Shown here piece after piece: positions 1-64,000 of a stretch of 64,000 nt of DNA. The position numbers and the translations under genes were made by a program. This DNA comes from Roseovarius salinarum (GTDB lineage: Bacteria > Pseudomonadota > Alphaproteobacteria > Rhodobacterales > Rhodobacteraceae): the NCBI RefSeq assembly GCF_002834145.1, contig NZ_PHNT01000001.1:433324-497323 (forward strand), read 5' to 3'. The notes below the pieces were generated by a model, which had not been told where the DNA came from, did no database searches, and worked only from the letters and a program-made list of their open reading frames with translations. Each line of letters opens with the position of its first letter. Positions within the stretch are counted from its first letter, which is position 1.

Positions 1-889
1 CGATGAACAGGACCGCGTCGGGATGCTCCTCGAGTTCGGAGATGACGGCCTTCAACCGTTCCTCGAAGTCGCCGCGGTAGCGCGTGCCGGCAAGCAGCGC
101 GCCCATGTCGAGCGAGTAGATGGTCGTGTTGGACAGCACGTCGGGGGTGTTGCCGGCGACGATCTTGTGCGCCAGCCCCTCGGCGATGGCGGTCTTGCCG
201 ACGCCCGGGTCGCCCACCAGCAGCGGGTTGTTCTTGCGCCGGCGGCAAAGCACCTGGATACAGCGCTCCACCTCGGCGTCGCGGCCGATGAGCGGATCGA
301 CATCCCCGGTGCGCGCCTTGGCGTTGAGATCGACGCAGTACTTGGCCAGTGCGGATTCGCCGGCGTCCACGGTTTCACCCTCGCTTCGCGTGTTCTCGTC
401 CTCCATGTCGTTGGCCCCGGTCACCGGGCGCGGTTCGCCATAGGCGGGATCTTTCGCCACGCCGTGGGCGATGAAGTTCACCGCGTCGTAACGGGTCATG
501 TCCTGGTCCTGCAGGAAATAGGCGGCGTTCGATTCGCGCTCGGCGAAGATGGCCACCAGGACATTGGCGCCGGTCACCTCGGTGCGGCCGGAGGACTGCA
601 CATGGATCGCCGCGCGCTGGATGACCCGCTGGAAGGCTGCCGTCGGCACGGCTTCGGAGCCTTCCACCTCGGTCACGAGGTTGGAAAGTTCCTCGTCGAT
701 GAATTCCACCAGCGTGCCACGCAGTTCCTCGGTGTCGACGCTGCAGGCCTTCATGACCCGCGAAGCGTCGGGCTCATCAACGAGCGCGAGAAGCAGATGC
801 TCCAGCGTCGCGAATTCGTGTTGGCGGGCGTTGGCCAGGGCCAGCGCCGCGTGGATTGCCTGTTCCAGCGTGTTCGAGAATGAAGGCAC
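1..889 (-). CDS. clpA: ATP-dependent Clp protease ATP-binding subunit ClpA (N-terminal part, cut by window edge)
   Basis: ClpA is the cytosolic AAA+ unfoldase that feeds substrates, including N-degron proteins delivered by ClpS, to the ClpP peptidase. The gene reads leftward and runs off the window, leaving about 296 N-terminal residues. The paired Clp_N repeats cover roughly residues 1-145. The first AAA+ module follows, with Walker A GDPGVGKT at 226-233 and the pore-loop region GTRYRGDFEER near 268-278; the Walker B strand is at the edge. The start is a GTG at 887-889, nine bases after AAGGAG, because the conserved N-terminus (PSFSNTLEQAIHAAL) has no ATG. gloB lies 160 bp upstream on the same strand and could be co-transcribed, but a gap that size leaves room for a separate promoter. 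Confidence 0.95.
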   Translation of the reverse strand, partial: MPSFSNTLEQAIHAALALANARQHEFATLEHLLLALVDEPDASRVMKACSVDTEELRGTLVEFIDEELSNLVTEVEGSEAVPTAAFQRVIQRAAIHVQSSGRTEVTGANVLVAIFAERESNAAYFLQDQDMTRYDAVNFIAHGVAKDPAYGEPRPVTGANDMEDENTRSEGETVDAGESALAKYCVDLNAKARTGDVDPLIGRDAEVERCIQVLCRRRKNNPLLVGDPGVGKTAIAEGLAHKIVAGNTPDVLSNTTIYSLDMGALLAGTRYRGDFEERLKAVISELEEHPDAVLFI

Positions 890-1049
890 TGTGCGGTGCT
901 CCTTCCTTTCTGGGCCGGACCGGGCCTTGGTCCGACTGTGGCCTCATGGTCTTAAAGTTTGGTCGATATCGGCCATGCTTCAAGGTTTTTTTGGTCGCGC
1001 CGTTTCACTTTTCCGCCTCCGGATCTTGTGCGGGCGGTGCGCCGCGGGC

Positions 1050-1817
1050 TCAGAAGGCGTCCTTGCGCCGGCGGATCTCGGCAAAGACGTCCACCGCGTC
1101 GGCGTCCGGCATGCCCAGCTGACGTTTCAGCGCAGGTTCGTCCGCGCGCAGAAAGGGATTCGTTGCCAACTCTTCCGACAGGGTGGAGGGAACCGTCGGA
1201 CGATCCTGCGCGCGTGCGGTTTCGGTCGCGTCCAGACGGGATTTAAGCGCCGGATTCTCCGGATCAACCGTGATCGCGAATTTCGCGTTGTTGAGCGTGT
1301 ACTCGTGGCCCGAACAGACCATCGTCTCGGGCGGCAGGGCGGCCAGTTTCGACAGGCTGTCCCACATCTGCCCGGCGGTGCCCTCGAACAGGCGGCCACA
1401 TCCCAGTGCCATCAGGCTGTCGGCGGTGAAGACCACCGCGCTTTGCGGGAAGTGATAGGCGATGTGGCCCACGGTGTGGCCCGGCACGGAGATGACGTTG
1501 CCCGCCTCGTTGCCGATGTGCACCGCGTCGCCTTCGCGCACCGCCGTGTCCAGCGGCGGCAGCCGGTGGGCGTCGTCGGCCGCGCCGATCACGCGGGCCT
1601 GCGCTGCCGACAAGAGGGCTTCGAGCCCGGCCACGTGATCCCAGTGATGGTGGGTGATCAGGACGTGGCTCAGCGTCCAGCCCCGCTTGTCGAGCGCGGC
1701 GAGGATCGGGCCGGCTTCTGGGACATCGACGACAGCGGTTTCGCCCGTCTGAGCGTCATGCACGAGAAAGGCGTAGTTATCGCTCAGACAGGGGACCGTT
1801 TGTATTTCCAGTGCCAT
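1050..1817 (-). CDS. gloB: hydroxyacylglutathione hydrolase (glyoxalase II)
   Basis: Glyoxalase II hydrolyses S-D-lactoylglutathione to D-lactate and glutathione, the second step of methylglyoxal detoxification in the cytosol. The 255-residue protein has the usual length. It carries the metallo-beta-lactamase dinuclear metal motif THHHWDH at residues 55-61, the PGHT histidine near 112-115, a GHEYT histidine near 165, and the family-typical C-terminus RRRKDAF. The start at [15 protein letters not shown] is chosen because homologues begin there; the reading frame stays open further upstream but that part is not glyoxalase-like. It is divergent from the methyltransferase gene, with only about 44 bp between the start codons, so their promoters must overlap. 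Confidence 0.95.
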
Positions 1818-1861
1818 GGTATTTTCCCGATCGACCGTTATTCTTACCTTCAGATTGTCTG

Positions 1862-2620
1862 ATGACGAGCCGCGCCGCAATGCATCTGGACGTGCAGGAT
1901 CTGAGGAATTTCTATTACCGCAGCGCGCTGGGGCGCGCGGCGCAGAAGGTGATCCGCCGCGAGGTCCTCCGACTCTGGCCGGAGGCCAAGGGCCAGACCG
2001 TGGCCGGTTTCGGTTTCGCGGTGCCTTTCCTGCGCCCCTACCTGGCCGACTCGCGCAGGACGATCGCGCTGATGCCGGCGCCACAGGGCGTGATCGGCTG
2101 GCCGGCCGGGATGCCCAACATCTCGGTTCTGTGCGAGGAAACCGCGTGGCCGCTCGAGACCGGGCATGTCGACAAGCTTCTGGTGATCCACGGGCTGGAA
2201 ACCAGTGAGCGGCCCGCGCCGCTTCTCGACGAATGCTGGCGGGTGCTCGGGCCGGGCGGGTCGGCCCTGTTCATCGTTCCCAACCGCGGCGGCCTGTGGT
2301 CGCGCAGCGACCGCACGCCGTTCGGTTTCGGCCGCCCCTATAGCCAGTCGCAGCTGGAAAACCAGCTCAAGGCCCATGCTTTCCTGCCCGAACGCCACAC
2401 CACCACGCTGTTCCAGCCGCCGTTGAACCGGCGTTTCTGGCGCAAGACGGCCGGCATGTGGGAGCGCCTGGGAGGGCGCCTGTCGGTTATCGCGGCGGGC
2501 GGCGTTCTGATCGTCGAGGCCAGCAAGCGGGTGCACGCCCCCAGCGGTCCGGGCCTGCGCGAAACGGTGCGCCGGCCGCTCGAGGTGCTCAAGCCAAAGC
2601 CCGAGGCCAAGCCGGTATGA
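1862..2620 (+). CDS. class I SAM-dependent methyltransferase-like protein, divergent from gloB
   Basis: This looks like a class I methyltransferase of the type often found beside gloB in Rhodobacterales; its substrate is unknown. A first-strand motif [11 protein letters not shown] near residue 50 stands where the glycine-rich SAM loop normally sits. The later [22 protein letters not shown] segment, at about residues 130-150, is the typical strand-4/5 signature of these enzymes. Two starts are possible, [11 protein letters not shown] at 1862 (used here) and [13 protein letters not shown] at 1880; neither has a clear ribosome binding site and homologues tend to begin at MHLDV. No signal peptide or membrane segment is visible. 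The fold assignment is fairly safe, the activity is inferred. Confidence 0.75.
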
Positions 2621-2930
2621 GTTGCCGGCGGATGCGGCAGCGCGGCATTCACGGGTGTCCGTGCTCTTTGGAATGTTAGCGTCAACAAACGTGCGTGGCG
2701 GGACATTTTCCGCCGCCGAAAAATCGCGCAATCGGTCGCATCCAGCATAAAGCATTGATAATGAACAAATTTATGGCTGGCGCCTTGAGTCATAGCAGCT
2801 TGCTAGGTCAGCATGGCTCTGCTACACCCCTGCCGAATTTCGGTGCTTTTGATAGTATCACTGGATGCAAACGCCCCCGGGGCCGGTCACGGCCGACGAA
2901 GACCGGGGCCAGAACTTCGGAAGGGTGGAC
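2621..2930. other. 310-bp intergenic region upstream of the atp operon
   Basis: No convincing gene is seen. The region holds an AT-rich patch around 2750-2780, a possible promoter TTGCTA-17 bp-TACACC at about 2810-2838, and a small inverted repeat TGATA-g-TATCA at 2850-2860. It ends in the GGAAGGG ribosome binding site of atpH. The atp promoter must lie here because the gene on the left ends at 2620, but none of these motifs is strong enough to name it with confidence. Confidence 0.5.
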
Positions 2931-3491
2931 GTGTCCGAGACAGCTTCGATTTCATCCGGCATCGCCGAGCGCTATGCCACAGCCATCTTCGAGCTCGCCA
3001 AGGAGCAGAAGGTTCTCGAACAGCTTGAATCCAATGTCACCGACCTCGCCGCCGCGCTCGACCAAAGCGCGGACCTGCGCGACCTGATCACGTCGCCGGT
3101 GATTTCGCGCGAGGACCAGGGCAAGGCGATCGCCGCCATCGGCAAGAAGATGGAACTGGCGCCGGTCCTGCTCAACGGGCTGGGCCTCATGGCGCAGAAG
3201 CGGCGTCTTTTCGTGCTGCCGCAGTTGCTGGGGCAGCTGCGCGCGATGATCGCCGAGGACAAGGGCGAAGTGGCGGCCGAGGTCACCAGTGCCAAGGCGC
3301 TGACCAAGGCGCAGTCGGAAAAGCTTTCCAAGGCGCTGAAGGCCCGCGTGGGCAAGGAAGTGAACGTGAATGCGACCGTCGATGAGGGGCTCATTGGCGG
3401 TCTTGTTGTCAAGGTGGGCTCGAAGATGATCGATACCTCGATCCGATCGAAGCTCAATTCCCTCCAGAATGCAATGAAAGAGGTCGGATAA
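2931..3491 (+). CDS. atpH: ATP synthase F1 delta subunit
   Basis: The delta subunit (OSCP homologue) sits on top of the F1 head and ties it to the peripheral stalk of the membrane ATP synthase. The 186-residue protein shows the family N-terminal helix domain (IAERYATAIFELAKEQ) and C-terminal domain with the VDEGLIGGLVVKVGSKMIDTS signature. Translation is taken to start at GTG 2931, which is preceded by GGAAGGG and gives the expected MSETASISSGIAERY start. An ATG at 2865 in the same frame would add a 22-residue proline-rich stretch not seen in the family. It is the first gene of atpHAGDC and its stop codon directly abuts the atpA ATG. Confidence 0.95.
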   Translation: MSETASISSGIAERYATAIFELAKEQKVLEQLESNVTDLAAALDQSADLRDLITSPVISREDQGKAIAAIGKKMELAPVLLNGLGLMAQKRRLFVLPQLLGQLRAMIAEDKGEVAAEVTSAKALTKAQSEKLSKALKARVGKEVNVNATVDEGLIGGLVVKVGSKMIDTSIRSKLNSLQNAMKEVG

Positions 3492-5030
<1,539 letters not shown>

Positions 5031-5043
5031 GGGGGACGAGGCG

Positions 5044-7372
<2,329 letters not shown>

Positions 7373-7382
7373 GGAGGGCCAG

Positions 7383-7811
7383 ATGGCTGACAAGGTACAA
7401 TTCGATCTGGTCTCGCCCGAGCGCCGCGTCGCCTCGGTCGAGGCGGACGCGATCCTCATCCCCGGGGCGGAGGGCGACATGACGGCGATGGCCGAGCACG
7501 CGCCCACCATCACCACGCTGCGGCCGGGTATCCTGAAGGTGACCGGCGGGGGCGAGGGCGACGAGGAGTACATCGTCACCGGAGGCTTCGCCGAGATCAA
7601 CGGGAGCGCGATCACCGTCCTCGCGGAGCGGGCGATGCCGCGCGGCGACATGACCCGGGAGCATTTCCAGCAGATGGTCAAGGAAGCCGAGGACGTCCTC
7701 GCCAAGGCCAAGGAAACCCACGTCAACGAACCCGGCCCCGTGGACGACGCCGCCAAGCTTCTGTCCGACATGGTTGCCATGGGCGACGAGATCGGGCTCA
7801 GCGCCTACTGA
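7383..7811 (+). CDS. atpC: ATP synthase F1 epsilon subunit
   Basis: Epsilon is part of the rotor stalk and can inhibit ATP hydrolysis. The 142-residue protein has the N-terminal beta-sandwich ([20 protein letters not shown]) and the [17 protein letters not shown] motif conserved in the family. The C-terminal helical part lacks the long classical helix hairpin sequence and ends DEIGLSAY, as in other Rhodobacterales. The start follows GAGGAGGG closely. It is the last gene of the F1 operon; a strong intrinsic terminator begins 26 bp after the stop codon. The F0 genes are not in the window, which is normal for alphaproteobacteria. Confidence 0.95.
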
Positions 7812-7836
7812 CACGCGCTGGTCGCAGGTCTTTGGG

Positions 7837-7873
7837 AACGCCCCCGGCCGGGACGGCCGGGGGCGTTTCTTTA
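7837..7873 (+). terminator. intrinsic terminator of the atpHAGDC operon
   Basis: A perfect 13-bp inverted repeat (AACGCCCCCGGCC at 7837-7849 with GGCCGGGGGCGTT at 7855-7867) encloses a 5-base loop and is followed by TTCTTT. This is the form expected for a Rho-independent terminator at the end of a highly expressed operon. Confidence 0.93.
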
Positions 7874-7940
7874 TCGCGCGCGTGTCATGGTTGCATTTGC
7901 CCGTTGCCGGAAACCCTCGCGCTGATAGACTCGGCCGAAC

Positions 7941-8291
7941 ATGAAACGTCTCGGGCCCCAAAGCATCGGCATCGACCAGGGCGATGATGTGTTGTTCTCG
8001 GATTTCGAGGACGGCGGGGAGATGTGGACGGGCGAAGGCCCGCGCGAACGCCGCCGCGCCGTGACGTTCTCGGAGCCCTTTCGCGATGTGCCTTCGGTCC
8101 ACTGTGCGCTTTCGATGTGGGATATGCACTACGCGGTGAACGCGCGGGTCGACGTCGCCGCTGAAAATGTCACGACATCAGGCTTCGATGTCGTCTTCCG
8201 CACGTGGGGCGATACCCGTGTGGCGCGGGTCCGCATCAGTTGGCTGGCGATCGGCGTGGTTCCCAACCCCGAGGACTGGGAGGTCGACTGA
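7941..8291 (+). CDS. H-type lectin domain protein
   Basis: This 116-residue protein resembles the H-type lectin domain (Pfam H_lectin), the GalNAc-binding fold known from snail agglutinin and discoidin. The visible matches are the FSEPFRDVPSVHCALSMWDMH strand pair and the RVRISWLAIG ending, where the conserved tryptophan of the sugar pocket would sit. No signal peptide or membrane segment is seen, so the bacterial protein is probably cytosolic or released by another route. It stands alone between the atp terminator and the 3' end of prs, on the + strand. No clear ribosome binding site precedes the ATG. What it binds is unknown. Confidence 0.75.
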   Translation: MKRLGPQSIGIDQGDDVLFSDFEDGGEMWTGEGPRERRRAVTFSEPFRDVPSVHCALSMWDMHYAVNARVDVAAENVTTSGFDVVFRTWGDTRVARVRISWLAIGVVPNPEDWEVD

Positions 8292-8352
8292 AGGCGCCGT
8301 CCCGTGCCCGGCTGCCGGGGCGGTCCTTGCGTCGATGCCGCGCACCCTCGGA

Positions 8353-9369
8353 TCAGCTGAGGAACTGGCCCTCGTAGACCGGTTCCAGCGTCGGCGTGTC
8401 GAACAGCGACGACACGCTGGTGCCGTTCCAGATGTTCAGGATCGCCTGGGCGAACACGGGCGCGGTGGGCAGGATCCGGATGTTGGATGCGCCCTTCACG
8501 GCCTCGGTCGGCGCGATGGTGTCGGTGATGACCAGGCTCTTCATGACCGAACCCGTGATCCGCTCCACCGCCGGGCCTGACAGCACCCCGTGGGTGATAT
8601 AGGCGTGCACCTCGGCGGCGCCTTCGTCCATGAGCACCTGCGCGGCCTTGCACAGGGTTCCGGCCGTGTCACAGATATCATCGACGATCACGCACTTCTT
8701 GTCCGTGACATCGCCGATCACCGTCATTTCAGCGACTTCGCCGGCCTTTTCGCGGCGCTTGTCGACGATGGCCAGCGGCGCGTCGATCCGCTTGGCCAGT
8801 TCGCGCGCACGGGCGACCCCCCCGACATCCGGCGAAATGACCATGACGTCGTCCATCTCGGTCTTGAACTGGGTCATGATGTCGAGCGCGAAAATCGGCG
8901 CCGCATAGAGGTTGTCGACGGGGATGTCGAAGAAGCCTTGGATCTGCGCGGCGTGAAGATCCATCGTCAGCACGCGCTCGATGCCGGTGCCCACCAGCAT
9001 GTTCGCCACCAGCTTGGCCGAGATCGGCGTGCGCGCACGCGACCGGCGGTCCTGCCGGGCATAGCCGAAATACGGGATCACCGCCGTGATCCGCTTGGCC
9101 GAGGAGCGGCGCAGCGCGTCGGCCATGATCAGCAATTCCATCAGGTTGTCGTTGGCGGGGTTCGACGTGGGCTGGATGATGAACATGTCCTCGCCGCGGA
9201 CGTTCTCGTAGACCTCGACGAAGATCTCCTGGTCGTGGAAACGCTCGACGCGCGCATCGACCAGCCCGACACTGATGCCGCGGTGCATGCTCATCCGCCG
9301 GGCGACGGCGGTGGCGAGCGGCAGGTTGGCGTTGCCGGCAATGAGTTTGGGTTCAGGCGTGGCGGGCAT
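8353..9369 (-). CDS. prs: ribose-phosphate pyrophosphokinase
   Basis: Prs makes PRPP from ribose 5-phosphate and ATP, feeding purine, pyrimidine, histidine, tryptophan and NAD synthesis. The 338-residue protein has the flexible-loop motif [20 protein letters not shown], the metal-binding [11 protein letters not shown] segment and the PRPP-binding loop [12 protein letters not shown]. The chosen start ([13 protein letters not shown]) lies about 20 residues before the first conserved strand; the frame stays open upstream but is not Prs-like. The gene is convergent with the lectin-like gene and divergent from the DsbA-family gene. Confidence 0.96.
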
Positions 9370-9475
9370 GGCAGCGGGTTCCCGAAATGGCCGAAATGAC
9401 AGATTCGTGACGTTGACACCGCTTAGCATGGGCGTACCGTCGGGCAAAGCTGTGCCGAAGGGGGAGAGCCGGAAA

Positions 9476-10075
9476 ATGGCCCACATCGATTACTATTTCT
9501 CGACCCTTTCGCCATTTGCCTATCTCGCGGGCACCCGGCTGGAGGAGATCGCCGCGCACCACGGTGCATCGGTGACTTACAAGCCATTGGATATAATCGC
9601 ACTTTTCGCGCGCACCGGTGGCACGCCGCCGGCCGAGCGGCACCCGGCGCGGCAGGCCTACCGCGCGCAGGAACTCGACCGTCTGCCGCGCAAGCTGGGG
9701 CTGCCGCTCAACCCGCAGCCGGCGCACTGGCCGACCAACCCGGCGCCGTCCTCCTATGCCGTCATCGCCGCGCAGGGCGCCGGCGGGGGCGACATGGGCG
9801 CCCTGGTGCACGGAATCCTGCGCGCCTGCTGGGCCGAGGAACGGGACATCGCAGAGGACGCGGTCGTGCGCGACTGCCTCGAACGGGCCGGCTTCGATCC
9901 CGGTCTGGCCGACAGCGGCCTTCTCAGCGGGGCGGAGACCTATTCGGCCAACCTCGAGGATGCAGTGGAGGCGGGGGCCTTCGGATCGCCGTTCTACGTG
10001 GTGGACGACGGGCAGAAATTCTGGGGCCAGGACCGGCTGGACGACCTCGACGCGCATCTGGCCGGCCGTCTCTGA
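9476..10075 (+). CDS. 2-hydroxychromene-2-carboxylate isomerase / DsbA-family (kappa GST-like) protein
   Basis: The 199-residue protein is a thioredoxin-fold DsbA-family member of the HCCA isomerase/kappa glutathione transferase group. It opens with [16 protein letters not shown], in which a serine-proline pair replaces the DsbA CxxC, so it is not a disulfide oxidoreductase. The C-terminal [25 protein letters not shown] region carries the cis-Pro loop and the FWGQDR motif typical of these isomerases. A GGGGGAGAG ribosome binding site lies just upstream of ATG 9476. Despite the family name, no naphthalene catabolic genes are nearby, so a general glutathione-dependent isomerase or transferase role is equally likely. 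Confidence 0.85.
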
Positions 10076-10147
10076 TCGCGGGCAAGCTGGCCAGGTCCAA
10101 GCGGCTTTCTTCGCGAGCAAGGTCGGCCGGGCGTGACGGGCGGCGGC

Positions 10148-11194
10148 TCAGCCGCGGGCGATCTCCACGAACCGGTCGATCTCGTCCTCGCCGATGGACC
10201 AGTCGCAAACCAGTCGCATTGCCAGGGGGTCGTCGGGGTCGCCCGTGTTCAGCGGCCCCTCGTGCAGGCCGTATGCGGCCCCGGCGGCATGGAGGCGCTG
10301 GTGGGCGGCCCTGGGAAGGCGTGCGAAGATCATGTTGGCCTGCGGCTCGGCCAGGAACGCCGCGTCCGGCACGCCGCGCAGTCCCTCGGCCAGCCGGGCC
10401 GCCTTTTCGTTGGCGGCCCGCGCCGAGCGCCGCCACAGGCCGCTGTCGAGATAGGCCAGCATCTGCGCGCCCAGGTAGCGATGCTTGGAAAACAGGTGTG
10501 CCCCGCGCTTGCGCCGCAACTCGAATTCCCACGCGGGGGCGGGATCGAAGAAGATCACCGCCTCCACGCCAAGGCAGCCGTTCTTGGTGCCCCCCACCGA
10601 GACGGCATCGATGCCGGCCTTCCACGTCATCTCGGCCGGCGTGCAGTCCAGGGCCTCAAGCGCGTTGGCGAAGCGGGCACCGTCCATGTAGACGGGTATT
10701 TCGTGCGCGGCCGCGATCCCCGTCAATGCCCGCAACTCGTCCAGCGCATAAACGCGCCCCATCTCGGTCACCTGCGTGAGCGCAACCGGCCCGCGCTGAG
10801 AGGCATGCACGTCGCCCGGCGGCCAGCCGGCGATCGCGCGGTCCAGCGCCTCGGGCGTCATCTTGTCGTCCGCGCCCGCGAGCGTGAGTTTCGCGCCGCC
10901 GGTGTAGAATTCCGGCGCCTGGCATTCGTCGGTGTGGATATGCGCCAGCGGCGTGCAGAAAACCGTCTGCCAGGGCTGAGCCAGCGTGGCCAGCGCCAGC
11001 GCATTCGCCGCCGTCCCGGTGGCCACCAGGTGGACGGCGGCCTCCGGGGCCTCGAATTCCGCGCGCAGGCGGTCGCAGGCGGCGCGGGTTGCATCGTCCC
11101 CGCCGTAGGGCAGGGCGAATCCGGCGTTCGCCTCGGCCAGCGCTTGCATGACCTCCGGGTGGGCGGGGCCGGCGTTGTCGGATTTCAGGTTCAT
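10148..11194 (-). CDS. low-specificity L-threonine aldolase-type PLP enzyme
   Basis: PLP-dependent beta-eliminating lyase of the threonine aldolase group, expected to cleave L-threonine or L-allo-threonine to glycine and acetaldehyde. The 348-residue protein has the N-terminal SDNAGPAHPEVMQAL, the VHLVATGTAANALAL cofactor-phosphate region, the PVYMDGARFANAL aspartate strand and the Schiff-base lysine in SVGGTKNGCLG (near residue 200). Its start overlaps the stop of the upstream ycgN-like gene as ATGA, so the two are translationally coupled. It ends the leftward run that includes ribF. It is convergent with the DsbA-family gene. Confidence 0.9.
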   Translation of the reverse strand: MNLKSDNAGPAHPEVMQALAEANAGFALPYGGDDATRAACDRLRAEFEAPEAAVHLVATGTAANALALATLAQPWQTVFCTPLAHIHTDECQAPEFYTGGAKLTLAGADDKMTPEALDRAIAGWPPGDVHASQRGPVALTQVTEMGRVYALDELRALTGIAAAHEIPVYMDGARFANALEALDCTPAEMTWKAGIDAVSVGGTKNGCLGVEAVIFFDPAPAWEFELRRKRGAHLFSKHRYLGAQMLAYLDSGLWRRSARAANEKAARLAEGLRGVPDAAFLAEPQANMIFARLPRAAHQRLHAAGAAYGLHEGPLNTGDPDDPLAMRLVCDWSIGEDEIDRFVEIARG

Positions 11195-11664
11195 GTGCCC
11201 GGTTCCTCGATCAGGTGGTGCTCCCAGTCGTCTTCGTCGACGGCGTGCTCGGGCACGGTTCCCCCGCGCACCGACACGCCCGCGGCGTGCACCGTTTCCG
11301 GGTCGCCGCTGACCAGCGGGTGCCAGTCGGGCAGGCCCTCGCCCTGCCAAAGCCGCTTGTAGGCGCAGGTGTCCGGCATCCAGTAGAGGTTGGCCTCCAT
11401 GTTGCCCGGGTGCAGCACGATGCATTCGGGCACGTAGGTGTGGCGCGTCTCGTAGGCCGCACAGCGGCAGGTGGCATCGTCGAACAGACGGCAGGCGACG
11501 CGGGTCAGTGCCACCTCGCCGGTGTCCGCGTCTTCGAGCTTGTTCAGGCAGCACTTGCCGCAGCCGTCGCAGAGCGCTTCCCACTCGGCGCGGGTCATGC
11601 GCGACATCGGAACGGTTTCCCAGAACCGCGGCCGCAGGTCATCGCGATGCGTCGGGTCGCTCAT
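11191..11664 (-). CDS. YcgN family cysteine-cluster protein
   Basis: A 157-residue member of the YcgN/UPF0260 family. The N-terminal CDGCGKCCLNKLED motif and a second group, CRLFDDATCRC with a later C in VPECIVL, form the conserved cysteine cluster (putative zinc- or iron-sulfur-binding, role not established). There is no signal peptide, so it should be cytosolic. The ATG overlaps the ribF stop and the TGA overlaps the aldolase start, both as ATGA, giving a tightly coupled three-gene unit. Its linkage to ribF and to a PLP enzyme is suggestive but gives no firm function. Confidence 0.9.
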   Translation of the reverse strand: MSDPTHRDDLRPRFWETVPMSRMTRAEWEALCDGCGKCCLNKLEDADTGEVALTRVACRLFDDATCRCAAYETRHTYVPECIVLHPGNMEANLYWMPDTCAYKRLWQGEGLPDWHPLVSGDPETVHAAGVSVRGGTVPEHAVDEDDWEHHLIEEPGT

Positions 11665-12599
11665 GTCGCGTCCAGGATGCGGCGTGCGCGGGCGCAGTCG
11701 GCGTCCATCTGCGCGATGAAGGGGTCGAGACCGGAAAAGGTCTCTTCCGGGCGCAGGAATTCGACGAGACCCACCGAGATGTCGGTGCCGTAGATGTCGC
11801 CGGAGAAATCGAAGATGTGGGTTTCCAGGTTGGGCACCTCGCCGCCGAACATCGGTCGCACGCCCAGGCTGGCCGCCCCGTGGTAGTGCCCCGCGTGCGG
11901 CCCCGCGAGAACGTCCACCAGCACGGCATAGACGCCGAACTTCGGCGGATGCAGCCCCGCGATGGAGAGGTTCGCCGTGGGGTAGCCCAGTTCGCGGCCG
12001 CGCTGCTCACCGCCCATCACCACGCCGTCGATGCGGTGCCAGTGCCCCAGCATCGCGGCGGCGTCGCGTGGCCGGCCCTGTGACAGCGCCTGCCGGATCG
12101 CGGTCGATGAAACTTCGCCAGCCTCGGCGGACAGAAGCTCGGCGATCGTCACGCGGAACCCCATCTCGGCCCCGAAGGCTTCGAGGTCGGCCGCGCTGCC
12201 GGCACGGCCCTTGCCGAAGCAGAAATCCGCGCCCACGACGACGTGGGACAGCCCCAGCCCGCCTGCGATGACCTTGCGCGCGAATTCCTCGGGCGCGAGC
12301 GACGACAGCGCGGCGTTGAAATTGAGTTCGTAGAGCTTTTCCACGCCCAGCTTTTCGAGCCGGTGCGCGCGTGCCTCGCGCCCGGTCAGGCGGAACGGCG
12401 GGGCGTCGGGCGCGAAGAACTCGCGCGGGTGGGGCTCGAATGTCACCACGCCCAGCGGCGCGCCCGTTTCGCGCCCCTTTCGCCGCGCGATGTCGATCAC
12501 CGACTGGTGGCCCAGGTGGACACCGTCGAAGTTGCCGATGGCCGCGCTCGCGCCGCGGTCGGCTTCGTCGATGTAGTCGTAGTCGCGGATGATGCGCAT
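11661..12599 (-). CDS. ribF: bifunctional riboflavin kinase / FAD synthetase
   Basis: RibF converts riboflavin to FMN and then FAD in the cytosol. The 312-residue protein has the N-terminal FAD synthetase nucleotidyltransferase domain (about 15-170) with IGNFDGVHLGHQSVI, the HIGH-type motif. The C-terminal riboflavin kinase domain (about 190-310) contains GYPTANL and the GVYAVLVDV strand. The stop codon overlaps the start of the YcgN-like gene by 4 bp. No FMN riboswitch is seen upstream; the gene probably depends on the transcript that includes the preceding 60-aa gene and the MaoC gene. Confidence 0.96.
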   Translation of the reverse strand: MRIIRDYDYIDEADRGASAAIGNFDGVHLGHQSVIDIARRKGRETGAPLGVVTFEPHPREFFAPDAPPFRLTGREARAHRLEKLGVEKLYELNFNAALSSLAPEEFARKVIAGGLGLSHVVVGADFCFGKGRAGSAADLEAFGAEMGFRVTIAELLSAEAGEVSSTAIRQALSQGRPRDAAAMLGHWHRIDGVVMGGEQRGRELGYPTANLSIAGLHPPKFGVYAVLVDVLAGPHAGHYHGAASLGVRPMFGGEVPNLETHIFDFSGDIYGTDISVGLVEFLRPEETFSGLDPFIAQMDADCARARRILDAT

Positions 12600-12656
12600 G
12601 CGCGTTGCGTAGCGCCCCCGACGGGGTGGTGCAAGCGCGATGCGCGCCTGTCCGCG

Positions 12657-12839
12657 TCAGCCCTGGCGTGGACCGCGCATCTCGCTGACGGCCAGCCGGA
12701 TCTTGCGCCAGTTCTCGGCCTCGGCGGTGCGGCCGGCTTGGGCACATTGCTGCATCCGGTGGGCGGCTTCGGCCTCGGCCTTGCCGCCATGCGCCGACAA
12801 GAGGGCGCGGGCGTGTTCGGTTGTCTTGATCGCGTCCAT
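12657..12839 (-). CDS. small conserved helical protein (60 aa)
   Basis: The 60-residue product is charged and alanine-rich, with two predicted helices (DAIKTTEHARALLSAHGG and KAEAEAAHRMQQCAQAGRTAE). There is no signal peptide or known domain. I regard it as real because GGGAGGAC lies at ideal distance before the ATG, because it sits in a compact same-strand run (MaoC, this gene, ribF), and because very similar short proteins with the same MRG ending are familiar from Rhodobacterales. Function unknown. Confidence 0.75.
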   Translation of the reverse strand: MDAIKTTEHARALLSAHGGKAEAEAAHRMQQCAQAGRTAEAENWRKIRLAVSEMRGPRQG

Positions 12840-12951
12840 GACCGTCCTCCCGAAGCGTCACGGCAGGCCGCCCGTGGCGGCCTGTAACCGTCAGATGCGC
12901 ACCGCAAGGGTGTCTTTCAAGATGTTGCGCCGCGTGGCTGTTGGCGGTGGA

Positions 12952-13395
12952 TCAGTCGAACTTGCGGCTGGGTGCCAGGACCGTGGCCTCGCCGGCGAGC
13001 ACCTTCTTGCCCTCGACAGTGCAGCGGCAATCGAGCTGCACGCGCCGCTTGGCGTGGTCGATGCCGGTCACCTCGACCTCGGCCTCGACCATGTCGCCGG
13101 GACGCACCGGTCCGAGAAACTTGAGCGTCTGGCCCATGTAGACGGTGCCGTGGCCCGGCAGCTGTTCGCCGATCACGGCCGAGATCAGCCCGGCCGTCAG
13201 CATGCCGTGCGCGATACGCCCCTCGAAGATCGTTTCGCGGGCATAGTCGTCGTCCAGGTGCACCGGGTTCCGGTCGGTCGAGACCTCCGCGAACATCTCG
13301 ATGTCGCGGTCGGTCACCACCTTCCTAAGATGGCGCGTCATGCCCATCTCGATGTCTTCGATGCAGATCGTGCCGCGCGGCATGTTGTCCAACAT
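12952..13395 (-). CDS. MaoC family (R)-hydratase/dehydratase-like protein
   Basis: A 147-residue hot-dog-fold MaoC protein. The hydratase motif is visible around residues 35-65 (FAEVSTDRNPVHLDDDYARE with FEGRIAHGML), giving the aspartate/histidine pair that hydrates enoyl-CoA in this family. The final part follows the usual GPVRPGDMVEAEVEV pattern. The start MLDNMPRG is selected because GGAGGGT lies directly upstream; the frame is open further but has no better start. The neighbours (HAD hydrolase upstream, 60-aa protein downstream) do not point to a specific acyl-CoA pathway. The substrate is not predictable from sequence. Confidence 0.88.
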   Translation of the reverse strand: MLDNMPRGTICIEDIEMGMTRHLRKVVTDRDIEMFAEVSTDRNPVHLDDDYARETIFEGRIAHGMLTAGLISAVIGEQLPGHGTVYMGQTLKFLGPVRPGDMVEAEVEVTGIDHAKRRVQLDCRCTVEGKKVLAGEATVLAPSRKFD

Positions 13396-13498
13396 TCGAC
13401 CCTCCATTCGGCCGGGGCGGGTAATTTTACGACCCCTTCCGGGCCCCATGTTGGAACTTTATTGCTTTGCACGCGCAGAAAATCAAGCCCTTTCTGCG

Positions 13499-14371
13499 TC
13501 AGCGCAGGTGGCCGATCGCATAGGTGGGCGTCATCATTTCGGCCGCAAGATAGGCGTCGAGCGCGTCCGGGTCCGGCTGGCGTGCCGTCCTCGTCTCCTG
13601 TGACGCCAGCCCGCCGGAGACGAAGAGCGAATCGATGTCCTCGCCCACCGCGCCCTTCACGTCCGTCTGGATGCCGTCGCCGATCGCCAGGATGGTGCCC
13701 GGATCGAGGTCGCCGCCCAGGTCGGCCAGCCGGCGCCGCGCGAGATCGTAGATCGGCGGATGCGGCTTGCCGAAATAAAGGCTCTCGCCGCCCATGTCGG
13801 TATAAAGCCGCGCCAGCGCGCCGGCGCACCACTCGCGGGTCGTGCCGCGATCGACCACGATGTCGGGATTGGCGCACAGCAGCCTGAGCCCCTTCTGCTT
13901 GGCGTAAAGGAACTGCGGGCGCAATGTCTCGAGATCGGCGGAGGGGTCGAACGGGCCGGTGCAGACGATCCCCTCGGCGTCCTCGAGCGCGACCAGTTCG
14001 ATCTCTACGGGGTCCTCGATGACGCGCATCGGCTCGAAAAAGGGCTTGTCGCGCGGCTCGCCCACGAACCAGACCTTGCGGCCCACCGCGCCCGTCAGCA
14101 TCGCGGCGCGGGCGGCATCCCCCGAGGTCGCGATGCTGTCCCAGGCATCTTCGGGCACCCCGAAACGCACGAGCTGCGTCTCGACCCCCGCCCGCGGGCG
14201 GGGCGAGTTCGTCAAAAGGATCACCCGGCCGCCCTCGGCCCGGTAGGCCCGGAGGGCCGCGACCGCCTCGGGCAGGGCGCGTTCGCCGTCATGCACGCAT
14301 CCCCACAGGTCGACGAAGAGGGACTTGTAGCGCGAAGAGATGTCGGAAAGCGATTCGATGATGCGGGTCAT
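13499..14371 (-). CDS. HAD-superfamily hydrolase, class IIA (TIGR01459-like)
   Basis: A 290-residue haloacid-dehalogenase-like hydrolase of the NagD-type class IIA, in the subgroup common in alphaproteobacteria. Motif I is atypical, LFVDLWGCVHDG, with the nucleophilic Asp followed by LWG rather than DxDG/T. Motif II is ILLTNSPRP (near 55) and the metal-binding GDGIQTDVKGA is motif III/IV near 245. The YFGKPHPPIYDLA segment carries the conserved lysine. Such proteins are phosphatases of small metabolites; the substrate here is unknown. It starts the leftward run toward ribF and lies downstream of intergenic repeat copy A. Confidence 0.88.
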   Translation of the reverse strand: MTRIIESLSDISSRYKSLFVDLWGCVHDGERALPEAVAALRAYRAEGGRVILLTNSPRPRAGVETQLVRFGVPEDAWDSIATSGDAARAAMLTGAVGRKVWFVGEPRDKPFFEPMRVIEDPVEIELVALEDAEGIVCTGPFDPSADLETLRPQFLYAKQKGLRLLCANPDIVVDRGTTREWCAGALARLYTDMGGESLYFGKPHPPIYDLARRRLADLGGDLDPGTILAIGDGIQTDVKGAVGEDIDSLFVSGGLASQETRTARQPDPDALDAYLAAEMMTPTYAIGHLR

Positions 14372-14460
14372 GGGCCTGCCACCTGAAAAGACGAAAGCGG
14401 CCCCTCCTATGGCAGGGGGCACGGGGAAAGGCCACCGGCAACGCGGCCAATCCCGTCTTC

Positions 14461-14519
14461 ATCTTGCCCCAAATACTCCGGGGGGTCGCCCGCAAGGGCG
14501 ACCGGGGGCAGCGCCCCCG
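14461..14519. repeat. dispersed intergenic repeat, copy A (CGGAGTATTT/double-hairpin element)
   Basis: The + strand reads ATCTTGCCCCAAATACTCC plus a G run, then hairpin 1 GTCGCCC-gcaa-GGGCGAC (14485-14502), then hairpin 2 CGGGGGC-agc-GCCCCCG (14503-14519). It lies just beyond the 3' end of ppaC. Read from that gene, hairpins come first and the CTCC/GGAGTATTT core follows. Other copies are at 28677-28733, 34953-35009 and, in reverse, 35829-35882. Confidence 0.85.
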
Positions 14520-14537
14520 TCCTGCGCTGCCGTCCGC

Positions 14538-15458
14538 TCAGACGGCGAGGTTGGGGATGATCTGCTTCTTGCGGCTCATCACGCCCGGCAGCACGACGGT
14601 GTCGCCGGTCACCTCGGCGCCGAAGCTCTTCGCGGCAACGGTCCTGACGAGGTCGTTGGGCACCAGCAGCGTGGCTTCCTCGTTGAGGATGTCGACGACG
14701 AAGAACAGCACCTGGTCAACGCCGTCCTCTGAGGCGACCGTCTCCATGGCCTGCGTGAGCCCGGCCTTGCGATCCAGCACCACCGAGGGTGCCGTCGTCT
14801 CCAGTACGCTGACCCGGAACTTCCTGCCGCCCACCTCGTATTCCTTGCTGTCCATGCGCAGCAGCTCGGCGTCGGAAAACGCGCTGACATCGGACTTGGC
14901 GGCGAACATCTCGGCCGCGTAGTCGCCGATGTCGATGCCCAGGTCGGCGGCCAGCGCGGTCGCCACGGCGCGGTCATGGTCGGTGGTCGTGGGGCTGCGG
15001 AATTCCAGCGTGTCGCTGAGGATGCAGGTCAGCGCGGCGCCCTTGGCCCAGTCGGGCATCTTCGTCGCGTCCTCGCCCATCAGGTCGTGCATGATGGTGG
15101 CGGTGCAGGCCAGCGGGCGCACGGTGATGTCGATGGGCGCCTTGGTCTCCAGCCCGCCGGTCAGCTTGTGGTGGTCGATCACCGCCTTCACGTCGGCGCC
15201 GTTGATGTTGTCGGGCAATTCGGCGGGGTTGTTGGTGTCGACCACGACGCAGGGCTGGCCGTCGGCCACGTCGTCGATGATCCGCGGCTTGGGCAGGTTC
15301 CAGCGCTCGAGCATGAAAGCGGCCTCGGTGCTGGGTTCGCCCAGCAGGACGGCCTCCGCGTCGCCGCCTTTGACCTCGTTGAGGTACCAGGCCCAGAGAA
15401 TGGGCGAGCCGGTGGAGTCCGTGTCGGGCGATTTGTGGCCGAAAACCAGTGTCGTCAT
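14538..15458 (-). CDS. ppaC: manganese-dependent inorganic pyrophosphatase (family II, DHH)
   Basis: Cytosolic family II pyrophosphatase that hydrolyses PPi to drive biosynthetic reactions. The 306-residue protein has FGHKSPDTDS at 6-15, the DHH triad in AVIDHHKL at 95-97, and the C-terminal substrate-binding SRKKQI near 295, all characteristic of this family and different from the hexameric family I enzyme. It has no regulatory CBS domains, so it is the short, constitutive form. It is transcribed away from groES; a 280-bp region with the CIRCE operator separates their starts. Repeat copy A follows its 3' end. Confidence 0.96.
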   Translation of the reverse strand: MTTLVFGHKSPDTDSTGSPILWAWYLNEVKGGDAEAVLLGEPSTEAAFMLERWNLPKPRIIDDVADGQPCVVVDTNNPAELPDNINGADVKAVIDHHKLTGGLETKAPIDITVRPLACTATIMHDLMGEDATKMPDWAKGAALTCILSDTLEFRSPTTTDHDRAVATALAADLGIDIGDYAAEMFAAKSDVSAFSDAELLRMDSKEYEVGGRKFRVSVLETTAPSVVLDRKAGLTQAMETVASEDGVDQVLFFVVDILNEEATLLVPNDLVRTVAAKSFGAEVTGDTVVLPGVMSRKKQIIPNLAV

Positions 15459-15627
15459 GGGTGGCTGTCCTGTGCATGCGGGTTGCGTTCAATCCGCGCG
15501 CCTTATAGGGCCGCGTTGACGGCTTGTCACCCGGTTGCGCTGCATTGCGGCACAACGTCCGACACCGCCTTGCGCGGGCGCCCGGTCGGCGCGGTTGGCG
15601 GCCCCTTCGAAATTTGCCGGCAGCTTG

Positions 15628-15656
15628 TTGACAGTCGAGTTCGCACCTCCTAGCTA
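15628..15656 (+). promoter_or_regulatory. probable housekeeping promoter of groESL
   Basis: TTGACA at 15628-15633 is followed after 17 bp by TAGCTA at 15651-15656. Transcription would start at about 15663, at the left edge of the CIRCE element, which is the classical arrangement for HrcA repression. The -10 match is moderate. Confidence 0.55.
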
Positions 15657-15659
15657 TAC

Positions 15660-15694
15660 GCCGTTATCACTCACCGGGGGTGAGTGATAACGGC
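15660..15694 (+). promoter_or_regulatory. CIRCE operator (HrcA binding site) upstream of groES
   Basis: TTATCACTC, 9 bases, GAGTGATAA at 15664-15690 matches the CIRCE pattern TTAGCACTC-N9-GAGTGCTAA with one symmetrical change in each arm. The symmetry extends beyond the usual 9-bp arms to a perfect 16-bp inverted repeat (15660-15675 and 15679-15694) around three bases. It lies about 50 bp before the groES ATG, so it would act as operator and also form a stem at the 5' end of the mRNA. Confidence 0.92.
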
Positions 15695-15742
15695 CCGCGG
15701 AACGGGTCAACACAGGGAAACTTTGAGCAAGGAGCCTCAGAG

Positions 15743-17729
<1,987 letters not shown>

Positions 17730-17758
17730 GCCACCCGGTCCGGCGTCCGGATAGTCAA

Positions 17759-17791
17759 GAAAAGGGGCCGCCCGCGGGGTGGCCCCTTTTC
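17759..17791 (+). terminator. intrinsic terminator of groESL
   Basis: GAAAAGGGGCC (17759-17769) and GGCCCCTTTTC (17781-17791) form a perfect 11-bp stem with an 11-base loop that can itself pair in part. The T run is within the descending arm. It lies 30 bp after the groEL stop. Confidence 0.85.
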
Positions 17792-17872
17792 ATGTGTGCG
17801 GCCCGTATGGACACGCCGGCCGTGCCGTTGCAGTCTTGCACGACGAGGATCGCACTCGCGCGGAGGTGCCCG

Positions 17873-18397
17873 ATGTCAGTTTTCGATACCCTTGTCGACA
17901 GAATCCGAAACGAGGCCGACGGGCCGGACCCGCAGGGAGCGGTGCGCGCCGTTCTGGCCGAAGCGCTGGAGCAGGCCGAGGTCCTGTGCGACGCAACTCC
18001 GGCGGATGGGCCGGACGAAATCAACCTGTTCGAGGATGGCGCGGTCTCGATCTGGCGGTCACGCTTCCAACCGGACGTGATCATGCCCGCCCATGAACAC
18101 AAGGTGCCCGTGCTGATCGCCTGCTATTCCGGGGCCGAGACCAGTTTCGTCTATGATCGTGCAGGCGACGGGCTTCGGCAGACCGGTACCGTCACGGCCC
18201 GCGCGGGCGAGATCATGGATCTGCCCGGGGATGCCATCCACATGGTCACCGCCGAGGGCGATCGTCCGTCACAGGCGGTGCATGTCTATTTCGGCCCGCT
18301 CACCACTCTGGACCGGGCGCTCTTCGACCCCGACACCGGCGCGGCATTGCCCTTCACCATGGAGAATTTCGAGGCCTTGAAGCTGCCGCGTGCATGA
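17873..18397 (+). CDS. cupin-fold (cysteine-dioxygenase-like) metal-dependent protein
   Basis: A 174-residue protein of the double-stranded beta-helix (cupin) superfamily, resembling cysteine-dioxygenase-like predicted metal enzymes. The metal-binding cupin motif is visible as PAHEHKVPVLIACYSGAE (about 70-87), with the second-motif histidines in LPGDAIHMVT and VHVYFG (about 120-145). The start has a good GGAGGTG site. It stands alone between groESL and a convergent NUDIX gene. The fold is fairly secure; the substrate is not. No sulfur-metabolism gene is adjacent. Confidence 0.75.
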   Translation: MSVFDTLVDRIRNEADGPDPQGAVRAVLAEALEQAEVLCDATPADGPDEINLFEDGAVSIWRSRFQPDVIMPAHEHKVPVLIACYSGAETSFVYDRAGDGLRQTGTVTARAGEIMDLPGDAIHMVTAEGDRPSQAVHVYFGPLTTLDRALFDPDTGAALPFTMENFEALKLPRA

Positions 18398-18507
18398 CGT
18401 GTTCGCCCGGCCCCGGTCACACGGGGCCGGCTCGGCTGTTCGCGCGGACGGGCCTCGGGGGATGCGCTGCACACGTTGCGCCCGCGCTTCTTCTTTGGGG
18501 CGGCGGG

Positions 18508-18945
18508 TCAGCGCACGATCGGCTCGAGCGGATCATAAACCGCCGCCTCGCCGAAGGCGGCGCGCGGCAGGCTGTCGGGCTTGACCCGCAGGTGCTGCAT
18601 GCCTTCGCGCGTGACGAAGCGGCGGCGGGTAACGATGTTCTCGGGGTCGCGCCAGGCATCGTCCAGCGCCCCGCCCGTGATGGCGCAGCGGAAGAACACC
18701 TCGACCTGGTGGAAATCGCCGCCGGGGTCGTGGAACTCGTTCACGAGGCATGGCGCGCCCACCTCGACGGTCAGCCCGGTTTCCTCGTGCACCTCGCGGA
18801 CCAGCGTCTCGCGCAACGAGGTGTGATGCGCAACACCCCCGCCGGGGCAGCACCAGAGGTCCGACTGCGCGCCCGGGTAGGCGTTGACCAGCAGCAGGCG
18901 GCCGTTCTCGACGATGACGGCCCGGGCGGCGAGGCGGATGCACAT
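18508..18945 (-). CDS. NUDIX hydrolase
   Basis: A 145-residue Nudix protein that should hydrolyse a nucleoside diphosphate linked to another moiety. The Nudix box is complete ([24 protein letters not shown], about 35-58), with the REVHEE metal-binding glutamates. The start [15 protein letters not shown] matches the first beta strand of the fold; the open frame upstream of it overlaps the divergent lipase-like gene and is not Nudix-like. It is divergent from that gene, with about 70 bp between starts. Substrate unknown. Confidence 0.9.
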
Positions 18946-19018
18946 GGCGCGGCCTTTTCGGTGGGACAGGGCGAATCGACGCTTTTGTACCGGCGCGTTT
19001 GCCCCTATCTCAAGCGCC

Positions 19019-19741
19019 ATGAAAGCCGCCCTCGCCATGATGTTCCTGCTGCTTGCCGTGCCGGCGCGGGCCGATTGCGTGGTGCTGCTGCACGGTCTGG
19101 CACGCACCGACACCTCGTTCCTCGTGATGGAGGAGGCGCTGAAGGCCGAAGGCTACTCCGTCTTCCGGCCCGAGTACCGCTCCACCGAGGCCCAGATCGG
19201 CCAGCTCGCCCGCGAAACGCTGCCCTATGCCGTCCGCGTCTGCGGCGACGCGAAGATCCATTTCGTCACGCACTCGATGGGCGGGATCCTGTTGCGCGTC
19301 TGGCTGGCCGAGAACCGCCCCGAGCGGATGGGCCGCGTCGTCATGCTGGCGCCGCCCAACCACGGCTCCGAGGTCGTGGACACGCTCGGCGGCCTCGAAG
19401 CGTTCGAGTGGATCGGCGGCCCCGCGGGCCGGCAGCTGCGAACCGGTCCGGACGGGCTGCCCGAAAGCCTGCCGCCGGTGGATTTCCCGCTTGGCGTGAT
19501 CGCGGGCACGCGGTCGCTCAATCCCTATTTCTCCACTTTGATCGAGGGCCCCGATGACGGCAAGGTCTCGGTCCGGTCGACCCGGGTCGAGGGTATGGCC
19601 GATCACATCGCGCTGCCCGTCAGCCATACCTTCATGATGAACAACCCGATGGTCATCGCGCAGGTGCGTCATTTCCTGCGCGAAGGCACCTTCGACCACG
19701 ACATGAAGATCGGAGACCTTTTCGGCGTGGAGGCGGAATGA
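19019..19741 (+). CDS. secreted alpha/beta hydrolase (lipase-like)
   Basis: A 240-residue alpha/beta hydrolase with an N-terminal signal peptide ([19 protein letters not shown], cleavage probably after the ARA) and therefore periplasmic or secreted. The oxyanion strand [14 protein letters not shown] and the nucleophile elbow THSMGG (about residue 83) are clear. The [15 protein letters not shown] context resembles triacylglycerol-lipase/PGAP1-like proteins. A likely catalytic His lies in LPVSHTFMM near 200. Its stop codon overlaps the phnM-like ATG by 4 bp, so they are co-translated, though no functional link between a secreted esterase and PhnM is known to me. Confidence 0.85.
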
Positions 19742-20889
19742 TCCTGCCGCCCCTGCGGTTGACCGGAGCGCGCGTGCTGACCCCCGAGGGCTGGGCCGAG
19801 ACACCGCTGACCCTGTCGGGCGGCCAAGTCGTGCACCACGACCCGGGCGCGCGCGACGTCGACCTGACGGGTTGCCTTGTTCTGCCGGGGATCGTGGACG
19901 CGCACGGCGACGGTTTCGAACGTCACCTCGCGCCGCGACGTGGGGCGATGAAGGACCTTGACGACGGGATGATCGCCGCCGGGGCCGAGTTGGCCGCCAA
20001 CGGCATCACCACCGCCGTGCTGGCGCAGTTCTACAGCTGGGAGGGCGGCATGCGCGGCCCCGAGTTCGCGGCGCGGGTGCTGTCGGCGGTGGACGCCGTG
20101 CGCGGCGAGATCGCGACCGATCTGCGCATGCAGCTTCGGCTGGAAACGCACATGCTGGACGACTTCGCGGCGTTCGAGGCGCTGCGCGCGAAACACGACG
20201 TGGGCTACGTGGTGTTCAACGACCACCTGCCGCACGACAAGCTGGCCGCGGGCAAGCGACCGCCGCGCCTGACCGGTCAGGCGCTGAAAAGCGGGCGCAA
20301 TCCCGACCGGCACCACGAGATCATGCAGGCGCTGCACGCGCGGTCCGCGGCGGTGCCCGCGGCGCTGGACGCACTCGCCGCGCGGCTGGCCGCGCAGGGC
20401 GTGCGGATGGGCAGCCACGACGACCGCACCGCCGCGGACCGGGCGGCATGGCGCGCGCGCGGCGTGGCGGTGGCGGAGTTTCCCGAAACGCTCGAGGCGG
20501 CAGAGGCCGCCCGCGACGCGGGCGAGGCGGTGGTGCTGGGCGCGCCCAACGTGGTGCGCGGCGGGTCGCACAACGGCAACGCCAGCGCGATCGACCTGAT
20601 CGCGACCGGCTGCTGTGACGCGCTGGCCTCGGACTACCACTACCCGTCGCTGCGCCGCGCGGCATTCATGCTGGCCGACTGCGGGCTGGATGATCTGGCC
20701 GGGGCATGGGCGCGCGTCTCGTCGGGCCCGGCGCGGGTTCTGGGACTGGACGATCGCGGCACGCTGGCGCCGGGGATGCGCGCCGACCTCGTCGTGCTGG
20801 ACGCCGCGACGCGCCGGATCGGCGTGACGATCGCGGGCGGGCGCGCGGGTTGCATGGCCGGCGGCGTGGCGGCGCGGTTCCTGGGGTGA
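19738..20889 (+). CDS. phnM: PhnM-like alpha-D-ribose 1-methylphosphonate 5-triphosphate diphosphatase
   Basis: PhnM is the amidohydrolase-fold enzyme that removes PPi from ribose 1-methylphosphonate 5-triphosphate in the C-P lyase pathway. The 383-residue protein has the usual length and motifs: [17 protein letters not shown] (metal site, about 47-63), [18 protein letters not shown] and [15 protein letters not shown]. No other phn gene lies within the window, so it is an orphan copy. It is translationally coupled to a secreted hydrolase and convergent with purK. It may serve a phn operon elsewhere, or a different phosphorylated substrate. Confidence 0.85.
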
Positions 20890-20919
20890 CGTCGGCGTTT
20901 CTTTCGCCGCGGCGCGGGC

Positions 20920-21990
20920 TCAGTCGCGAACGATCCGGTTGACGTGGCCCATCTTGCGGCCCGGCTTGACCTCGGCCTTTCCGTAAAGGTGCAGCGCGGT
21001 GTCAGGCTCGCCCGCCAGGTCGTGGACGCGGCGGATATCCTCGCCGATCAGGTTCTCCATCGTCACGTCGGCGAAGCGGTGCCCGTTGCCAAGCGGCCAG
21101 CCCGCGATCGCGCGGACGTGCTGTTCGAACTGGTCCACGGTGCAGCCCTGCTGCGTCCAGTGCCCCGAGTTGTGCACCCGGGGTGCGATCTCGTTCACGA
21201 TCAGTGCCTTGTCCGTCACGAAGAGTTCGACCCCCATGACGCCGACGTAGTCGAGCTTGTTCAGGATATTGGCGGCCAGCAGGACCGCGTCGGTGCGCTG
21301 GGCGGTGCTCAGCCGTGCCGGCACCGCGGTGCGCCGCAGGATGCCGTCCTCGTGCAGGTTCTCGCCGGGGTCGAAGCAGGCGACCTCGCCGTTCATGCTG
21401 CGCGCCGCGATGACCGAGACCTCGTGGCTGAAATCGACCACGCCTTCGAGGATCGCGGGTGCCCCGTCCATCTGGTCCAGCGCGGCCTCGGCCTGGTCGG
21501 AGGAGTCGATGCGCACCTGCCCCTTGCCGTCGTAGCCGAAGCGGCGGGTCTTGAGGATCGCGGGCAGGCCGATTTCCGACAGCGCTTCGGCCATGTCGAC
21601 GGCATCGTCGATCGCGGCAAACGGGGCCGTATGGAGCCCGAGGTCGGCGAGAAACGCCTTTTCCATCAGCCTGTCCTGGCTGATGCGCAGCGCGTTGCGT
21701 CCCGGGCGGACCGGGCGCAGGTGTTCCAGCGTGTCCAGCGCCTGCGTGGGGATGTTCTCGAACTCGAAGGTGATCGCGTCGACCGCCTCGGCAAAGGCGG
21801 TCAGCGCGTCGGTGTCCTCGTAGGCGGCGGTGGTCACGGCATGGGCCACGTCACCCGCCGGCGGGTCTGCCGCGGGGTCGAAGACGTGGCTGCGCATGCC
21901 CAGCCGCGCGGCCGCGACCGACAGCATGCGGCCCAGCTGGCCACCGCCGAGGATGCCAATTGTTGCGCCCTGGTGAAGGTATTCAGTCAT
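20920..21990 (-). CDS. purK: 5-(carboxyamino)imidazole ribonucleotide synthase
   Basis: PurK is the ATP-grasp enzyme that carboxylates AIR to N5-CAIR in purine synthesis. The 356-residue protein opens with the [13 protein letters not shown] loop, has the ATP-grasp lysine region [14 protein letters not shown] (about 145-158) and the metal-binding [14 protein letters not shown] motif near 265-278. The start [15 protein letters not shown] overlaps the end of purE by 8 bp, so the pair is translationally coupled in the order purE-purK. The 3' end is convergent with phnM. Confidence 0.97.
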
Positions 21991-22471
21991 CGGTGGGCTC
22001 TTGGGGTATCGAATCGGAAAGCGCGGCGCGCCAGGCATCCAGTCGCCCGGCCAGCGCCGCATCGGTATTGGCAAGGATCGCCGCCGCCATCAGCCCGGCA
22101 TTGGCGGCGCCGGCCGCGCCGATGGCCATGGTGGCCACCGGGTAGCCGCGCGGCATCTGGACGATGGAATACAGGCTGTCCACGCCGGAAAGCGCGCGCG
22201 TCTGAACCGGCACGCCGATCACCGGCACCCGCGTCTTGGAGGCCATCATGCCCGGCAGGTGCGCCGCGCCCCCGGCCCCCGCGATGATCGCCTGCAGGCC
22301 GCGGTCGACGGCGCTGCGCCCGTAGTCCCACAGCCGGTCGGGGGTGCGGTGCGCCGACACGATTCGCGCCTCATGGGGCACGCCGAGATCGTCGAGGATG
22401 CCCGCCGCCTCCTTCATGGTGGGCCAGTCCGATTGGCTGCCCATTATGATGCCGACCTTTGCCTGTGTCAT
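21983..22471 (-). CDS. purE: N5-carboxyaminoimidazole ribonucleotide mutase
   Basis: PurE moves the carboxylate of N5-CAIR to give CAIR, the step after PurK. The 162-residue class I protein has the [13 protein letters not shown] phosphate site at 10-22, [13 protein letters not shown] (catalytic His, about 38-50) and [14 protein letters not shown]. The start [13 protein letters not shown] is at ATG 22471; the longer open frame upstream contains no family similarity. The gene is first in purEK. No purine riboswitch or PurR-like site was recognised in the 150 bp upstream. Confidence 0.97.
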
Positions 22472-22621
22472 GGCCCGCCCCTCCGGCTTGAGGGGCGCAC
22501 TATACCCATGTTCGGAGCCGACGCAATGCGACCCGGCGGGGCGGGCGCATGCCTTACGAACACCGAGGCGCGACGCCCGGCAGCGAGAGGCTGTCGCGGG
22601 CATCGTCGTGGCAGGGTGCGC

Positions 22622-22846
22622 CTAAGCGATGATGTCGGGGTAAAGGCGATCCTCGATCATCGCGATCATGTCCTTCAGGCGCAGCTTCTGCTGCTTGAGG
22701 CGGCGCAGCGTCAGGGGGTCGCGCGCGCCCTTCTCCTCGAGCGCCTCGATGGCCTCGTGCAGGTCGTGATGCTGGCGCCGGAACTCCTCGAGTTCCACGC
22801 GCAGCACCTCGTCCGACTTCATCGAAAGATCCTGGAACGCGTTCAT
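22622..22846 (-). CDS. YdcH family protein (DUF465)
   Basis: A 74-residue helical protein of the YdcH/DUF465 family. It is charged and coiled-coil-like: LRVELEEFRRQHHDLHEAIEALEEKG and LRRLKQQKLRLKDMIAMIE form two antiparallel helices. Members are widespread in proteobacteria and often lie near heat-shock or cell-envelope genes, but no molecular role is established. The start is the ATG that gives MNAFQDLSMKSDE. The gene is divergent from the small heat-shock protein with 161 bp between starts. Confidence 0.88.
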   Translation of the reverse strand: MNAFQDLSMKSDEVLRVELEEFRRQHHDLHEAIEALEEKGARDPLTLRRLKQQKLRLKDMIAMIEDRLYPDIIA

Positions 22847-22907
22847 GCCACCGGCTTTCCCGCCATGAGATGCACAGCATACCCTATCGCGCCGGTTTGG
22901 CAAAGCC

Positions 22908-22936
22908 CTTGCGCGGCACGGCCCCAGCGCCCATAT
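22908..22936 (+). promoter_or_regulatory. possible RpoH (heat-shock sigma) promoter of the Hsp20 gene
   Basis: CTTG at 22908-22911 and CCCATAT at 22930-22936, 18 bp apart, resemble the alphaproteobacterial RpoH pattern (CTTG, about 17 bp, CYTATNT-like). It lies about 70 bp before the Hsp20 ATG. The match is by eye and moderate. Confidence 0.4.
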
Positions 22937-23007
22937 TTTCAATTGACGGGTCGCCGCAACGGGGCCCGGAGGAAAATGGACTGTCGCTTTGCAACAAGGA
23001 CGTGTCG

Positions 23008-23421
23008 ATGACAAAACTCGCCATGGGCGCCCGCCCCTACATGTTGGGGTTCGAAGAGCTGGAACGCATGCTTGAACGCAGCGCGAAATCCGGCAACGAC
23101 GGCTATCCGCCGTTCAACATCGAACAGACGTCGGAAAATTCCTACCGGATCACGCTGGCGGTTGCCGGGTTCTCGAAGGACGACCTTTCGATCACGGTCG
23201 AGGATCGCCAACTGGTGATCCGGGGCCGCCAGGCCGACGATGACACGGAGCGCGTGTATCTTCACCGCGGCATCGCGGCGCGCCAGTTCCAGCGGTCCTT
23301 CGTGCTGGCCGATGGCGTCGAAGTGGGTGAGGCGCTCATGGAAAACGGTCTGCTGCACGTGGATCTCACGCGGGCACAGCCCGAGTCCGTGGTGCAGACC
23401 ATCAAGATCAACAAGGGGTAA
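23008..23421 (+). CDS. small heat-shock protein, Hsp20/IbpA family
   Basis: ATP-independent holdase that keeps unfolding proteins soluble. The 137-residue protein contains a complete alpha-crystallin domain (about 32-125): PPFNIEQTSENSYRITLAVAGF at its start, the IRGRQADDDTERVYLHRGIAARQFQRSF middle, and ENGLLHVDLTRAQPE near the end, with a short IKINKG tail. Homology and AAGGA support ATG 23008 rather than the upstream open frame. The DUF1150 gene follows after 6 bp, an arrangement typical of Rhodobacterales. A possible RpoH promoter lies upstream. Confidence 0.94.
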   Translation: MTKLAMGARPYMLGFEELERMLERSAKSGNDGYPPFNIEQTSENSYRITLAVAGFSKDDLSITVEDRQLVIRGRQADDDTERVYLHRGIAARQFQRSFVLADGVEVGEALMENGLLHVDLTRAQPESVVQTIKINKG

Positions 23422-23427
23422 GCCAGG

Positions 23428-23655
23428 ATGGATACCAAGTATGATTTCGGCGCCGAAGAGGGCCGCAAGATCGTTTATGTCCGGCCCGTTGACGTGGCCG
23501 ACCTTCCCGAGGAGCTGCAGGAGCAGGCCGGCGGGATGGAAACGCTCTATGCGCTGCACGATTCCGAGGGCGAACGCCTCGCGCTGGTGCGCGACCGTGC
23601 GCTGGCCTTCGTGGTCGCCCGGCAGAACGATCTCGATCCCGTGACCGTGCACTGA
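23428..23655 (+). CDS. DUF1150 family protein, partner of Hsp20
   Basis: A 75-residue acidic protein of family DUF1150. Homologues in alphaproteobacteria follow small heat-shock genes, as here. The sequence has the usual IVYVRPVDVADLPEELQ start region and ends DRALAFVVARQNDLDPVTVH. No membrane segment or catalytic motif is visible. Co-expression with Hsp20 suggests a role in stress response, but none is established. Confidence 0.9.
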   Translation: MDTKYDFGAEEGRKIVYVRPVDVADLPEELQEQAGGMETLYALHDSEGERLALVRDRALAFVVARQNDLDPVTVH

Positions 23656-23715
23656 GCTTTCCCGCACGGGGTGGGGTCTGCTTTCCACGGGTACCGGGAA
23701 GGCCGCGGGATGACG

Positions 23716-23738
23716 CCGCGCACCCTGCCGGTGCGCGG
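23716..23738 (+). terminator. hairpin after the Hsp20-DUF1150 unit
   Basis: CCGCGCACC (23716-23724) and GGTGCGCGG (23730-23738) form a perfect 9-bp stem with a 5-base loop, 60 bp after the DUF1150 stop. The tail CCTTCG is poor in T, so it may need Rho or act only as an mRNA stabiliser. Confidence 0.45.
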
Positions 23739-23857
23739 CCTTCGTGCCGGGGCGTCGTGCGACCGATCACGGGCCCGTCGCGGACCGGGCGCGCGGCCGG
23801 CTTGCCCCCCATGCCGTTCGCGTCTATCAGGCGGCAAACTCCGCCGGAGCACGGTCC

Positions 23858-24757
23858 ATGTCCCATCCCGCCATCGCCATTCTGCCGGCCGGCAGCAAGC
23901 CCAGGCTGCGTCCCGGGCAACTCGGGCTGGACAGGCTGTGGTGGCCGATGGGCCAGCCCGGGGGATTGCAGGGCGGACGGTTGCGCGATCTCGGCCCGGA
24001 CGACCACCTGATCGTCTTCCTGCGCGACGCGCTGCAGCACCCGCGCGGTTTCGGCACGCCCGCGAAGGTCTCTGTCATCCTCGCAGAGCCTCGCGCCATT
24101 CACGGTCACCTGATGCAACGCCTGCACCGGGGGGCGGGCCGGTTCCACCGTATCCTCACCTACGATCCGGCAGTGCTGCACGCGCTGTCCAATGCCGTGT
24201 TCTTCCCCCTCGGCATGACGTGGGTGCCCGACTGGCGCAGCCGGGACACCGCGAAGACCCGGTCGTGCTCGCTCATCGCCTCGGCGAAGCGGTCGCAGGA
24301 AGGCCATCGGCTGCGCCATGAAATCGCCGCGCGCGTGCAGTCGCAGGGGCTGGACGTGGACCTGCTGGGGCTGGGGTATTCCCCGTTCAAGGACAAGGCC
24401 GACGGGCTGGCGCCCTACCGGTATTCCATCGTGATCGAGAACGTGCGCGAGGCGAACTATTTCTCCGAGAAACTGATCGATTCGTTGCTGCTGCAGACGG
24501 TGCCGATCTACTGGGGCTGCCCCAACATCGGGGATTTCATCGACGAGTCCGCGATGATCGTTTGCAACAGCGCGCGCGACATCATGCAGGCTGTCGCGGC
24601 CGCCTCGCCCGGGGATTACGCCGCGCGCCTGCCAGCCCTGCGGGCCGCGCACGGGCAGGCCGAGCACTGGGCCGACTGGCAGACACGCGCTGCACGATCC
24701 GTTCTCGATGAAACTCCCGTGCCGGCGCCTCAGGCCATGGGCGGCCAGATCCCGTAG
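23858..24757 (+). CDS. glycosyltransferase family 10 (fucosyltransferase-like) protein
   Basis: The C-terminal half matches the GT10 alpha-1,3-fucosyltransferase core: YRYSIVIENVREANYFSEKLIDSLLLQTVPIYWGCPNIGDF (about 185-225). It includes the conserved EN, SEKL and VPIYWG elements that bind the GDP-sugar. The 299-residue protein is short for the family and its N-terminal acceptor domain is hard to match. Start at MSHPAIAILPAG follows GGAGC; an in-frame ATG at 23744 would add an arginine-rich leader. It has no membrane segment. It ends 28 bp inside the 3' end of an oppositely oriented glycosyltransferase. The sugar donor is inferred to be GDP-linked. Confidence 0.78.
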   Translation: MSHPAIAILPAGSKPRLRPGQLGLDRLWWPMGQPGGLQGGRLRDLGPDDHLIVFLRDALQHPRGFGTPAKVSVILAEPRAIHGHLMQRLHRGAGRFHRILTYDPAVLHALSNAVFFPLGMTWVPDWRSRDTAKTRSCSLIASAKRSQEGHRLRHEIAARVQSQGLDVDLLGLGYSPFKDKADGLAPYRYSIVIENVREANYFSEKLIDSLLLQTVPIYWGCPNIGDFIDESAMIVCNSARDIMQAVAAASPGDYAARLPALRAAHGQAEHWADWQTRAARSVLDETPVPAPQAMGGQIP

Positions 24758-25431
24758 CGCCCGTGAAGAAGCGCGGCGCAGGCGAGGTTGGCCTCGGCCC
24801 GCACTTGCCCTCCGATCCTGCTGTCCTGCAGTGCCAGGCCGTCGTCGAAGGCCAGTTGCATGCCGGCTGCGGCGTGCGGGACGTGGCGAATCCTCACGCC
24901 CCGCCGCGCCAGCTGCCCCGAAAGCCAGATGTCGTCCACCGGCCAGGCCGGGGCGGGCGGGTCGAGGTCCGGTGACGCGAACCACGCCGGGTCCACGGCC
25001 ACGCCGGCGAACCCCTGCGCGATGTCCACGGTGTCCGCCGGCGCGGGCGGCGTGTGGCGCTTGAGGCGCGCGACGGAAAACCCCGACCCGGCTGCCGCTG
25101 CGTGCGGGCCCGTCGCCGCCAGCAGGCGGGCGGCCCAGTGTTTCGGCATGATCCAGTCGTCGTCGCAGTAGATCAGGCGCATGGCCTGCCCGCCAAGGTG
25201 CCGCGCCGCCACCAGGGCCTTGGTGGCCGGCCCGTGGTCGGTTTCGCAGCGCAGCACGGTGACCCCGGCGGGCAGCGCGGGCGGCATCACCGGTCCGGCG
25301 AACCGGCGGTAGCGCCGCGGCAGGCAAAGGTACACCGCGGCCGGGGCCGGGCGCTGCGCCAGAAGGCTTTCGAGCACCGGCCCGAGGCGCGGGAACCGCG
25401 GCGGTATCGAGGTCAGCGAGATCGCGTACAT
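24730..25431 (-). CDS. glycosyltransferase family 2-like protein
   Basis: A 233-residue protein that looks like a small GT-A fold glycosyltransferase. It begins MYAISLTSIPPRFPRLGPVLESLLAQ, similar to family 2-like enzymes that start with a TSIPxR motif. A metal-binding DxD-type element is seen as LIYCDDDWIMP near residue 100, and PVDDIWLSGQLARRGVRIRHVP near 175-196 resembles the acceptor-side ED motif. No signal or membrane segment. It is downstream of sat/cysC on the same strand and separated from it by a terminator, and its 3' end overlaps the GT10 gene tail to tail. Substrate unknown. Confidence 0.72.
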   Translation of the reverse strand: MYAISLTSIPPRFPRLGPVLESLLAQRPAPAAVYLCLPRRYRRFAGPVMPPALPAGVTVLRCETDHGPATKALVAARHLGGQAMRLIYCDDDWIMPKHWAARLLAATGPHAAAAGSGFSVARLKRHTPPAPADTVDIAQGFAGVAVDPAWFASPDLDPPAPAWPVDDIWLSGQLARRGVRIRHVPHAAAGMQLAFDDGLALQDSRIGGQVRAEANLACAALLHGRYGIWPPMA

Positions 25432-25451
25432 CGCGGCCCCATCCGAACGTG

Positions 25452-25481
25452 AAACGGGCCGCCCCGACAAGAGGCGGCCCG
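25452..25481 (-). terminator. intrinsic terminator of sat/cysC
   Basis: On the minus strand CGGGCCGCC, a 9-base loop and GGCGGCCCG form a perfect 9-bp stem (25455-25463 with 25473-25481) followed by TTT. It lies 35 bp after the stop of the sulfurylase gene. Confidence 0.75.
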
Positions 25482-25515
25482 CGCGAATTGCCTTGTGGCC
25501 TTCAAGTCTGGCCGG

Positions 25516-27222
25516 TCAGCCGGCGATCAGGCCCATCTGCTCGAGCTTCAGGATCACCTGGTGGGCGCAGTTGTCCACGTCCACGCCTTCGGTGTCCACG
25601 CGCAGTTCGGGGTGCTCGGGCACGTCGTAGGGGTCCGAGATGCCGGTGAATTCCTTGATCTTGCCCTCGCGCGCGAGCTTGTAGAGCCCCTTGCGGTCGC
25701 GGCGCTCGCATTCCTCGAGGCTGGTGGCGACATGCACCTCGACGAAGGCGCCGTACTGTTCGATCTCCTCGCGCACGGCCCGGCGCGTCGTTGCGTAGGG
25801 CGCGATCGGCGCGCAGATCGCGATGCCGCCGTTCTTGGTGATCTCGGACGCGACATAACCGATCCGGCGGATGTTCAGGTCGCGGTGCTCCTTCGAGAAA
25901 CCCAGCTCGGAGCTGAGGTTCTTGCGCACGATGTCGCCGTCGAGCAGCGTCACCGGCCGCCCGCCCATTTCCATCAGCTTGACCATGAGCGCGTTCGCGA
26001 TCGTCGACTTGCCCGAGCCGGAGAAGCCCGTGAAGAACACGGTGAAGCCCTGTTCGGCGCGCGGCGGCTTGGTCTTGCGCAGCTCGGCCACGACCTCGGG
26101 GAAGGAAAACCAGTCGGGGATTTCCAGCCCTTCGGCTAGGCGGCGGCGCAGTTCCGTGCCCGAGATGTTCAGAACCGTCACGCCCTCCTCGATCTCGTCG
26201 GCGGGCTCGTATTGCGCGCGTTCCTGCACGTAGACCATGTGCTTGAAGTCGACCATCTCGATGCCGATCTCGTCCTGGTGCGTCCGGAACAGATCCTGGG
26301 CGTCGTAGGGGCCGTAGAAATCCTCGCCCTGGCTGTTCTTGCCGGGGCCGGCGTGATCGCGGCCCACGATGAAATGCGTGCAGCCGTGGTTGCGCCGTAT
26401 CAGCCCGTGCCAGACGGCCTCGCGCGGGCCGGCCATGCGCATGGCGAGGTTCAGCAGCGACATCGTCGTGGTCGAGCCGGGGTACTTGTCCAGCACCGCC
26501 TCGTAGCAGCGCACGCGCGTGAAATGGTCCACGTCGCCGGGCTTGGTCATGCCCACGACCGGGTGGATCAGCAGGTTGGCCTCGGCCTCCTTGGCGGCGC
26601 GGAACGTCAGTTCCTGGTGGGCGCGGTGCAGCGGGTTGCGGGTCTGGAACGCCACCACCTTGCGCCAGCCCAGCTTGCGGAAATAGGCGCGCAGTTCGTT
26701 GGGCGTGTCGCGGCGACCGCGGAAATCGTAGTGCACGGGCGGCTGGATGCCGGTCACCGGGCCGCCGAGGTACACGGTGCCGGCCGTGTTGTGCAGGTAG
26801 TTGACCGCCGGGTGCGCGCTGTCGTCGCCGCCGAACACCTTCTCGGCCTCGCGCGACTTGTCGGGCGTCCAGCGGTCGGTGACCGTCATGGTGGCCAGGA
26901 TCACGCCCTCCTGGTCGCGCAGTGCGATGTCCTGTCCGGCCTCGATGCCCTCGGCGAAATCCTCCGAGACGTCCAGCGTGATCGGCATGGGCCACAGCGT
27001 GCCGTCGGCCAGGCGCATGCTGTCGACCACGCTGTCGTAATCGGCCTCGCCAAGGAAACCCTTGAGCGGGCTGAACCCGCCGTTCATCAGCAGTTCGAGG
27101 TCGCAGATCTGCCGGGGCGTCAGGTCCCAGCTTGTCAGGTCCGCCGCCTCGGCCTTGAGTTTCTGCGCGCTTTCGTAGGAGACGTAGAGTTCGGGGATCG
27201 GGGTCAGATTGGAGTACGACAT
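25516..27222 (-). CDS. sat: bifunctional sulfate adenylyltransferase / adenylylsulfate kinase
   Basis: The fused enzyme activates sulfate to APS and phosphorylates it to PAPS. In the 568-residue protein the PUA-like N-terminal domain (1-165) is followed by the ATP sulfurylase core (about 170-385) with QTRNPLHRAH at 193-202 and GRDHAGPG at 287-294, both needed for ATP binding. The C-terminal APS kinase (about 393-568) has an intact P-loop GFSGSGKST at 399-407 and LLDGDIVRKNL, so both activities should be present. The start MSYSNLTPIPELYVS matches the family. It differs from the enterobacterial CysDN system. No cys genes adjoin it; a terminator follows. Confidence 0.95.
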   Translation of the reverse strand: MSYSNLTPIPELYVSYESAQKLKAEAADLTSWDLTPRQICDLELLMNGGFSPLKGFLGEADYDSVVDSMRLADGTLWPMPITLDVSEDFAEGIEAGQDIALRDQEGVILATMTVTDRWTPDKSREAEKVFGGDDSAHPAVNYLHNTAGTVYLGGPVTGIQPPVHYDFRGRRDTPNELRAYFRKLGWRKVVAFQTRNPLHRAHQELTFRAAKEAEANLLIHPVVGMTKPGDVDHFTRVRCYEAVLDKYPGSTTTMSLLNLAMRMAGPREAVWHGLIRRNHGCTHFIVGRDHAGPGKNSQGEDFYGPYDAQDLFRTHQDEIGIEMVDFKHMVYVQERAQYEPADEIEEGVTVLNISGTELRRRLAEGLEIPDWFSFPEVVAELRKTKPPRAEQGFTVFFTGFSGSGKSTIANALMVKLMEMGGRPVTLLDGDIVRKNLSSELGFSKEHRDLNIRRIGYVASEITKNGGIAICAPIAPYATTRRAVREEIEQYGAFVEVHVATSLEECERRDRKGLYKLAREGKIKEFTGISDPYDVPEHPELRVDTEGVDVDNCAHQVILKLEQMGLIAG

Positions 27223-27535
27223 CGGAATTCTCGTTTGCAATGATTGCCCGCACCGGAAAGGACCACCGCCGCGGTTGTCGGGGGCGCGCATAGACCCGCT
27301 TCGAGTGGTGTTCAAGCCGAACCGGCAGGAAAACGCGAAATAGAGACCGAATTGCCGCGCTGCCGCGATCGGCCGGAACATCCTCCACCGAACATGGCTG
27401 TGCCAAAGTTTCGCATTTGCAGAAAAAGCGCCGGCGCGAAACGCCGTTCTTGATCCGGATCAATGCCCGCCGGGTGCACGAATCTAGAATGGTTCAAGGC
27501 GCGCGAACATGACATTTGTCAATGGAGGCCAAGAA
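27223..27535. other. 313-bp intergenic region between divergent sat and the cytochrome peroxidase gene
   Basis: No gene is seen. It holds the perfect FNR-type box at 27450-27463, the palindrome TGACA-tt-TGTCA at 27510-27521 and the GGAGG ribosome binding site of the peroxidase gene. The left half must carry the sat promoter, but I could not identify it. Confidence 0.6.
27450..27463 (+). promoter_or_regulatory. FNR/FnrL binding site upstream of the cytochrome c peroxidase gene
   Basis: TTGAT-CCGG-ATCAA is a perfect match to the FNR consensus TTGAT-N4-ATCAA. It is centred 79 bp before the peroxidase ATG. It indicates activation under low oxygen by FnrL, the Rhodobacterales FNR, in line with known control of cytochrome c peroxidases. 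Confidence 0.85.
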
Positions 27536-28585
27536 ATGTCACTTACCCGGATTCTCGCACTCGGCACCGCGTCGGCCCTTGTCATGGGGTCGGCCGCTGC
27601 GGCGTCCGAGTTGCGCGAACAGGCACTCTCGATGTTCGACCCGCTGCCCTCGACGGTGCCGGCGGTCGAGGACAACGAGATCACGCCCGAAAAGATCGAC
27701 CTCGGCAAGGCGCTGTTCTTCGATCCGCGCATGTCCGCCTCGGGCGTGTTCTCGTGCAACTCCTGCCACAACCTCGCCACCGGCGGCGATGACAACATGC
27801 CCACCTCGATCGGCCACGGCTGGCAGAAGGGGCCGCGCAACTCGCCCACGGTGCTCAACGCCGTGTTCAACGATGCGCAGTTCTGGGACGGCCGCGCGGA
27901 GGACCTCAAGGCGCAGGCCAAGGGTCCGGTTCAGGCCGGTGTCGAGATGGCCAACACCCCCGAGAACGTCATCAAGACGCTGACCTCTATGCCGCAGTAC
28001 GTCGACTGGTTCGAGGCGTCCTTCCCCGACGAGGAAGAGCCCGTCACCTTCGACAACTTCGCCAAGGCGATCGAGGCCTACGAGGCCACGCTGATCACGC
28101 CCGCGCCCTTCGATGCCTACCTCAACGGCAACGACAACGCGCTGACCGCCGACCAGAAGGAGGGGCTGGCGCTGTTCATGGACAAGGGCTGCGCCTCCTG
28201 CCACAACGGCGTCAACCTCGGCGGCAACGGCTACTATCCGTTCGGCCTGATCGAGAAGCCGGGCGCCGACGTGCTCCCCGAGGATGACCGCGGCCGCTTC
28301 CAGGTGACCAAGACGGCCGACGATTCCTATGTCTTCCGCGCCTCGCCGCTGCGCAACATCGACCAGACGGCGCCCTATTTCCACTCCGGCAAGGTCTGGG
28401 ATCTGGAAACCGCGGTCGCGATCATGGGCACGGCGCAGCTGGGCATGGAACTGCAGGAGGACGAGGTGGAGAAGATCACGGCCTTCCTCGGCTCGCTGAC
28501 CGGCGAGATGCCCGAGGTCGTCTACCCGGTCCTGCCGGCGGAGACACTGGAAACACCGCGTCCGACCGGCGAAGTCGAACGCTGA
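27536..28585 (+). CDS. di-heme cytochrome c peroxidase
   Basis: Periplasmic di-heme peroxidase that reduces hydrogen peroxide with electrons from cytochrome c. The 349-residue precursor has a signal peptide (MSLTRILALGTASALVMGSAAAA). Two c-type heme motifs are present, CNSCH at 74-78 and CASCH at 219-223. Conserved segments include LGKALFFDPRMSASG, FWDGRAEDLKAQA and FRASPLRNIDQTAPYFHSG. GGAGG precedes ATG 27536; an earlier in-frame ATG would spoil the signal peptide. A perfect FNR box upstream points to micro-oxic induction, and a strong terminator follows. Confidence 0.94.
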   Translation: MSLTRILALGTASALVMGSAAAASELREQALSMFDPLPSTVPAVEDNEITPEKIDLGKALFFDPRMSASGVFSCNSCHNLATGGDDNMPTSIGHGWQKGPRNSPTVLNAVFNDAQFWDGRAEDLKAQAKGPVQAGVEMANTPENVIKTLTSMPQYVDWFEASFPDEEEPVTFDNFAKAIEAYEATLITPAPFDAYLNGNDNALTADQKEGLALFMDKGCASCHNGVNLGGNGYYPFGLIEKPGADVLPEDDRGRFQVTKTADDSYVFRASPLRNIDQTAPYFHSGKVWDLETAVAIMGTAQLGMELQEDEVEKITAFLGSLTGEMPEVVYPVLPAETLETPRPTGEVER

Positions 28586-28616
28586 GCCACCTTCCGGGAC
28601 GAACGCAAGGATCAGG

Positions 28617-28644
28617 GGCGCGGGCAACGGCCCGCGCCTTTTTT
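28617..28644 (+). terminator. intrinsic terminator of the cytochrome c peroxidase gene
   Basis: GGCGCGGG (28617-28624), a 6-base loop and CCCGCGCC (28631-28638) are followed directly by six T residues. This is a textbook Rho-independent terminator 31 bp after the stop codon. Confidence 0.93.
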
Positions 28645-28676
28645 CCCGTCGTCGCGTGCGCGCCGCGCCCGCGTTC

Positions 28677-28733
28677 ATCTTGCCCGAAATACTCCGGGGG
28701 AGTCGCCCGAAGGGCGACGGGGGCAGAGCCCCC
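28677..28733. repeat. dispersed intergenic repeat, copy B
   Basis: ATCTTGCCCGAAATACTCC plus a G run is followed by GTCGCCC-gaa-GGGCGAC (28702-28718) and GGGGGC-aga-GCCCCC (28719-28733). It lies between the convergent 3' ends of the peroxidase gene and trxB. It matches copy A almost base for base, with different loop bases in both hairpins. Confidence 0.88.
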
Positions 28734-28745
28734 TTTGCCGGGCGG

Positions 28746-29720
28746 TCAACCGGCCGCTTCGGCCAGTTCGGTGCCTTCGTCTTCCAGCTCGGCCAGGAAC
28801 TTCTCGGCGTCGAGCGCCGCCATGCAGCCCATGCCCGCGCTGGTCACGGCCTGGCGATAGACGTGATCCGTCAGGTCACCGGCGGCGAAGATCCCGGGGA
28901 TCGAGGTGCGCGTGCTGCCCGGCTCCACCTTGACGTAGTCGCCGTGGTGCATCTCGACCTTGCCCTTGACCAGCTCGCTGGCCGGCGCGTGGCCAATGGC
29001 GATGAACACGCCCTTGCAGGGGATCTCGCCGACCTCGCCGGTCTGGTTGTTGCGCACCTTCACGCCGGTCACGCCCTTGGGGTTGTCCTCGCCCAGGACT
29101 TCCTCCAGTTCGTGGAACCACAGCGTTTCCACCTTGGGGTGCTTGAACAGGCGCCTCTGCAGGATCTGTTCGGCGCGCAGTTCGTCGCGCCTGTGGATCA
29201 GCGTGACCTTGGAGGCGAAATTCGTCAGGAACAGCGCCTCTTCGACCGCGGTGTTGCCGCCGCCCACCACGACGATCTCCTCGCCGCGGTAGAAGAAGCC
29301 GTCGCAGGTCGCGCAGGCGGAAACGCCGAAGCCCTTGAACTTCTCCTCGGACTCCAGCCCCAGCCACTTGGCCCGCGCGCCGGTCGCCAGGATCACCGCG
29401 TCGGCGGTGAAGGTGGTGCCGCTGTCGGCCCTGGCCACGAAGGGTCGGCTGTCGGTGTCCAGCTCGGTGATGATGTCGGTGACCACGTCGCAGCCGACGG
29501 CCTTGGCATGTGCTTCCATGCGCAGCATCAGGTCGGGGCCCTGTACCTCGGTGTCGCCGGGCCAGTTCTCGACCTCGGTCGTCGTCGTCAGCTGGCCGCC
29601 GGGTTCCAGGCCCTGCACCAGCACCGGGTCGAGCATCGCGCGGGCCGCGTAGACGCCCGCGGTATAGCCGGCCGGACCGGAGCCGACGATGAGGCATTTG
29701 GTGTGACGGGGCTTGGACAT
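28746..29720 (-). CDS. trxB: thioredoxin-disulfide reductase
   Basis: Low-molecular-weight thioredoxin reductase, a cytosolic FAD enzyme that passes NADPH electrons to thioredoxin. The 324-residue protein has the FAD loop IVGSGPAGYTAG (11-22), the redox motif CATC at 136-139, the NADPH loop VVGGGNTAVEEA (about 153-164) and the C-terminal FAD segment GIFAAGDLTDHVYRQA. AGGTG precedes ATG 29720. An Lrp-type regulator is divergent on the other side of about 200 bp, and repeat copy B lies beyond the stop codon. Confidence 0.97.
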   Translation of the reverse strand: MSKPRHTKCLIVGSGPAGYTAGVYAARAMLDPVLVQGLEPGGQLTTTTEVENWPGDTEVQGPDLMLRMEAHAKAVGCDVVTDIITELDTDSRPFVARADSGTTFTADAVILATGARAKWLGLESEEKFKGFGVSACATCDGFFYRGEEIVVVGGGNTAVEEALFLTNFASKVTLIHRRDELRAEQILQRRLFKHPKVETLWFHELEEVLGEDNPKGVTGVKVRNNQTGEVGEIPCKGVFIAIGHAPASELVKGKVEMHHGDYVKVEPGSTRTSIPGIFAAGDLTDHVYRQAVTSAGMGCMAALDAEKFLAELEDEGTELAEAAG

Positions 29721-29865
29721 CTGTGCACCTTTCGGCAAGTTTGCATCGCTCGGTCGCCAGATATAGAGGTGCCGGGGCGGGGATGAAACCCCGGCGGTCG
29801 CGTCGGAACGACCGATGCCGCCGGCCCGGTTTGCAGAAACGATCTTGCGTCGGGGTGAAACAATA

Positions 29866-29893
29866 TTGCGCGGCCCGGCGTGCGTGATATAAC
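29866..29893 (+). promoter_or_regulatory. likely promoter of the Lrp/AsnC regulator
   Basis: TTGCGC (29866-29871), 16 bp, TATAAC (29888-29893) gives a near-consensus -10 and a fair -35 about 30 bp before the ATG. The leader would be very short. Confidence 0.5.
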
Positions 29894-29921
29894 AATCGCG
29901 ATTTCACCCGGAGGGCAGCGC

Positions 29922-30422
29922 ATGCCGGCAACCCGACTGGACCCGATCGACCGCAAGATACTCGCCGAGCTTCAGGCCGACGGGCGCATGACCAACGTGG
30001 AACTCGCCCGCCGCGTGGGCATCTCGGCGCCGCCGTGCCTGCGCCGGGTGCGCACGCTCGAGGAGGCGGGCTTCATCCGCGGGTACCACGCCGACGTCGA
30101 CCCGCGCGAGCTGGGCTTCGAGGTGCAGGTCTTCGCCATGGTCGGCCTGCAGAGCCAGGCCGAGGCCGACCTGTCGGCCTTCGAGGAACGCTGCCGCAAC
30201 TGGCCGCTCGTGCGCGAATGCCACATGCTCAACGGCGAGGTGGATTTCATCCTCAAGTGTATCGCGCCCGACCTGTCGACCTTCCAGCAGTTCCTCACCA
30301 GCGAACTCACCGCGGCCGAGAACGTGGGCAGCGTCAAGACATCGCTTGTGATCCGCGGTGCGAAGGACGAGCCGGGCGTGCCCTTCGACGTGCTCGAGGC
30401 GCGGCTGGGCCAGACCGCCTGA
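29922..30422 (+). CDS. Lrp/AsnC family transcriptional regulator
   Basis: A 166-residue feast/famine regulator. The N-terminal helix-turn-helix (LDPIDRKILAELQADGRMTNVELARRVGISAPPCLRRVRTLEE read as a whole, residues 6-50) and the C-terminal RAM ligand domain (about 70-155) are complete. The start has a strong GGAGGG site. It is divergent from trxB, and regulators of this subgroup are often found beside trxB in Rhodobacterales; whether it controls trxB is not shown by the sequence. A perfect 20-bp palindrome covers its stop codon. Confidence 0.93.
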   Translation: MPATRLDPIDRKILAELQADGRMTNVELARRVGISAPPCLRRVRTLEEAGFIRGYHADVDPRELGFEVQVFAMVGLQSQAEADLSAFEERCRNWPLVRECHMLNGEVDFILKCIAPDLSTFQQFLTSELTAAENVGSVKTSLVIRGAKDEPGVPFDVLEARLGQTA

Positions 30423-30436
30423 CGGCGCCGTCAGGC
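30417..30436. repeat. perfect 20-bp palindrome over the end of the Lrp gene
   Basis: GCCTGACGGCGCCGTCAGGC is its own reverse complement and includes the TGA stop codon of the Lrp gene. It lies 6 bp before the 3' end of the convergent Hint-domain gene. Such a symmetric sequence could form a hairpin in transcripts of either strand or bind a dimeric protein. Confidence 0.7.
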
Positions 30437-30441
30437 CGGGG

Positions 30442-31221
30442 TCAGGCGGCGTCGGGCATGCGCAGCGGAAGGCGGGGGTGCGCCGTCGGCCCGAAATCCG
30501 CCGGCTGTTCGGCATGGGCGAACATCGACAGGAACTGCGACAGCAACCTCGGGCTCATGCCGTTTTCGAAACCGCGACCGGGGTGGAACGATTCGACCTC
30601 CAGCCCGGCTGCGTGGATGACGGCATGGCGGCGCAGGCACAGATGATACAGCGTCAGCGGCCCCGGCGGCGCGACGGCGACAACGTTCAGGCCGTCGACC
30701 AGGTCGCCGGGCGGTGTCAGAACCATCTCGGCCCCGCCGCGCGGGTTCAGTCCTGCGGGCCGCCGCAGGATGCGTGCGCCCGGGCCGGCCATCAGGTCGC
30801 ACATTGGCCGGGCGAGACCGAAGGCACCGGCCGTAACGCGGGTCAGCCCGACCGGACCGGGCCCGTGTTCCGACGCGGAAGGCGCCAGCGTCATCGAGCC
30901 CACCCAGAGCAGCTTGGCCGGCGTTCCTTCGCGGGTGTTCAGCAAGGCCCCCGGGTGCAGGTCCTCGACCGCGACCGGACCCTCGGGCGTTTCGATCAGC
31001 GTGCCGCGGGCGAAGGCGGAAAAGGCCGACTCGAACAGCATGAGCGCCGGCGCCGTGAACGTTTGAACCCGTGCGCCGCCATCGGGCATGAGCGATTCAA
31101 CAACATAGGCACGCGTGGCCGGCGGTGCAGCGTGGCCCGGCGATCGGTGCCCGGACATAGCCGTTCGGGTGCGCGCATCATCGGCGGCGGGCCGTATGTC
31201 ATTGAACGTGGGGCGTTCCAT
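30442..31221 (-). CDS. Hint-domain (Hedgehog/intein-type) protein, Hint_2 family
   Basis: A 259-residue protein with the Hint_2 domain common in Rhodobacterales. The domain start is AFARGTLIETPEGPVAVEDLHPGALLNT (about 69-96) and the later part holds LRRHAVIHAAGLEVESFHPGRGF. In self-cleaving Hint proteins the first position before xxGT is Cys or Ser; here it is Ala (AFARGT), so autoprocessing by the standard route is unlikely. There is no signal peptide and no haemolysin-type repeat region, which many relatives carry. A good promoter lies about 90 bp upstream. The role of these proteins is not established. Confidence 0.78.
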   Translation of the reverse strand: MERPTFNDIRPAADDARTRTAMSGHRSPGHAAPPATRAYVVESLMPDGGARVQTFTAPALMLFESAFSAFARGTLIETPEGPVAVEDLHPGALLNTREGTPAKLLWVGSMTLAPSASEHGPGPVGLTRVTAGAFGLARPMCDLMAGPGARILRRPAGLNPRGGAEMVLTPPGDLVDGLNVVAVAPPGPLTLYHLCLRRHAVIHAAGLEVESFHPGRGFENGMSPRLLSQFLSMFAHAEQPADFGPTAHPRLPLRMPDAA

Positions 31222-31291
31222 GTTGCGTCACCCTCGCAGGCTGGTCACAACCGCGTCGGCCCCCACCGACAACGACAGGCGGACTGTTTTC

Positions 31292-31306
31292 GTTGAAGCG
31301 GTCAAC
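31292..31306 (-). promoter_or_regulatory. palindrome at the transcription start of the Hint gene
   Basis: GTTGA, 5 bases, TCAAC lies directly downstream of the -10 box of the Hint-gene promoter, where a repressor would block initiation. The binding protein is unknown. Confidence 0.4.
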
Positions 31307-31335
31307 AGTATGGTCCGCTGCGGCGCTTTGGTCAA
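31307..31335 (-). promoter_or_regulatory. promoter of the Hint-domain gene
   Basis: On the minus strand TTGACC (31335-31330), 17 bp and CATACT (31312-31307) match the housekeeping consensus with correct spacing. Transcription would start near 31300, giving a leader of about 80 bases. Confidence 0.6.
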
Positions 31336-31460
31336 ATCCTGGTACCGATTGATGCCCTGACCGGAGGCATTACCGGCCCGGGCCGCTCCGGCGTTTCCCT
31401 TTGGCCGGCAGTTTGGCCGTCGGTCCGATGCCGGAAGGTTCCGCTGATCCGAATCAGTGG

Positions 31461-31490
31461 AAAGGGACCGCCCCGAAACGGGACGGTCCC
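31461..31490 (-). terminator. terminator of the 43-aa microprotein gene
   Basis: On the minus strand GGGACCG and CGGTCCC enclose an inner CCCG-ttt-CGGG stem (31464-31490) and are followed by TTTCC. It lies about 80 bp after the small gene's stop. Confidence 0.65.
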
Positions 31491-31572
31491 CGTTGCTCAC
31501 CATTGACCAAGCCACTGATGAAAACCCTTGCGCGCCATCCGGCATCCGGCGTCGACCAACGCCTCGGGCCGT

Positions 31573-31704
31573 TCAGGCCGATTTCAAGAACGTCGTCCGG
31601 CGGCGTGCGGCGCCCGCGGGGAACCGCCGGCCGCGTCCGAACGGCAGGGCAGGCATGTCCTGGCGGCTTGCTTCGATCACCGATTTCATCCAGCGTGTTT
31701 TCAT
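31573..31704 (-). CDS. 43-aa basic microprotein of the 'TRWMKSV' type
   Basis: The product, starting MKTRWMKSVIEASRQDMPALP and ending RRRTTFLKSA, is short and strongly basic in its second half. The ribosome binding site AAAGGGAG is ideal, seven bases before the ATG, and a terminator follows. Very similar small proteins beginning with (x)TRWMKSVI are familiar from many Rhodobacterales genomes, always unnamed. It is downstream of pgeF on the same strand with 127 bp between them. A helix is likely for the first 15 residues. Function unknown; an RNA-, DNA- or membrane-associated role would fit the charge but is not shown. Confidence 0.75.
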   Translation of the reverse strand: MKTRWMKSVIEASRQDMPALPFGRGRRFPAGAARRRTTFLKSA

Positions 31705-31831
31705 CCGTCTGCTCCCTTTCTCGTCGGCGCGTCCCTCGCTACCCTTATGGCGCGGCATTGCGGCCATGTTTTGACGATTGGCGCCGATTTGGAGGCAATT
31801 GTCGGACACCCGTGTGCCCCCGCCGGCGTGG

Positions 31832-32587
31832 TCAGAGCCGCACCGCCGAAATCAGGCGGCCGTAGTCGGCCTGACCGTCGTGCCGCGACCGGCGATAGGA
31901 AAAGAACCGGTCCGGGTCGGAATACGTGCAGTGGCGGGTCCATTCGGCTGCGCCGACGCCGGCCGCGCGCAGCCGGTGCAGCCCGAAGGCCGGCAGGTCG
32001 AAAAGCATGCGGTCCCCCTGGCCACCGGCGAAGAAGCGGGCGTAATCCGGGTCTTCGGCGAGAAAGGCATCAAGGAACTCCGGGCCGACCTCGTAGGCGC
32101 GCTGGCTGATCGTCGGGCCGATGACGGCCGTCGTCTCGGCCCGACGCCCCCCCCGGCTTTCCATCGCTTCGAGCGTTGCCTCGAGGATCCCGTCCAGCGT
32201 GCCGCGCCAGCCGGCATGGACCGCCGCGACCACGCCTGCCTCGGCATCGGCCAGAAGCACGGGCTGGCAATCGGCGGTCAGGACGGCCACGGCCAGCCCC
32301 GGCGTCGTCGTCACGATCGCATCGGCGGCCAGCTGCGCGGCGGGCGCCGCGTCGAGCACTGCGACCTCGGTCGAATGCGTCTGGTGAACGGTCACCAGAT
32401 CCTCGGGCCTGACCTCCAGCGCCTCGGCCACGCGGGCACGGTTGATCGCCACGATTTCCGCCTGGTCGGAGGAGCCCGCGCCGCAGTTCAGCCCCGCGAA
32501 AATGCCCGAGGACGCCCCGCCGCGCCGGGTGAAGAACCCGTGGCGCAGGGGGGAAAGGCTGTCGGCTGTCAATATCTCCAGCGTCAT
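31832..32587 (-). CDS. pgeF: peptidoglycan editing factor PgeF (YfiH/laccase-domain) protein
   Basis: The 251-residue protein belongs to the YfiH/DUF152 family, first named polyphenol oxidases. In E. coli the homologue keeps L-Ser out of peptidoglycan precursors. The metal ligands are seen in VTVHQTHSTEVAVLD, LTADCQPVLLAD and AAVHAGWRGTLDG, and the C-terminal RFFSYRR is conserved. Its ATG overlaps the midA stop as ATGA, so it is the last member of the tightly coupled lgt-midA-pgeF operon. Cytosolic; no signal peptide. Confidence 0.93.
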   Translation of the reverse strand: MTLEILTADSLSPLRHGFFTRRGGASSGIFAGLNCGAGSSDQAEIVAINRARVAEALEVRPEDLVTVHQTHSTEVAVLDAAPAAQLAADAIVTTTPGLAVAVLTADCQPVLLADAEAGVVAAVHAGWRGTLDGILEATLEAMESRGGRRAETTAVIGPTISQRAYEVGPEFLDAFLAEDPDYARFFAGGQGDRMLFDLPAFGLHRLRAAGVGAAEWTRHCTYSDPDRFFSYRRSRHDGQADYGRLISAVRL

Positions 32588-33648
32588 GGTTCCAGTCCCG
32601 GTGGCGGGTTGGCCCCGTGCGGATAGAAGGCGAGCACCTTGAAAAGCCTCCCCATTTCGTCGGGGTGGGTCAAGCGCCGATGTGCCGCGACGTGTTCGTC
32701 CAGTGCCGCGCCGGACAGCCCGCGCGCCAGCCGCTGCGCGCGCGCCGTGATGCCGAGCCGCTCAAGGAACACGCCCTGCGGGGTCAGCCGGCTGTGCGCG
32801 CAGGGGGCGGCGCGCGCCAGCGCCTCGAAGTCGACATGCGCGGTCAGGTCGGCTTCGCCCGGATTGTCGAACGGGTCCACCGGGGCATGTCCCGCAACAG
32901 CCTGCAGGGTGTCGCCCAGCGTGCGCCAGTCGCCGTAATCCACGATCAGGGCTGCGCCCCCACGGTCGGCGATGCGCCGGCCGATCGACGCGGCGGCGGC
33001 CTGTCCGGCCGGACGGATCTCCACGATGTCGCCGTCCTGCGTGTCTGCCAGACGGTCGTCGAGCGCTGGTATCGGCTTGGGGTCGCTCAGGCCCGGAAAC
33101 AACGCGCCCTCCCGCAGCCCCACGCAGCTTTCCCGCCACATCCGGCCCGCCCGGTGCATTTGGCGTACGGGCAGCGCGTCGAAGAACTCGTTGGCCAACA
33201 GGAACAGCGGGCGATCATCGGGCAGCGCGTCGACCGAGGCATGCCAGGTCATGTCGTCGCGGCCGAGCGTGTCCGTCTGGCGCGTCCGCATCGCTTCCGA
33301 GGCCTCCACGAGGTGCAACGCCAGCGCCTCGTGAAACCCCGGCACGGCGCGCGTGGCACGCAGCGCGTCGCGCATCAGGGTGCCGCGCCCGGGGCCGGCC
33401 TCGGCCAGGACGAAAGGTGCGGGCGCCCCCTGGTCCAGCCACGCCTGCGCAAGGCACAGCCCCAGCAATTCGCCGAACATCTGGCTGATCTCAGGGGCGG
33501 TCGTGAAATCGCCAGACGCGCCCAGCGCCTCCCGCGCGGCATAATACCCGTGCTCCGGGTGCAGCAGGCACTCGGCCATGTAGTCGGCCAGGGTGATCGG
33601 CCCGTCGGCGCGGATGCGCCCGGCCAGGATCCCGGCCAGCGGTGTCAT
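32584..33648 (-). CDS. MidA/NDUFAF7-like SAM-dependent methyltransferase
   Basis: A 354-residue class I methyltransferase homologous to mitochondrial NDUFAF7 (MidA), which dimethylates an arginine of the complex I NDUFS2 subunit during assembly. Typical segments are [20 protein letters not shown] near the start, [18 protein letters not shown] (about 45-62), the SAM loop [14 protein letters not shown] and [12 protein letters not shown]. The ATG (33648) overlaps the lgt stop and the TGA overlaps the pgeF start. The open frame extends much further upstream over lgt but that part is a shadow. A role in NADH dehydrogenase assembly is inferred from the family. Confidence 0.93.
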
Positions 33649-34535
33649 GCCGGGTGCGCGCTGCGGATGCGCATGGCCAGCCAGAGCCCGAACGCGATCA
33701 TCGGCAACGACAGCAGTTGCCCCATGGTCAGCCCGTAGCCCTGAACGTGCAGCGCCAGCCCCAGCGGGTTGCCCGGGCCGACGAACTGCGGGTCGGGCTG
33801 GCGGACGAACTCCACCAGGAAGCGCGCGATGCCGTAACCGGCAAAGAACACGCCGGTGACGCGGCCGGGGACCCGCAGCGCCCCGCGCCGCCATGCCAGC
33901 CAGATCAGGACACCGCCCAGCACCAGCCCCTCCAGCGCGGCCTCGTAGAGCTGCGAGGGGTGGCGCGCGCACAGCCCCGCGACCTCGGGGCAGTGCTGCG
34001 CCAGCCGGCCGGGGAAGATCACGCCCCAGGGCAGGTCCGTCGGCCGGCCCCAGAGCTCGGCGTTGATGAAATTGGCGATACGCCCCAGCAACAACCCGGC
34101 CGGCGTGGCCAGGCACAGCGCATCGGCCAGCGACCAGAACGCGATGCGGTGGCGGCGGGCGAACAGGATGCAGGCGCCGATCACGCCCAGTAACCCGCCG
34201 TGGAAGGCCATGCCGCCCTGCCAGATCATCACGATCTCGGCCGGGTTCGCCAGGTAGTGTGCCGGCTTGTAGAACAGCACGAAGCCCAGCCGCCCGCCCA
34301 GGATGATGCCGATGACCACCCAGGTCACCAGTTCCTCCACCTGGGCGGGGCGCATCGGCGCCGCGTCGCCCGGCCACAGTCGCGGGCGCCGCAGCGCCGC
34401 GACCACCAGCCGCCAGCCGATCACGATCCCGGCGATGTAGGCCAGCGCGTACCAGCGCAGGGCGAATTCCATGCCGAACAGGCTGATCGAGAAAACCTCG
34501 GGATGTATGTCGGGGAAGGGGATCGCCGCTTTCAT
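33645..34535 (-). CDS. lgt: prolipoprotein diacylglyceryl transferase
   Basis: Lgt attaches diacylglycerol from phosphatidylglycerol to the lipobox cysteine of preprolipoproteins in the inner membrane. The 296-residue protein has seven expected membrane segments, the HGGLLG motif at 112-117, the Lgt signature [14 protein letters not shown] at 151-164 and a conserved late arginine region ([14 protein letters not shown]). The start [15 protein letters not shown] is the usual one. It heads the coupled operon lgt-midA-pgeF and is divergent from ubiK, with about 95 bp between the starts. Confidence 0.96.
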
Positions 34536-34630
34536 GCGCGCTCTGTGCCTTTGTGTCGCGCGGGAAGTCAACCTTGTCCCGGTCGCCCGCACACGCCATA
34601 TAAGGCGTGAATGTAACGCCGGAGAGACCC

Positions 34631-34876
34631 ATGCAGACGCGCAACAAGATGCTCGACGACCTCTCGCAGCTGATGACCAACGCCATGGGCGTGGCGCAGG
34701 GCGCGCGCGACGAGGCCGAAACGGCGATGAAAAGCATGCTCGACCGCTGGCTGGCCGACCGCGACCTCGTCACGCGCGAGGAGTTCGATGCCGTGCGCGC
34801 CATGGCCCAGAAGGCGCGCGAGGAAAACGAGGCGCTCAAGGCGCGCATCGAGGCGCTGGAGAAGGGGGCGGAATAG
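34631..34876 (+). CDS. ubiK: accessory factor UbiK (BMFP family)
   Basis: An 81-residue protein of the UbiK/BMFP (DUF526) family, a trimeric coiled-coil membrane-fusogenic factor needed for efficient aerobic ubiquinone synthesis, probably with UbiJ. The N-terminal amphipathic helix [18 protein letters not shown] and the C-terminal coiled coil [22 protein letters not shown] are both evident. The start at 34631 follows CCGGAGAG; an upstream ATG at 34607 would add eight residues. It is divergent from lgt. Confidence 0.93.
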
Positions 34877-34925
34877 ACCCGCGCCCAGGGCCATCCAGCC
34901 GCGCTGCCGGCCGGTCCGCCGCGCG

Positions 34926-34957
34926 GCACGGGCGCCGCGCGGCGCCGTGCACATTTT
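34926..34957 (+). terminator. terminator-like hairpin after ubiK
   Basis: GCACGG(G)CGCC, four bases and GGCGCCGTGC pair with a single bulged G (34926-34950) and are followed by ACATTTT. It lies 50 bp after the ubiK stop and overlaps the start of repeat copy C. Confidence 0.45.
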
Positions 34958-35009
34958 CCTGCCGCAAGTATCCCGGGGGTGAGGCCGAAGGCCGAGGGGG
35001 CGACGCCCC
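34953..35009. repeat. dispersed intergenic repeat, copy C (diverged)
   Basis: TTTTCCTGCCGCAAGTATCC plus a G run replaces the usual start. Hairpin 1 is GGCC-gaa-GGCC (34983-34993) and hairpin 2 is GGGGC-gac-GCCCC (34997-35009). Compared with copies A and B the stem bases of hairpin 1 differ on both sides while remaining complementary. Confidence 0.75.
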
Positions 35010-35204
35010 GTTCCTGCGTGCCGGTGTGCCGTGTGCCCGTCCGCCGGTGGTGCAGGTGGCCCGCCGCACCATCTCGGTGACAGTTTTGTGTCATCCACAA
35101 GTTATTGCCGTCTGCCCCAACAAATCGCTTTACACCCTGCGCCAAACACAGCACGATATCTGGTAGGGACGAGGGGACAAGCCCCCCGCCCTTAGAGCAG
35201 GCAC

Positions 35205-35240
35205 CTAGCGCTTGGGGTGCTGCCAATTCCCCGGCGCTAG
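35205..35240 (+). promoter_or_regulatory. leader hairpin just upstream of the YbjN-gene ribosome binding site
   Basis: CTAGCGC-tt-GGGG, an 11-base loop and CCCC-g-GCGCTAG form a two-part stem of 11 bp ending 19 bases before the ATG. A second hairpin lies about 30 bases upstream. This could regulate translation, or be an attenuator that lacks a T run. Confidence 0.5.
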
Positions 35241-35259
35241 CACAGATTGAGGTGGCGCC

Positions 35260-35760
35260 ATGGCACTTTCCGAGCAGTTCCTGCAGGAGGATCTTCACCC
35301 CATCGACATCGTCGAGCACCTGGCGGAGCATCACGACTGGGAGTTCGACAGGATCGCCGACGACCAGATCGCGATGGCTGTCGAGGGGCAGTGGCGCACC
35401 TATTCGGTCACGTTGGCCTGGTCGGGCTACGACGAGACGCTGCGGATGGTCTGCACCTTCGAGATGGAGCCGCCCGAGGCGCGGCTGCCGGCGCTCTACC
35501 ACGCGCTCAACGAGGTCAACGACCAGTGCTGGGCAGGCGCCTTCACCTACTGGGCGGAGCAGAAACTGATGGTCTACCGCTACGGCCTTGTGATGGCTGG
35601 TGGCCAGGTCGTGAGCCCCGACCAGATCAACACGCTCATCAACACCGCCGTCCTGAGCGCCGAACGCTTCTATCCGGCGTTCCAGCTTGTCATCTGGGGC
35701 GAGCGTCCGCCACGGGAGGCGTTGCAGGTCGCGATCGCCGAGGCCTACGGGAGGGCCTGA
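35260..35760 (+). CDS. YbjN domain-containing protein
   Basis: A 166-residue protein of the YbjN family, whose fold resembles type III secretion chaperones. In E. coli YbjN over-expression alters motility and stress traits, but no biochemical role is known. The typical pattern is visible: HHDWEFDRIADDQIAMAVEGQWRTY in the first half, and ALYHALNEVNDQCWAGAFTYWAEQKLMVYRYGL in the centre. GAGG precedes ATG 35260. The gene sits alone between repeat copies C and D, and its leader has two hairpins. Confidence 0.88.
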   Translation: MALSEQFLQEDLHPIDIVEHLAEHHDWEFDRIADDQIAMAVEGQWRTYSVTLAWSGYDETLRMVCTFEMEPPEARLPALYHALNEVNDQCWAGAFTYWAEQKLMVYRYGLVMAGGQVVSPDQINTLINTAVLSAERFYPAFQLVIWGERPPREALQVAIAEAYGRA

Positions 35761-35828
35761 TCGCGGGTCTTGCCAAGCGGTGCGCCTTGCGGCGCGCAGC
35801 TTGTGGTCGCGCTCGGGCCGCGCGGGCC

Positions 35829-35882
35829 CTGAGGGGCGCCGCCCCTCAGACACCCCGGAGTATTTGACCCAAGGTGAAGATC
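35829..35882. repeat. dispersed intergenic repeat, copy D (reverse orientation)
   Basis: Read on the + strand from the YbjN gene: hairpin CTGAGGGGC-gcc-GCCCCTCAG (35829-35849), then CACCCCGGAGTATTTG (35851-35866) and AAGGTGAAGAT. It is the inverse orientation of copies A to C and has one hairpin instead of two. It lies 68 bp after the YbjN stop and before proC. Confidence 0.8.
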
Positions 35883-35989
35883 CAATGCCCGCGGATGGCC
35901 GCCGGCCCCGGTGCGGGGTGTTGTCCCGCGGCGCGGCGCGGCGTAACACTGCCGCCAGCAGACGGAGCGAACGCAACGCGGAGGCGGAG

Positions 35990-36805
35990 ATGGCGCTGGA
36001 CAAGGTGGCGGGGGGCGGCCTCGTTCTTCTGGGGTGCGGCAAGATGGGCTCGGCGATGCTCGAGGGGTGGCTCGACGGCGGGCTGCCGCCCGCGTCGGTC
36101 TGGGTTATCGACCCCGACCCGTCGGAATGGCTCGAGCGCACCGGCGTGCATATCAACGCCGACCTGCCCGCCGCGCCGGCGGTGGTCCTGATCGCTGTGA
36201 AGCCGCAGATGATGGGCGAGGCGTTGCCGACCCTTCGGGGCATGGACGGCGAGGGCACGCTGTTCGTCTCGGTCGCCGCCGGCACGCCGATCGCGGCCTT
36301 CGAAACCGCGCTGGGCGCGGACCGTCGTATCGTGCGGGCGATGCCCAACACGCCGGCGGCCGTCGGCCGCGGCATCACGGCCATCGTTGGCAACGCGCGG
36401 GCGGGCGCGGGCGATCTTGACACGGCAGAGGCGCTCCTCGGCGCGGTCGGGCAGGTCGTGCGGCTGGACGGCGAGGCCCAGATGGATGCCGTCACCGGGG
36501 TGTCGGGGTCGGGGCCGGCCTATGTCTTTCACATGATCGAATGCCTGGCCGCCGCCGGCGAGGCCGAGGGGCTGGCCCCGGATCTGGCGATGAAGCTTGC
36601 ACAGGCAACCGTGGCCGGCGCCGGCGCGCTGGCGGAGGGATCGGGGGAAACCCCGGCGCAGCTGCGCGTGAACGTCACCAGCCCGAACGGCACGACGCAG
36701 GCGGGGCTCGAGGTTCTGATGGACCCCGAGACCGGCCTGCCGCCGCTGATGCGGCGCACGGTGGCGGCGGCCGCGAACCGCTCGCGGGAGCTGCGCGATG
36801 ACTGA
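35990..36805 (+). CDS. proC: pyrroline-5-carboxylate reductase
   Basis: ProC reduces pyrroline-5-carboxylate to proline with NAD(P)H in the cytosol. The 271-residue protein shows the Rossmann start LVLLGCGKMGSAML (9-22), AVKPQMM, RAMPNTPAAVGRG and the P5CR signature VTGVSGSGPAYVFHMIE (about 165-181), with VTSPNGTTQAGLEVL near the end. GGAGGCGGAG precedes ATG 35990; the open frame upstream runs through the intergenic repeat and is not coding. The 3' end overlaps the csaA-like ATG by 8 bp. Confidence 0.96.
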   Translation: MALDKVAGGGLVLLGCGKMGSAMLEGWLDGGLPPASVWVIDPDPSEWLERTGVHINADLPAAPAVVLIAVKPQMMGEALPTLRGMDGEGTLFVSVAAGTPIAAFETALGADRRIVRAMPNTPAAVGRGITAIVGNARAGAGDLDTAEALLGAVGQVVRLDGEAQMDAVTGVSGSGPAYVFHMIECLAAAGEAEGLAPDLAMKLAQATVAGAGALAEGSGETPAQLRVNVTSPNGTTQAGLEVLMDPETGLPPLMRRTVAAAANRSRELRDD

Positions 36806-37139
36806 GCAGATCGGGATCGAGGATTTCGCCAAAGTCGACATCCGCGTCGGCACGGTGCGCCGGGCCGAGCCCTTTCCGGAGGCGCGCACGCCCGCGATGA
36901 AGTTGTGGATCGACTTCGGCGCCGAACTGGGCGAGAAGAAGACCTCGGCCCAGATCACGGCGCATTACACGCCCGAGGCCCTGGTCGGTCGACAGGTCAT
37001 GGCGGTGGTCAACTTCCCGCCGCGCCAGATCGGCAAGTTCCTGTCCGAGGTGCTGGTGCTGGGCCTGTCCGACGCGGCCGGCGACATCGTGCTGATCGGC
37101 CCGGACATGGCCGTGCCCGACGGCGAGAGGATGCATTGA
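36798..37139 (+). CDS. tRNA-binding domain protein (CsaA-like)
   Basis: A 113-residue free-standing EMAP/tRNA-binding OB-fold protein of the CsaA type, proposed as an export-related chaperone in Bacillus. The conserved IEDFAKVDIRVGTVRRAEPFPEARTPAMKLWIDFG block and the VNFPPRQIGKFLSEVLVLG block cover most of the protein. The ATG lies inside the end of proC, and its TGA overlaps the next gene's TTG start, giving a three-gene coupled unit. The link to proline and glycerate metabolism is probably just operon economy. Confidence 0.92.
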   Translation: MTEQIGIEDFAKVDIRVGTVRRAEPFPEARTPAMKLWIDFGAELGEKKTSAQITAHYTPEALVGRQVMAVVNFPPRQIGKFLSEVLVLGLSDAAGDIVLIGPDMAVPDGERMH

Positions 37140-38092
37140 CCCGCGTCCTGTTGACCCGCCCGCTGCCCGAGCGCGTCGTCGCCGCCGCGCGGCAGGACTT
37201 CGAGGTCGAGGTGCGCGAGACCAACGCGCCGATGAAGCCCGGCGAAATGCGCGCGGCGCTCGTACTCTACGACGGGGTGCTGCCCACGCTGGGCGACCGT
37301 TTCGATGCCGACGTCTTCGCGGAAAGCGCCAGCCCGCGCTGCAAGGTTCTTGCCAACTTCGGGGTCGGCTACAACCACATCGACGTGGCGGCGGCCCGCG
37401 ACGCCGGCGTGGCGGTGACGAACACGCCCGGCGCCGTGACGGATGCGACCGCCGATATCGCGCTGACCCTGATGCTGTCGGTGGCGCGCCGCGCGGGCGA
37501 GGGCGAACGCCTGTTGCGCGCGGGCGCTTGGGAGGGTTGGCATCCCACCCAGATGCTTGGCATGCATGTCACCGGCAAGACGGTCGGCATTCTGGGCATG
37601 GGGCGCATCGGGCAGGCGATCGCGCGGCGTTGCCACTTCGGCTTCGGCATGCAGGTGGCCTATCACAGCCGTTCGCCCAAGTCGCTGGAGTTCCCGGCCC
37701 AGCACGCCGAAAGCCCCGAGGCGCTGGCCGAGGCGGCCGATTTCCTGGTAGTCGCGGTGCCTGGCGGTGCGGAGACCCGGCACCTCGTGGGGGCGTCCGT
37801 GCTCAAGGCCATGGGCGCTGGCGCCTTCCTGGTCAATATCGCCCGGGGCGACGTGGTGGACGAGGCCGCGCTTGTCGATGCGCTGGAAAGCGGTGCGATC
37901 GCGGGCGCGGGGCTGGATGTCTACGAGCACGAGCCGACGGTGCCGGACGCACTGAAAGGCATGGAGAATGCGGTGCTTCTGCCGCACCTGGGGACCGCCG
38001 CGCTGGAGGTCCGCGAGGCGATGGGCCTCATGTCGGTGGACAACCTCCGCGCGGCCCTGTCCGGTGAAACCCCGCCCAACCTGGTCAACTGA
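37136..38092 (+). CDS. D-isomer specific 2-hydroxyacid dehydrogenase (D-glycerate dehydrogenase/hydroxypyruvate reductase-like)
   Basis: The 318-residue NAD(P)-dependent enzyme probably interconverts D-glycerate and hydroxypyruvate or reduces glyoxylate. The cofactor loop GILGMGRIGQAIARR (about 148-162), the catalytic Arg in NIARGDVVDEAAL, the Glu in DVYEHEP and the His in LLPHLGTA are all present. The start is TTG at 37136, overlapping the csaA stop (TTGA) and preceded by GAGAGG; it gives MTRVLLTRPLPERV, which fits the family. In-frame upstream starts lie inside csaA. Roseobacters use such enzymes in the serine/glyoxylate branch, but the exact substrate is not fixed by sequence. Confidence 0.9.
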   Translation: MTRVLLTRPLPERVVAAARQDFEVEVRETNAPMKPGEMRAALVLYDGVLPTLGDRFDADVFAESASPRCKVLANFGVGYNHIDVAAARDAGVAVTNTPGAVTDATADIALTLMLSVARRAGEGERLLRAGAWEGWHPTQMLGMHVTGKTVGILGMGRIGQAIARRCHFGFGMQVAYHSRSPKSLEFPAQHAESPEALAEAADFLVVAVPGGAETRHLVGASVLKAMGAGAFLVNIARGDVVDEAALVDALESGAIAGAGLDVYEHEPTVPDALKGMENAVLLPHLGTAALEVREAMGLMSVDNLRAALSGETPPNLVN

Positions 38093-38098
38093 CACGCG

Positions 38099-39004
38099 TC
38101 AGCCCGGCCCGGACGGTGCCGCGTCCCGGGCTTGCTGTTTCAGCCAGTCCGCGAATGCGGCGACACGGGGGTCCGGCCGCCGGCCGCCCGGGCGGACGAG
38201 GTGAATGCCCTGCGGACGCTGGACCGTCGCGGGATGCAGACGCACGAGCTGGCCGGCCCTCTCGGCCGCGCCGGTGAGCCGCGGGTCGGCCAGGCACACC
38301 GCATTGCCCGACAGCGCCGCGTCGAAGGCCAGCGCCCGGCTGTCATAGGCGACGGGCGCGATTTGCCCGGGGTCGTGGCCGGCGGCGCGGAACCAGTCCT
38401 CCCATTCCCCCTGCCAGCGGTGCGTGGTGGCCAGCGGCAGGGCGGCGATGTGTTCGGCTGCCAGCGGCGGCGCCGACTGGTCCAAGGCATGCGGCGCGCA
38501 GACGGGTCCGACGCGGTCGCGGTGGATCAGGATCGATTCGGTCCCAGGCCAGTCGCCGGTGCCGTAGCGCAGCGCCGCGTCCAGCCCTTGCGCGGCCAGG
38601 TCGGCCTGTTCGAAGGACAGGTCGGCTGCAATTGTCAGGCCCGGGTGCGCCGCGTGAAATGCCGGAAGGCGCGGCAGGAGGAAGCGGTTGCCATAGAACG
38701 GTGCGACCGACACGCGTAGCTCGCCGGTCATGGCGGTGCCCGCGGCCTCGAGCGCGGCCGTTTCCATTGCATCGAGCGCCGGCGTCAGCGCCCGGGCGAG
38801 GCGACGGCCCGCCGACGTCAGTTCCACCGCGCGGGTCCGGCGCACGAACAGCGCCGTCCCGAGCCCCGCCTCGAGCGCCTTGATCTGGTGGCTGACAGCG
38901 GCCTGCGTGACGCAAAGTTCGGCGGCGCCGGTCTTGAAACTGCCGTGCCGCGCCGCCGCCTCGAAGGCGCGCAACTGGTTGAGCGGGGGCAGGCGGCGGG
39001 GCAT
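38099..39004 (-). CDS. LysR family regulator (GcvA-like)
   Basis: A 301-residue LysR regulator of the GcvA subgroup. The helix-turn-helix is at about 7-65 (LPPLNQLRAFEAAARHGSF followed by LCVTQAAVSHQIKALEAGLG), then the effector domain with VSVAPFYGNRFLLPRLPAFH. The start MPRRLPPLNQLRAFEAA is the characteristic GcvA-type opening. It is divergent from the small ORF and methyltransferase pair, with 126 bp between starts, so it is their likely regulator. It is convergent with the hydroxyacid dehydrogenase. Confidence 0.92.
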   Translation of the reverse strand: MPRRLPPLNQLRAFEAAARHGSFKTGAAELCVTQAAVSHQIKALEAGLGTALFVRRTRAVELTSAGRRLARALTPALDAMETAALEAAGTAMTGELRVSVAPFYGNRFLLPRLPAFHAAHPGLTIAADLSFEQADLAAQGLDAALRYGTGDWPGTESILIHRDRVGPVCAPHALDQSAPPLAAEHIAALPLATTHRWQGEWEDWFRAAGHDPGQIAPVAYDSRALAFDAALSGNAVCLADPRLTGAAERAGQLVRLHPATVQRPQGIHLVRPGGRRPDPRVAAFADWLKQQARDAAPSGPG

Positions 39005-39130
39005 GGCGGATGGGTGAGTTTTCCTAATCCATGGTGCGAGGAATGATCGTTTGTTGTCAAGGACGGGCGCCGCGTAGCCTGGTGCCCGAGGGCGCCCTTG
39101 GACGACACGATCCAGACCAAGGAGGACACG

Positions 39131-39310
39131 ATGACACGCAACCGCTATCAAAACGCCCTGCCGGGCGACGACCTGCTGACCGACAGCCTTTACCCGGGGT
39201 TGGGGGCGCTCGATCCGGTGCACCGGCAGGCACCGGCCCGGCGTCCCGCGCCGAACCGGCGCCGGCCGCAGGCGCGTCGCCATGCCCGCCGGGCAGGAAG
39301 GGGGCTGTGA
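39131..39310 (+). CDS. small Arg-rich ORF coupled to the methyltransferase (59 aa)
   Basis: The product starts MTRNRYQNALPGDDLLTDSLY and ends in an arginine/proline-rich tail. The ribosome binding site AAGGAGGA is near perfect, seven bases or so before the ATG, and the TGA overlaps the methyltransferase ATG as TGATG, so translation of the two is coupled. The frame starts again inside a divergent LysR-controlled region. I do not recognise a family. It could be a real small protein or a leader whose job is to open the methyltransferase start. Confidence 0.55.
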   Translation: MTRNRYQNALPGDDLLTDSLYPGLGALDPVHRQAPARRPAPNRRRPQARRHARRAGRGL

Positions 39311-40092
39311 TGTCCACGCAAGAGCACGCACTCTACTACAGCGATGCGCTGATCGAGAACCTGCAGATGCGCTGGGGCGCGGGCTTCATGTCGCCCGGTG
39401 GCGCGGACGAGCTGGTTCACATGTTGCGCGGCGTCCAGGTCCGCGGCGCGCGTTTGCTGGATTTCGGCTGTGGCATCGGCGGCTACGACGCGCTTCTGGC
39501 CGAGGTCCACGACGCTGCCCATGTCACCGGCGTGGATATCGACGGCGCCTCGCTCGCACAGGCCGAGGAGCGGCGCGTCCGCCGCGGATTGCAGGACAGG
39601 CTGCGATTCCGGCAGGTGACACCGGGGCCGCTGGCCTTCGAGGACGGCAGCTTCGACATCGTTTTCAGCAAGGATTCGATCGTCGACCTGCCGGAAAAGG
39701 CCCCTGTCTTCGCCGAGTTCCATCGCCTGCTCGCCCCCGGCGGGCATGTCGTGGTCGGCGACTGGTTCCGCGGCGCCGCGCCCTTCACGCCCGAGATGCG
39801 CGCCTGGGCGACGGATGGCAACGAGACCTACGAGATGGACACGCTGGACAGCGCCGCGGCGGCCCTGCGCGCGGCCGGCTTCGTCTCGGTCGAGACCGAG
39901 GATCGCAACGCCTGGTTCCGCGAATACGCGCGTGACGAGTACGAGCGACTGAAAGGGCCGTTGTACCAGGTCTACGTCGATCGTTTCGGCGCCGCACAGG
40001 CGCGCACATCGGTCGAGAACGCGCGCGTCCGCGCGCTTCTGGCCGATCAGGGGCAGTTGCGCCCCGGCCACATTCGCGGCCGAAAGCCCTGA
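39310..40092 (+). CDS. SAM-dependent methyltransferase, phosphoethanolamine N-methyltransferase-like
   Basis: The 260-residue class I methyltransferase resembles phosphoethanolamine and related amine N-methyltransferases. Similar segments are IENLQMRWGAGFMSPGG near the start, the SAM loop LLDFGCGIGGYDALLAE (about 45-61), VDIDGASLAQAEER and the FSKDSIVDLPEKAPVFAEFHRLLAPGGH stretch. The start MSTQEHALYYSD overlaps the small ORF's stop. Such enzymes could feed phosphocholine or betaine synthesis; no partner gene is nearby. Divergent LysR gene is the probable regulator. Confidence 0.78.
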   Translation: MSTQEHALYYSDALIENLQMRWGAGFMSPGGADELVHMLRGVQVRGARLLDFGCGIGGYDALLAEVHDAAHVTGVDIDGASLAQAEERRVRRGLQDRLRFRQVTPGPLAFEDGSFDIVFSKDSIVDLPEKAPVFAEFHRLLAPGGHVVVGDWFRGAAPFTPEMRAWATDGNETYEMDTLDSAAAALRAAGFVSVETEDRNAWFREYARDEYERLKGPLYQVYVDRFGAAQARTSVENARVRALLADQGQLRPGHIRGRKP

Positions 40093-40249
40093 GGGCGCGC
40101 CACCCCTGAATACAGGCCGGCGGTGCCGCCAGACGGCGGCGGCGCCGGCCGGCACCGTGCGGTGGCCTCGATCGTGCAAGCCGGCCGGTTGGCCGCATCG
40201 ACCCCGGGGCCCGACCGCGTCGACCTGCCGACCATCGTCTGTCCGGGTT

Positions 40250-41071
40250 TCATGGTGTCCGCGTTCCGCCCGCCCGTCCGGCACTTCGGCGCAGGAAGCC
40301 CGCGACCGGCGCGGTGAAGGCGTCCGGCGACTCGATCAGGCCGAGGTGCCGCAGCCCGGGCACGATGATCGTCTGCGCGCCCGGGATCTCGCGGGCGATG
40401 GCGTGGCTCATCTCGGGTGTGGAGCCGCTGTCGCATTCGCAGGTCATCACCAGTGCAGGGTGCGTGATCGCCGGGTCGGGGCGGATCAGCTCGGTCACGC
40501 CCTCTGCCAGCACCCTGCGGTGCGCGGCATAGGCCTTTGCGTCGTTGGCCAGCACGACTGCGCGCACCTGCGCCAGCCGGTCGGGATGCTCGTGGCGGAA
40601 GCGGTCGGTGAACCACCGCGCGAGATTGGTATCGATGATGGCCGCCGGTCCGCCCGCCGCAGTGTCCCGCGCCCGTGACTCGACACGCGCCTGTGCTTCT
40701 GGGTCGCGTTCATGGGGCGAATTGAGGATCGCCAGCGCCGAGACCCGCTCGGGCGCGTCCATGGCCAGCCTTCGGTTGATCATCCCGCCCAGCGAAAACC
40801 CGACGAGTGCAGCGCGATCCATGCCCAGCTCGTCCATCAGCCCGCGCAACTGGCCGGCCAGTGCGGCCAGGTCAGGGGGGCAGGCGGGCAGGGCGCTTTC
40901 GCCGTGGCCGGGCAGATCGTAGCTGAGCACCCGGAATTCGCGGGACAGCGTCGGTGCAACGGCGGACCAGGTGGACTGCCGCGTCAGCCCCAGCCCGTGA
41001 ATGAGCGCCACGACGGGCGCGTCTTCGGGGCCGGACAGGTCATAGGCGGTGCCGTCCGCGCTCACGGGCAT
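40250..41071 (-). CDS. alpha/beta hydrolase of the 3-oxoadipate enol-lactonase/RutD type
   Basis: A 273-residue cytosolic alpha/beta hydrolase. VALIHGLGLTRQSTW is the oxyanion strand, GFSLGGMINRRLA (near residue 95) the nucleophile elbow, and PGLRHLGLIESPDAF holds the likely catalytic His (near 240). An acid residue is likely in CECDSGSTPEM. It resembles enol-lactonases and aminoacrylate hydrolases. It is the last of five same-strand genes with short gaps: flavin reductase, aldehyde dehydrogenase, LLM monooxygenase, DUF1185 protein, hydrolase. It probably opens or hydrolyses the intermediate made by the monooxygenase. Confidence 0.85.
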   Translation of the reverse strand: MPVSADGTAYDLSGPEDAPVVALIHGLGLTRQSTWSAVAPTLSREFRVLSYDLPGHGESALPACPPDLAALAGQLRGLMDELGMDRAALVGFSLGGMINRRLAMDAPERVSALAILNSPHERDPEAQARVESRARDTAAGGPAAIIDTNLARWFTDRFRHEHPDRLAQVRAVVLANDAKAYAAHRRVLAEGVTELIRPDPAITHPALVMTCECDSGSTPEMSHAIAREIPGAQTIIVPGLRHLGLIESPDAFTAPVAGFLRRSAGRAGGTRTP

Positions 41072-41081
41072 CGCTCAGACC

Positions 41082-41678
41082 TCAGACCCCGGCAGGGGTG
41101 TCGGCGTCCCGCCCCGTCTCGCGCAGGTCGGAATAGCGGCCACCGATGCGGTGGTTGGGATGCCCGCCCACCGAGGCCTCGAGCGCGAGGATGATCTCGT
41201 CCTCGGCGGGCGCGTCGGGGACGCATGTGTGAATCGTCTGGTAATGCGATCGCCGACCGCCATCGTCCTTGTCCATGAGCGGGATCATCAGCGATGCGCC
41301 TGCCGCGCCGCGCGTGTTGGTGAAGGCGAAATAGCTCCTGGCCTGGATCGCCTCGCGGGACTGGTTGCCGAACCACGGCGAGTGGGTCAGCGCCTGTGCG
41401 TGTTCCAGCTCTCCGCCCATGCCCACCACGCTGGCCTTGCCGCAGCCTTCCAGCGCGTCGCCGGTCAGCCCCGGCAGCATGCCGGTCAGCAGCCGGCCCG
41501 GTTCGGGACAGTGCTCGCGCACCTCGGGGCCCAGATCCTCGACCTGGCCGCTTTCGAACCACGGGTTGCGGATGACCGCCATCGCCGTCAGGAGCCGGGT
41601 GGGCGCGGTCACCTCCCTCCAGCCCTCGATGAAGGTTGTCTGCGACAGCGCGAGGGTGCGGCGGATCTCAATCGGCAT
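41082..41678 (-). CDS. DUF1185 / 'amino acid synthesis' family protein
   Basis: A 198-residue protein of Pfam AA_synth (DUF1185), a family of known structure but unproven function. Recognisable stretches are TAPTRLLTAMAVIRNPW, PGRLLTGMLPGLTGDALEGCGKASVVGMGGELEHAQALTHSPWFGN, and the late APAEDEIILALEASVGGHPNHRIGGRYSDL. Its start lies 11 bp inside the LLM monooxygenase gene. The family is commonly linked to flavin monooxygenase and hydrolase genes in catabolic clusters of proteobacteria, as here, so a hydrolytic or isomerising step is possible. The 'amino acid synthesis' name is not supported by the neighbours. Confidence 0.85.
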   Translation of the reverse strand: MPIEIRRTLALSQTTFIEGWREVTAPTRLLTAMAVIRNPWFESGQVEDLGPEVREHCPEPGRLLTGMLPGLTGDALEGCGKASVVGMGGELEHAQALTHSPWFGNQSREAIQARSYFAFTNTRGAAGASLMIPLMDKDDGGRRSHYQTIHTCVPDAPAEDEIILALEASVGGHPNHRIGGRYSDLRETGRDADTPAGV

Positions 41679-42726
41679 GGGCGAGGTCCGGTTCTGCGAA
41701 GGCGGGCATCACGTTGTCGATGAACAGCCCGAGCGAGCGCTTCTGCTGCGCCATGTCCATGCCCATCGACGCGTAGTAGACGAAAGCGTCAACGCCCAGA
41801 TCCTCGTACATCTTCAGTTTCTCGACCACCGCGCCGGGGCTGCCGAACATCAGGTTCTCTTCCAGCATGGCCGGGTCGACACGGGCGTTGCCTTCCAGTT
41901 CCGCCAGTGGAACCTGTTCGGGGAAGCCGTTGACGACATCGCCCTTTTTCATCATCAGGTTGCCGAATTGGCCAAGGACGTGCCGGACCGAGGCGATCGC
42001 CGAGTCCCGGTCCGCCTCGCTGTCGTAGACGGCGGTGTGGCGCATCATCGCCCAGCTGCCATCGTGGCGTCCGCCGTTCCGCGCGATCGAGTCGTTCAGT
42101 CGCGCGCGATAGGCCTCGGCCTCGGAAAACGGCATGGTCAGCGGCCAGCTGAGGATGTTGCAGCCATGCTCGACCGCGTAGTCGAAGGTGACGGGCGCGC
42201 GCGCGGCCACCCAGACGGGGACCTTCGCCTGCACGGGCTTGGGGCAGGACGTCGCCTTCGGGAATTGCCAGAATTCGCCGTCGTGGGCGTAATCGCCTTC
42301 CCAGAGCCTTTGCACCACGGGCAGAATTTCCTGCATGTAGCGCCAGCCGTCGCGCTGATCGAGGCCGGGCTTCATGCGGTCGAATTCGCGCTGGTAGGCG
42401 CCCGAGCCGATGCCGAACTCCAGCCGCCCGTCCGACAGCACGTCCAGCAGGGCGGCCTCGCCGGCCAGGTTGATCGGATGCCAGTAGGCGGCGTTGACCA
42501 CGCCGATGCCCAGCCGGATATCGCGGGTGTGCTCGCCCCACCATGTCAGGATCTGGAAGGGGTTGGGCGCGATGGTCATCTCGAGCGCGTGGTGCTCCGC
42601 GGCCCATGCGATCTCGAAGCCGGCGGCGTCGGCCATCTTCACCATGTCGAGCGTGTGGTCGCGCACCGCGCGCATGTCGGTGTCGGGGCTCATGCGCTCC
42701 ATGTTGATCGCAAGGTGAAACTTCAT
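41668..42726 (-). CDS. LLM class flavin-dependent oxidoreductase (luciferase-like monooxygenase)
   Basis: A 352-residue bacterial-luciferase-like monooxygenase that uses reduced flavin and oxygen. The TIM-barrel pattern is clear: MKFHLAINMERMSPDTD at the start, FEIAWAAEHHALEM (about 37-50), NPFQILTWWGEHTRDIRLGIGVVNAAYWHP, LDVLSDGRLEFGIGSGAYQREFDR, and FGSPGAVVEKLKMYEDLGVDAF near the end. It needs a separate reductase, which is encoded two genes upstream, so this is a two-component monooxygenase. It may hydroxylate or open a small heterocycle or thio-compound; the sequence does not say which. Confidence 0.9.
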   Translation of the reverse strand: MKFHLAINMERMSPDTDMRAVRDHTLDMVKMADAAGFEIAWAAEHHALEMTIAPNPFQILTWWGEHTRDIRLGIGVVNAAYWHPINLAGEAALLDVLSDGRLEFGIGSGAYQREFDRMKPGLDQRDGWRYMQEILPVVQRLWEGDYAHDGEFWQFPKATSCPKPVQAKVPVWVAARAPVTFDYAVEHGCNILSWPLTMPFSEAEAYRARLNDSIARNGGRHDGSWAMMRHTAVYDSEADRDSAIASVRHVLGQFGNLMMKKGDVVNGFPEQVPLAELEGNARVDPAMLEENLMFGSPGAVVEKLKMYEDLGVDAFVYYASMGMDMAQQKRSLGLFIDNVMPAFAEPDLAHAD

Positions 42727-42742
42727 CGCATGCTCCCTTACC

Positions 42743-44218
42743 TCAGCGCGGCTGGAACGGGTTGGCCACGGGCGCGTCCGAGGTGTTCATCCACACGGTC
42801 TTGGGCCGCGTGTAGTCGTAGACCGCCTGGAACCCGCTTTCGCGACCGTAGCCCGATCCTTTCATGCCGCCGAACTCCGCAACCGGCGAGATCGCGCGGT
42901 AGGTGTTGACCCAGACGATGCCGGCGCGGACGGCGCGGCTCATGCGCAGGGCGCGGGCGCTGTCGCGGGTGAAGATGCCGGCAGCGAGGCCGTGTTCCGT
43001 GGTGTTGGCCAGGCGCAGGGCCTCGTCCTCGGTGCGAAAGCGCAGCACACACAGGACCGGGCCGAACAGCTCGGTGTCCACGATGTCGAGCCCGGGGCCG
43101 GGGCAGTCGATGATGGTGGGCTGGAAGAACATGTCGCTGCCCGCCTCGGCACGGGCGCCCCCGCAGATCACGCGCCCGCCCTGGACGACGGCGCGGGCGA
43201 TCTGCGCCTCGATGTTTTCAAGCTGTCCGGCGGTGCAGAGCGGACCCATCTCGGTGTCGTCGGCCATCGGGTCGCCGATCCGGATGCCCGCCGCGATCTT
43301 CTGCATCCGCCCGAGAAACACGTCGGCCACGTCCTCGTGAACGATCAGGCGCGAGCCGGCGACGCAGCTCTGGCCCGAGGCGCCGAATATCCCCGCGACC
43401 GCCCCGTTGACCGCGCTTTCGATATCCGCGTCGTCGAAGACGATGAAGGGCGACTTGCCGCCCAGTTCCAGGCTGACCTCGGCAAGGTTGCCGGCCGAAT
43501 TCACCAGCAGCTGGCGCGCGGCCACCGGGCCGCCGGTGAACGAAATCCGTGCCACCAGCGGGTGGCGCGTCAGCGCCTTGCCGCAGGGGTCGCCGTGGCC
43601 GGTAACGATGTTGACCACGCCGTCGGGGATGCCGGCGCGGGCCACAAGTTCGCCGAATTCGAGTATCGCCGCCGGCGCATGCTCGGAGGTCTTGAGCACG
43701 ACCGCGTTGCCGGCCGCCAGCGCCGGGCCGATCTTGACGGCCGTCAGGAAAAGCTGGCTGTTCCAGGGCACCACCGCCGCGACGACGCCAAGCGGTTCGC
43801 GATCCGTGAAGACGAACATGTCGGGCTTGTCGATGGGCAGCGTGTCGCCCGCGATCTTGTCGGCGGCGCCAGCATAGAAGTGGAAGAACTCCGAGATGTA
43901 CTTGGCCTGCCAGCGTGTTTCCTTGAACATCTTGCCGGTGTCGCGCGTCTCGGTTTCGCCCAGCTCTTCCGACCGCTCTGCCAGCAGGTCCCCAAGCCGC
44001 CGCAGGCAATGGCCGCGCTGGGTGGGCGTCATGTGTGCCCATGGCCCTTCGGTCCAGGCGTGGTGGGCCGCCCGCACGGCGCGGTCGATGTCGTCCGTGG
44101 TCGCCTCGGGCACACGTGCCCAGGACTCGCCCGTGGCCGGGTTCAGGGATTCGAAGGTGCCGCCGTCGGAGGCCGCGACCCATTCACCGCCGATCAGCAT
44201 GCGGTAGTCCCTGAGCAT
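42743..44218 (-). CDS. aldehyde dehydrogenase (NAD(P)-dependent)
   Basis: A 491-residue ALDH-superfamily enzyme of the betaine-aldehyde/aromatic semialdehyde branch. PWNSQLFLTAVKIGPALAAGN gives the cofactor-binding area, SFTGGPVAARQLL the next glycine motif, LELGGKSPFIVFDD the catalytic glutamate and FGASGQSCVAGSRLIV the catalytic cysteine, so the active site is intact. GGAGG lies just before the ATG. It follows the flavin reductase by 13 bp and precedes the LLM gene by 16 bp. It probably oxidises an aldehyde formed in this pathway. Confidence 0.93.
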   Translation of the reverse strand: MLRDYRMLIGGEWVAASDGGTFESLNPATGESWARVPEATTDDIDRAVRAAHHAWTEGPWAHMTPTQRGHCLRRLGDLLAERSEELGETETRDTGKMFKETRWQAKYISEFFHFYAGAADKIAGDTLPIDKPDMFVFTDREPLGVVAAVVPWNSQLFLTAVKIGPALAAGNAVVLKTSEHAPAAILEFGELVARAGIPDGVVNIVTGHGDPCGKALTRHPLVARISFTGGPVAARQLLVNSAGNLAEVSLELGGKSPFIVFDDADIESAVNGAVAGIFGASGQSCVAGSRLIVHEDVADVFLGRMQKIAAGIRIGDPMADDTEMGPLCTAGQLENIEAQIARAVVQGGRVICGGARAEAGSDMFFQPTIIDCPGPGLDIVDTELFGPVLCVLRFRTEDEALRLANTTEHGLAAGIFTRDSARALRMSRAVRAGIVWVNTYRAISPVAEFGGMKGSGYGRESGFQAVYDYTRPKTVWMNTSDAPVANPFQPR

Positions 44219-44231
44219 GGTGTCCTCCGCT

Positions 44232-44786
44232 TCAGTTGACGCTGCGGCCGGGCGGGGCGGCCCGCGTTTCGAAATCCCGCGGAATGACGCGGTGGTAGCT
44301 GCCGTCGCGATAGGTCAGCGGATCGACCTGCCCGTCCAGCACGTCGATCACGTGGCCGATCAGCACCAGGTGCGTACCGGACGGCACCGTCTGGTCCAGC
44401 CGGCAATTGAAAACCGTTGCGCCGTCGATGCGCGGCGCCGTGCCGTCGTGTGTCTGGTGACGGATCCCGGCAAAGCGGTCGCTGACCCGGGCGTCGTGTC
44501 GCCCGGCGAAACGGTCGGCCACCTCGAAGCTTTCGTGCGGCAGCACGTTGACGCAGAAGATCCCGTTGCCCGAGACGGCCTGCGCTATGCGGCTGCGCGC
44601 GTTCAGGCAGATCAATACCGTCGGCGGGTCGGCCGAGACGGACGAGAAGGCGCTGACCGTGGCACCGTGGCGGCCCTCGGGGCCGTCGGTCGTGACGACC
44701 GTGACGCTGGCGGCCACGCCGCGCATGGCCGTGATGAAACGCTCGCGGGCGACCGTTGCCGTGCCGTCGTCGAAATCGTGCGACAT
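44232..44786 (-). CDS. flavin reductase (FMN/FAD reductase component of a two-component monooxygenase)
   Basis: A 184-residue flavin reductase-like domain protein related to HpaC and RutF. Typical motifs are FITAMRGVAASVTVVTTDGPEGRHGATVSAFSSVSADPPTVLICLN (about 18-62) and FCVNVLPHESFEVADRFAG. AAGGAG lies eight bases before ATG 44786, which makes that start better than the TTG six bases upstream. It is the first gene of the catabolic operon and likely supplies reduced flavin to the LLM monooxygenase. The divergent LysR gene begins 121 bp away. Confidence 0.92.
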   Translation of the reverse strand: MSHDFDDGTATVARERFITAMRGVAASVTVVTTDGPEGRHGATVSAFSSVSADPPTVLICLNARSRIAQAVSGNGIFCVNVLPHESFEVADRFAGRHDARVSDRFAGIRHQTHDGTAPRIDGATVFNCRLDQTVPSGTHLVLIGHVIDVLDGQVDPLTYRDGSYHRVIPRDFETRAAPPGRSVN

Positions 44787-44907
44787 GCTCAATACTCCTT
44801 GCAGAACCGAAAGGATCTACGAAGCCGAGCGTGTCACAGATCGATATATCTTGAAATCAAATTGTTTCGCGTCAAAAATGCGAAAAACTCGAATTCATGG
44901 GCATGCG

Positions 44908-45756
44908 ATGAACATGACCGCGTTGCAGACCTTTCTGGCGATCGTGGATTCGGGCAGCCTTGTGCGGGCATCGCAGAAGATGAACGTGACGCAGTCCACG
45001 GTGACATCACGGCTCAAGTCGCTCGAGGACGAACTGGGGCAGGTGCTGCTGAACCGCCAGAAGTCGGGCACCACGCTGACGCCCGCCGGGGTCAAGCTGT
45101 TGCGCTACGCGCGCGTGATGGCCGGGCTCTGGCGGCAGGCGCAATACGAGACAAGCCTGCCCGCCGGGCTCGAGGCGGTATGCACCTTCGGCTGCGACAG
45201 CACGCTCTGGCACGGCCCCGGCAAGGCGTTCTTCAATGCCGTGCGGTCGGGCAACCCGGAAATGGCGTTGTCGGTGCACCGTGGCACCGGCCGCGATCTG
45301 CAGGCGTGGCTGGCCGAGGGCGCCGTGGACGTGATCCTGACCTACGAGGCCGTCAGCGGCGGCAGCCAGACGATCCATCCCCTGCCGGCCGAGCGTCTGG
45401 TTCTCTATTCAAATCGCCCTGTCACCCCGATCAAGAGCGACCCGTACTACGTTTTCGTGGATCACGGCGCGGATTATCGCCGCCGGCACGGCGAAAGCTA
45501 CCATGACGCCGGGATTGCGCGGATCAACTTCGACTGCCCGTCCTGGGCAATGGATTTCTTGCTCGAAAACGGCGGTTCTGCCTATCTGCCGCAATACATG
45601 GCCGCACCGCACGTGGCGCGCGGCGCGCTTCACGTGGTGCCGGACGCGCCGGTCTTTCGCCGCAAGCGCAACCTGATCGTAAACGACAGCGCCGCGCGCA
45701 ACTGGGCGTGGTTCGAGCCACTCATGGAGAAGCTGAAGGCCACGCACCCGGATTGA
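44908..45756 (+). CDS. LysR family transcriptional regulator of the divergent catabolic operon
   Basis: The 282-residue protein has an N-terminal LysR helix-turn-helix (MNMTALQTFLAIVDSGSLVRASQKMNVTQSTVTSRLKSLE read over residues 1-40) and a shortened effector domain. It is divergent from the flavin reductase gene with 121 bp between the starts. In that gap TTGA-aa-TCAA (44851-44860) and a TATA-rich GATATATC are the only candidate operators. The standard LysR arrangement predicts activation of the flavin reductase operon by a pathway substrate or intermediate. ATG 44908 or 44914 could be used; there is no strong ribosome binding site. Confidence 0.9.
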   Translation: MNMTALQTFLAIVDSGSLVRASQKMNVTQSTVTSRLKSLEDELGQVLLNRQKSGTTLTPAGVKLLRYARVMAGLWRQAQYETSLPAGLEAVCTFGCDSTLWHGPGKAFFNAVRSGNPEMALSVHRGTGRDLQAWLAEGAVDVILTYEAVSGGSQTIHPLPAERLVLYSNRPVTPIKSDPYYVFVDHGADYRRRHGESYHDAGIARINFDCPSWAMDFLLENGGSAYLPQYMAAPHVARGALHVVPDAPVFRRKRNLIVNDSAARNWAWFEPLMEKLKATHPD

Positions 45757-46095
45757 CCAAGGCAGGTTCCCCGGCATCGCGGTTCCGGTCTGCCCCGAAT
45801 GGGACGGCGGATGCTGCTTGCTCAACCCGACGGGGCAAGAGCGCCCTTGGCGCGGGCGGTTCGTTCGATCGCGCCTTTGCCGGGAACTGCGGATTGCCGG
45901 CCGATCCCCCGATCGGGTGACCATTCCGGGGCGCACATGACCTGCGACCGTGTCGTCCGGTCCGGCGGCTGCGCGATTTCGGCACGCCGCCAACGGGGGC
46001 GATTGACGGCGCGCATGTGGCGGTCGATGCTTTGGCCGTCCCGAGTTGGCCATCGCGTCGCGATGCCGCGGGAAAGCGACGGAAAGGACAGCCAC
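45757..46095. other. 339-bp intergenic region between the LysR gene and the RND operon
   Basis: No gene, terminator or operator is convincing. An open frame continues upstream from the membrane fusion protein, but it has no start signal and no transporter-like sequence. CTTGC and GCAAG form a weak imperfect repeat near 45820-45840. Confidence 0.5.
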
Positions 46096-47412
46096 ATGAC
46101 ACCCTGGCGCGTGCTGCGACTGTTGCCCCCGGTTGCCGTGGGCATTGCCGTCGCGGCTTGGCTCTTGTCCACGGCCGAGCCGCCGGTGCGCAAGGCGCAG
46201 GCCGAACGCAGCGTCGCGGCGCGCACCGTCATCGCCGAGGCCGCGCCGGTGCGGCCCGTGGTGCGCGGCTATGGCAACGTGCGCCCCGCGCGCAGCTGGG
46301 AAGCGGTGGCCGAGGTCGCCGGCGCGATCACCTGGCGCCTCGGCCGGCTCGAGACGGGCAACATGATAAAGGCGGGCACGAAGGTGCTGCAGATCGATCC
46401 GGCCACCTACGAGCTGGCGGTCGCCCAGACCGAGGCCGACCTTGCCGCGCAGCGTGCCGAAGCCGAACAGCTCGACCGCGAGGAAAGGAATACCCGACGC
46501 ATCCTGTCGCTGGAACAGGAGCGTCTGGCGCTCGCCGAAAGCGATCTGGAACGCGCGCGCAACCTGGTGGAGCAGGGCACCGCGCCGCAGACCCGGTTGG
46601 ACGAACAGGAACGCGCCACGCTGCAGGTGCGCCGCGGCGTGACCGAGTTGCGCAACACGCTCGACCTGATCCCGAGTCGCCGCAAGCGCCTGGAGGCACA
46701 GATCGCCCGGACCGAAGCCGCGCTGTCGCGCGCGCGGCGCGACCTCGAGAAGACGCGCGTCACCACGCCCTTCGACCTGCGCGTCGGCAAGGTGCATGTC
46801 GAACGCCACCAGTTCGCCGGCACCGGCCAGCCCCTGGTCAGCGGTGACGGGGTCGCGCGCGCCGAGATCACCGCGCATCTGCCGATCGAAACCTTTCCCC
46901 GTCTCGTCGGGGCCGCGGGCGCGGCGGGTGGCAACGGGCCGATGCAGGCAGAGGCACTGCAAGAGGCGCTGTCGCGCATAGAGGCGCGGGTGCGCCTCGT
47001 CGCCGACCGCGATCAGGTCTGGCAGGGGCGTGTGCTGAGGGTGGAAAACGCGCTCGACCCGCAGGCGCGCTCGGTGCCCGTGGTGGTCGCCGTGGACGGC
47101 CCCTATGCCGGGACCAACCCGCCCGAGCGCCTGCCGCTTGTGCCCAACATGTACGTCGAGATCACGCTCACCGGCCCGGCGGGGGAACCGCGCGTCAGCC
47201 TGCCAGACAGTGCCGTCCACCAGGACGACACCGTTTACCTACGCGACGATGACGGGCGGCTGGAACTGCGCAAGGTCGAGGTCGACTGGCGGCAATCGGG
47301 GCGCGCCATCCTGTCGCGCGGGATCGAACCGGGCGAGGCGGTGATCCTCGACGATCTCGTTCCGGCGATCCCGGGCATGAAGGTCGTGCCGGCCGACGGG
47401 GCGAGCGAATGA
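46096..47412 (+). CDS. RND efflux periplasmic adaptor (HlyD/MFP family)
   Basis: A 438-residue membrane fusion protein. The N-terminal segment LRLLPPVAVGIAVAAWLLS is a membrane anchor or uncleaved signal. The lipoyl/barrel part (VRGYGNVRPARSWEAVAEVAGAI) is followed by a long helical hairpin (about 110-215, rich in LEQERLALAESDLERARNLVEQG) and the beta-barrel half. The start at 46096 has GGAAAGGACA upstream and begins just before the membrane segment. Its TGA overlaps the RND permease ATG by 4 bp. No outer-membrane factor gene follows, so it may use a TolC-like protein encoded elsewhere. Confidence 0.92.
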   Translation: MTPWRVLRLLPPVAVGIAVAAWLLSTAEPPVRKAQAERSVAARTVIAEAAPVRPVVRGYGNVRPARSWEAVAEVAGAITWRLGRLETGNMIKAGTKVLQIDPATYELAVAQTEADLAAQRAEAEQLDREERNTRRILSLEQERLALAESDLERARNLVEQGTAPQTRLDEQERATLQVRRGVTELRNTLDLIPSRRKRLEAQIARTEAALSRARRDLEKTRVTTPFDLRVGKVHVERHQFAGTGQPLVSGDGVARAEITAHLPIETFPRLVGAAGAAGGNGPMQAEALQEALSRIEARVRLVADRDQVWQGRVLRVENALDPQARSVPVVVAVDGPYAGTNPPERLPLVPNMYVEITLTGPAGEPRVSLPDSAVHQDDTVYLRDDDGRLELRKVEVDWRQSGRAILSRGIEPGEAVILDDLVPAIPGMKVVPADGASE

Positions 47413-50400
47413 TCCGCTGGTTCGCGGGCCACCCGACGGCGGCCAACCTGCTGCTGGTTCTGATCCTGGCGGCGGGCGCGGTTGCCGCGCCCACCCTCAA
47501 GCGCGAAACCTTCCCCGATTTCCGTGCCGTCGAGGCCGAGATTACGGTGGTCTACCGCGGCGCCTCGGCCGGGGAGGTCGAAGACGCGGTCTGCCGCCGC
47601 ATCTGGGATGCCGTGGAATCGGTGGAAAACCTCGACGAGCTCAGCTGCGTCGCGCAGGAAAACAACGCCCGCGCCGTGGCCACCATGGAGGCAGGCGGCA
47701 GCTCGGCACGGTTCGTCAACGACCTGCGCACCGAGGTCACGGCGGTGGACGATTTCCCCGAGGCCGCCGACCCGCCCGTGGTTCGCGAGCTCAACCGCAC
47801 CGACGTGGTGACCTCGGTCGCCGTGGCGGGCGACCTGCCGCCGGCGCACCTGGAACGGTATGCTGCCGGGTTGCAGGACCGACTTTCGGCGCTGCCCGAC
47901 GTGGCGCGCGTCACGCTGTCGGGTTTCGGCGAGCGTCAGTTCCGCATCACCGTGCCGCGGGCGGTGCTGGACGAACACGGGCTGACGGCCTCGGGGCTTG
48001 CCGCGACGATCGGCGCACAGAGCGTGGACCGTCCCCTGGGCAGTCTCGAAACCAAAAGGCAGACCCTGGGCCTGCGCCTGACCGACGAGCGGCGCAGCGT
48101 GGCCGGGCTGGCCGACATCACCGTGCTGTCACGCCCCAACGGTGCCGAACTGACGCTGGGTCGTATCGCCCGGATCGAGGAAGCCTACAGCCCGTCCGAA
48201 GAACGCGCCTTCCTTGACGGGCAACGCGCGGTGTTCCTGCAGGTGGACAAGGCGCTGGACGCCGACGCGCTGGACGTTTTCGACAGCGTGCGGGCGGTGG
48301 TCGACCGCGAACGCACCGCGCTGCCGGACACCCTGCGCGTCGAGATCGTGCAGGACATGACCAGCATCGTGCGCGACCGGCTCACGATGCTGGTCGAGAA
48401 CGGCGTGATGGGCCTGGTGCTGGTGATCGCGGTGATGAGCCTGTTCTTCCGTCCCGCCTTTGCCATCTGGGCGGCGGTCGGCCTGCCTGTCGCCTTTCTC
48501 GGGGCCTTCGTGGGCATGGCGGCGCTGGGGCTGTCGATCAACATGATCACGCTGGTGGCGCTCCTGATGGCCATCGGCATCGTGATGGACGATTCCATCG
48601 TCATTTCCGATTCCATCGCGCAGGCTTCGGCAAGGGGCGCCACGCGGATCGAGGCCGCGGTCGCGGGCACGCGGCAGGTGCTGCCGGGCGTGCTGTCGTC
48701 CTTTGCCACCACGATGGCGATCTTCGGGCCGCTGTCGTTTCTCTCGGGCGAACTGGGCGCGGTGCTCGAGGTGCTGCCGATGGTGCTGATCGCGGCACTG
48801 GCCGCCAGCCTGGCCGAGGCGTTCTGGGTGCTGCCGCACCACCTGGGCCACGGGCTGAAAGCCACCGAGACGCCGCCTCGACGCTGGCGCGCGGCATTCG
48901 ATCGCGGGTTCGACCGCCTGCGCGAGCGCGGCGTCGGGCGGATGGCCGATTTCGCGATCGGCTGGCGGTATCTCGTCACCGGTATGACACTGGCCGCGCT
49001 GATCGCGACCGTGGGGCTGGTGCGCGCGGGCTACCTTCAGCGCGAGGCGATCCCGGCGATCGATGGCGACGTGCTGGAGGCGCGCATCCTGATGCCGCAG
49101 GGCACGCCGCTTGAGCGCACGGCGCAGGTGGCCGACCGCGTGACCGCGGCGCTGGACCGCCTCGACGCGCAGCTGTCGCCCGACCAGCCCGGTGGTTCCG
49201 CGCTGGTGCGCACGGTGCAGACGCGGTTCAACCGCAACGCCACCGCCGGGGAACAGGGACCACACGTCGCCACGGTCAGCGTGGATCTGCTGGGCGCGGG
49301 GACACGGACCGTCACGCTCGACGAGGTCACGGCGCTGTGGCGCGACGAGATCGGCGCGGTGCCCGGCGCCGTGTCCGTCACCCTGACGGAACCGGGCATG
49401 GGGCCACAGGGGCTGGCCGTCGAGATCCGGCTGTCGGCGCCCGAGCTTGACGCGCTGCGCGGCGCGGGGGACCGGCTGGTGGCCGAGCTGCGGACCTACG
49501 CGGGTGTCTTCAACGCCATGCACGACCTGCGGCCGGGCCGGCCCGAGCTGCGCCTGCATCTGGCCGAAGGCGCCACCGCGCTGGGCCTGACGGCTCAGGA
49601 TGTCGCCACGCAGATCGGGGCGGCCTTTCTCGGCAACATCATCACCACGGTGCAAAGCGGCGACATCGCGCACGAGATCGAGCTGGAACAGGCCGCCGGC
49701 GACCGCGACGCGCGCGACGACCTGCGCGACTTCACCCTGCGCCTGCCCGACGGCGGGCAGGTGCCGCTGACGACCGTCGCCCGGCTGGAGGAAGCGCGCG
49801 GCTGGGGCCGCATCACCCATGTCGACGGCACGCGCACACTGACCGTGCAGGCCGACGTGGACACGCGCGCCGGCAACGCCGATGCCATCGTTTCGCAGGT
49901 GTCTGCGGAATTCCTGCCACGGCTGGCCGACTCCGTCCCGGATCTCGATATGGAGGTTGCGGGCCAGAGCGCGAACTCGGCCGAGACGATGGCGTCGGTC
50001 CTGCGGGGGTTCCTGATGGGGCTGGTGGGAATCTACCTCGTGCTGTCGTTGCAGTTCCGCAGCTACGTCGAGCCGGTGATCGTGATGATGACGATCCCGC
50101 TGGCGTTCATCGGCGTGGCGCTGGGGCATCTGGCCATGGGCTACGACATATCGATGCCGTCGATCGTGGGCGCGGCATCGCTGGCGGGGATCGTGGTCAA
50201 CAACGCGATCCTCCTGGTTCAGGTGATCGACCGGCATGCTTCCGCGGGCATGGAGCTCGAACGGGCCGCCGGGGCGGCCAGCCGCGAACGCTTCCGCCCG
50301 ATCCTGTTGTCGGTGGCGACCACGATCATGGGGCTGCTGCCGCTGCTGGCGGAGACGAGCACGCAGGCGCAGGTGCTCAAGCCCCTGGTGATCTCGGTCG

Positions 50401-50528
50401 TCTTCGGCCTGCTGTCGGCAACGGTTCTGGTGCTGCTGGTGCTGCCGGCCTTCTACGCGATCCTGGGCGACCTGGGGCTGGCCCGAGCCGGCCGCAAAGA
50501 GGGGCAGGCGGCCGTCAGCCGCCCTTGA
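47409..50528 (+). CDS. RND efflux transporter permease (AcrB/MdtB-like HAE family)
   Basis: A 1039-residue resistance-nodulation-division proton antiporter. The N-terminal first membrane helix is followed by the porter domain, and a central helix cluster has LLMAIGIVMDDSIVISDSI, which carries the two aspartates of the proton relay (DD, residue near 382). The second half repeats the arrangement, with the SIVGAASLAGIVVNNAILLVQVID segment. The permease ends 14 bp inside the tail of the convergent MoaD-like gene. No dedicated regulator is adjacent, so the substrate (drug, metal or metabolite) is not predicted. Confidence 0.94.
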   Translation: MIRWFAGHPTAANLLLVLILAAGAVAAPTLKRETFPDFRAVEAEITVVYRGASAGEVEDAVCRRIWDAVESVENLDELSCVAQENNARAVATMEAGGSSARFVNDLRTEVTAVDDFPEAADPPVVRELNRTDVVTSVAVAGDLPPAHLERYAAGLQDRLSALPDVARVTLSGFGERQFRITVPRAVLDEHGLTASGLAATIGAQSVDRPLGSLETKRQTLGLRLTDERRSVAGLADITVLSRPNGAELTLGRIARIEEAYSPSEERAFLDGQRAVFLQVDKALDADALDVFDSVRAVVDRERTALPDTLRVEIVQDMTSIVRDRLTMLVENGVMGLVLVIAVMSLFFRPAFAIWAAVGLPVAFLGAFVGMAALGLSINMITLVALLMAIGIVMDDSIVISDSIAQASARGATRIEAAVAGTRQVLPGVLSSFATTMAIFGPLSFLSGELGAVLEVLPMVLIAALAASLAEAFWVLPHHLGHGLKATETPPRRWRAAFDRGFDRLRERGVGRMADFAIGWRYLVTGMTLAALIATVGLVRAGYLQREAIPAIDGDVLEARILMPQGTPLERTAQVADRVTAALDRLDAQLSPDQPGGSALVRTVQTRFNRNATAGEQGPHVATVSVDLLGAGTRTVTLDEVTALWRDEIGAVPGAVSVTLTEPGMGPQGLAVEIRLSAPELDALRGAGDRLVAELRTYAGVFNAMHDLRPGRPELRLHLAEGATALGLTAQDVATQIGAAFLGNIITTVQSGDIAHEIELEQAAGDRDARDDLRDFTLRLPDGGQVPLTTVARLEEARGWGRITHVDGTRTLTVQADVDTRAGNADAIVSQVSAEFLPRLADSVPDLDMEVAGQSANSAETMASVLRGFLMGLVGIYLVLSLQFRSYVEPVIVMMTIPLAFIGVALGHLAMGYDISMPSIVGAASLAGIVVNNAILLVQVIDRHASAGMELERAAGAASRERFRPILLSVATTIMGLLPLLAETSTQAQVLKPLVISVVFGLLSATVLVLLVLPAFYAILGDLGLARAGRKEGQAAVSRP

Positions 50529-50760
50529 GGCGGCGCAGCAGCACGACCTCGCTGTCCGGCGCGATCGGCGTGAACCACGCGTCGTTGTAGACGCGCCCGT
50601 CGATCGAGACCGAAACACCGCGATCGAGCTGCGGCTTGAGGCCCGGGTGGTCGCGCGCGAGCGCGTCGAGCAGTTCGCGCAGCGTGCCGGCCTCGACCTC
50701 GACTTCGGTGCGGCCGTCGGTCATCTCGGCCAGCGAGCCCCAGAGGCGAACCTTGACCAT
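50515..50760 (-). CDS. MoaD/ThiS-family ubiquitin-like protein
   Basis: An 81-residue beta-grasp protein ending in RLKGG, the diglycine that is activated as a thiocarboxylate in MoaD and ThiS. The strands VKVRLWGSLAEMTDGRTEVEVEAGTLRELLDALARDHPGL and VSVSIDGRVYNDAWFTPIAPDSEVVLL fit the family. It follows the molybdopterin subunit gene by 4 bp and is therefore part of that operon. It may be a dedicated sulfur carrier for molybdopterin or a modification of the Mo cofactor of this hydroxylase, a role that is inferred only from location. No MoeB/ThiF partner is adjacent. Confidence 0.8.
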   Translation of the reverse strand: MVKVRLWGSLAEMTDGRTEVEVEAGTLRELLDALARDHPGLKPQLDRGVSVSIDGRVYNDAWFTPIAPDSEVVLLRRLKGG

Positions 50761-50764
50761 CGCC

Positions 50765-53023
50765 TCAGCCGTCGTCCGCGCCGTGAATCGCCGCAAGCAC
50801 CCGGGGCGGCGACATCGGCAGTTGCGTCATCCGCACGCCGGCCGCCGCCGAGACCGCGTTGGCGATCGCCGCGAGCGGCGGAACGATCGAGGTCTCGCCC
50901 ACGCCGCGCACGCCGTAGGGGTGGCCGGGGTTCGGGATCTCCAGGATGACCGGCTCGATCATCGGCAGGTCCGAGGCCACGGGCACCCGGTAGTCGAGGA
51001 ACCCCGGGTTCTGCAGGACCCCGTCGTCGCCATAGATGTATTCCTCGTTCAGGGCCCAGCCGATGCCCTGCGCGGCGCCGCCCTGGAACTGGCCCTCGAC
51101 GTAGTCGGGATGGACCGCCTTGCCCGCGTCCTGGAACACCGTGTAGCGCAGGATCTTCACCGCGCCGGTGTCGCGGTCCACCTCGGTGTCGACCATGTGG
51201 GTGGCAAAGCTCACGCCCGCGCCTTCGGCGTTGACCTCGTGGTGCCCCGCGATCGGGCCGCCCGTGTTGGGGGCGATGGCGGCGATCTCGGCGAGGCTCA
51301 TCGGCGGGTGCTCGCCCGCGTTGGGGCCCGAGGGCCGTGCCGCGCCGTCCTCCCACACGACGGCCTCTTCGTCGATGCCCCAGATCATCGCCGCGCGGCG
51401 GCACATCTCGCGCTTGGCGGCGCGGGCGGCCTCGATGGTGGCCAGCCCGACGGCGAAGGTCACGCGGGAGCCGTCGGTCACGTCGTTCACGCCCAGCGAC
51501 CCGGTATCGGTGATGACCGTGCGCACCCGGTCGTAGGGAATGCCCAGTTCCTCGGCGGCCATCATCGTCATCGACGCGCGCGAGCCGCCGATGTCGGGGT
51601 TGCCTTCCGACAGCGTGACGGTGCCGTCCGGGGCCACGTTGAGCGACACGCAGGTGTTGCCGCCGAAGTTGAACCAGAAACCGCAGGCCACGCCACGGCC
51701 CTGGTTCTCTCCCAGCGGCGCGCTCCAGTGCGGGTGTGCCCTGGCGGCCTCGAGCGTGGCCTCCAGCCCGATCGCCGGGAAGGTCGGCCCGTAGGAGGCC
51801 TTCGTGCCCTCGCGCGCGGCATTTTTCAGCCGCACGTCCAGCGGGTCGAGGCCCAGCTCCTTCGACAGCTCGTCGATGGCGCTTTCCACCGCGAAGGCGG
51901 CCATCGGCGCGCCCGGCGCGCGGTAGGCGGCGGCCTTGGGCCGGTTGGTCACCACGTCCCAGCCCACGGTCCGCACGTTCTCGAGGTCATAGGGCGCGAA
52001 GGCCGACATCGATCCCATGTCCACCGGTGAGCCGGGATAGGCCCCGCCCTGGTAGCGCAGCTCGGCGAAGCCGGCGGTGATGCGCCCGTCCCGTGTCATG
52101 CCCAGGCGCACGTCCACAGAGCTTGACGACGTCGGCCCCGAGGCGCGCAGCACCTCGGCGCGGCTCATCACCATCTTCACCGGGCGGCCGGCCTTGCGCG
52201 ACAGCGCCAGCGCCACGGGTTCAAGGAAGACGGTCGTCTTGCCGCCGAAGCCGCCGCCGATCTCCGAGGCGGTCACGCGCAGCTGTCCCTGCGAAAGCCC
52301 GAGGATCGCCGCGCAGGTGTCGCGCACCATGTACTGGCCCTGCGTGCAGCACCACAGGTCGGCCTGCCCGTCGGGGCCGGCCGAGGCGAGGCAGGCGTGC
52401 GGTTCGATGTATCCCTGGTGGGTGGCCGCGGTGCGGTAGCTGCGTTCGATCACGCGGTCGGCCTGTGCCAGGCCCGCGTCGATGTCGCCGTGGCCGAACT
52501 GGACGCGCGACATAACGTTGCGCGAATGTCCCTCGGGCACGGTTTCGTCACCGCCGGCCTCGTGCAGCACCGGCGCGTCGGGGGCCATCGCCGCGTCCAC
52601 GTCGGTGACATGGGGCAGCGGTTCATAATCCACCTCGATCAGCTTGAGGGCCTTGCGTGCCACTGCCGCGCTGTTGGCGGCCACCGCGGCCACGGCATGG
52701 CCGTCGTAGAGCGCCTTGTCGCCGGCCATGCAGTTGTCGAGCACGTCAGCCACGTCCTCGGGCACCTCCGCCGGGAAGTCGGCACGGGTGACCACCGCCT
52801 TGACGCCGGGCAGCGCCTCGGCCTTCGAGGCATCGATCGAGCGGATGCGCGCATGGGGGTGGGGGCTGCGCAGCACGCGGCCGGTCAGCATCCCCGGCGC
52901 CGTCATGTCCGCGCCGAAGCGTGCGCGGCCCGTCACCTTGTCGATGCCGTCGGGACGGGGCGGGCGGGTGCCCACCACCTTGAAATCCAGCTTGGTCGCG
53001 GTGTCACGGTCATCAAGTGCCAT
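50765..53023 (-). CDS. xanthine dehydrogenase-family molybdopterin-binding subunit
   Basis: The 752-residue large subunit of a molybdenum hydroxylase. The N-terminal a/b domain (GRARFGADMTAPGMLTGRVLRSPHPHARI) leads to the cofactor motif GGGFGGKTTVFLEP (about 255-268). The active-site region has AAYRAPGAPMAAFAVE, not AYRCSFR of true CO dehydrogenase. The catalytic glutamate is in GVRGVGETSIVPPLAA near 715. Thus it should hydroxylate an aldehyde, purine or aromatic N-heterocycle. It overlaps the iron-sulfur gene by one base and precedes the MoaD-like gene by 4 bp. Substrate not defined by sequence. Confidence 0.92.
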   Translation of the reverse strand: MALDDRDTATKLDFKVVGTRPPRPDGIDKVTGRARFGADMTAPGMLTGRVLRSPHPHARIRSIDASKAEALPGVKAVVTRADFPAEVPEDVADVLDNCMAGDKALYDGHAVAAVAANSAAVARKALKLIEVDYEPLPHVTDVDAAMAPDAPVLHEAGGDETVPEGHSRNVMSRVQFGHGDIDAGLAQADRVIERSYRTAATHQGYIEPHACLASAGPDGQADLWCCTQGQYMVRDTCAAILGLSQGQLRVTASEIGGGFGGKTTVFLEPVALALSRKAGRPVKMVMSRAEVLRASGPTSSSSVDVRLGMTRDGRITAGFAELRYQGGAYPGSPVDMGSMSAFAPYDLENVRTVGWDVVTNRPKAAAYRAPGAPMAAFAVESAIDELSKELGLDPLDVRLKNAAREGTKASYGPTFPAIGLEATLEAARAHPHWSAPLGENQGRGVACGFWFNFGGNTCVSLNVAPDGTVTLSEGNPDIGGSRASMTMMAAEELGIPYDRVRTVITDTGSLGVNDVTDGSRVTFAVGLATIEAARAAKREMCRRAAMIWGIDEEAVVWEDGAARPSGPNAGEHPPMSLAEIAAIAPNTGGPIAGHHEVNAEGAGVSFATHMVDTEVDRDTGAVKILRYTVFQDAGKAVHPDYVEGQFQGGAAQGIGWALNEEYIYGDDGVLQNPGFLDYRVPVASDLPMIEPVILEIPNPGHPYGVRGVGETSIVPPLAAIANAVSAAAGVRMTQLPMSPPRVLAAIHGADDG

Positions 53024-53502
53024 CAGGAAGCCCTCCGCATGTCATCGGCCGCCGCCATCACGGCGCGCACGATCTTGTCGTAGCCGGTGCAACGGCACAG
53101 GTTGCCCGCCAGCCAGTAGCGCACCTCTTCCTCCGATGGGGCCGGGTTACGCTCCAGAAGCGATTTCGCCGCCACGAGGATGCCCGGCGTGCAGATGCCG
53201 CATTGCAATCCGGCGTGGTCGAGGAATGTCTGTTGAAGCGGGTGCAGGTCATCGCCATCGGCCATGCCCTCGATGGTCTCGACGCGGGCGCCCTGTGCCT
53301 CGGCGCCCAGCATCAGGCAGGAGCAGACCAGCCGGCCGTCCACGGTGACGGAACACGCCCCGCAGTCTCCGGTGCCGCATCCCTCCTTGCTGCCCGTCAG
53401 GCCGAGCCGGTCGCGCAGCACGTCCAGCAGCGTTTCCTCGGGCTCGCACAGGAATTCGGTCGCGTCGCCGTTGATGGTGGTGGTGACGTGGATCTGGCTC
53501 AT
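53023..53502 (-). CDS. (2Fe-2S)-binding small subunit of the molybdenum hydroxylase
   Basis: A 159-residue two-cluster iron-sulfur subunit. The plant-ferredoxin type motif SKEGCGTGDCGACSVTVDGRLVCSC (about 38-62) and the second cluster motif CGICTPGILVAAK with NLCRCTGYDKIVRAV (about 100-145) are both complete. The ATG overlaps the stop of the FAD subunit by 4 bp, and the stop shares one base with the start of the large subunit. It passes electrons from the Mo site to FAD. Confidence 0.95.
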   Translation of the reverse strand: MSQIHVTTTINGDATEFLCEPEETLLDVLRDRLGLTGSKEGCGTGDCGACSVTVDGRLVCSCLMLGAEAQGARVETIEGMADGDDLHPLQQTFLDHAGLQCGICTPGILVAAKSLLERNPAPSEEEVRYWLAGNLCRCTGYDKIVRAVMAAADDMRRAS

Positions 53503-54365
53503 GCCCTGTCTCCTTTCGCGCGTGCGTAGGCGATCGCGGCGGCCCGGCGCGCCAGCACCCCCGCGACATGGGTGCGGAAATGTTCCGTGCCGCGCTTGTC
53601 GTCTATGGGCCGCGCGGCGGCCGAGCAGACGGTCGCCAGCTGCTGCTGCGCGCCCTCGCGCACCTGCGTGCCCACGAGCGCCTCGGCGGCGGTCTCGACC
53701 TCCACGACCGTCGGCCCGACGGCCCCCAGCGCCACGCGCGCGCTGTCGACCGTGCTGTCGGCATCCAGCGTCAGGGAGACGGCGCAGCCGACCACGGCGA
53801 TGTCCATCTCTGTGCGGGGGATGAACCGCAGGTAGGCATCGCCGGAGCGTTCGGGGCGCGCCGGCAGGAAGATCGAGGCGATGAATTCACCGGTGTCCAG
53901 CGACGTCTTGCCGGGCCCCGTGGGCACCTCGGCCACGGGCACGTCGCGCGTGCCGTCCGGCCCGGCGATGCGCGCAAGCGCGCCCGCGGCCACCATGGCC
54001 GGCACGCTGTCTGCCGCCGGCGAGGCGTTGCACAGGTTGCCCGCCAGCGTGGCGCGCCCCTGGATCTGGGTGGAGCCGATCAGGCCCACCGCCTCGGCCA
54101 CGCCGGGCCAGTCGGCGCAAAGGCCGTCGTGCTCGTTGATCTGCGCGCCGCTGACGGCGGCGCCGATGCGCCATCCGCCGTCCTCGGGCGTGATCTCGTG
54201 CATGCCCGGGATGCGCTTGATGTCGAGGATGGTTTCCGGCTCCAGCGTTTCGGACCGCAGGCGCACCAGAAGGTCGGTGCCGCCGGCAAGCACGTGACAT
54301 GCGCCGGGGGTCCGGGCCAACAGGCCAACGGCCCCCTCGATGGAATCGGGCGCTTCGTATCGCAT
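53499..54365 (-). CDS. FAD-binding medium subunit of the molybdenum hydroxylase
   Basis: A 288-residue protein of the CoxM/XdhB type. The FAD loop CHVLAGGTDLLVRLR (about 24-38), the second site STQIQGRATLAGNLCNASPAADSVP (about 98-122) and the FAD-domain C-terminal half FIPRTEMDIAVVGCAVSL are typical. ATG 54365 (MRYEAPDSIEG) is preferred to the GTG nine bases upstream because AGGTGAG precedes it and homologues start MRYEAP. It is the first of the three subunit genes, in the order FAD, 2Fe-2S, Mo. A gap of 135 bp separates it from the upstream ATP-grasp gene. Confidence 0.92.
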   Translation of the reverse strand: MRYEAPDSIEGAVGLLARTPGACHVLAGGTDLLVRLRSETLEPETILDIKRIPGMHEITPEDGGWRIGAAVSGAQINEHDGLCADWPGVAEAVGLIGSTQIQGRATLAGNLCNASPAADSVPAMVAAGALARIAGPDGTRDVPVAEVPTGPGKTSLDTGEFIASIFLPARPERSGDAYLRFIPRTEMDIAVVGCAVSLTLDADSTVDSARVALGAVGPTVVEVETAAEALVGTQVREGAQQQLATVCSAAARPIDDKRGTEHFRTHVAGVLARRAAAIAYARAKGDRA

Positions 54366-54500
54366 CTGTCTCACCTGTCGTTGTGCGGGGCGCAGGCCCT
54401 TTCGTCGCTCGCAGGGTCCTGCGACTGTTGCCGACTGTCAATCAACATGAAGCGCCATGCAAACCGGAAAACGACATCGGCCGTCGGCCATGTGCGCGGT

Positions 54501-55802
54501 TCATCCGGCGGCCTCCTGCGGCGGTTCGATCTCGAACTGCAGCGCGTCGAGCACCCGGTCGTAGCGTTCCAGAACGTCCATGCGGTCGCGCCCGCCCACG
54601 TAGACGTTGGCCAGTTCGAAGCTGTAGCTGTCCTGCAACCGCAGATCGCCGAGGTTGTCGCCCTTGTTCACCTCGATCTTCACCCGCGTGTCGGGCTGGC
54701 GGGCCTGCAGACGCTCCAGCGCCCGGGACGACGGCACATATGTCACGCGCCCCGGCTCGTAGGCACGGTAGAAGAAATGCGCGGCCAGGTTCCACGGCCC
54801 GTCACGGCCCAGCGTGCGCGGCTTGCGCCCCAGCGCCAGGTCGATGACCGTCGAGAAATGCGACACGCCGTTGACCTTCTGGAACAGGTCCGCGTGGCTT
54901 TGCGACGCGCGCGGGTTGATCTCGAGAAGCCAGATCGCGTCGTTCGACTGGTCGTAGAAGAACTCGGCGTTGAACGGCCCGTTGTCGTAGCCGAACTGCC
55001 CGATCACCGCGCGGGCGATGTCCATCATGCGGTGCTGGACCTCGAGCGGCAGCATCGAGGGGTATTCGTAGCGCGCGAACGACGAGCTGTCGGGGTCGCG
55101 CACCGAGTCCACCACGCCATAGACCACCACCTGCCCGTTGTAGGAATACCCTTCCAGCGTGCATTGCGCGCCGCCGATGGAGGATTCGGCGATGAAGGTG
55201 CTGGACGACTCCGACAACTCCGGCGGCATGTCGTAGTCGCGCATCATGCGCAGGAAGGGGTCGGTGATCGCGGGTCCCTCGGCGCGGCACTTTTCCATGA
55301 TGTCCGCGAATTCGCGTTCGCCGTGGATCGCGTAGGCCAGGTAGGACCGGAAGGACTTCACCGGCTTGATCCAGAAGGGCGGCACCAGCCCGATCCTGGA
55401 AAAGGCGTCGTCGTCGAACGGATCGAAAGCGCGGAACACCGGGACGGCGTCCGGGGCGACCTTGGCCTGTTCGAGCCGCGACCAGTACTTGTGTTCGCAC
55501 TTCAGAAGGCTTTCGAGGTTGGGGCCCGGCAGGCCGAACCGCGAGGCGAGGATCGAGGCGATGATCGTGCCCGGGAAATCGAAGAAGCTGGCCACGCCCG
55601 CCGGCCCGCCGGGTGCCTCGGCCATGCGGCCGGCGGCCAGGTCGACCAGCGCGGGGATGTCCACATCGGGGTCGTCGCGCATCTCCGCCAGCGTCAGAGC
55701 CGGGCGGAATTCGCATTCCTCGGCCTGTGGCAGCTCGTTGAGGGTTTCGAGGTTGAACTCGTCAAGCCCGACGAGAAAGACCTGCTTGCGGTCGGATGCC
55801 AT
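54501..55802 (-). CDS. ATP-grasp domain protein (probable carboxylate-amine or -thiol ligase)
   Basis: A 433-residue ATP-grasp enzyme of unknown substrate. The ATP-binding lysine lies in PPFWIKPVKSFRSYLAYAI (near 145-163), with the later FIAESSIGGAQCTLEGYSYNG segment. The Mg-binding AIWLLEINPRASQSHADLF (about 300-318) is nearly canonical. The N-terminal part (about 1-110) resembles a pre-ATP-grasp Rossmann-like domain. AAGGAGG precedes ATG 55802. It lies between a CocE hydrolase (48 bp upstream) and the molybdenum hydroxylase, so it may join a carboxylate to an amine in the same pathway. This last point is inference. Confidence 0.85.
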   Translation of the reverse strand: MASDRKQVFLVGLDEFNLETLNELPQAEECEFRPALTLAEMRDDPDVDIPALVDLAAGRMAEAPGGPAGVASFFDFPGTIIASILASRFGLPGPNLESLLKCEHKYWSRLEQAKVAPDAVPVFRAFDPFDDDAFSRIGLVPPFWIKPVKSFRSYLAYAIHGEREFADIMEKCRAEGPAITDPFLRMMRDYDMPPELSESSSTFIAESSIGGAQCTLEGYSYNGQVVVYGVVDSVRDPDSSSFARYEYPSMLPLEVQHRMMDIARAVIGQFGYDNGPFNAEFFYDQSNDAIWLLEINPRASQSHADLFQKVNGVSHFSTVIDLALGRKPRTLGRDGPWNLAAHFFYRAYEPGRVTYVPSSRALERLQARQPDTRVKIEVNKGDNLGDLRLQDSYSFELANVYVGGRDRMDVLERYDRVLDALQFEIEPPQEAAG

Positions 55803-55850
55803 TGGCGCGCCTCCTTGCGTTGCAGGCGGAATCATACCGGCGCGCGCCCG

Positions 55851-57875
55851 TCACACAAGATCGCGCGGCACCTCTTCGTCCCAGCTGCGCGCGAATATGC
55901 GCGCGTCGCCTTCGTAGGCGTCCAGCGTCGCCCGGATCTGGAAGGTGCCCTCGGTCGCCGTCAGCGTGGTATGGGTCACGGTGCGCGCGTCCCACTCGCC
56001 CCGGCGGAAGTGGCGTTCCTGCGCCACCTCTCCGCGCAGTGTCGCATAGTCGTTGCCGGTGTAGGAATAGCTTTCGCGCGTGTCGCGTCCCACCTCGAGG
56101 CCCGTGTCGGCGAAGACGTAGCGCGCGTCGTTGTTGATGACGTCCAGCGCCACCTGGTTGCTGGCCAGGTCGAAGTTGACGGACCAGCGCCGGTCGGCGG
56201 GCGCCAGCAGCGTGGTGGGCGGGGCCTCGGCCATCTGCGGCGGGCCGAAGGGGCGCAGGTCGCTGTCGGCCTCGCGCGGGGGGCGGACCGGCAGCGTCAG
56301 GCGCGACCCGGCGGTGCGGATCGTCAGCTTTGCCGGCCGCGGCGAGGGCCACGCCAGCGGCCAGTAGGAGCTGGAGACCGCCAGCCGCACGCGGTGGCCC
56401 GCGTTGAACCGCTGCGCGATGTTGTTGAGCGTGACCGAGACCTTGTAGAACGTGCCCGGTTCAAGGGGCGCGGGCGCCTCGTGGCTGTCGCGGTGGCACA
56501 GGTTGAGCACGCCGTAGCTGACCCGCGACGACCGGTCGAGGGGCGAGACATCGCACAACCGCACCGCGATCATCGCCACCGGCTGGTCCGCGGCCACCTC
56601 GAATTCCACGCGCGGGGCGCCGAGGATCTCGAGCGGCTCGTCCAGCGGCTCGGTGTCGAACAGCAGTGCGCCGCCATCTTCCTGTCGCTGGTCCCACGGC
56701 AGGTCGGTCTCCTCGGCGTAGGAGCACCATTTGCCCGCGAACAATCCCACGCCCAGGGGGCTGCGGATCGAGACCTCTTCCTGCGCGGTGCAGTCGTCGG
56801 GCCGCGCATGGAGCCCACCGTTGCCAAGGTGCAAGGTGCGCGGTTCGAGACGCGGCGACGGCCAGTCGTCCTCGGCGATCCAGCGGCCCGGGCTCGACGG
56901 TGTCAGCGGCGAAGACGCGTCCATCAGCCACGCGCGCATCCGCGGCTCTGCCTCGACGCCGTTTTCCCGGCCCAGCAGCCAGCGGTCCCACCAGTCCAGG
57001 CATTCGCCCAGGAAATCGATCGCCGGTCCCGGCCCGCCGGTGTGGGGATAGCGGTGCCCCCACGGCCCGACGATCGCGCGGCGCGGGACGTCGAGGTTCT
57101 CCATCATCCGGAAGACGGGGTTGGTGTAGCCGTCGCGCCAGCCGCTGACGGCCATCACGGGCACGTCGATCGCCGCGTAATCCTCGCTGATCGACCCCTG
57201 TTTCCAGTAGGCATCGCGGTGCTGGTGGCTCAGCCACGTTTTCAGCCAGTGGCCGTTCTTTTCCAGCCGTTCGCGCCAGATCTCGCGCCAGCTGTCGCCC
57301 ACGGTGGCGGGGTCCGGCGGGCAGGAATTGAAGGCGAACATGTTGCCCGCCCACGACAGGTTGTCCGTCAGCAGGCAGCCGCCCATGTAATGCACGTCGT
57401 CGCCGTAGCGGTCATCGGAGGAGCACACCGTGATGACGGCGCCCAGCTCGGGCGGGCGCAGGGCCGCGATCTGCAAACCGTTGAACCCGCCCCAAGACAG
57501 GCCGAACAGCCCCACGCGCCCGTTGCTCCACGGCTGAGCGGCGATCCAGCGCAGGATCGTCAGCCCGTCGCGCATTTCGCGCGGCAGGTACTCGTCCTCG
57601 AGGATGCCCTCGGAATCGCCCGAGCCGCGCATGTCCACCCGGATGCTGGCATAGCCGTGGGCGGCGAAATGCGCGTGGATCTGGTGATCCCGCGTGGCCT
57701 TGTTGTCGCTTCGGCGGTAGGGGATGTACTCCATCACCGTTGGCACCGGCGCGCCGCGTGCGCCCGCGGGCAGCCAGATCTTGGCGGCAAGGCGGGTGCC
57801 GTCGTCCATCTCTATCCAGACGGGATCGAGGATTTCGACGCGGCGTGCGGGCTGGTGGCGCGAGGGGTGTGTCAT
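55851..57875 (-). CDS. CocE/NonD-family hydrolase (X-Pro dipeptidyl-peptidase/cocaine-esterase-like)
   Basis: A 674-residue serine hydrolase. The alpha/beta domain has RVDMRGSGDSEGIL and the nucleophile elbow VGLFGLSWGGFNGLQ (about 138-152). A later GHRYPHTGGPGPAIDFL segment provides the catalytic His. The C-terminal jelly-roll domain (about 370-674) is typical of the CocE and NonD families. AAAGGG precedes ATG 57875. It has no signal peptide, so it should act in the cytosol on an ester or amide. It is 86 bp downstream of paaX and 48 bp before the ATP-grasp gene, which suggests a common transcript. Confidence 0.88.
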   Translation of the reverse strand: MTHPSRHQPARRVEILDPVWIEMDDGTRLAAKIWLPAGARGAPVPTVMEYIPYRRSDNKATRDHQIHAHFAAHGYASIRVDMRGSGDSEGILEDEYLPREMRDGLTILRWIAAQPWSNGRVGLFGLSWGGFNGLQIAALRPPELGAVITVCSSDDRYGDDVHYMGGCLLTDNLSWAGNMFAFNSCPPDPATVGDSWREIWRERLEKNGHWLKTWLSHQHRDAYWKQGSISEDYAAIDVPVMAVSGWRDGYTNPVFRMMENLDVPRRAIVGPWGHRYPHTGGPGPAIDFLGECLDWWDRWLLGRENGVEAEPRMRAWLMDASSPLTPSSPGRWIAEDDWPSPRLEPRTLHLGNGGLHARPDDCTAQEEVSIRSPLGVGLFAGKWCSYAEETDLPWDQRQEDGGALLFDTEPLDEPLEILGAPRVEFEVAADQPVAMIAVRLCDVSPLDRSSRVSYGVLNLCHRDSHEAPAPLEPGTFYKVSVTLNNIAQRFNAGHRVRLAVSSSYWPLAWPSPRPAKLTIRTAGSRLTLPVRPPREADSDLRPFGPPQMAEAPPTTLLAPADRRWSVNFDLASNQVALDVINNDARYVFADTGLEVGRDTRESYSYTGNDYATLRGEVAQERHFRRGEWDARTVTHTTLTATEGTFQIRATLDAYEGDARIFARSWDEEVPRDLV

Positions 57876-57961
57876 CGGGCCCTTTCGAAATGGACTGACC
57901 GGACTGCAATCTAGACGATCCGACGGCGTGGGCAACATCAATGCCCCGGTGCGCCCGCCGC

Positions 57962-58765
57962 TCAGTCGGGCGTGGCGTCTTCCTGCGCCGCCGCCAGTTC
58001 GGGAAGGGCAGGGCGTGGAAAGACCTCCAGCGCCTCCGCGACCGCGCGGCGCGCGCGCGCACCTTCCCATTTCGATTGCAGCAGCATGTCGGGCAGCGCG
58101 CCGTGACGCAACCGCAGACGGCGCCAGTGGTGCAGGATCAGCAGGCGCAGCACCGTCGAATCCAGCAGGTTATCGGGCCGGGGCCCGGCCATCGCCCGTC
58201 GCGTGCAGGCACCAAGGCGGTCGTATTCGCTGCGCAGCTCCCCGTCGGCCAGAAGATCGACAAGCCAGCCCGGTATGTGATCCGGGCGCGCCCGTGCCAG
58301 CAGCATGTCCGTGTCGGGCGCTGTCGGCGGGGTCTCGACCAGCGCGGTGCGCGGGCCGAGGCCGATCGCCGTCGCCGGCAGCCGGGCGGTGAAATCGGCC
58401 GCCGACAGGTGCGGTGGTGCGACGATCAGCCAGGGTTCGCCGGGCGTCGGCATGGCGCCGGAATAGATCACGGGGCGCACGGCCTGGGTTTCCGTCCAGC
58501 CGTGACCCGAAAGGCCATAAAGCGACTCGCGCCCCGCCTTTTCGCTTTCGATCCACCCGTCGGCACGCAGCCGATGCACAGCGACGCGCACGGCCTGCGC
58601 GGTCACACCCATTCGCCCCGCGAGTGCGGTCAGAAGCTTGCCACCGATCCTGTCGTCGGGGGTGGTGCACATGTCCCCGAGGATCGTCACCACCACCGAC
58701 CAGACCTTGAGCGGGCCGCATCCGCTCAGAACATCGATTTTTTCTTGCGTATCAAGAATTTGCAT
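57962..58765 (-). CDS. paaX: PaaX-family transcriptional repressor
   Basis: A 267-residue repressor of the GntR-like winged-helix PaaX family, which binds phenylacetyl-CoA in known cases. The first domain (LKVWSVVVTILGDMC, followed by GKLLTALAGRMGVTAQAVRVAVHRLRADGWIESEK) is the winged helix (about 20-80), and the C-terminal PaaX domain has DNLLDSTVLRLLILHHWRRL. ATG 58765 is used; a GTG lies one codon upstream. It follows paaZ after 31 bp, and an 11-bp hairpin encloses the start codon. Its operator could be the paaZ or dctP promoter. Confidence 0.88.
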   Translation of the reverse strand: MQILDTQEKIDVLSGCGPLKVWSVVVTILGDMCTTPDDRIGGKLLTALAGRMGVTAQAVRVAVHRLRADGWIESEKAGRESLYGLSGHGWTETQAVRPVIYSGAMPTPGEPWLIVAPPHLSAADFTARLPATAIGLGPRTALVETPPTAPDTDMLLARARPDHIPGWLVDLLADGELRSEYDRLGACTRRAMAGPRPDNLLDSTVLRLLILHHWRRLRLRHGALPDMLLQSKWEGARARRAVAEALEVFPRPALPELAAAQEDATPD

Positions 58766-58790
58766 CACCCGAGTATAGCCGGGCGATGCA
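58761..58790 (-). promoter_or_regulatory. RNA hairpin enclosing the paaX start codon
   Basis: On the minus strand TGCATCGCCCG, an 8-base loop and CGGGTGATGCA pair over 11 bp, with one G-U pair. The stem includes the paaX ATG. The + strand copy has an A-C mismatch at the same place, so the structure is designed for the paaZ-paaX mRNA strand. Confidence 0.6.
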
Positions 58791-58796
58791 GGGGCC

Positions 58797-60827
58797 TCAA
58801 TAGGCGTTCATGGTCAGAAGGTCGTATTCCGCCACCTGCTCGTCGTCCTGGTTGGTCATGGTGACGTGCCAGCGGATCTCGCCGTAGTCCTCGGTGCGCG
58901 GGGTCTTCTTCTTGACGGTCAGGCGCACCTTGACACTGTCGCCGGGCTCGACCGGCTTCATGAAGCGCAGGTTGTCGAGCCCGGTGTTGGCCAGCACAGG
59001 CCCCTCGGCCGGCTCCACGAAAAGCCCGGCGGCAAAGGAGATCAGCAGGTAGCCGTGTGCCACCCGTCCGGGGAAGAACGGGTTCCGCTCGGCGGCCTCG
59101 GCATCCATGTGCGCGTAGAAGGTGTCGCCGGTGAACTCCGCGAAATGCTCGATGTCCTCCAGCGTGACCTCGCGCGCTGCCGTGTGAAGCGTTTCGCCGA
59201 TGGCCAGCTCGCCGAAGCGGCGCGTGAAGGGATGCGCGGGGCCTTTCACCTCGGCCGCGCCGGGCACCCATTGCCCGCCGATCGCCGTCAGGTGATCGGG
59301 CGATCCCTGAACGGCGGTGCGTTGCATGTAGTGGGTGACGCCGCGCACGCCGCCCAGTTCCTCGCCGCCGCCGGCGCGACCGGGGCCGCCGTGAACCATG
59401 TGCGGCAGGGGCGAGCCGTGGCCTGTGCTTTCCTTCATCGAGGCGCGGTCGTTGAGGTAGATGCGCCCGTGATACGCGCCCGCCCCCAGCACCGCCTGGC
59501 GGGCGACGTCGCCGTCGTGGGTGATGACAGAGGTGACCAGAGACCCCTCGCCGCGGTTGGCCAGCGCCATGGCGTGATCCAGGTCGCGGTAGCCCATGAC
59601 CGTGCTGACGGGGCCGAAGGCTTCGGTGTCGTGGACGCGCTGCGCGCCGTCCGGGTCGGCGCAGTGGAACAGCATCGGCGGCAGGAACGCGCCCTTCTCG
59701 GGGTCGGCGCCGTCCACCGCGAAGTCGTCGGGATTGCCGAAGACCCGTTCGGCTTCCCGGCCGAGGACGGCGATCTTGTCGAGCACGTCGCGCTTCTGGC
59801 TGGCGGAGACGAGCGCGCCCATGCGCGTCGTTTCCTTCCGGGGGTCGCCGATGGTGGTCTTGGCCAGCCGCGCCGAGACCGCCTCGATCACCGCCTCGAC
59901 CCTGTCGTTGGGCGCGATGATCCGGCGGATCGCGGTGCATTTCTGGCCCGCCTTGGCCGTCATCTCGCGGCAGACCTCCTTGACGAAAAGGTCGAATTCG
60001 GGGCTGTCCGGGTCGGCGTCGGGGCCGAGGATCGAGGCGTTCAGGCTGTCCTGTTCGGCCACGAAACGGACGGAGTTCTCGAGGATGTGCGGCGCCGAGC
60101 GCAGCTTGAGCGCGGTGTGCGCGGAGCCGGTGAAGCTGACCACGTCCTGGCAGGTCAGACGGTCGAGCATGTCGCCCAGACCGCCGGCGACGAACTGCAA
60201 CGCGCCGGCGGGCAGGATGTCGGCCTCCAGCATCAGGCGCACGCAGGCCTCGGTGACGTAACAGGTGCTGGTCGCGGGCTTCACGATCGCCGGCACGCCG
60301 GCCAGGATCGTCGGCGCCAGCTTCTCCAGCATGCCCCAGACGGGGAAGTTGTAGGCGTTGATGTGCACGCCCACGCCCTGCAGCGGCGTGCAGACGTGCT
60401 GGCCCAGGAAGGATCCGTCGCGCGACAGCTGCTCGACGCCTCCGTCGAGGTAGACGTGCCCGTCGGGCATCTCGCGCCGGCCCTTGGAGGCGAAGACGAA
60501 CAGCGTGCCGATGCCGCCGTCGATGTCGATCAGGTGGTCCTTTTGCGTCGCGCCGGTATCGAAGGACAGGTCGTAGAGCGCCTGCTTGTGCTGGCCGAGG
60601 TGGATTGCCAGCGCCTTGAGCATGCGGGCGCGGTCGTGGAAGGTCATCCTGCGCAGGGCGGGCCCGCCGACGTCGCGCGCATGGTCCAGCATCGCCTGTG
60701 CATCCAGCGCGGCGTTGCCGGCCTCGGCGATGGGGTCGCCGGTGATCGCGCTGGCAATCTCGCGCGCGCCCTTGCCGGGTTTGACCCAGTCACCGGCGGC
60801 GAAGCTTGATACCTGTTGAATCGTCAT
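58797..60827 (-). CDS. paaZ: PaaZ, bifunctional oxepin-CoA hydrolase / 3-oxo-5,6-dehydrosuberyl-CoA semialdehyde dehydrogenase
   Basis: PaaZ opens the oxepin-CoA ring and oxidises the resulting aldehyde in the aerobic phenylacetyl-CoA pathway. The 676-residue fusion has an N-terminal aldehyde dehydrogenase (about 1-520). VSFTGSAHTALKLR marks the cofactor site, FVAEQDSLN the glutamate and TAKAGQKCTAIRR the catalytic cysteine. The C-terminal MaoC-type hydratase (about 545-676) has HFAEFTGDTFYAHMDAE and FFPGRVAHGYLL, so both active sites look intact. No paaABCDE, G, H or K gene is in the window. It lies between a TRAP transporter and paaX. Confidence 0.93.
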   Translation of the reverse strand: MTIQQVSSFAAGDWVKPGKGAREIASAITGDPIAEAGNAALDAQAMLDHARDVGGPALRRMTFHDRARMLKALAIHLGQHKQALYDLSFDTGATQKDHLIDIDGGIGTLFVFASKGRREMPDGHVYLDGGVEQLSRDGSFLGQHVCTPLQGVGVHINAYNFPVWGMLEKLAPTILAGVPAIVKPATSTCYVTEACVRLMLEADILPAGALQFVAGGLGDMLDRLTCQDVVSFTGSAHTALKLRSAPHILENSVRFVAEQDSLNASILGPDADPDSPEFDLFVKEVCREMTAKAGQKCTAIRRIIAPNDRVEAVIEAVSARLAKTTIGDPRKETTRMGALVSASQKRDVLDKIAVLGREAERVFGNPDDFAVDGADPEKGAFLPPMLFHCADPDGAQRVHDTEAFGPVSTVMGYRDLDHAMALANRGEGSLVTSVITHDGDVARQAVLGAGAYHGRIYLNDRASMKESTGHGSPLPHMVHGGPGRAGGGEELGGVRGVTHYMQRTAVQGSPDHLTAIGGQWVPGAAEVKGPAHPFTRRFGELAIGETLHTAAREVTLEDIEHFAEFTGDTFYAHMDAEAAERNPFFPGRVAHGYLLISFAAGLFVEPAEGPVLANTGLDNLRFMKPVEPGDSVKVRLTVKKKTPRTEDYGEIRWHVTMTNQDDEQVAEYDLLTMNAY

Positions 60828-60923
60828 GTCGTCATCCCTGGTTGAGTTGCGCGGGACGCCGGGCGGGGCCGACGGGCTTGCGGCCGTTCACGCGGCGCCG
60901 CGCGATTTGCGAATTCGTGGTCG

Positions 60924-60938
60924 GGGGGCACTGCCCCC
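60924..60938 (-). terminator. hairpin downstream of dctM
   Basis: GGGGGC-act-GCCCCC (60924-60938) forms a strong stem about 30 bp after the dctM stop on the minus strand. It resembles hairpin 2 of the dispersed repeat but lacks the CGGAGTATTT core, and it has no T run. It may end the TRAP transcript or just stabilise it. Confidence 0.45.
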
Positions 60939-60966
60939 GCCGGCTGCTCCCGGGCGCGCGCGCATT

Positions 60967-62319
60967 TCAGTGTCCCATCGCCCCCATGTTCTCGGGCAGG
61001 ACAAGCACGAGCCACGGGATCAGCACGATCAGCGCCAGCCGGAAGATGTCCGCGATCCAGAAGGGCGTCACGCCGCGGAAGATCGTTCCTGTCGTCACGT
61101 CGCCCACCACGCCCTTGAGGATGAACACGTTTAGCCCGACGGGTGGCGTGATGAGTGAGATCTCGGTCACCACCACGACGACGATGCCGAACCAGATCGG
61201 ATCGTAGCCGAGCTCGGTCACCAGAGGGAAGAAGATCGGCACCGTCAGCAGCAGCATCGAGAGCGATTCGAAGACGCACCCAAGCGCGACATAGATCAGC
61301 AGGATCATCATCATGACCACATAGGCCGGCACGTCGTAATAGGTGACGATCCGGATCAGCGCCTCCGGCAGGCCAGCGAGGTTGACGAAGTTGGAAAAGA
61401 TCTGCGCGCCGATCAGCACCGAGAACAGCGCGGAGGCCGTCAGCGTGGTGTCCTTCAGCACCTCGATGGTGCTGGACAGTGTCAGCCCGCCGCGCGACAA
61501 CGCGATCAGGAACGCGCCCATCGCGCCCATGCCGGCGGCCTCGGTGGGCGAGAACGTCAGGTAGATCGGGTAGACGTCGAAGATTCCGTAAAGCCCGCCG
61601 ATCACCAGGACAAAGAGCAGCAGCACCGCCCAGACCGAGCGCAGCGCATTCAGGCGTTCGGGCCAGGAGAACCGCGATCCCGCCGGCCCGGCATCGGGCG
61701 TGCGCCAGACAGTGTAGCGCACCGCGAACAGGTAGAACAGGATGCCCATCGCGCCGGGAATGATGCCTGCAACGAACAGCTTGCCGATGGAGGTTTCCGT
61801 CATCAGCCCGTAGATCACGAGGATCACCGAGGGCGGGATCAGGATGCCCAGCGTGCCGCCGGCGGCGATCGAGGCGGTCGAGAGCCGGTCGGAATAGCCG
61901 TAGCGGCGCATCTCGGGCATCGCGACCTTCGACATCGTGGCGGCCGTGGCCAGCGACGAGCCCGAAATCGCGGAGAACCCGCCGCAGGCGGCGACCGTGG
62001 CCATGGCGATGCCGCCGCGCATGTGGCCGAGGAAGGCGTTCGAGACGGCGTAGAGTTCGCGCGCCATGCCGCCCTTGTTGACGAACAACCCCATCAGGAT
62101 GAACAGCGGCACCACCGACAGCCCGTAGCTTTGCGCGGTGTCGATGATCTGGCGGCCGACCATCGACATGGCCGCCTGAAGCCCCCAGGCGTCGAACAGG
62201 CTGCCGCTGCGCTCATATGCGAAGCCGAAGGTGCCGACCAGCCCCATCGCGAACACGATGGGCATGCGCAGCAGGACCAGGACGAGGACGAGGGCGAATC
62301 CGAGAAGCGCGGCGGTCAT
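60967..62319 (-). CDS. dctM: TRAP transporter large permease subunit (DctM)
   Basis: The 450-residue protein is the 12-TM ion-coupled transport subunit of a tripartite ATP-independent periplasmic transporter. The sequence is strongly hydrophobic throughout, with the DctM-like motifs GLFVNKGGMARELYAV, FSAISGSSLATAATMSKVAMPEMRRYGY and GTLGILIPPSVILVIYGL in the first half. The C-terminal half repeats the pattern (TVPIFFPLVTELGYDPIWFGIVVVVVTEISLITPPVGLNVFI). The ATG overlaps the dctQ stop by 4 bp. With dctQ and dctP it forms a complete TRAP system, probably for an organic or aromatic acid. Confidence 0.95.
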   Translation of the reverse strand: MTAALLGFALVLVLVLLRMPIVFAMGLVGTFGFAYERSGSLFDAWGLQAAMSMVGRQIIDTAQSYGLSVVPLFILMGLFVNKGGMARELYAVSNAFLGHMRGGIAMATVAACGGFSAISGSSLATAATMSKVAMPEMRRYGYSDRLSTASIAAGGTLGILIPPSVILVIYGLMTETSIGKLFVAGIIPGAMGILFYLFAVRYTVWRTPDAGPAGSRFSWPERLNALRSVWAVLLLFVLVIGGLYGIFDVYPIYLTFSPTEAAGMGAMGAFLIALSRGGLTLSSTIEVLKDTTLTASALFSVLIGAQIFSNFVNLAGLPEALIRIVTYYDVPAYVVMMMILLIYVALGCVFESLSMLLLTVPIFFPLVTELGYDPIWFGIVVVVVTEISLITPPVGLNVFILKGVVGDVTTGTIFRGVTPFWIADIFRLALIVLIPWLVLVLPENMGAMGH

Positions 62320-62822
62320 TGGGTGTCATCCCTCAGAAGTTGCGGGGCGAGAAGGGTCAGCAGCCCGGCCACGACCATTGACACGGCCGCGATTCCGGTG
62401 GCGATGGCGATGAACCACATGATGTAGAACTGCGGGATCGCGAGGTATTCGGTCACGTCGCCGTAGCTGCGCGTGCGTTCGGCCAGAACGATGACCCGCT
62501 GCGTCGGCCAGAACAGCATCACGCCCGAGGCGATCAGGATCAGCCCGTCGCGGAGTTTCTCGAGCCGGTAGCGCTGGAAGAGGCCGTCGGTGAGGTCCAC
62601 GCAGATGTGGTAGTTCGTCACCGACACATGCGGCAGAACCGAGAACACGGCGATGGCCACGAAAATGCGGGTGAGCTCCGTCGCCGCCTCGATGGGCGCG
62701 TTGAAGGTCGACCGAAGGATCACGTCGAAGAACGTCATCACCATGAGCGCGAAAAGCGCGCCGCAGGCGACGAGGATCGGAACCCTGTCCAGCTTTCGGA
62801 CAGCGTGCAGCAAGGGTCTCAT
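62316..62822 (-). CDS. dctQ: TRAP transporter small permease subunit (DctQ)
   Basis: A 168-residue four-helix membrane protein that joins the binding protein and the large permease of the TRAP system. The hydrophobic segments around ILVACGALFALMVMTFFDVILR, IFVAIAVFSVLPHVSV, LILIASGVMLFW and FYIMWFIAIATGIAAVSMVVAGLL fit DctQ. Its stop overlaps the dctM start. Between it and dctP is an 86-bp gap with a perfect 13-bp hairpin, which may set the ratio of binding protein to permease. Confidence 0.93.
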   Translation of the reverse strand: MRPLLHAVRKLDRVPILVACGALFALMVMTFFDVILRSTFNAPIEAATELTRIFVAIAVFSVLPHVSVTNYHICVDLTDGLFQRYRLEKLRDGLILIASGVMLFWPTQRVIVLAERTRSYGDVTEYLAIPQFYIMWFIAIATGIAAVSMVVAGLLTLLAPQLLRDDTQ

Positions 62823-62860
62823 GGCGCGGGCCTCCGGATCACGGGGGGAAATCGGGGTGC

Positions 62861-62891
62861 GGCCCCGGCGGCCGGGCGGGCCGCCGGGGCC
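62861..62891 (-). promoter_or_regulatory. intercistronic 13-bp hairpin between dctP and dctQ
   Basis: GGCCCCGGCGGCC (62861-62873) and GGCCGCCGGGGCC (62879-62891) are perfectly complementary with a 5-base loop. No T run follows. Such GC-rich stems protect the upstream mRNA from 3' decay or cause partial termination, raising the level of the binding protein over the permease. Confidence 0.75.
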
Positions 62892-62908
62892 ATGTCACGT
62901 TGCGGCGA

Positions 62909-63931
62909 TCAGTCCTCGGACAGCGCCTCGGTGAGCATGTCGTAGGCGGCTTGCGCGTCCACGCCGGTTTCGCCCACTTCCTCGATGACCGAGTCGATGA
63001 TGCTGGCCGAGATTTCCTCGAACCTGGCCTGGTCGGCCTCCGAGGCCACGGTGATCGTGTTGCCCTCGGTCTCCTTCGTCAGCTCGAGGCTGTTCTGGTC
63101 GCCGGCATCCCAGATCTTGCCGATCTCGCGGCTGATGGGTTCGCCGAACACCTCTTCTTCCAGTGCCGTCCGGATGTCTTCGGGCAGCCGCTGGAACGAG
63201 CCTTCGTTCATGATGAAGGCAAACGACCCCCGGTAGAAGCCGCCGGGCATTTCGTACAGGTGCGGCGCGACCTCGGTCAGCTTGAAGCCCTGGCGCGAAT
63301 CCACGGGCATCACGACGCCGTCGGCGGCACCCGATGCCAGCGTTTCGTAAACCTTGGGCGCGGGCACCTTGATGCCGGTGGCGCCCAGTGCCTCGCCAAC
63401 GTCGCCGCCGACGCCACCCGGGACGCGCAGCTTCAGGCCCGAGATCTCGTCGAGCTCGGTGACCTTGTCCGCGGTGTGCAGCTGCGCCGGACCGTGCGTG
63501 TGCATCGCCACGACCTTCACGCCGCGGTGCTCGTTGGCGTTCGACAGGTACTTGTCATAGGCGCGCCAGTAGGCGACCGAGGCCTCCTCGGCGTTGCCGG
63601 TGTAGCCGGGCAGCTCGATCAGCTTCGTGGTGACGAAGCGGCCCGCCTGGTAGCCGTGGAAGATGATCGACAGGTCGGCGGCGCCATCCTGGATCAGGTC
63701 CATCTGCGCCGGCGGCGGGGCGAGACCAAGCTTCAGTTCGGTCGTGACCTTGCCGTCGGTGGCCTCCTCGACCATCTCGGTGAACTTCGGCCACATCTTG
63801 GCGTTGATGTTGTGCGTCGGCGGTGCCCAGCTGGAAATCGTCAGCGTGTAGTCCGCGGCGAAGGCCGCGGTTCCGCTGAATGCCAGCGCGGCGCCGGCCA
63901 GCAGCGAAGTGATCTTGCGGTGTTGTGCCAT
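62909..63931 (-). CDS. dctP: TRAP transporter substrate-binding protein (DctP)
   Basis: The 340-residue periplasmic binding protein has a signal peptide (KITSLLAGAALAFSGTAAFA, cleaved before ADYTLTISSW). The DctP fold pattern includes HNINAKMWPKFTEMVEEATDGKV, AADLSIIFHGYQAGRF, LKLRVPGGVGGDVGEALGAT (the region of the conserved arginine that binds carboxylates) and VYETLASGAADGVVMPVDSRQGF. GGGAGG lies upstream of ATG 63931. It is the first gene of dctPQM in the window. Its ligand is likely a carboxylate, perhaps aromatic in view of paaZ and paaX downstream. Confidence 0.94.
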   Translation of the reverse strand: MAQHRKITSLLAGAALAFSGTAAFAADYTLTISSWAPPTHNINAKMWPKFTEMVEEATDGKVTTELKLGLAPPPAQMDLIQDGAADLSIIFHGYQAGRFVTTKLIELPGYTGNAEEASVAYWRAYDKYLSNANEHRGVKVVAMHTHGPAQLHTADKVTELDEISGLKLRVPGGVGGDVGEALGATGIKVPAPKVYETLASGAADGVVMPVDSRQGFKLTEVAPHLYEMPGGFYRGSFAFIMNEGSFQRLPEDIRTALEEEVFGEPISREIGKIWDAGDQNSLELTKETEGNTITVASEADQARFEEISASIIDSVIEEVGETGVDAQAAYDMLTEALSED

Positions 63932-64000
63932 TTGGTCCTCCCTTGGTGAAAATGGCTTTCGGTTTGCGTTCAAAGCGTGGATGCCAGAACCCATGACCCG

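Follow-up and report, generated by a model that had tools for sequence, protein, structure and literature searches.

The repeat described here, found in a 64,000-nucleotide stretch of Roseovarius salinarum DNA (the window), is best read as a new REP-like gene-end family of the Rhodobacterales, with hairpins that are putative RNA 3' barriers and a core and tail that form a putative recognition site (probability roughly 0.55). In most copies, exchangeable GC hairpins are combined, mosaic-like, with a core and a purine-rich tail of 10-12 nt.

Results

Copies of the repeat in the window

Copy A (14457..14518, minus strand) consists of hairpin 1 (14504-14518), hairpin 2 (14484-14503), the core CCCCGGAGTATTT (14471-14483) and the tail CAAGATGAAG (14457-14466), and lies beyond the 3' end of a DHH/DHHA2 gene (14538-15458, minus strand). 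Copy B (28674..28733, minus strand) has the same build, with hairpin 1 at 28719-28733, hairpin 2 at 28702-28718, the core at 28687-28699 and the tail CAAGATGAA at 28674-28682; it is placed behind a Pyr_redox_2 (trxB-like) gene (28746-29720, minus strand), which converges with a CCP_MauG gene (27632-28585, plus strand). On the opposite strand of the same gap, a conventional GC hairpin followed by six T (28616-28644, plus strand) lies behind the gene at 27632-28585. Copy D (35830..35879, plus strand) belongs to class II (see below) and is formed by the hairpin TGAGGGGC-GCC-GCCCCTCA (35830-35848), the core (35853-35865) and a type-2 tail, CAAGGTGAAG (35870-35879), behind a YbjN gene (35260-35760, plus strand). 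Upstream of it is an extra hairpin, GTGCGCC-TTGC-GGCGCGC (35780..35798, plus strand), as with some other class II copies; by eye, similar hairpins are seen at loci L007, L016, L039, L048 and L049.

The original prediction listed four window copies with a common core, and this stands for A, B and D, whereas C (34953..35009, minus strand) is degenerate: both hairpins are present and the core is altered to CCCCCGGGATACTT, which on the minus strand gives GGGATACTT where GGAGTATTT is expected. Copy C is on the strand opposite to both neighbouring genes, was unmatched at two mismatches in the window search and is absent among the matches of the R1 model described below. A window search with CAAATACTCCGGGG, allowing up to two mismatches, returned A, B and D as all three of its matches; the chance mean is 0.27, and three matches were reached in 0/100 shuffles. 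As had been stated, none of the four copies lies within a called gene (by a home-made caller), and the order stop codon, hairpin(s), GGAG, TATTT is true of A, B and D.

A genome-wide family of hairpins, core and tail

The genome that holds the window (G000) is a 3.40-Mb draft in 59 contigs. The genome-wide search proposed as a check on the original prediction revealed far more copies than those of the window: AAATACTCCGGGG occurs 45 times exactly and four times with one mismatch, giving 49 copies, and the reversed pattern not once. R1, a sequence-only model of core and tail with 28 positions, found 90 copies at E<=0.01, and these together with one copy at E 0.03 make up the 91 copies analysed.

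Read on the core strand, the layout is hairpin(s), then (CCCCG or GGCGG)GAGTATTT, 4-5 free bases and mostly CAAGATGAAG; the spacer between core and tail is four bases in 83/91 copies and five in 8/91. The cores among the 91 are GAGTATTT, GAGTACTT or GAGTATCT, and outside this genome the core GAGTATTT is joined by the forms GGATATTT and GGGTATTT. The idea that the core is promoter-like or sigma-54-like was dropped after inspection by eye, the bases concerned not being conserved in all copies. The tail (CAAGATGAAG or CAAGGTGAAG), 4-5 nt behind TATTT, had gone unnoticed in the original prediction. CAAG[A/G] stands 4 or 5 bases behind TATTT in 49/49 copies picked by core alone, and across the 91 copies the tail is CAAG[AG]TGAA nearly always (exceptions include L001, L018, L131 and L135), a constancy that among R1-found copies is partly a selection effect. 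In loci L001-L049 of this genome the tail comes in two types, GCAAGATG and CCAAGGTG, in which the bases on either side of CAAG are linked, the first being predictive of the second. Four gaps contain a pair of copies in tail-to-tail arrangement, at L001 (divergent by the home-made calls), L015 and L018 (tandem) and L048 (convergent).

In class I, hairpin 1 (GGGGGCGCTGCCCCC or a variant of it) is followed by hairpin 2, and that by CCCCGGAGTATTT; hairpin 2 falls into the families GTCGCCC/GGGCGAC, TTGGCC/GGCCAA and TCGGCC/GGCC. In class II, hairpin 1 comes straight before the core and a further hairpin is often found upstream; class III has GCCTCCGGCGGGAGTATTT, and class IV has GAGTATTT preceded by diverse sequence. 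A simple rule divides the 91 copies into 48 of class I/II (CCCCG), 28 of class III and a remaining 15, among which L046 is a class I copy with one altered base.

The tail 10-mer CTTCATCTTG has 65 sites in the genome (control 6), 7 of them without a core. Nine sites of this 10-mer lie off the R1 matches (E<=0.05); inspection by eye of the 210 bases around each revealed two elements with altered cores and seven coreless sites, with no common RNA among the nine, and a trans RNA complementary to the tail was rejected on these grounds.

Hairpin structure

Compared with mononucleotide shuffles, the 50 nt upstream have a mean z of -1.43 in class I/II, -0.14 in class III and -0.8 in the remainder. Upstream structure in the 28 class III copies thus does not exceed that of shuffles, the mini-hairpin apart, and the 15 other copies are mixed, 47% of them falling below z -1 where a window control gives 23%.

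The proposed CTCC-nnn-GGAG mini-hairpin proved to be enriched, although not universal. In 43/91 copies of the genome a stem of at least four pairs directly abuts TATTT, against 3-13 in 20 sets in which the upstream 20 nt were shuffled; the same test slid 3-8 nt upstream gave 16-24/91, and slid 3 or 5 nt downstream gave 0. Across 117 loci found with the core and tail pattern in genome contigs, 65/124 copies have the flush stem (6-15 when shuffled). Hairpin 2 was found by rule in 31/49 core copies, and at some of its pairs both sides of the stem have changed, from C-G to G-C: in the GTCG family at the sixth pair in 4/14 copies and at the seventh in 1/14, and in the TTGG family at the sixth pair in 5/12. 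Because the copies are related, neither these exchanges nor the flush stems are independent events. RNAalifold on a MAFFT alignment detected hairpin 1 alone, since hairpin 2 is misaligned there, and some copies in the genomes G207 and G044 are without an evident hairpin by eye. Searches with Rfam covariance models gave no match at gathering in the window and, for six loci at E<=0.5, two matches that were both off the elements and under the gathering score. A known RNA family was therefore rejected.

Position relative to genes

Genes were called with a home-made program based on codon usage, for which the window (65 genes, 90% coding) was the training set and which is less reliable in other genomes. 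By these calls, 39 of the 91 copies lie in convergent gaps, 34 are tandem sense, 12 tandem reverse and 4 divergent, with one inside a called ORF and one lacking an upstream call. Of the window's gap bases (gaps >=40 nt), 9% belong to convergent and 29% to divergent gaps, so that placement is non-random with respect to gene ends, in agreement with the original prediction: the copies lie mostly in convergent and tandem gaps and avoid divergent ones (39, 46 and 4 of 91), as in REPs.

Among the tandem copies, sense outnumbers reverse by 34:12 (p 0.0016). This preference, shared by the congener G207, fades in other genomes until it is near absent. The 49 copies placed in G044, a genome of another genus, are distributed as ++16, --15, +-17 and -+1. 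In 151 loci from other genomes (30 from family members chosen for core matches, 117 from the contig pattern search and 4 from plasmids), the 134 exact core and tail matches give ++40, --35, +-40, -+4 and 15 other. Under stricter gene scores the ++/-- counts are 31/11 in the own genome, 35/29 in the 117 contig-pattern loci, 12/6 in G207 and 11/10 in G044. The plasmid sample comprised 16/25 matches, 3 of the 16 being without annotation, and the PLSDB gene tables are incomplete; the 13 annotated copies, some at related loci, are ++4, +-6, --3 and -+0. On an Antarctobacter and a Marinibacterium plasmid (L319, L320), a reversed element separates a parA-type gene from a parB-type gene.

Some copies separate likely operon partners. 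A Pfam scan of 10/34 tandem sense pairs revealed dnaN-recF-like, dfp-dut and pdxA-ksgA pairs and a pair of TP_methylase genes, all of which, by their gene order, look like operon partners, and most of the others do not look so. One plasmid copy stands between bchX and bchY, and on a Salipiger plasmid the order is binding-protein gene, element, permease.

Tail dialects

For the following counts, copies were picked by core alone. In G044, 30/52 core matches were examined: 23 have the tail GACAGAAGAA, one has it with one base changed, and six are without element hairpins and are probably chance matches. In G039 (17/27 core matches), 11 have ACG[AT]AGAGAA, one a variant, and five are without hairpins. 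Two dialects occur in G103 (31/81 core matches), CGAAATGAA in 15 copies and CAGAAAGAA in 11, besides four variants and one match without hairpins, and G106 (13/38) is mixed, with CAAGAAGAA in three, ACAGAAGAA in two, ACAGAAAGTG in four by eye and four without hairpins. The tail is accordingly uniform within a genome, in one or two forms, and different between genera, whereas hairpins and core are common to the genera.

Searched by its tail, G044 has 60 sites (control 2). Of these, 25 that were not core matches were fetched and, by eye, 21 have a core variant in front, many without an evident hairpin. To a large extent, then, core and tail go together whatever the hairpin.

Persistence of elements and change of hairpins at orthologous gene ends

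The G207 sample comprised 41 R1 matches, 30 of which had loci (27 with a core match and 3 without), giving 31 rows. In 11 of the 31 rows, which represent 9 distinct sites (one element occupies two rows), flanking gene and strand agree with those of a copy in the own genome, where about one such row would be expected by chance (estimated as 31 x 91 / ~3,300 genes, the gene number being assumed). At most of these shared sites the hairpins are unlike, and at the pair L300/L013 the G207 side is without an evident hairpin. The tails are sometimes unlike too, as in L311/L015 (CAAGAAGAAA and CAAGATGAAG) and L289/L003 (type 1 and type 2). Because the matches came from R1, the kept core and tail at G207 sites are partly ascertained; the sharing of sites is not so affected.

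The 3' flank of the trxB-like gene was compared across 17 genomes of the genus, the own genome among them and one of the flanks being short; a broad pattern found an element in sense in 5, in antisense in 4 and none in 8. The elements at this gene end vary in hairpins, cores (GGAGTATTT, GGATATTT, GGGTATTT) and tails, and the site of copy B is empty in G205; none of the genomes compared is near-identical. In the trxB gap of the congener G176 (L054, 1235-1510), two elements of different class, with two different tails, stand tail to tail. Within the genus, then, elements persist at orthologous gene ends while their hairpins change.

Between genera, about 4-5 of 49 G044 sites are common to the own genome and about 2 would be by chance (an estimate), at least one of them in reversed orientation; with shared sites this near the chance estimate, the case for site conservation across genera is weak. 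In G044, three tandem elements lie 118 bp apart at contig C39, 107026-107271 (L351), and pairs of elements 122-177 bp apart are found elsewhere in G044 and in G039.

Distribution in the Rhodobacterales and searches outside the order

Of 289 genomes of the class searched under stricter filters, 8 gave R1 matches: the own genome, one family member and six genomes with single matches (E 0.003-0.009) that look like chance. Among 39 relatives it matched 20/24 congeners (own included) and 0/15 genomes of other families. Of 18 family members chosen for many core matches, 15 were matched, with up to 137 copies. With the core pattern alone, counts across 196 genomes of the order ranged from 0 to 88 per genome, and in many of them the count was about that of the reversed control. 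A 23-bp core and tail pattern was found in at least 117 stretches of genome contigs; the 80 stretches among the matches listed have titles naming Rhodobacterales genera, bar two from one MAG labelled only Alphaproteobacteria. As far as searched, the family is confined to the Rhodobacterales.

A search of phage records with one class I copy as query gave no match at E<=0.01, and of six exact core and tail matches in viral contigs one (L361) has hairpins and five lie, by eye, in seemingly unrelated sequence; a phage origin was dismissed. The literature matches listed, including the parts seen of PMC8632094, PMC7866481, PMC2817692, PMC12306157 and PMC2873474, contain no description of the repeat in Rhodobacterales, which is not proof of absence.

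Discussion

In the preferred reading the two parts of the element have separate roles. The hairpins, once transcribed, would shield the upstream message from 3' exonucleases in either orientation, and may also attenuate read-through by analogy with REPs elsewhere; barriers or attenuators of this kind would tolerate either orientation. The core and tail would be the recognition site of a lineage-variable candidate factor, which could be an enzyme that spreads or homogenises the copies, or a protein or RNA that binds gene ends. A strict strand-specific RNA signal is weakened by the near-neutral orientation in G044 and the other genomes. The weak points of the analysis are the home-made gene calls, the relatedness of the copies, the use of chosen genomes in several comparisons and the ascertainment by R1.

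More tentatively, GAGTATTT-N4-tail could itself be a gene-end tag for a putative fast-evolving trans-acting reader, with hairpins as optional additions. The genus dialects are uniform over dozens of dispersed sites, whatever the hairpin, so that site and reader would co-evolve and ends would be re-written in place.

It is rather unlikely that the repeat is a dedicated non-canonical terminator, in which the hairpins and the mini-hairpin flush with UAUUU would release the RNA and termination between operon partners would be partial. The 39/91 copies in convergent gaps, the 34:12 sense preference, the excess of flush mini-hairpins over shuffled and slid controls, and the rarity of U-run terminators at other gene ends (10/137 gapped ends) are all consistent with such a role. 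However, five T within eight bases from TATTT occur in just 8/91 copies and TTTT in 5/91, so that the U-run of a canonical terminator is missing, and the tail is conserved past any release point. Reverse orientation is common elsewhere (16:15 in G044 and 40:35 in the other genomes), and copies lie between likely operon partners, bchX-bchY included. Nor are U-run terminators rarer where an element is present (8/66 against 10/137 ends; p 0.37 for convergent and 0.74 for tandem gaps); the idea that element and canonical terminator exclude each other at gene ends was dropped for want of a difference, in a comparison of little power. The compound terminator of the original prediction is thus not established.

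A site acting at the DNA level, its core and tail bound by a protein as a roadblock or in a nucleoid- or supercoil-related role (compare gyrase or IHF at REPs), appears improbable. Tolerance of both orientations in other genomes, concentration in convergent gaps, an element at 9/17 trxB ends and a long specific motif even in copies that by eye are without evident hairpins would all suit a DNA site, but the core-tail spacer varies (4 in 83 and 5 in 8 of 91 copies), a sense bias exists within the genus and there is no candidate protein.

Slightly more doubtful again is a site of RNA processing or binding, where RNase E would cut at GUAUUU, the hairpins would guard the upstream fragment and the A-rich tail would bind a protein such as Hfq, itself a mere guess. 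RNWUU is the RNase E consensus of Salmonella, and it fits 87/91 cores. AU-rich sequence behind a hairpin has, as a mark, little discriminating power. RNase E sites of R. sphaeroides are AU-enriched according to the part seen of PMC6238624, and the gene order on the Salipiger plasmid would suit processing between binding protein and permease. The reverse orientation common outside the genus argues against such a site, and the lineage dialects of the tail would be left unexplained. Finally, chance or a composition artefact can be set aside: single hairpins are common in GC-rich sequence, but the reversed-pattern control (0 against 49) and the window shuffles refute it, and orthologous copies exist in G207.

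Major marine bacteria and model phototrophs belong to the Rhodobacterales. Little is said of their transcript ends in the portions seen of the literature found, and a tag at about 90 gene ends, patchy across the order and with genus dialects, provides a handle on 3'-end formation. The repeat also opens a way into the question of how RAYT-less repeats spread or are retained, and it offers a simple test of the co-evolution of repeat and reader.

Classical GTAG REP/BIME elements with their RAYTs resemble the family in that both are intergenic, hairpin-forming repeats dispersed over convergent and tandem gaps, form mosaics, occasionally occur as tandem copies and make up lineage-specific families. 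The Roseovarius repeat differs in having a long sequence-specific core and tail, and in being without the tag and the Y1 transposase. GTAG or CTAC is present in 1/91 copies (7-19 in shuffles) and the looser GTRG anywhere in 14/91. To our knowledge, the 22-nt sequence-specific part exceeds any REP tag. A search for Y1_Tnp (PF01797) found none in 15/16 genomes, the own genome included, the sole match being in G020; the control search was positive in 5/14, E. coli and Caulobacter among them. With neither a GTAG tag nor a RAYT-type transposase, the repeat is therefore not a classical REP, and a RAYT-driven REP was rejected for the own genome; what survives of the suggested REP/BIME likeness is architecture and placement.

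Transposase-less REPs have already been described in Alphaproteobacteria (PMC3733652, seen in part), but the Roseovarius family does not carry the defining REP tags. According to the same partial text, convergent and unidirectional gaps are the main location of known REPs, and CGTC REPs, which predominate in Alphaproteobacteria and have no dedicated transposase, adjoin the 3' ends of converging genes, all of which resembles the present family; compared by description, they differ in that the part seen mentions no conserved core and tail. The CGTC mark, at one end of a stem of 8-9 bp, was found with a stem in only 16/91 copies. Br-REP1 and Br-REP2 of Bradyrhizobium (~200 and >=50 sites) are likewise multi-hairpin, linked to 3'-UTRs and strongly variable between related species, with other sequences and with no fixed core and tail in the part seen of their description (PMC5082802). 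Intrinsic terminators without a U-tract share the GC hairpin(s) behind stop codons, whereas the Roseovarius repeat has a conserved 22-nt core and tail and is nearly strand-neutral outside the genus. With its many dispersed intergenic hairpin copies (49 by core, 90 by R1), the family belongs with REP-like elements in the wide sense, and its placement, mosaicism and patchiness are REP-like.
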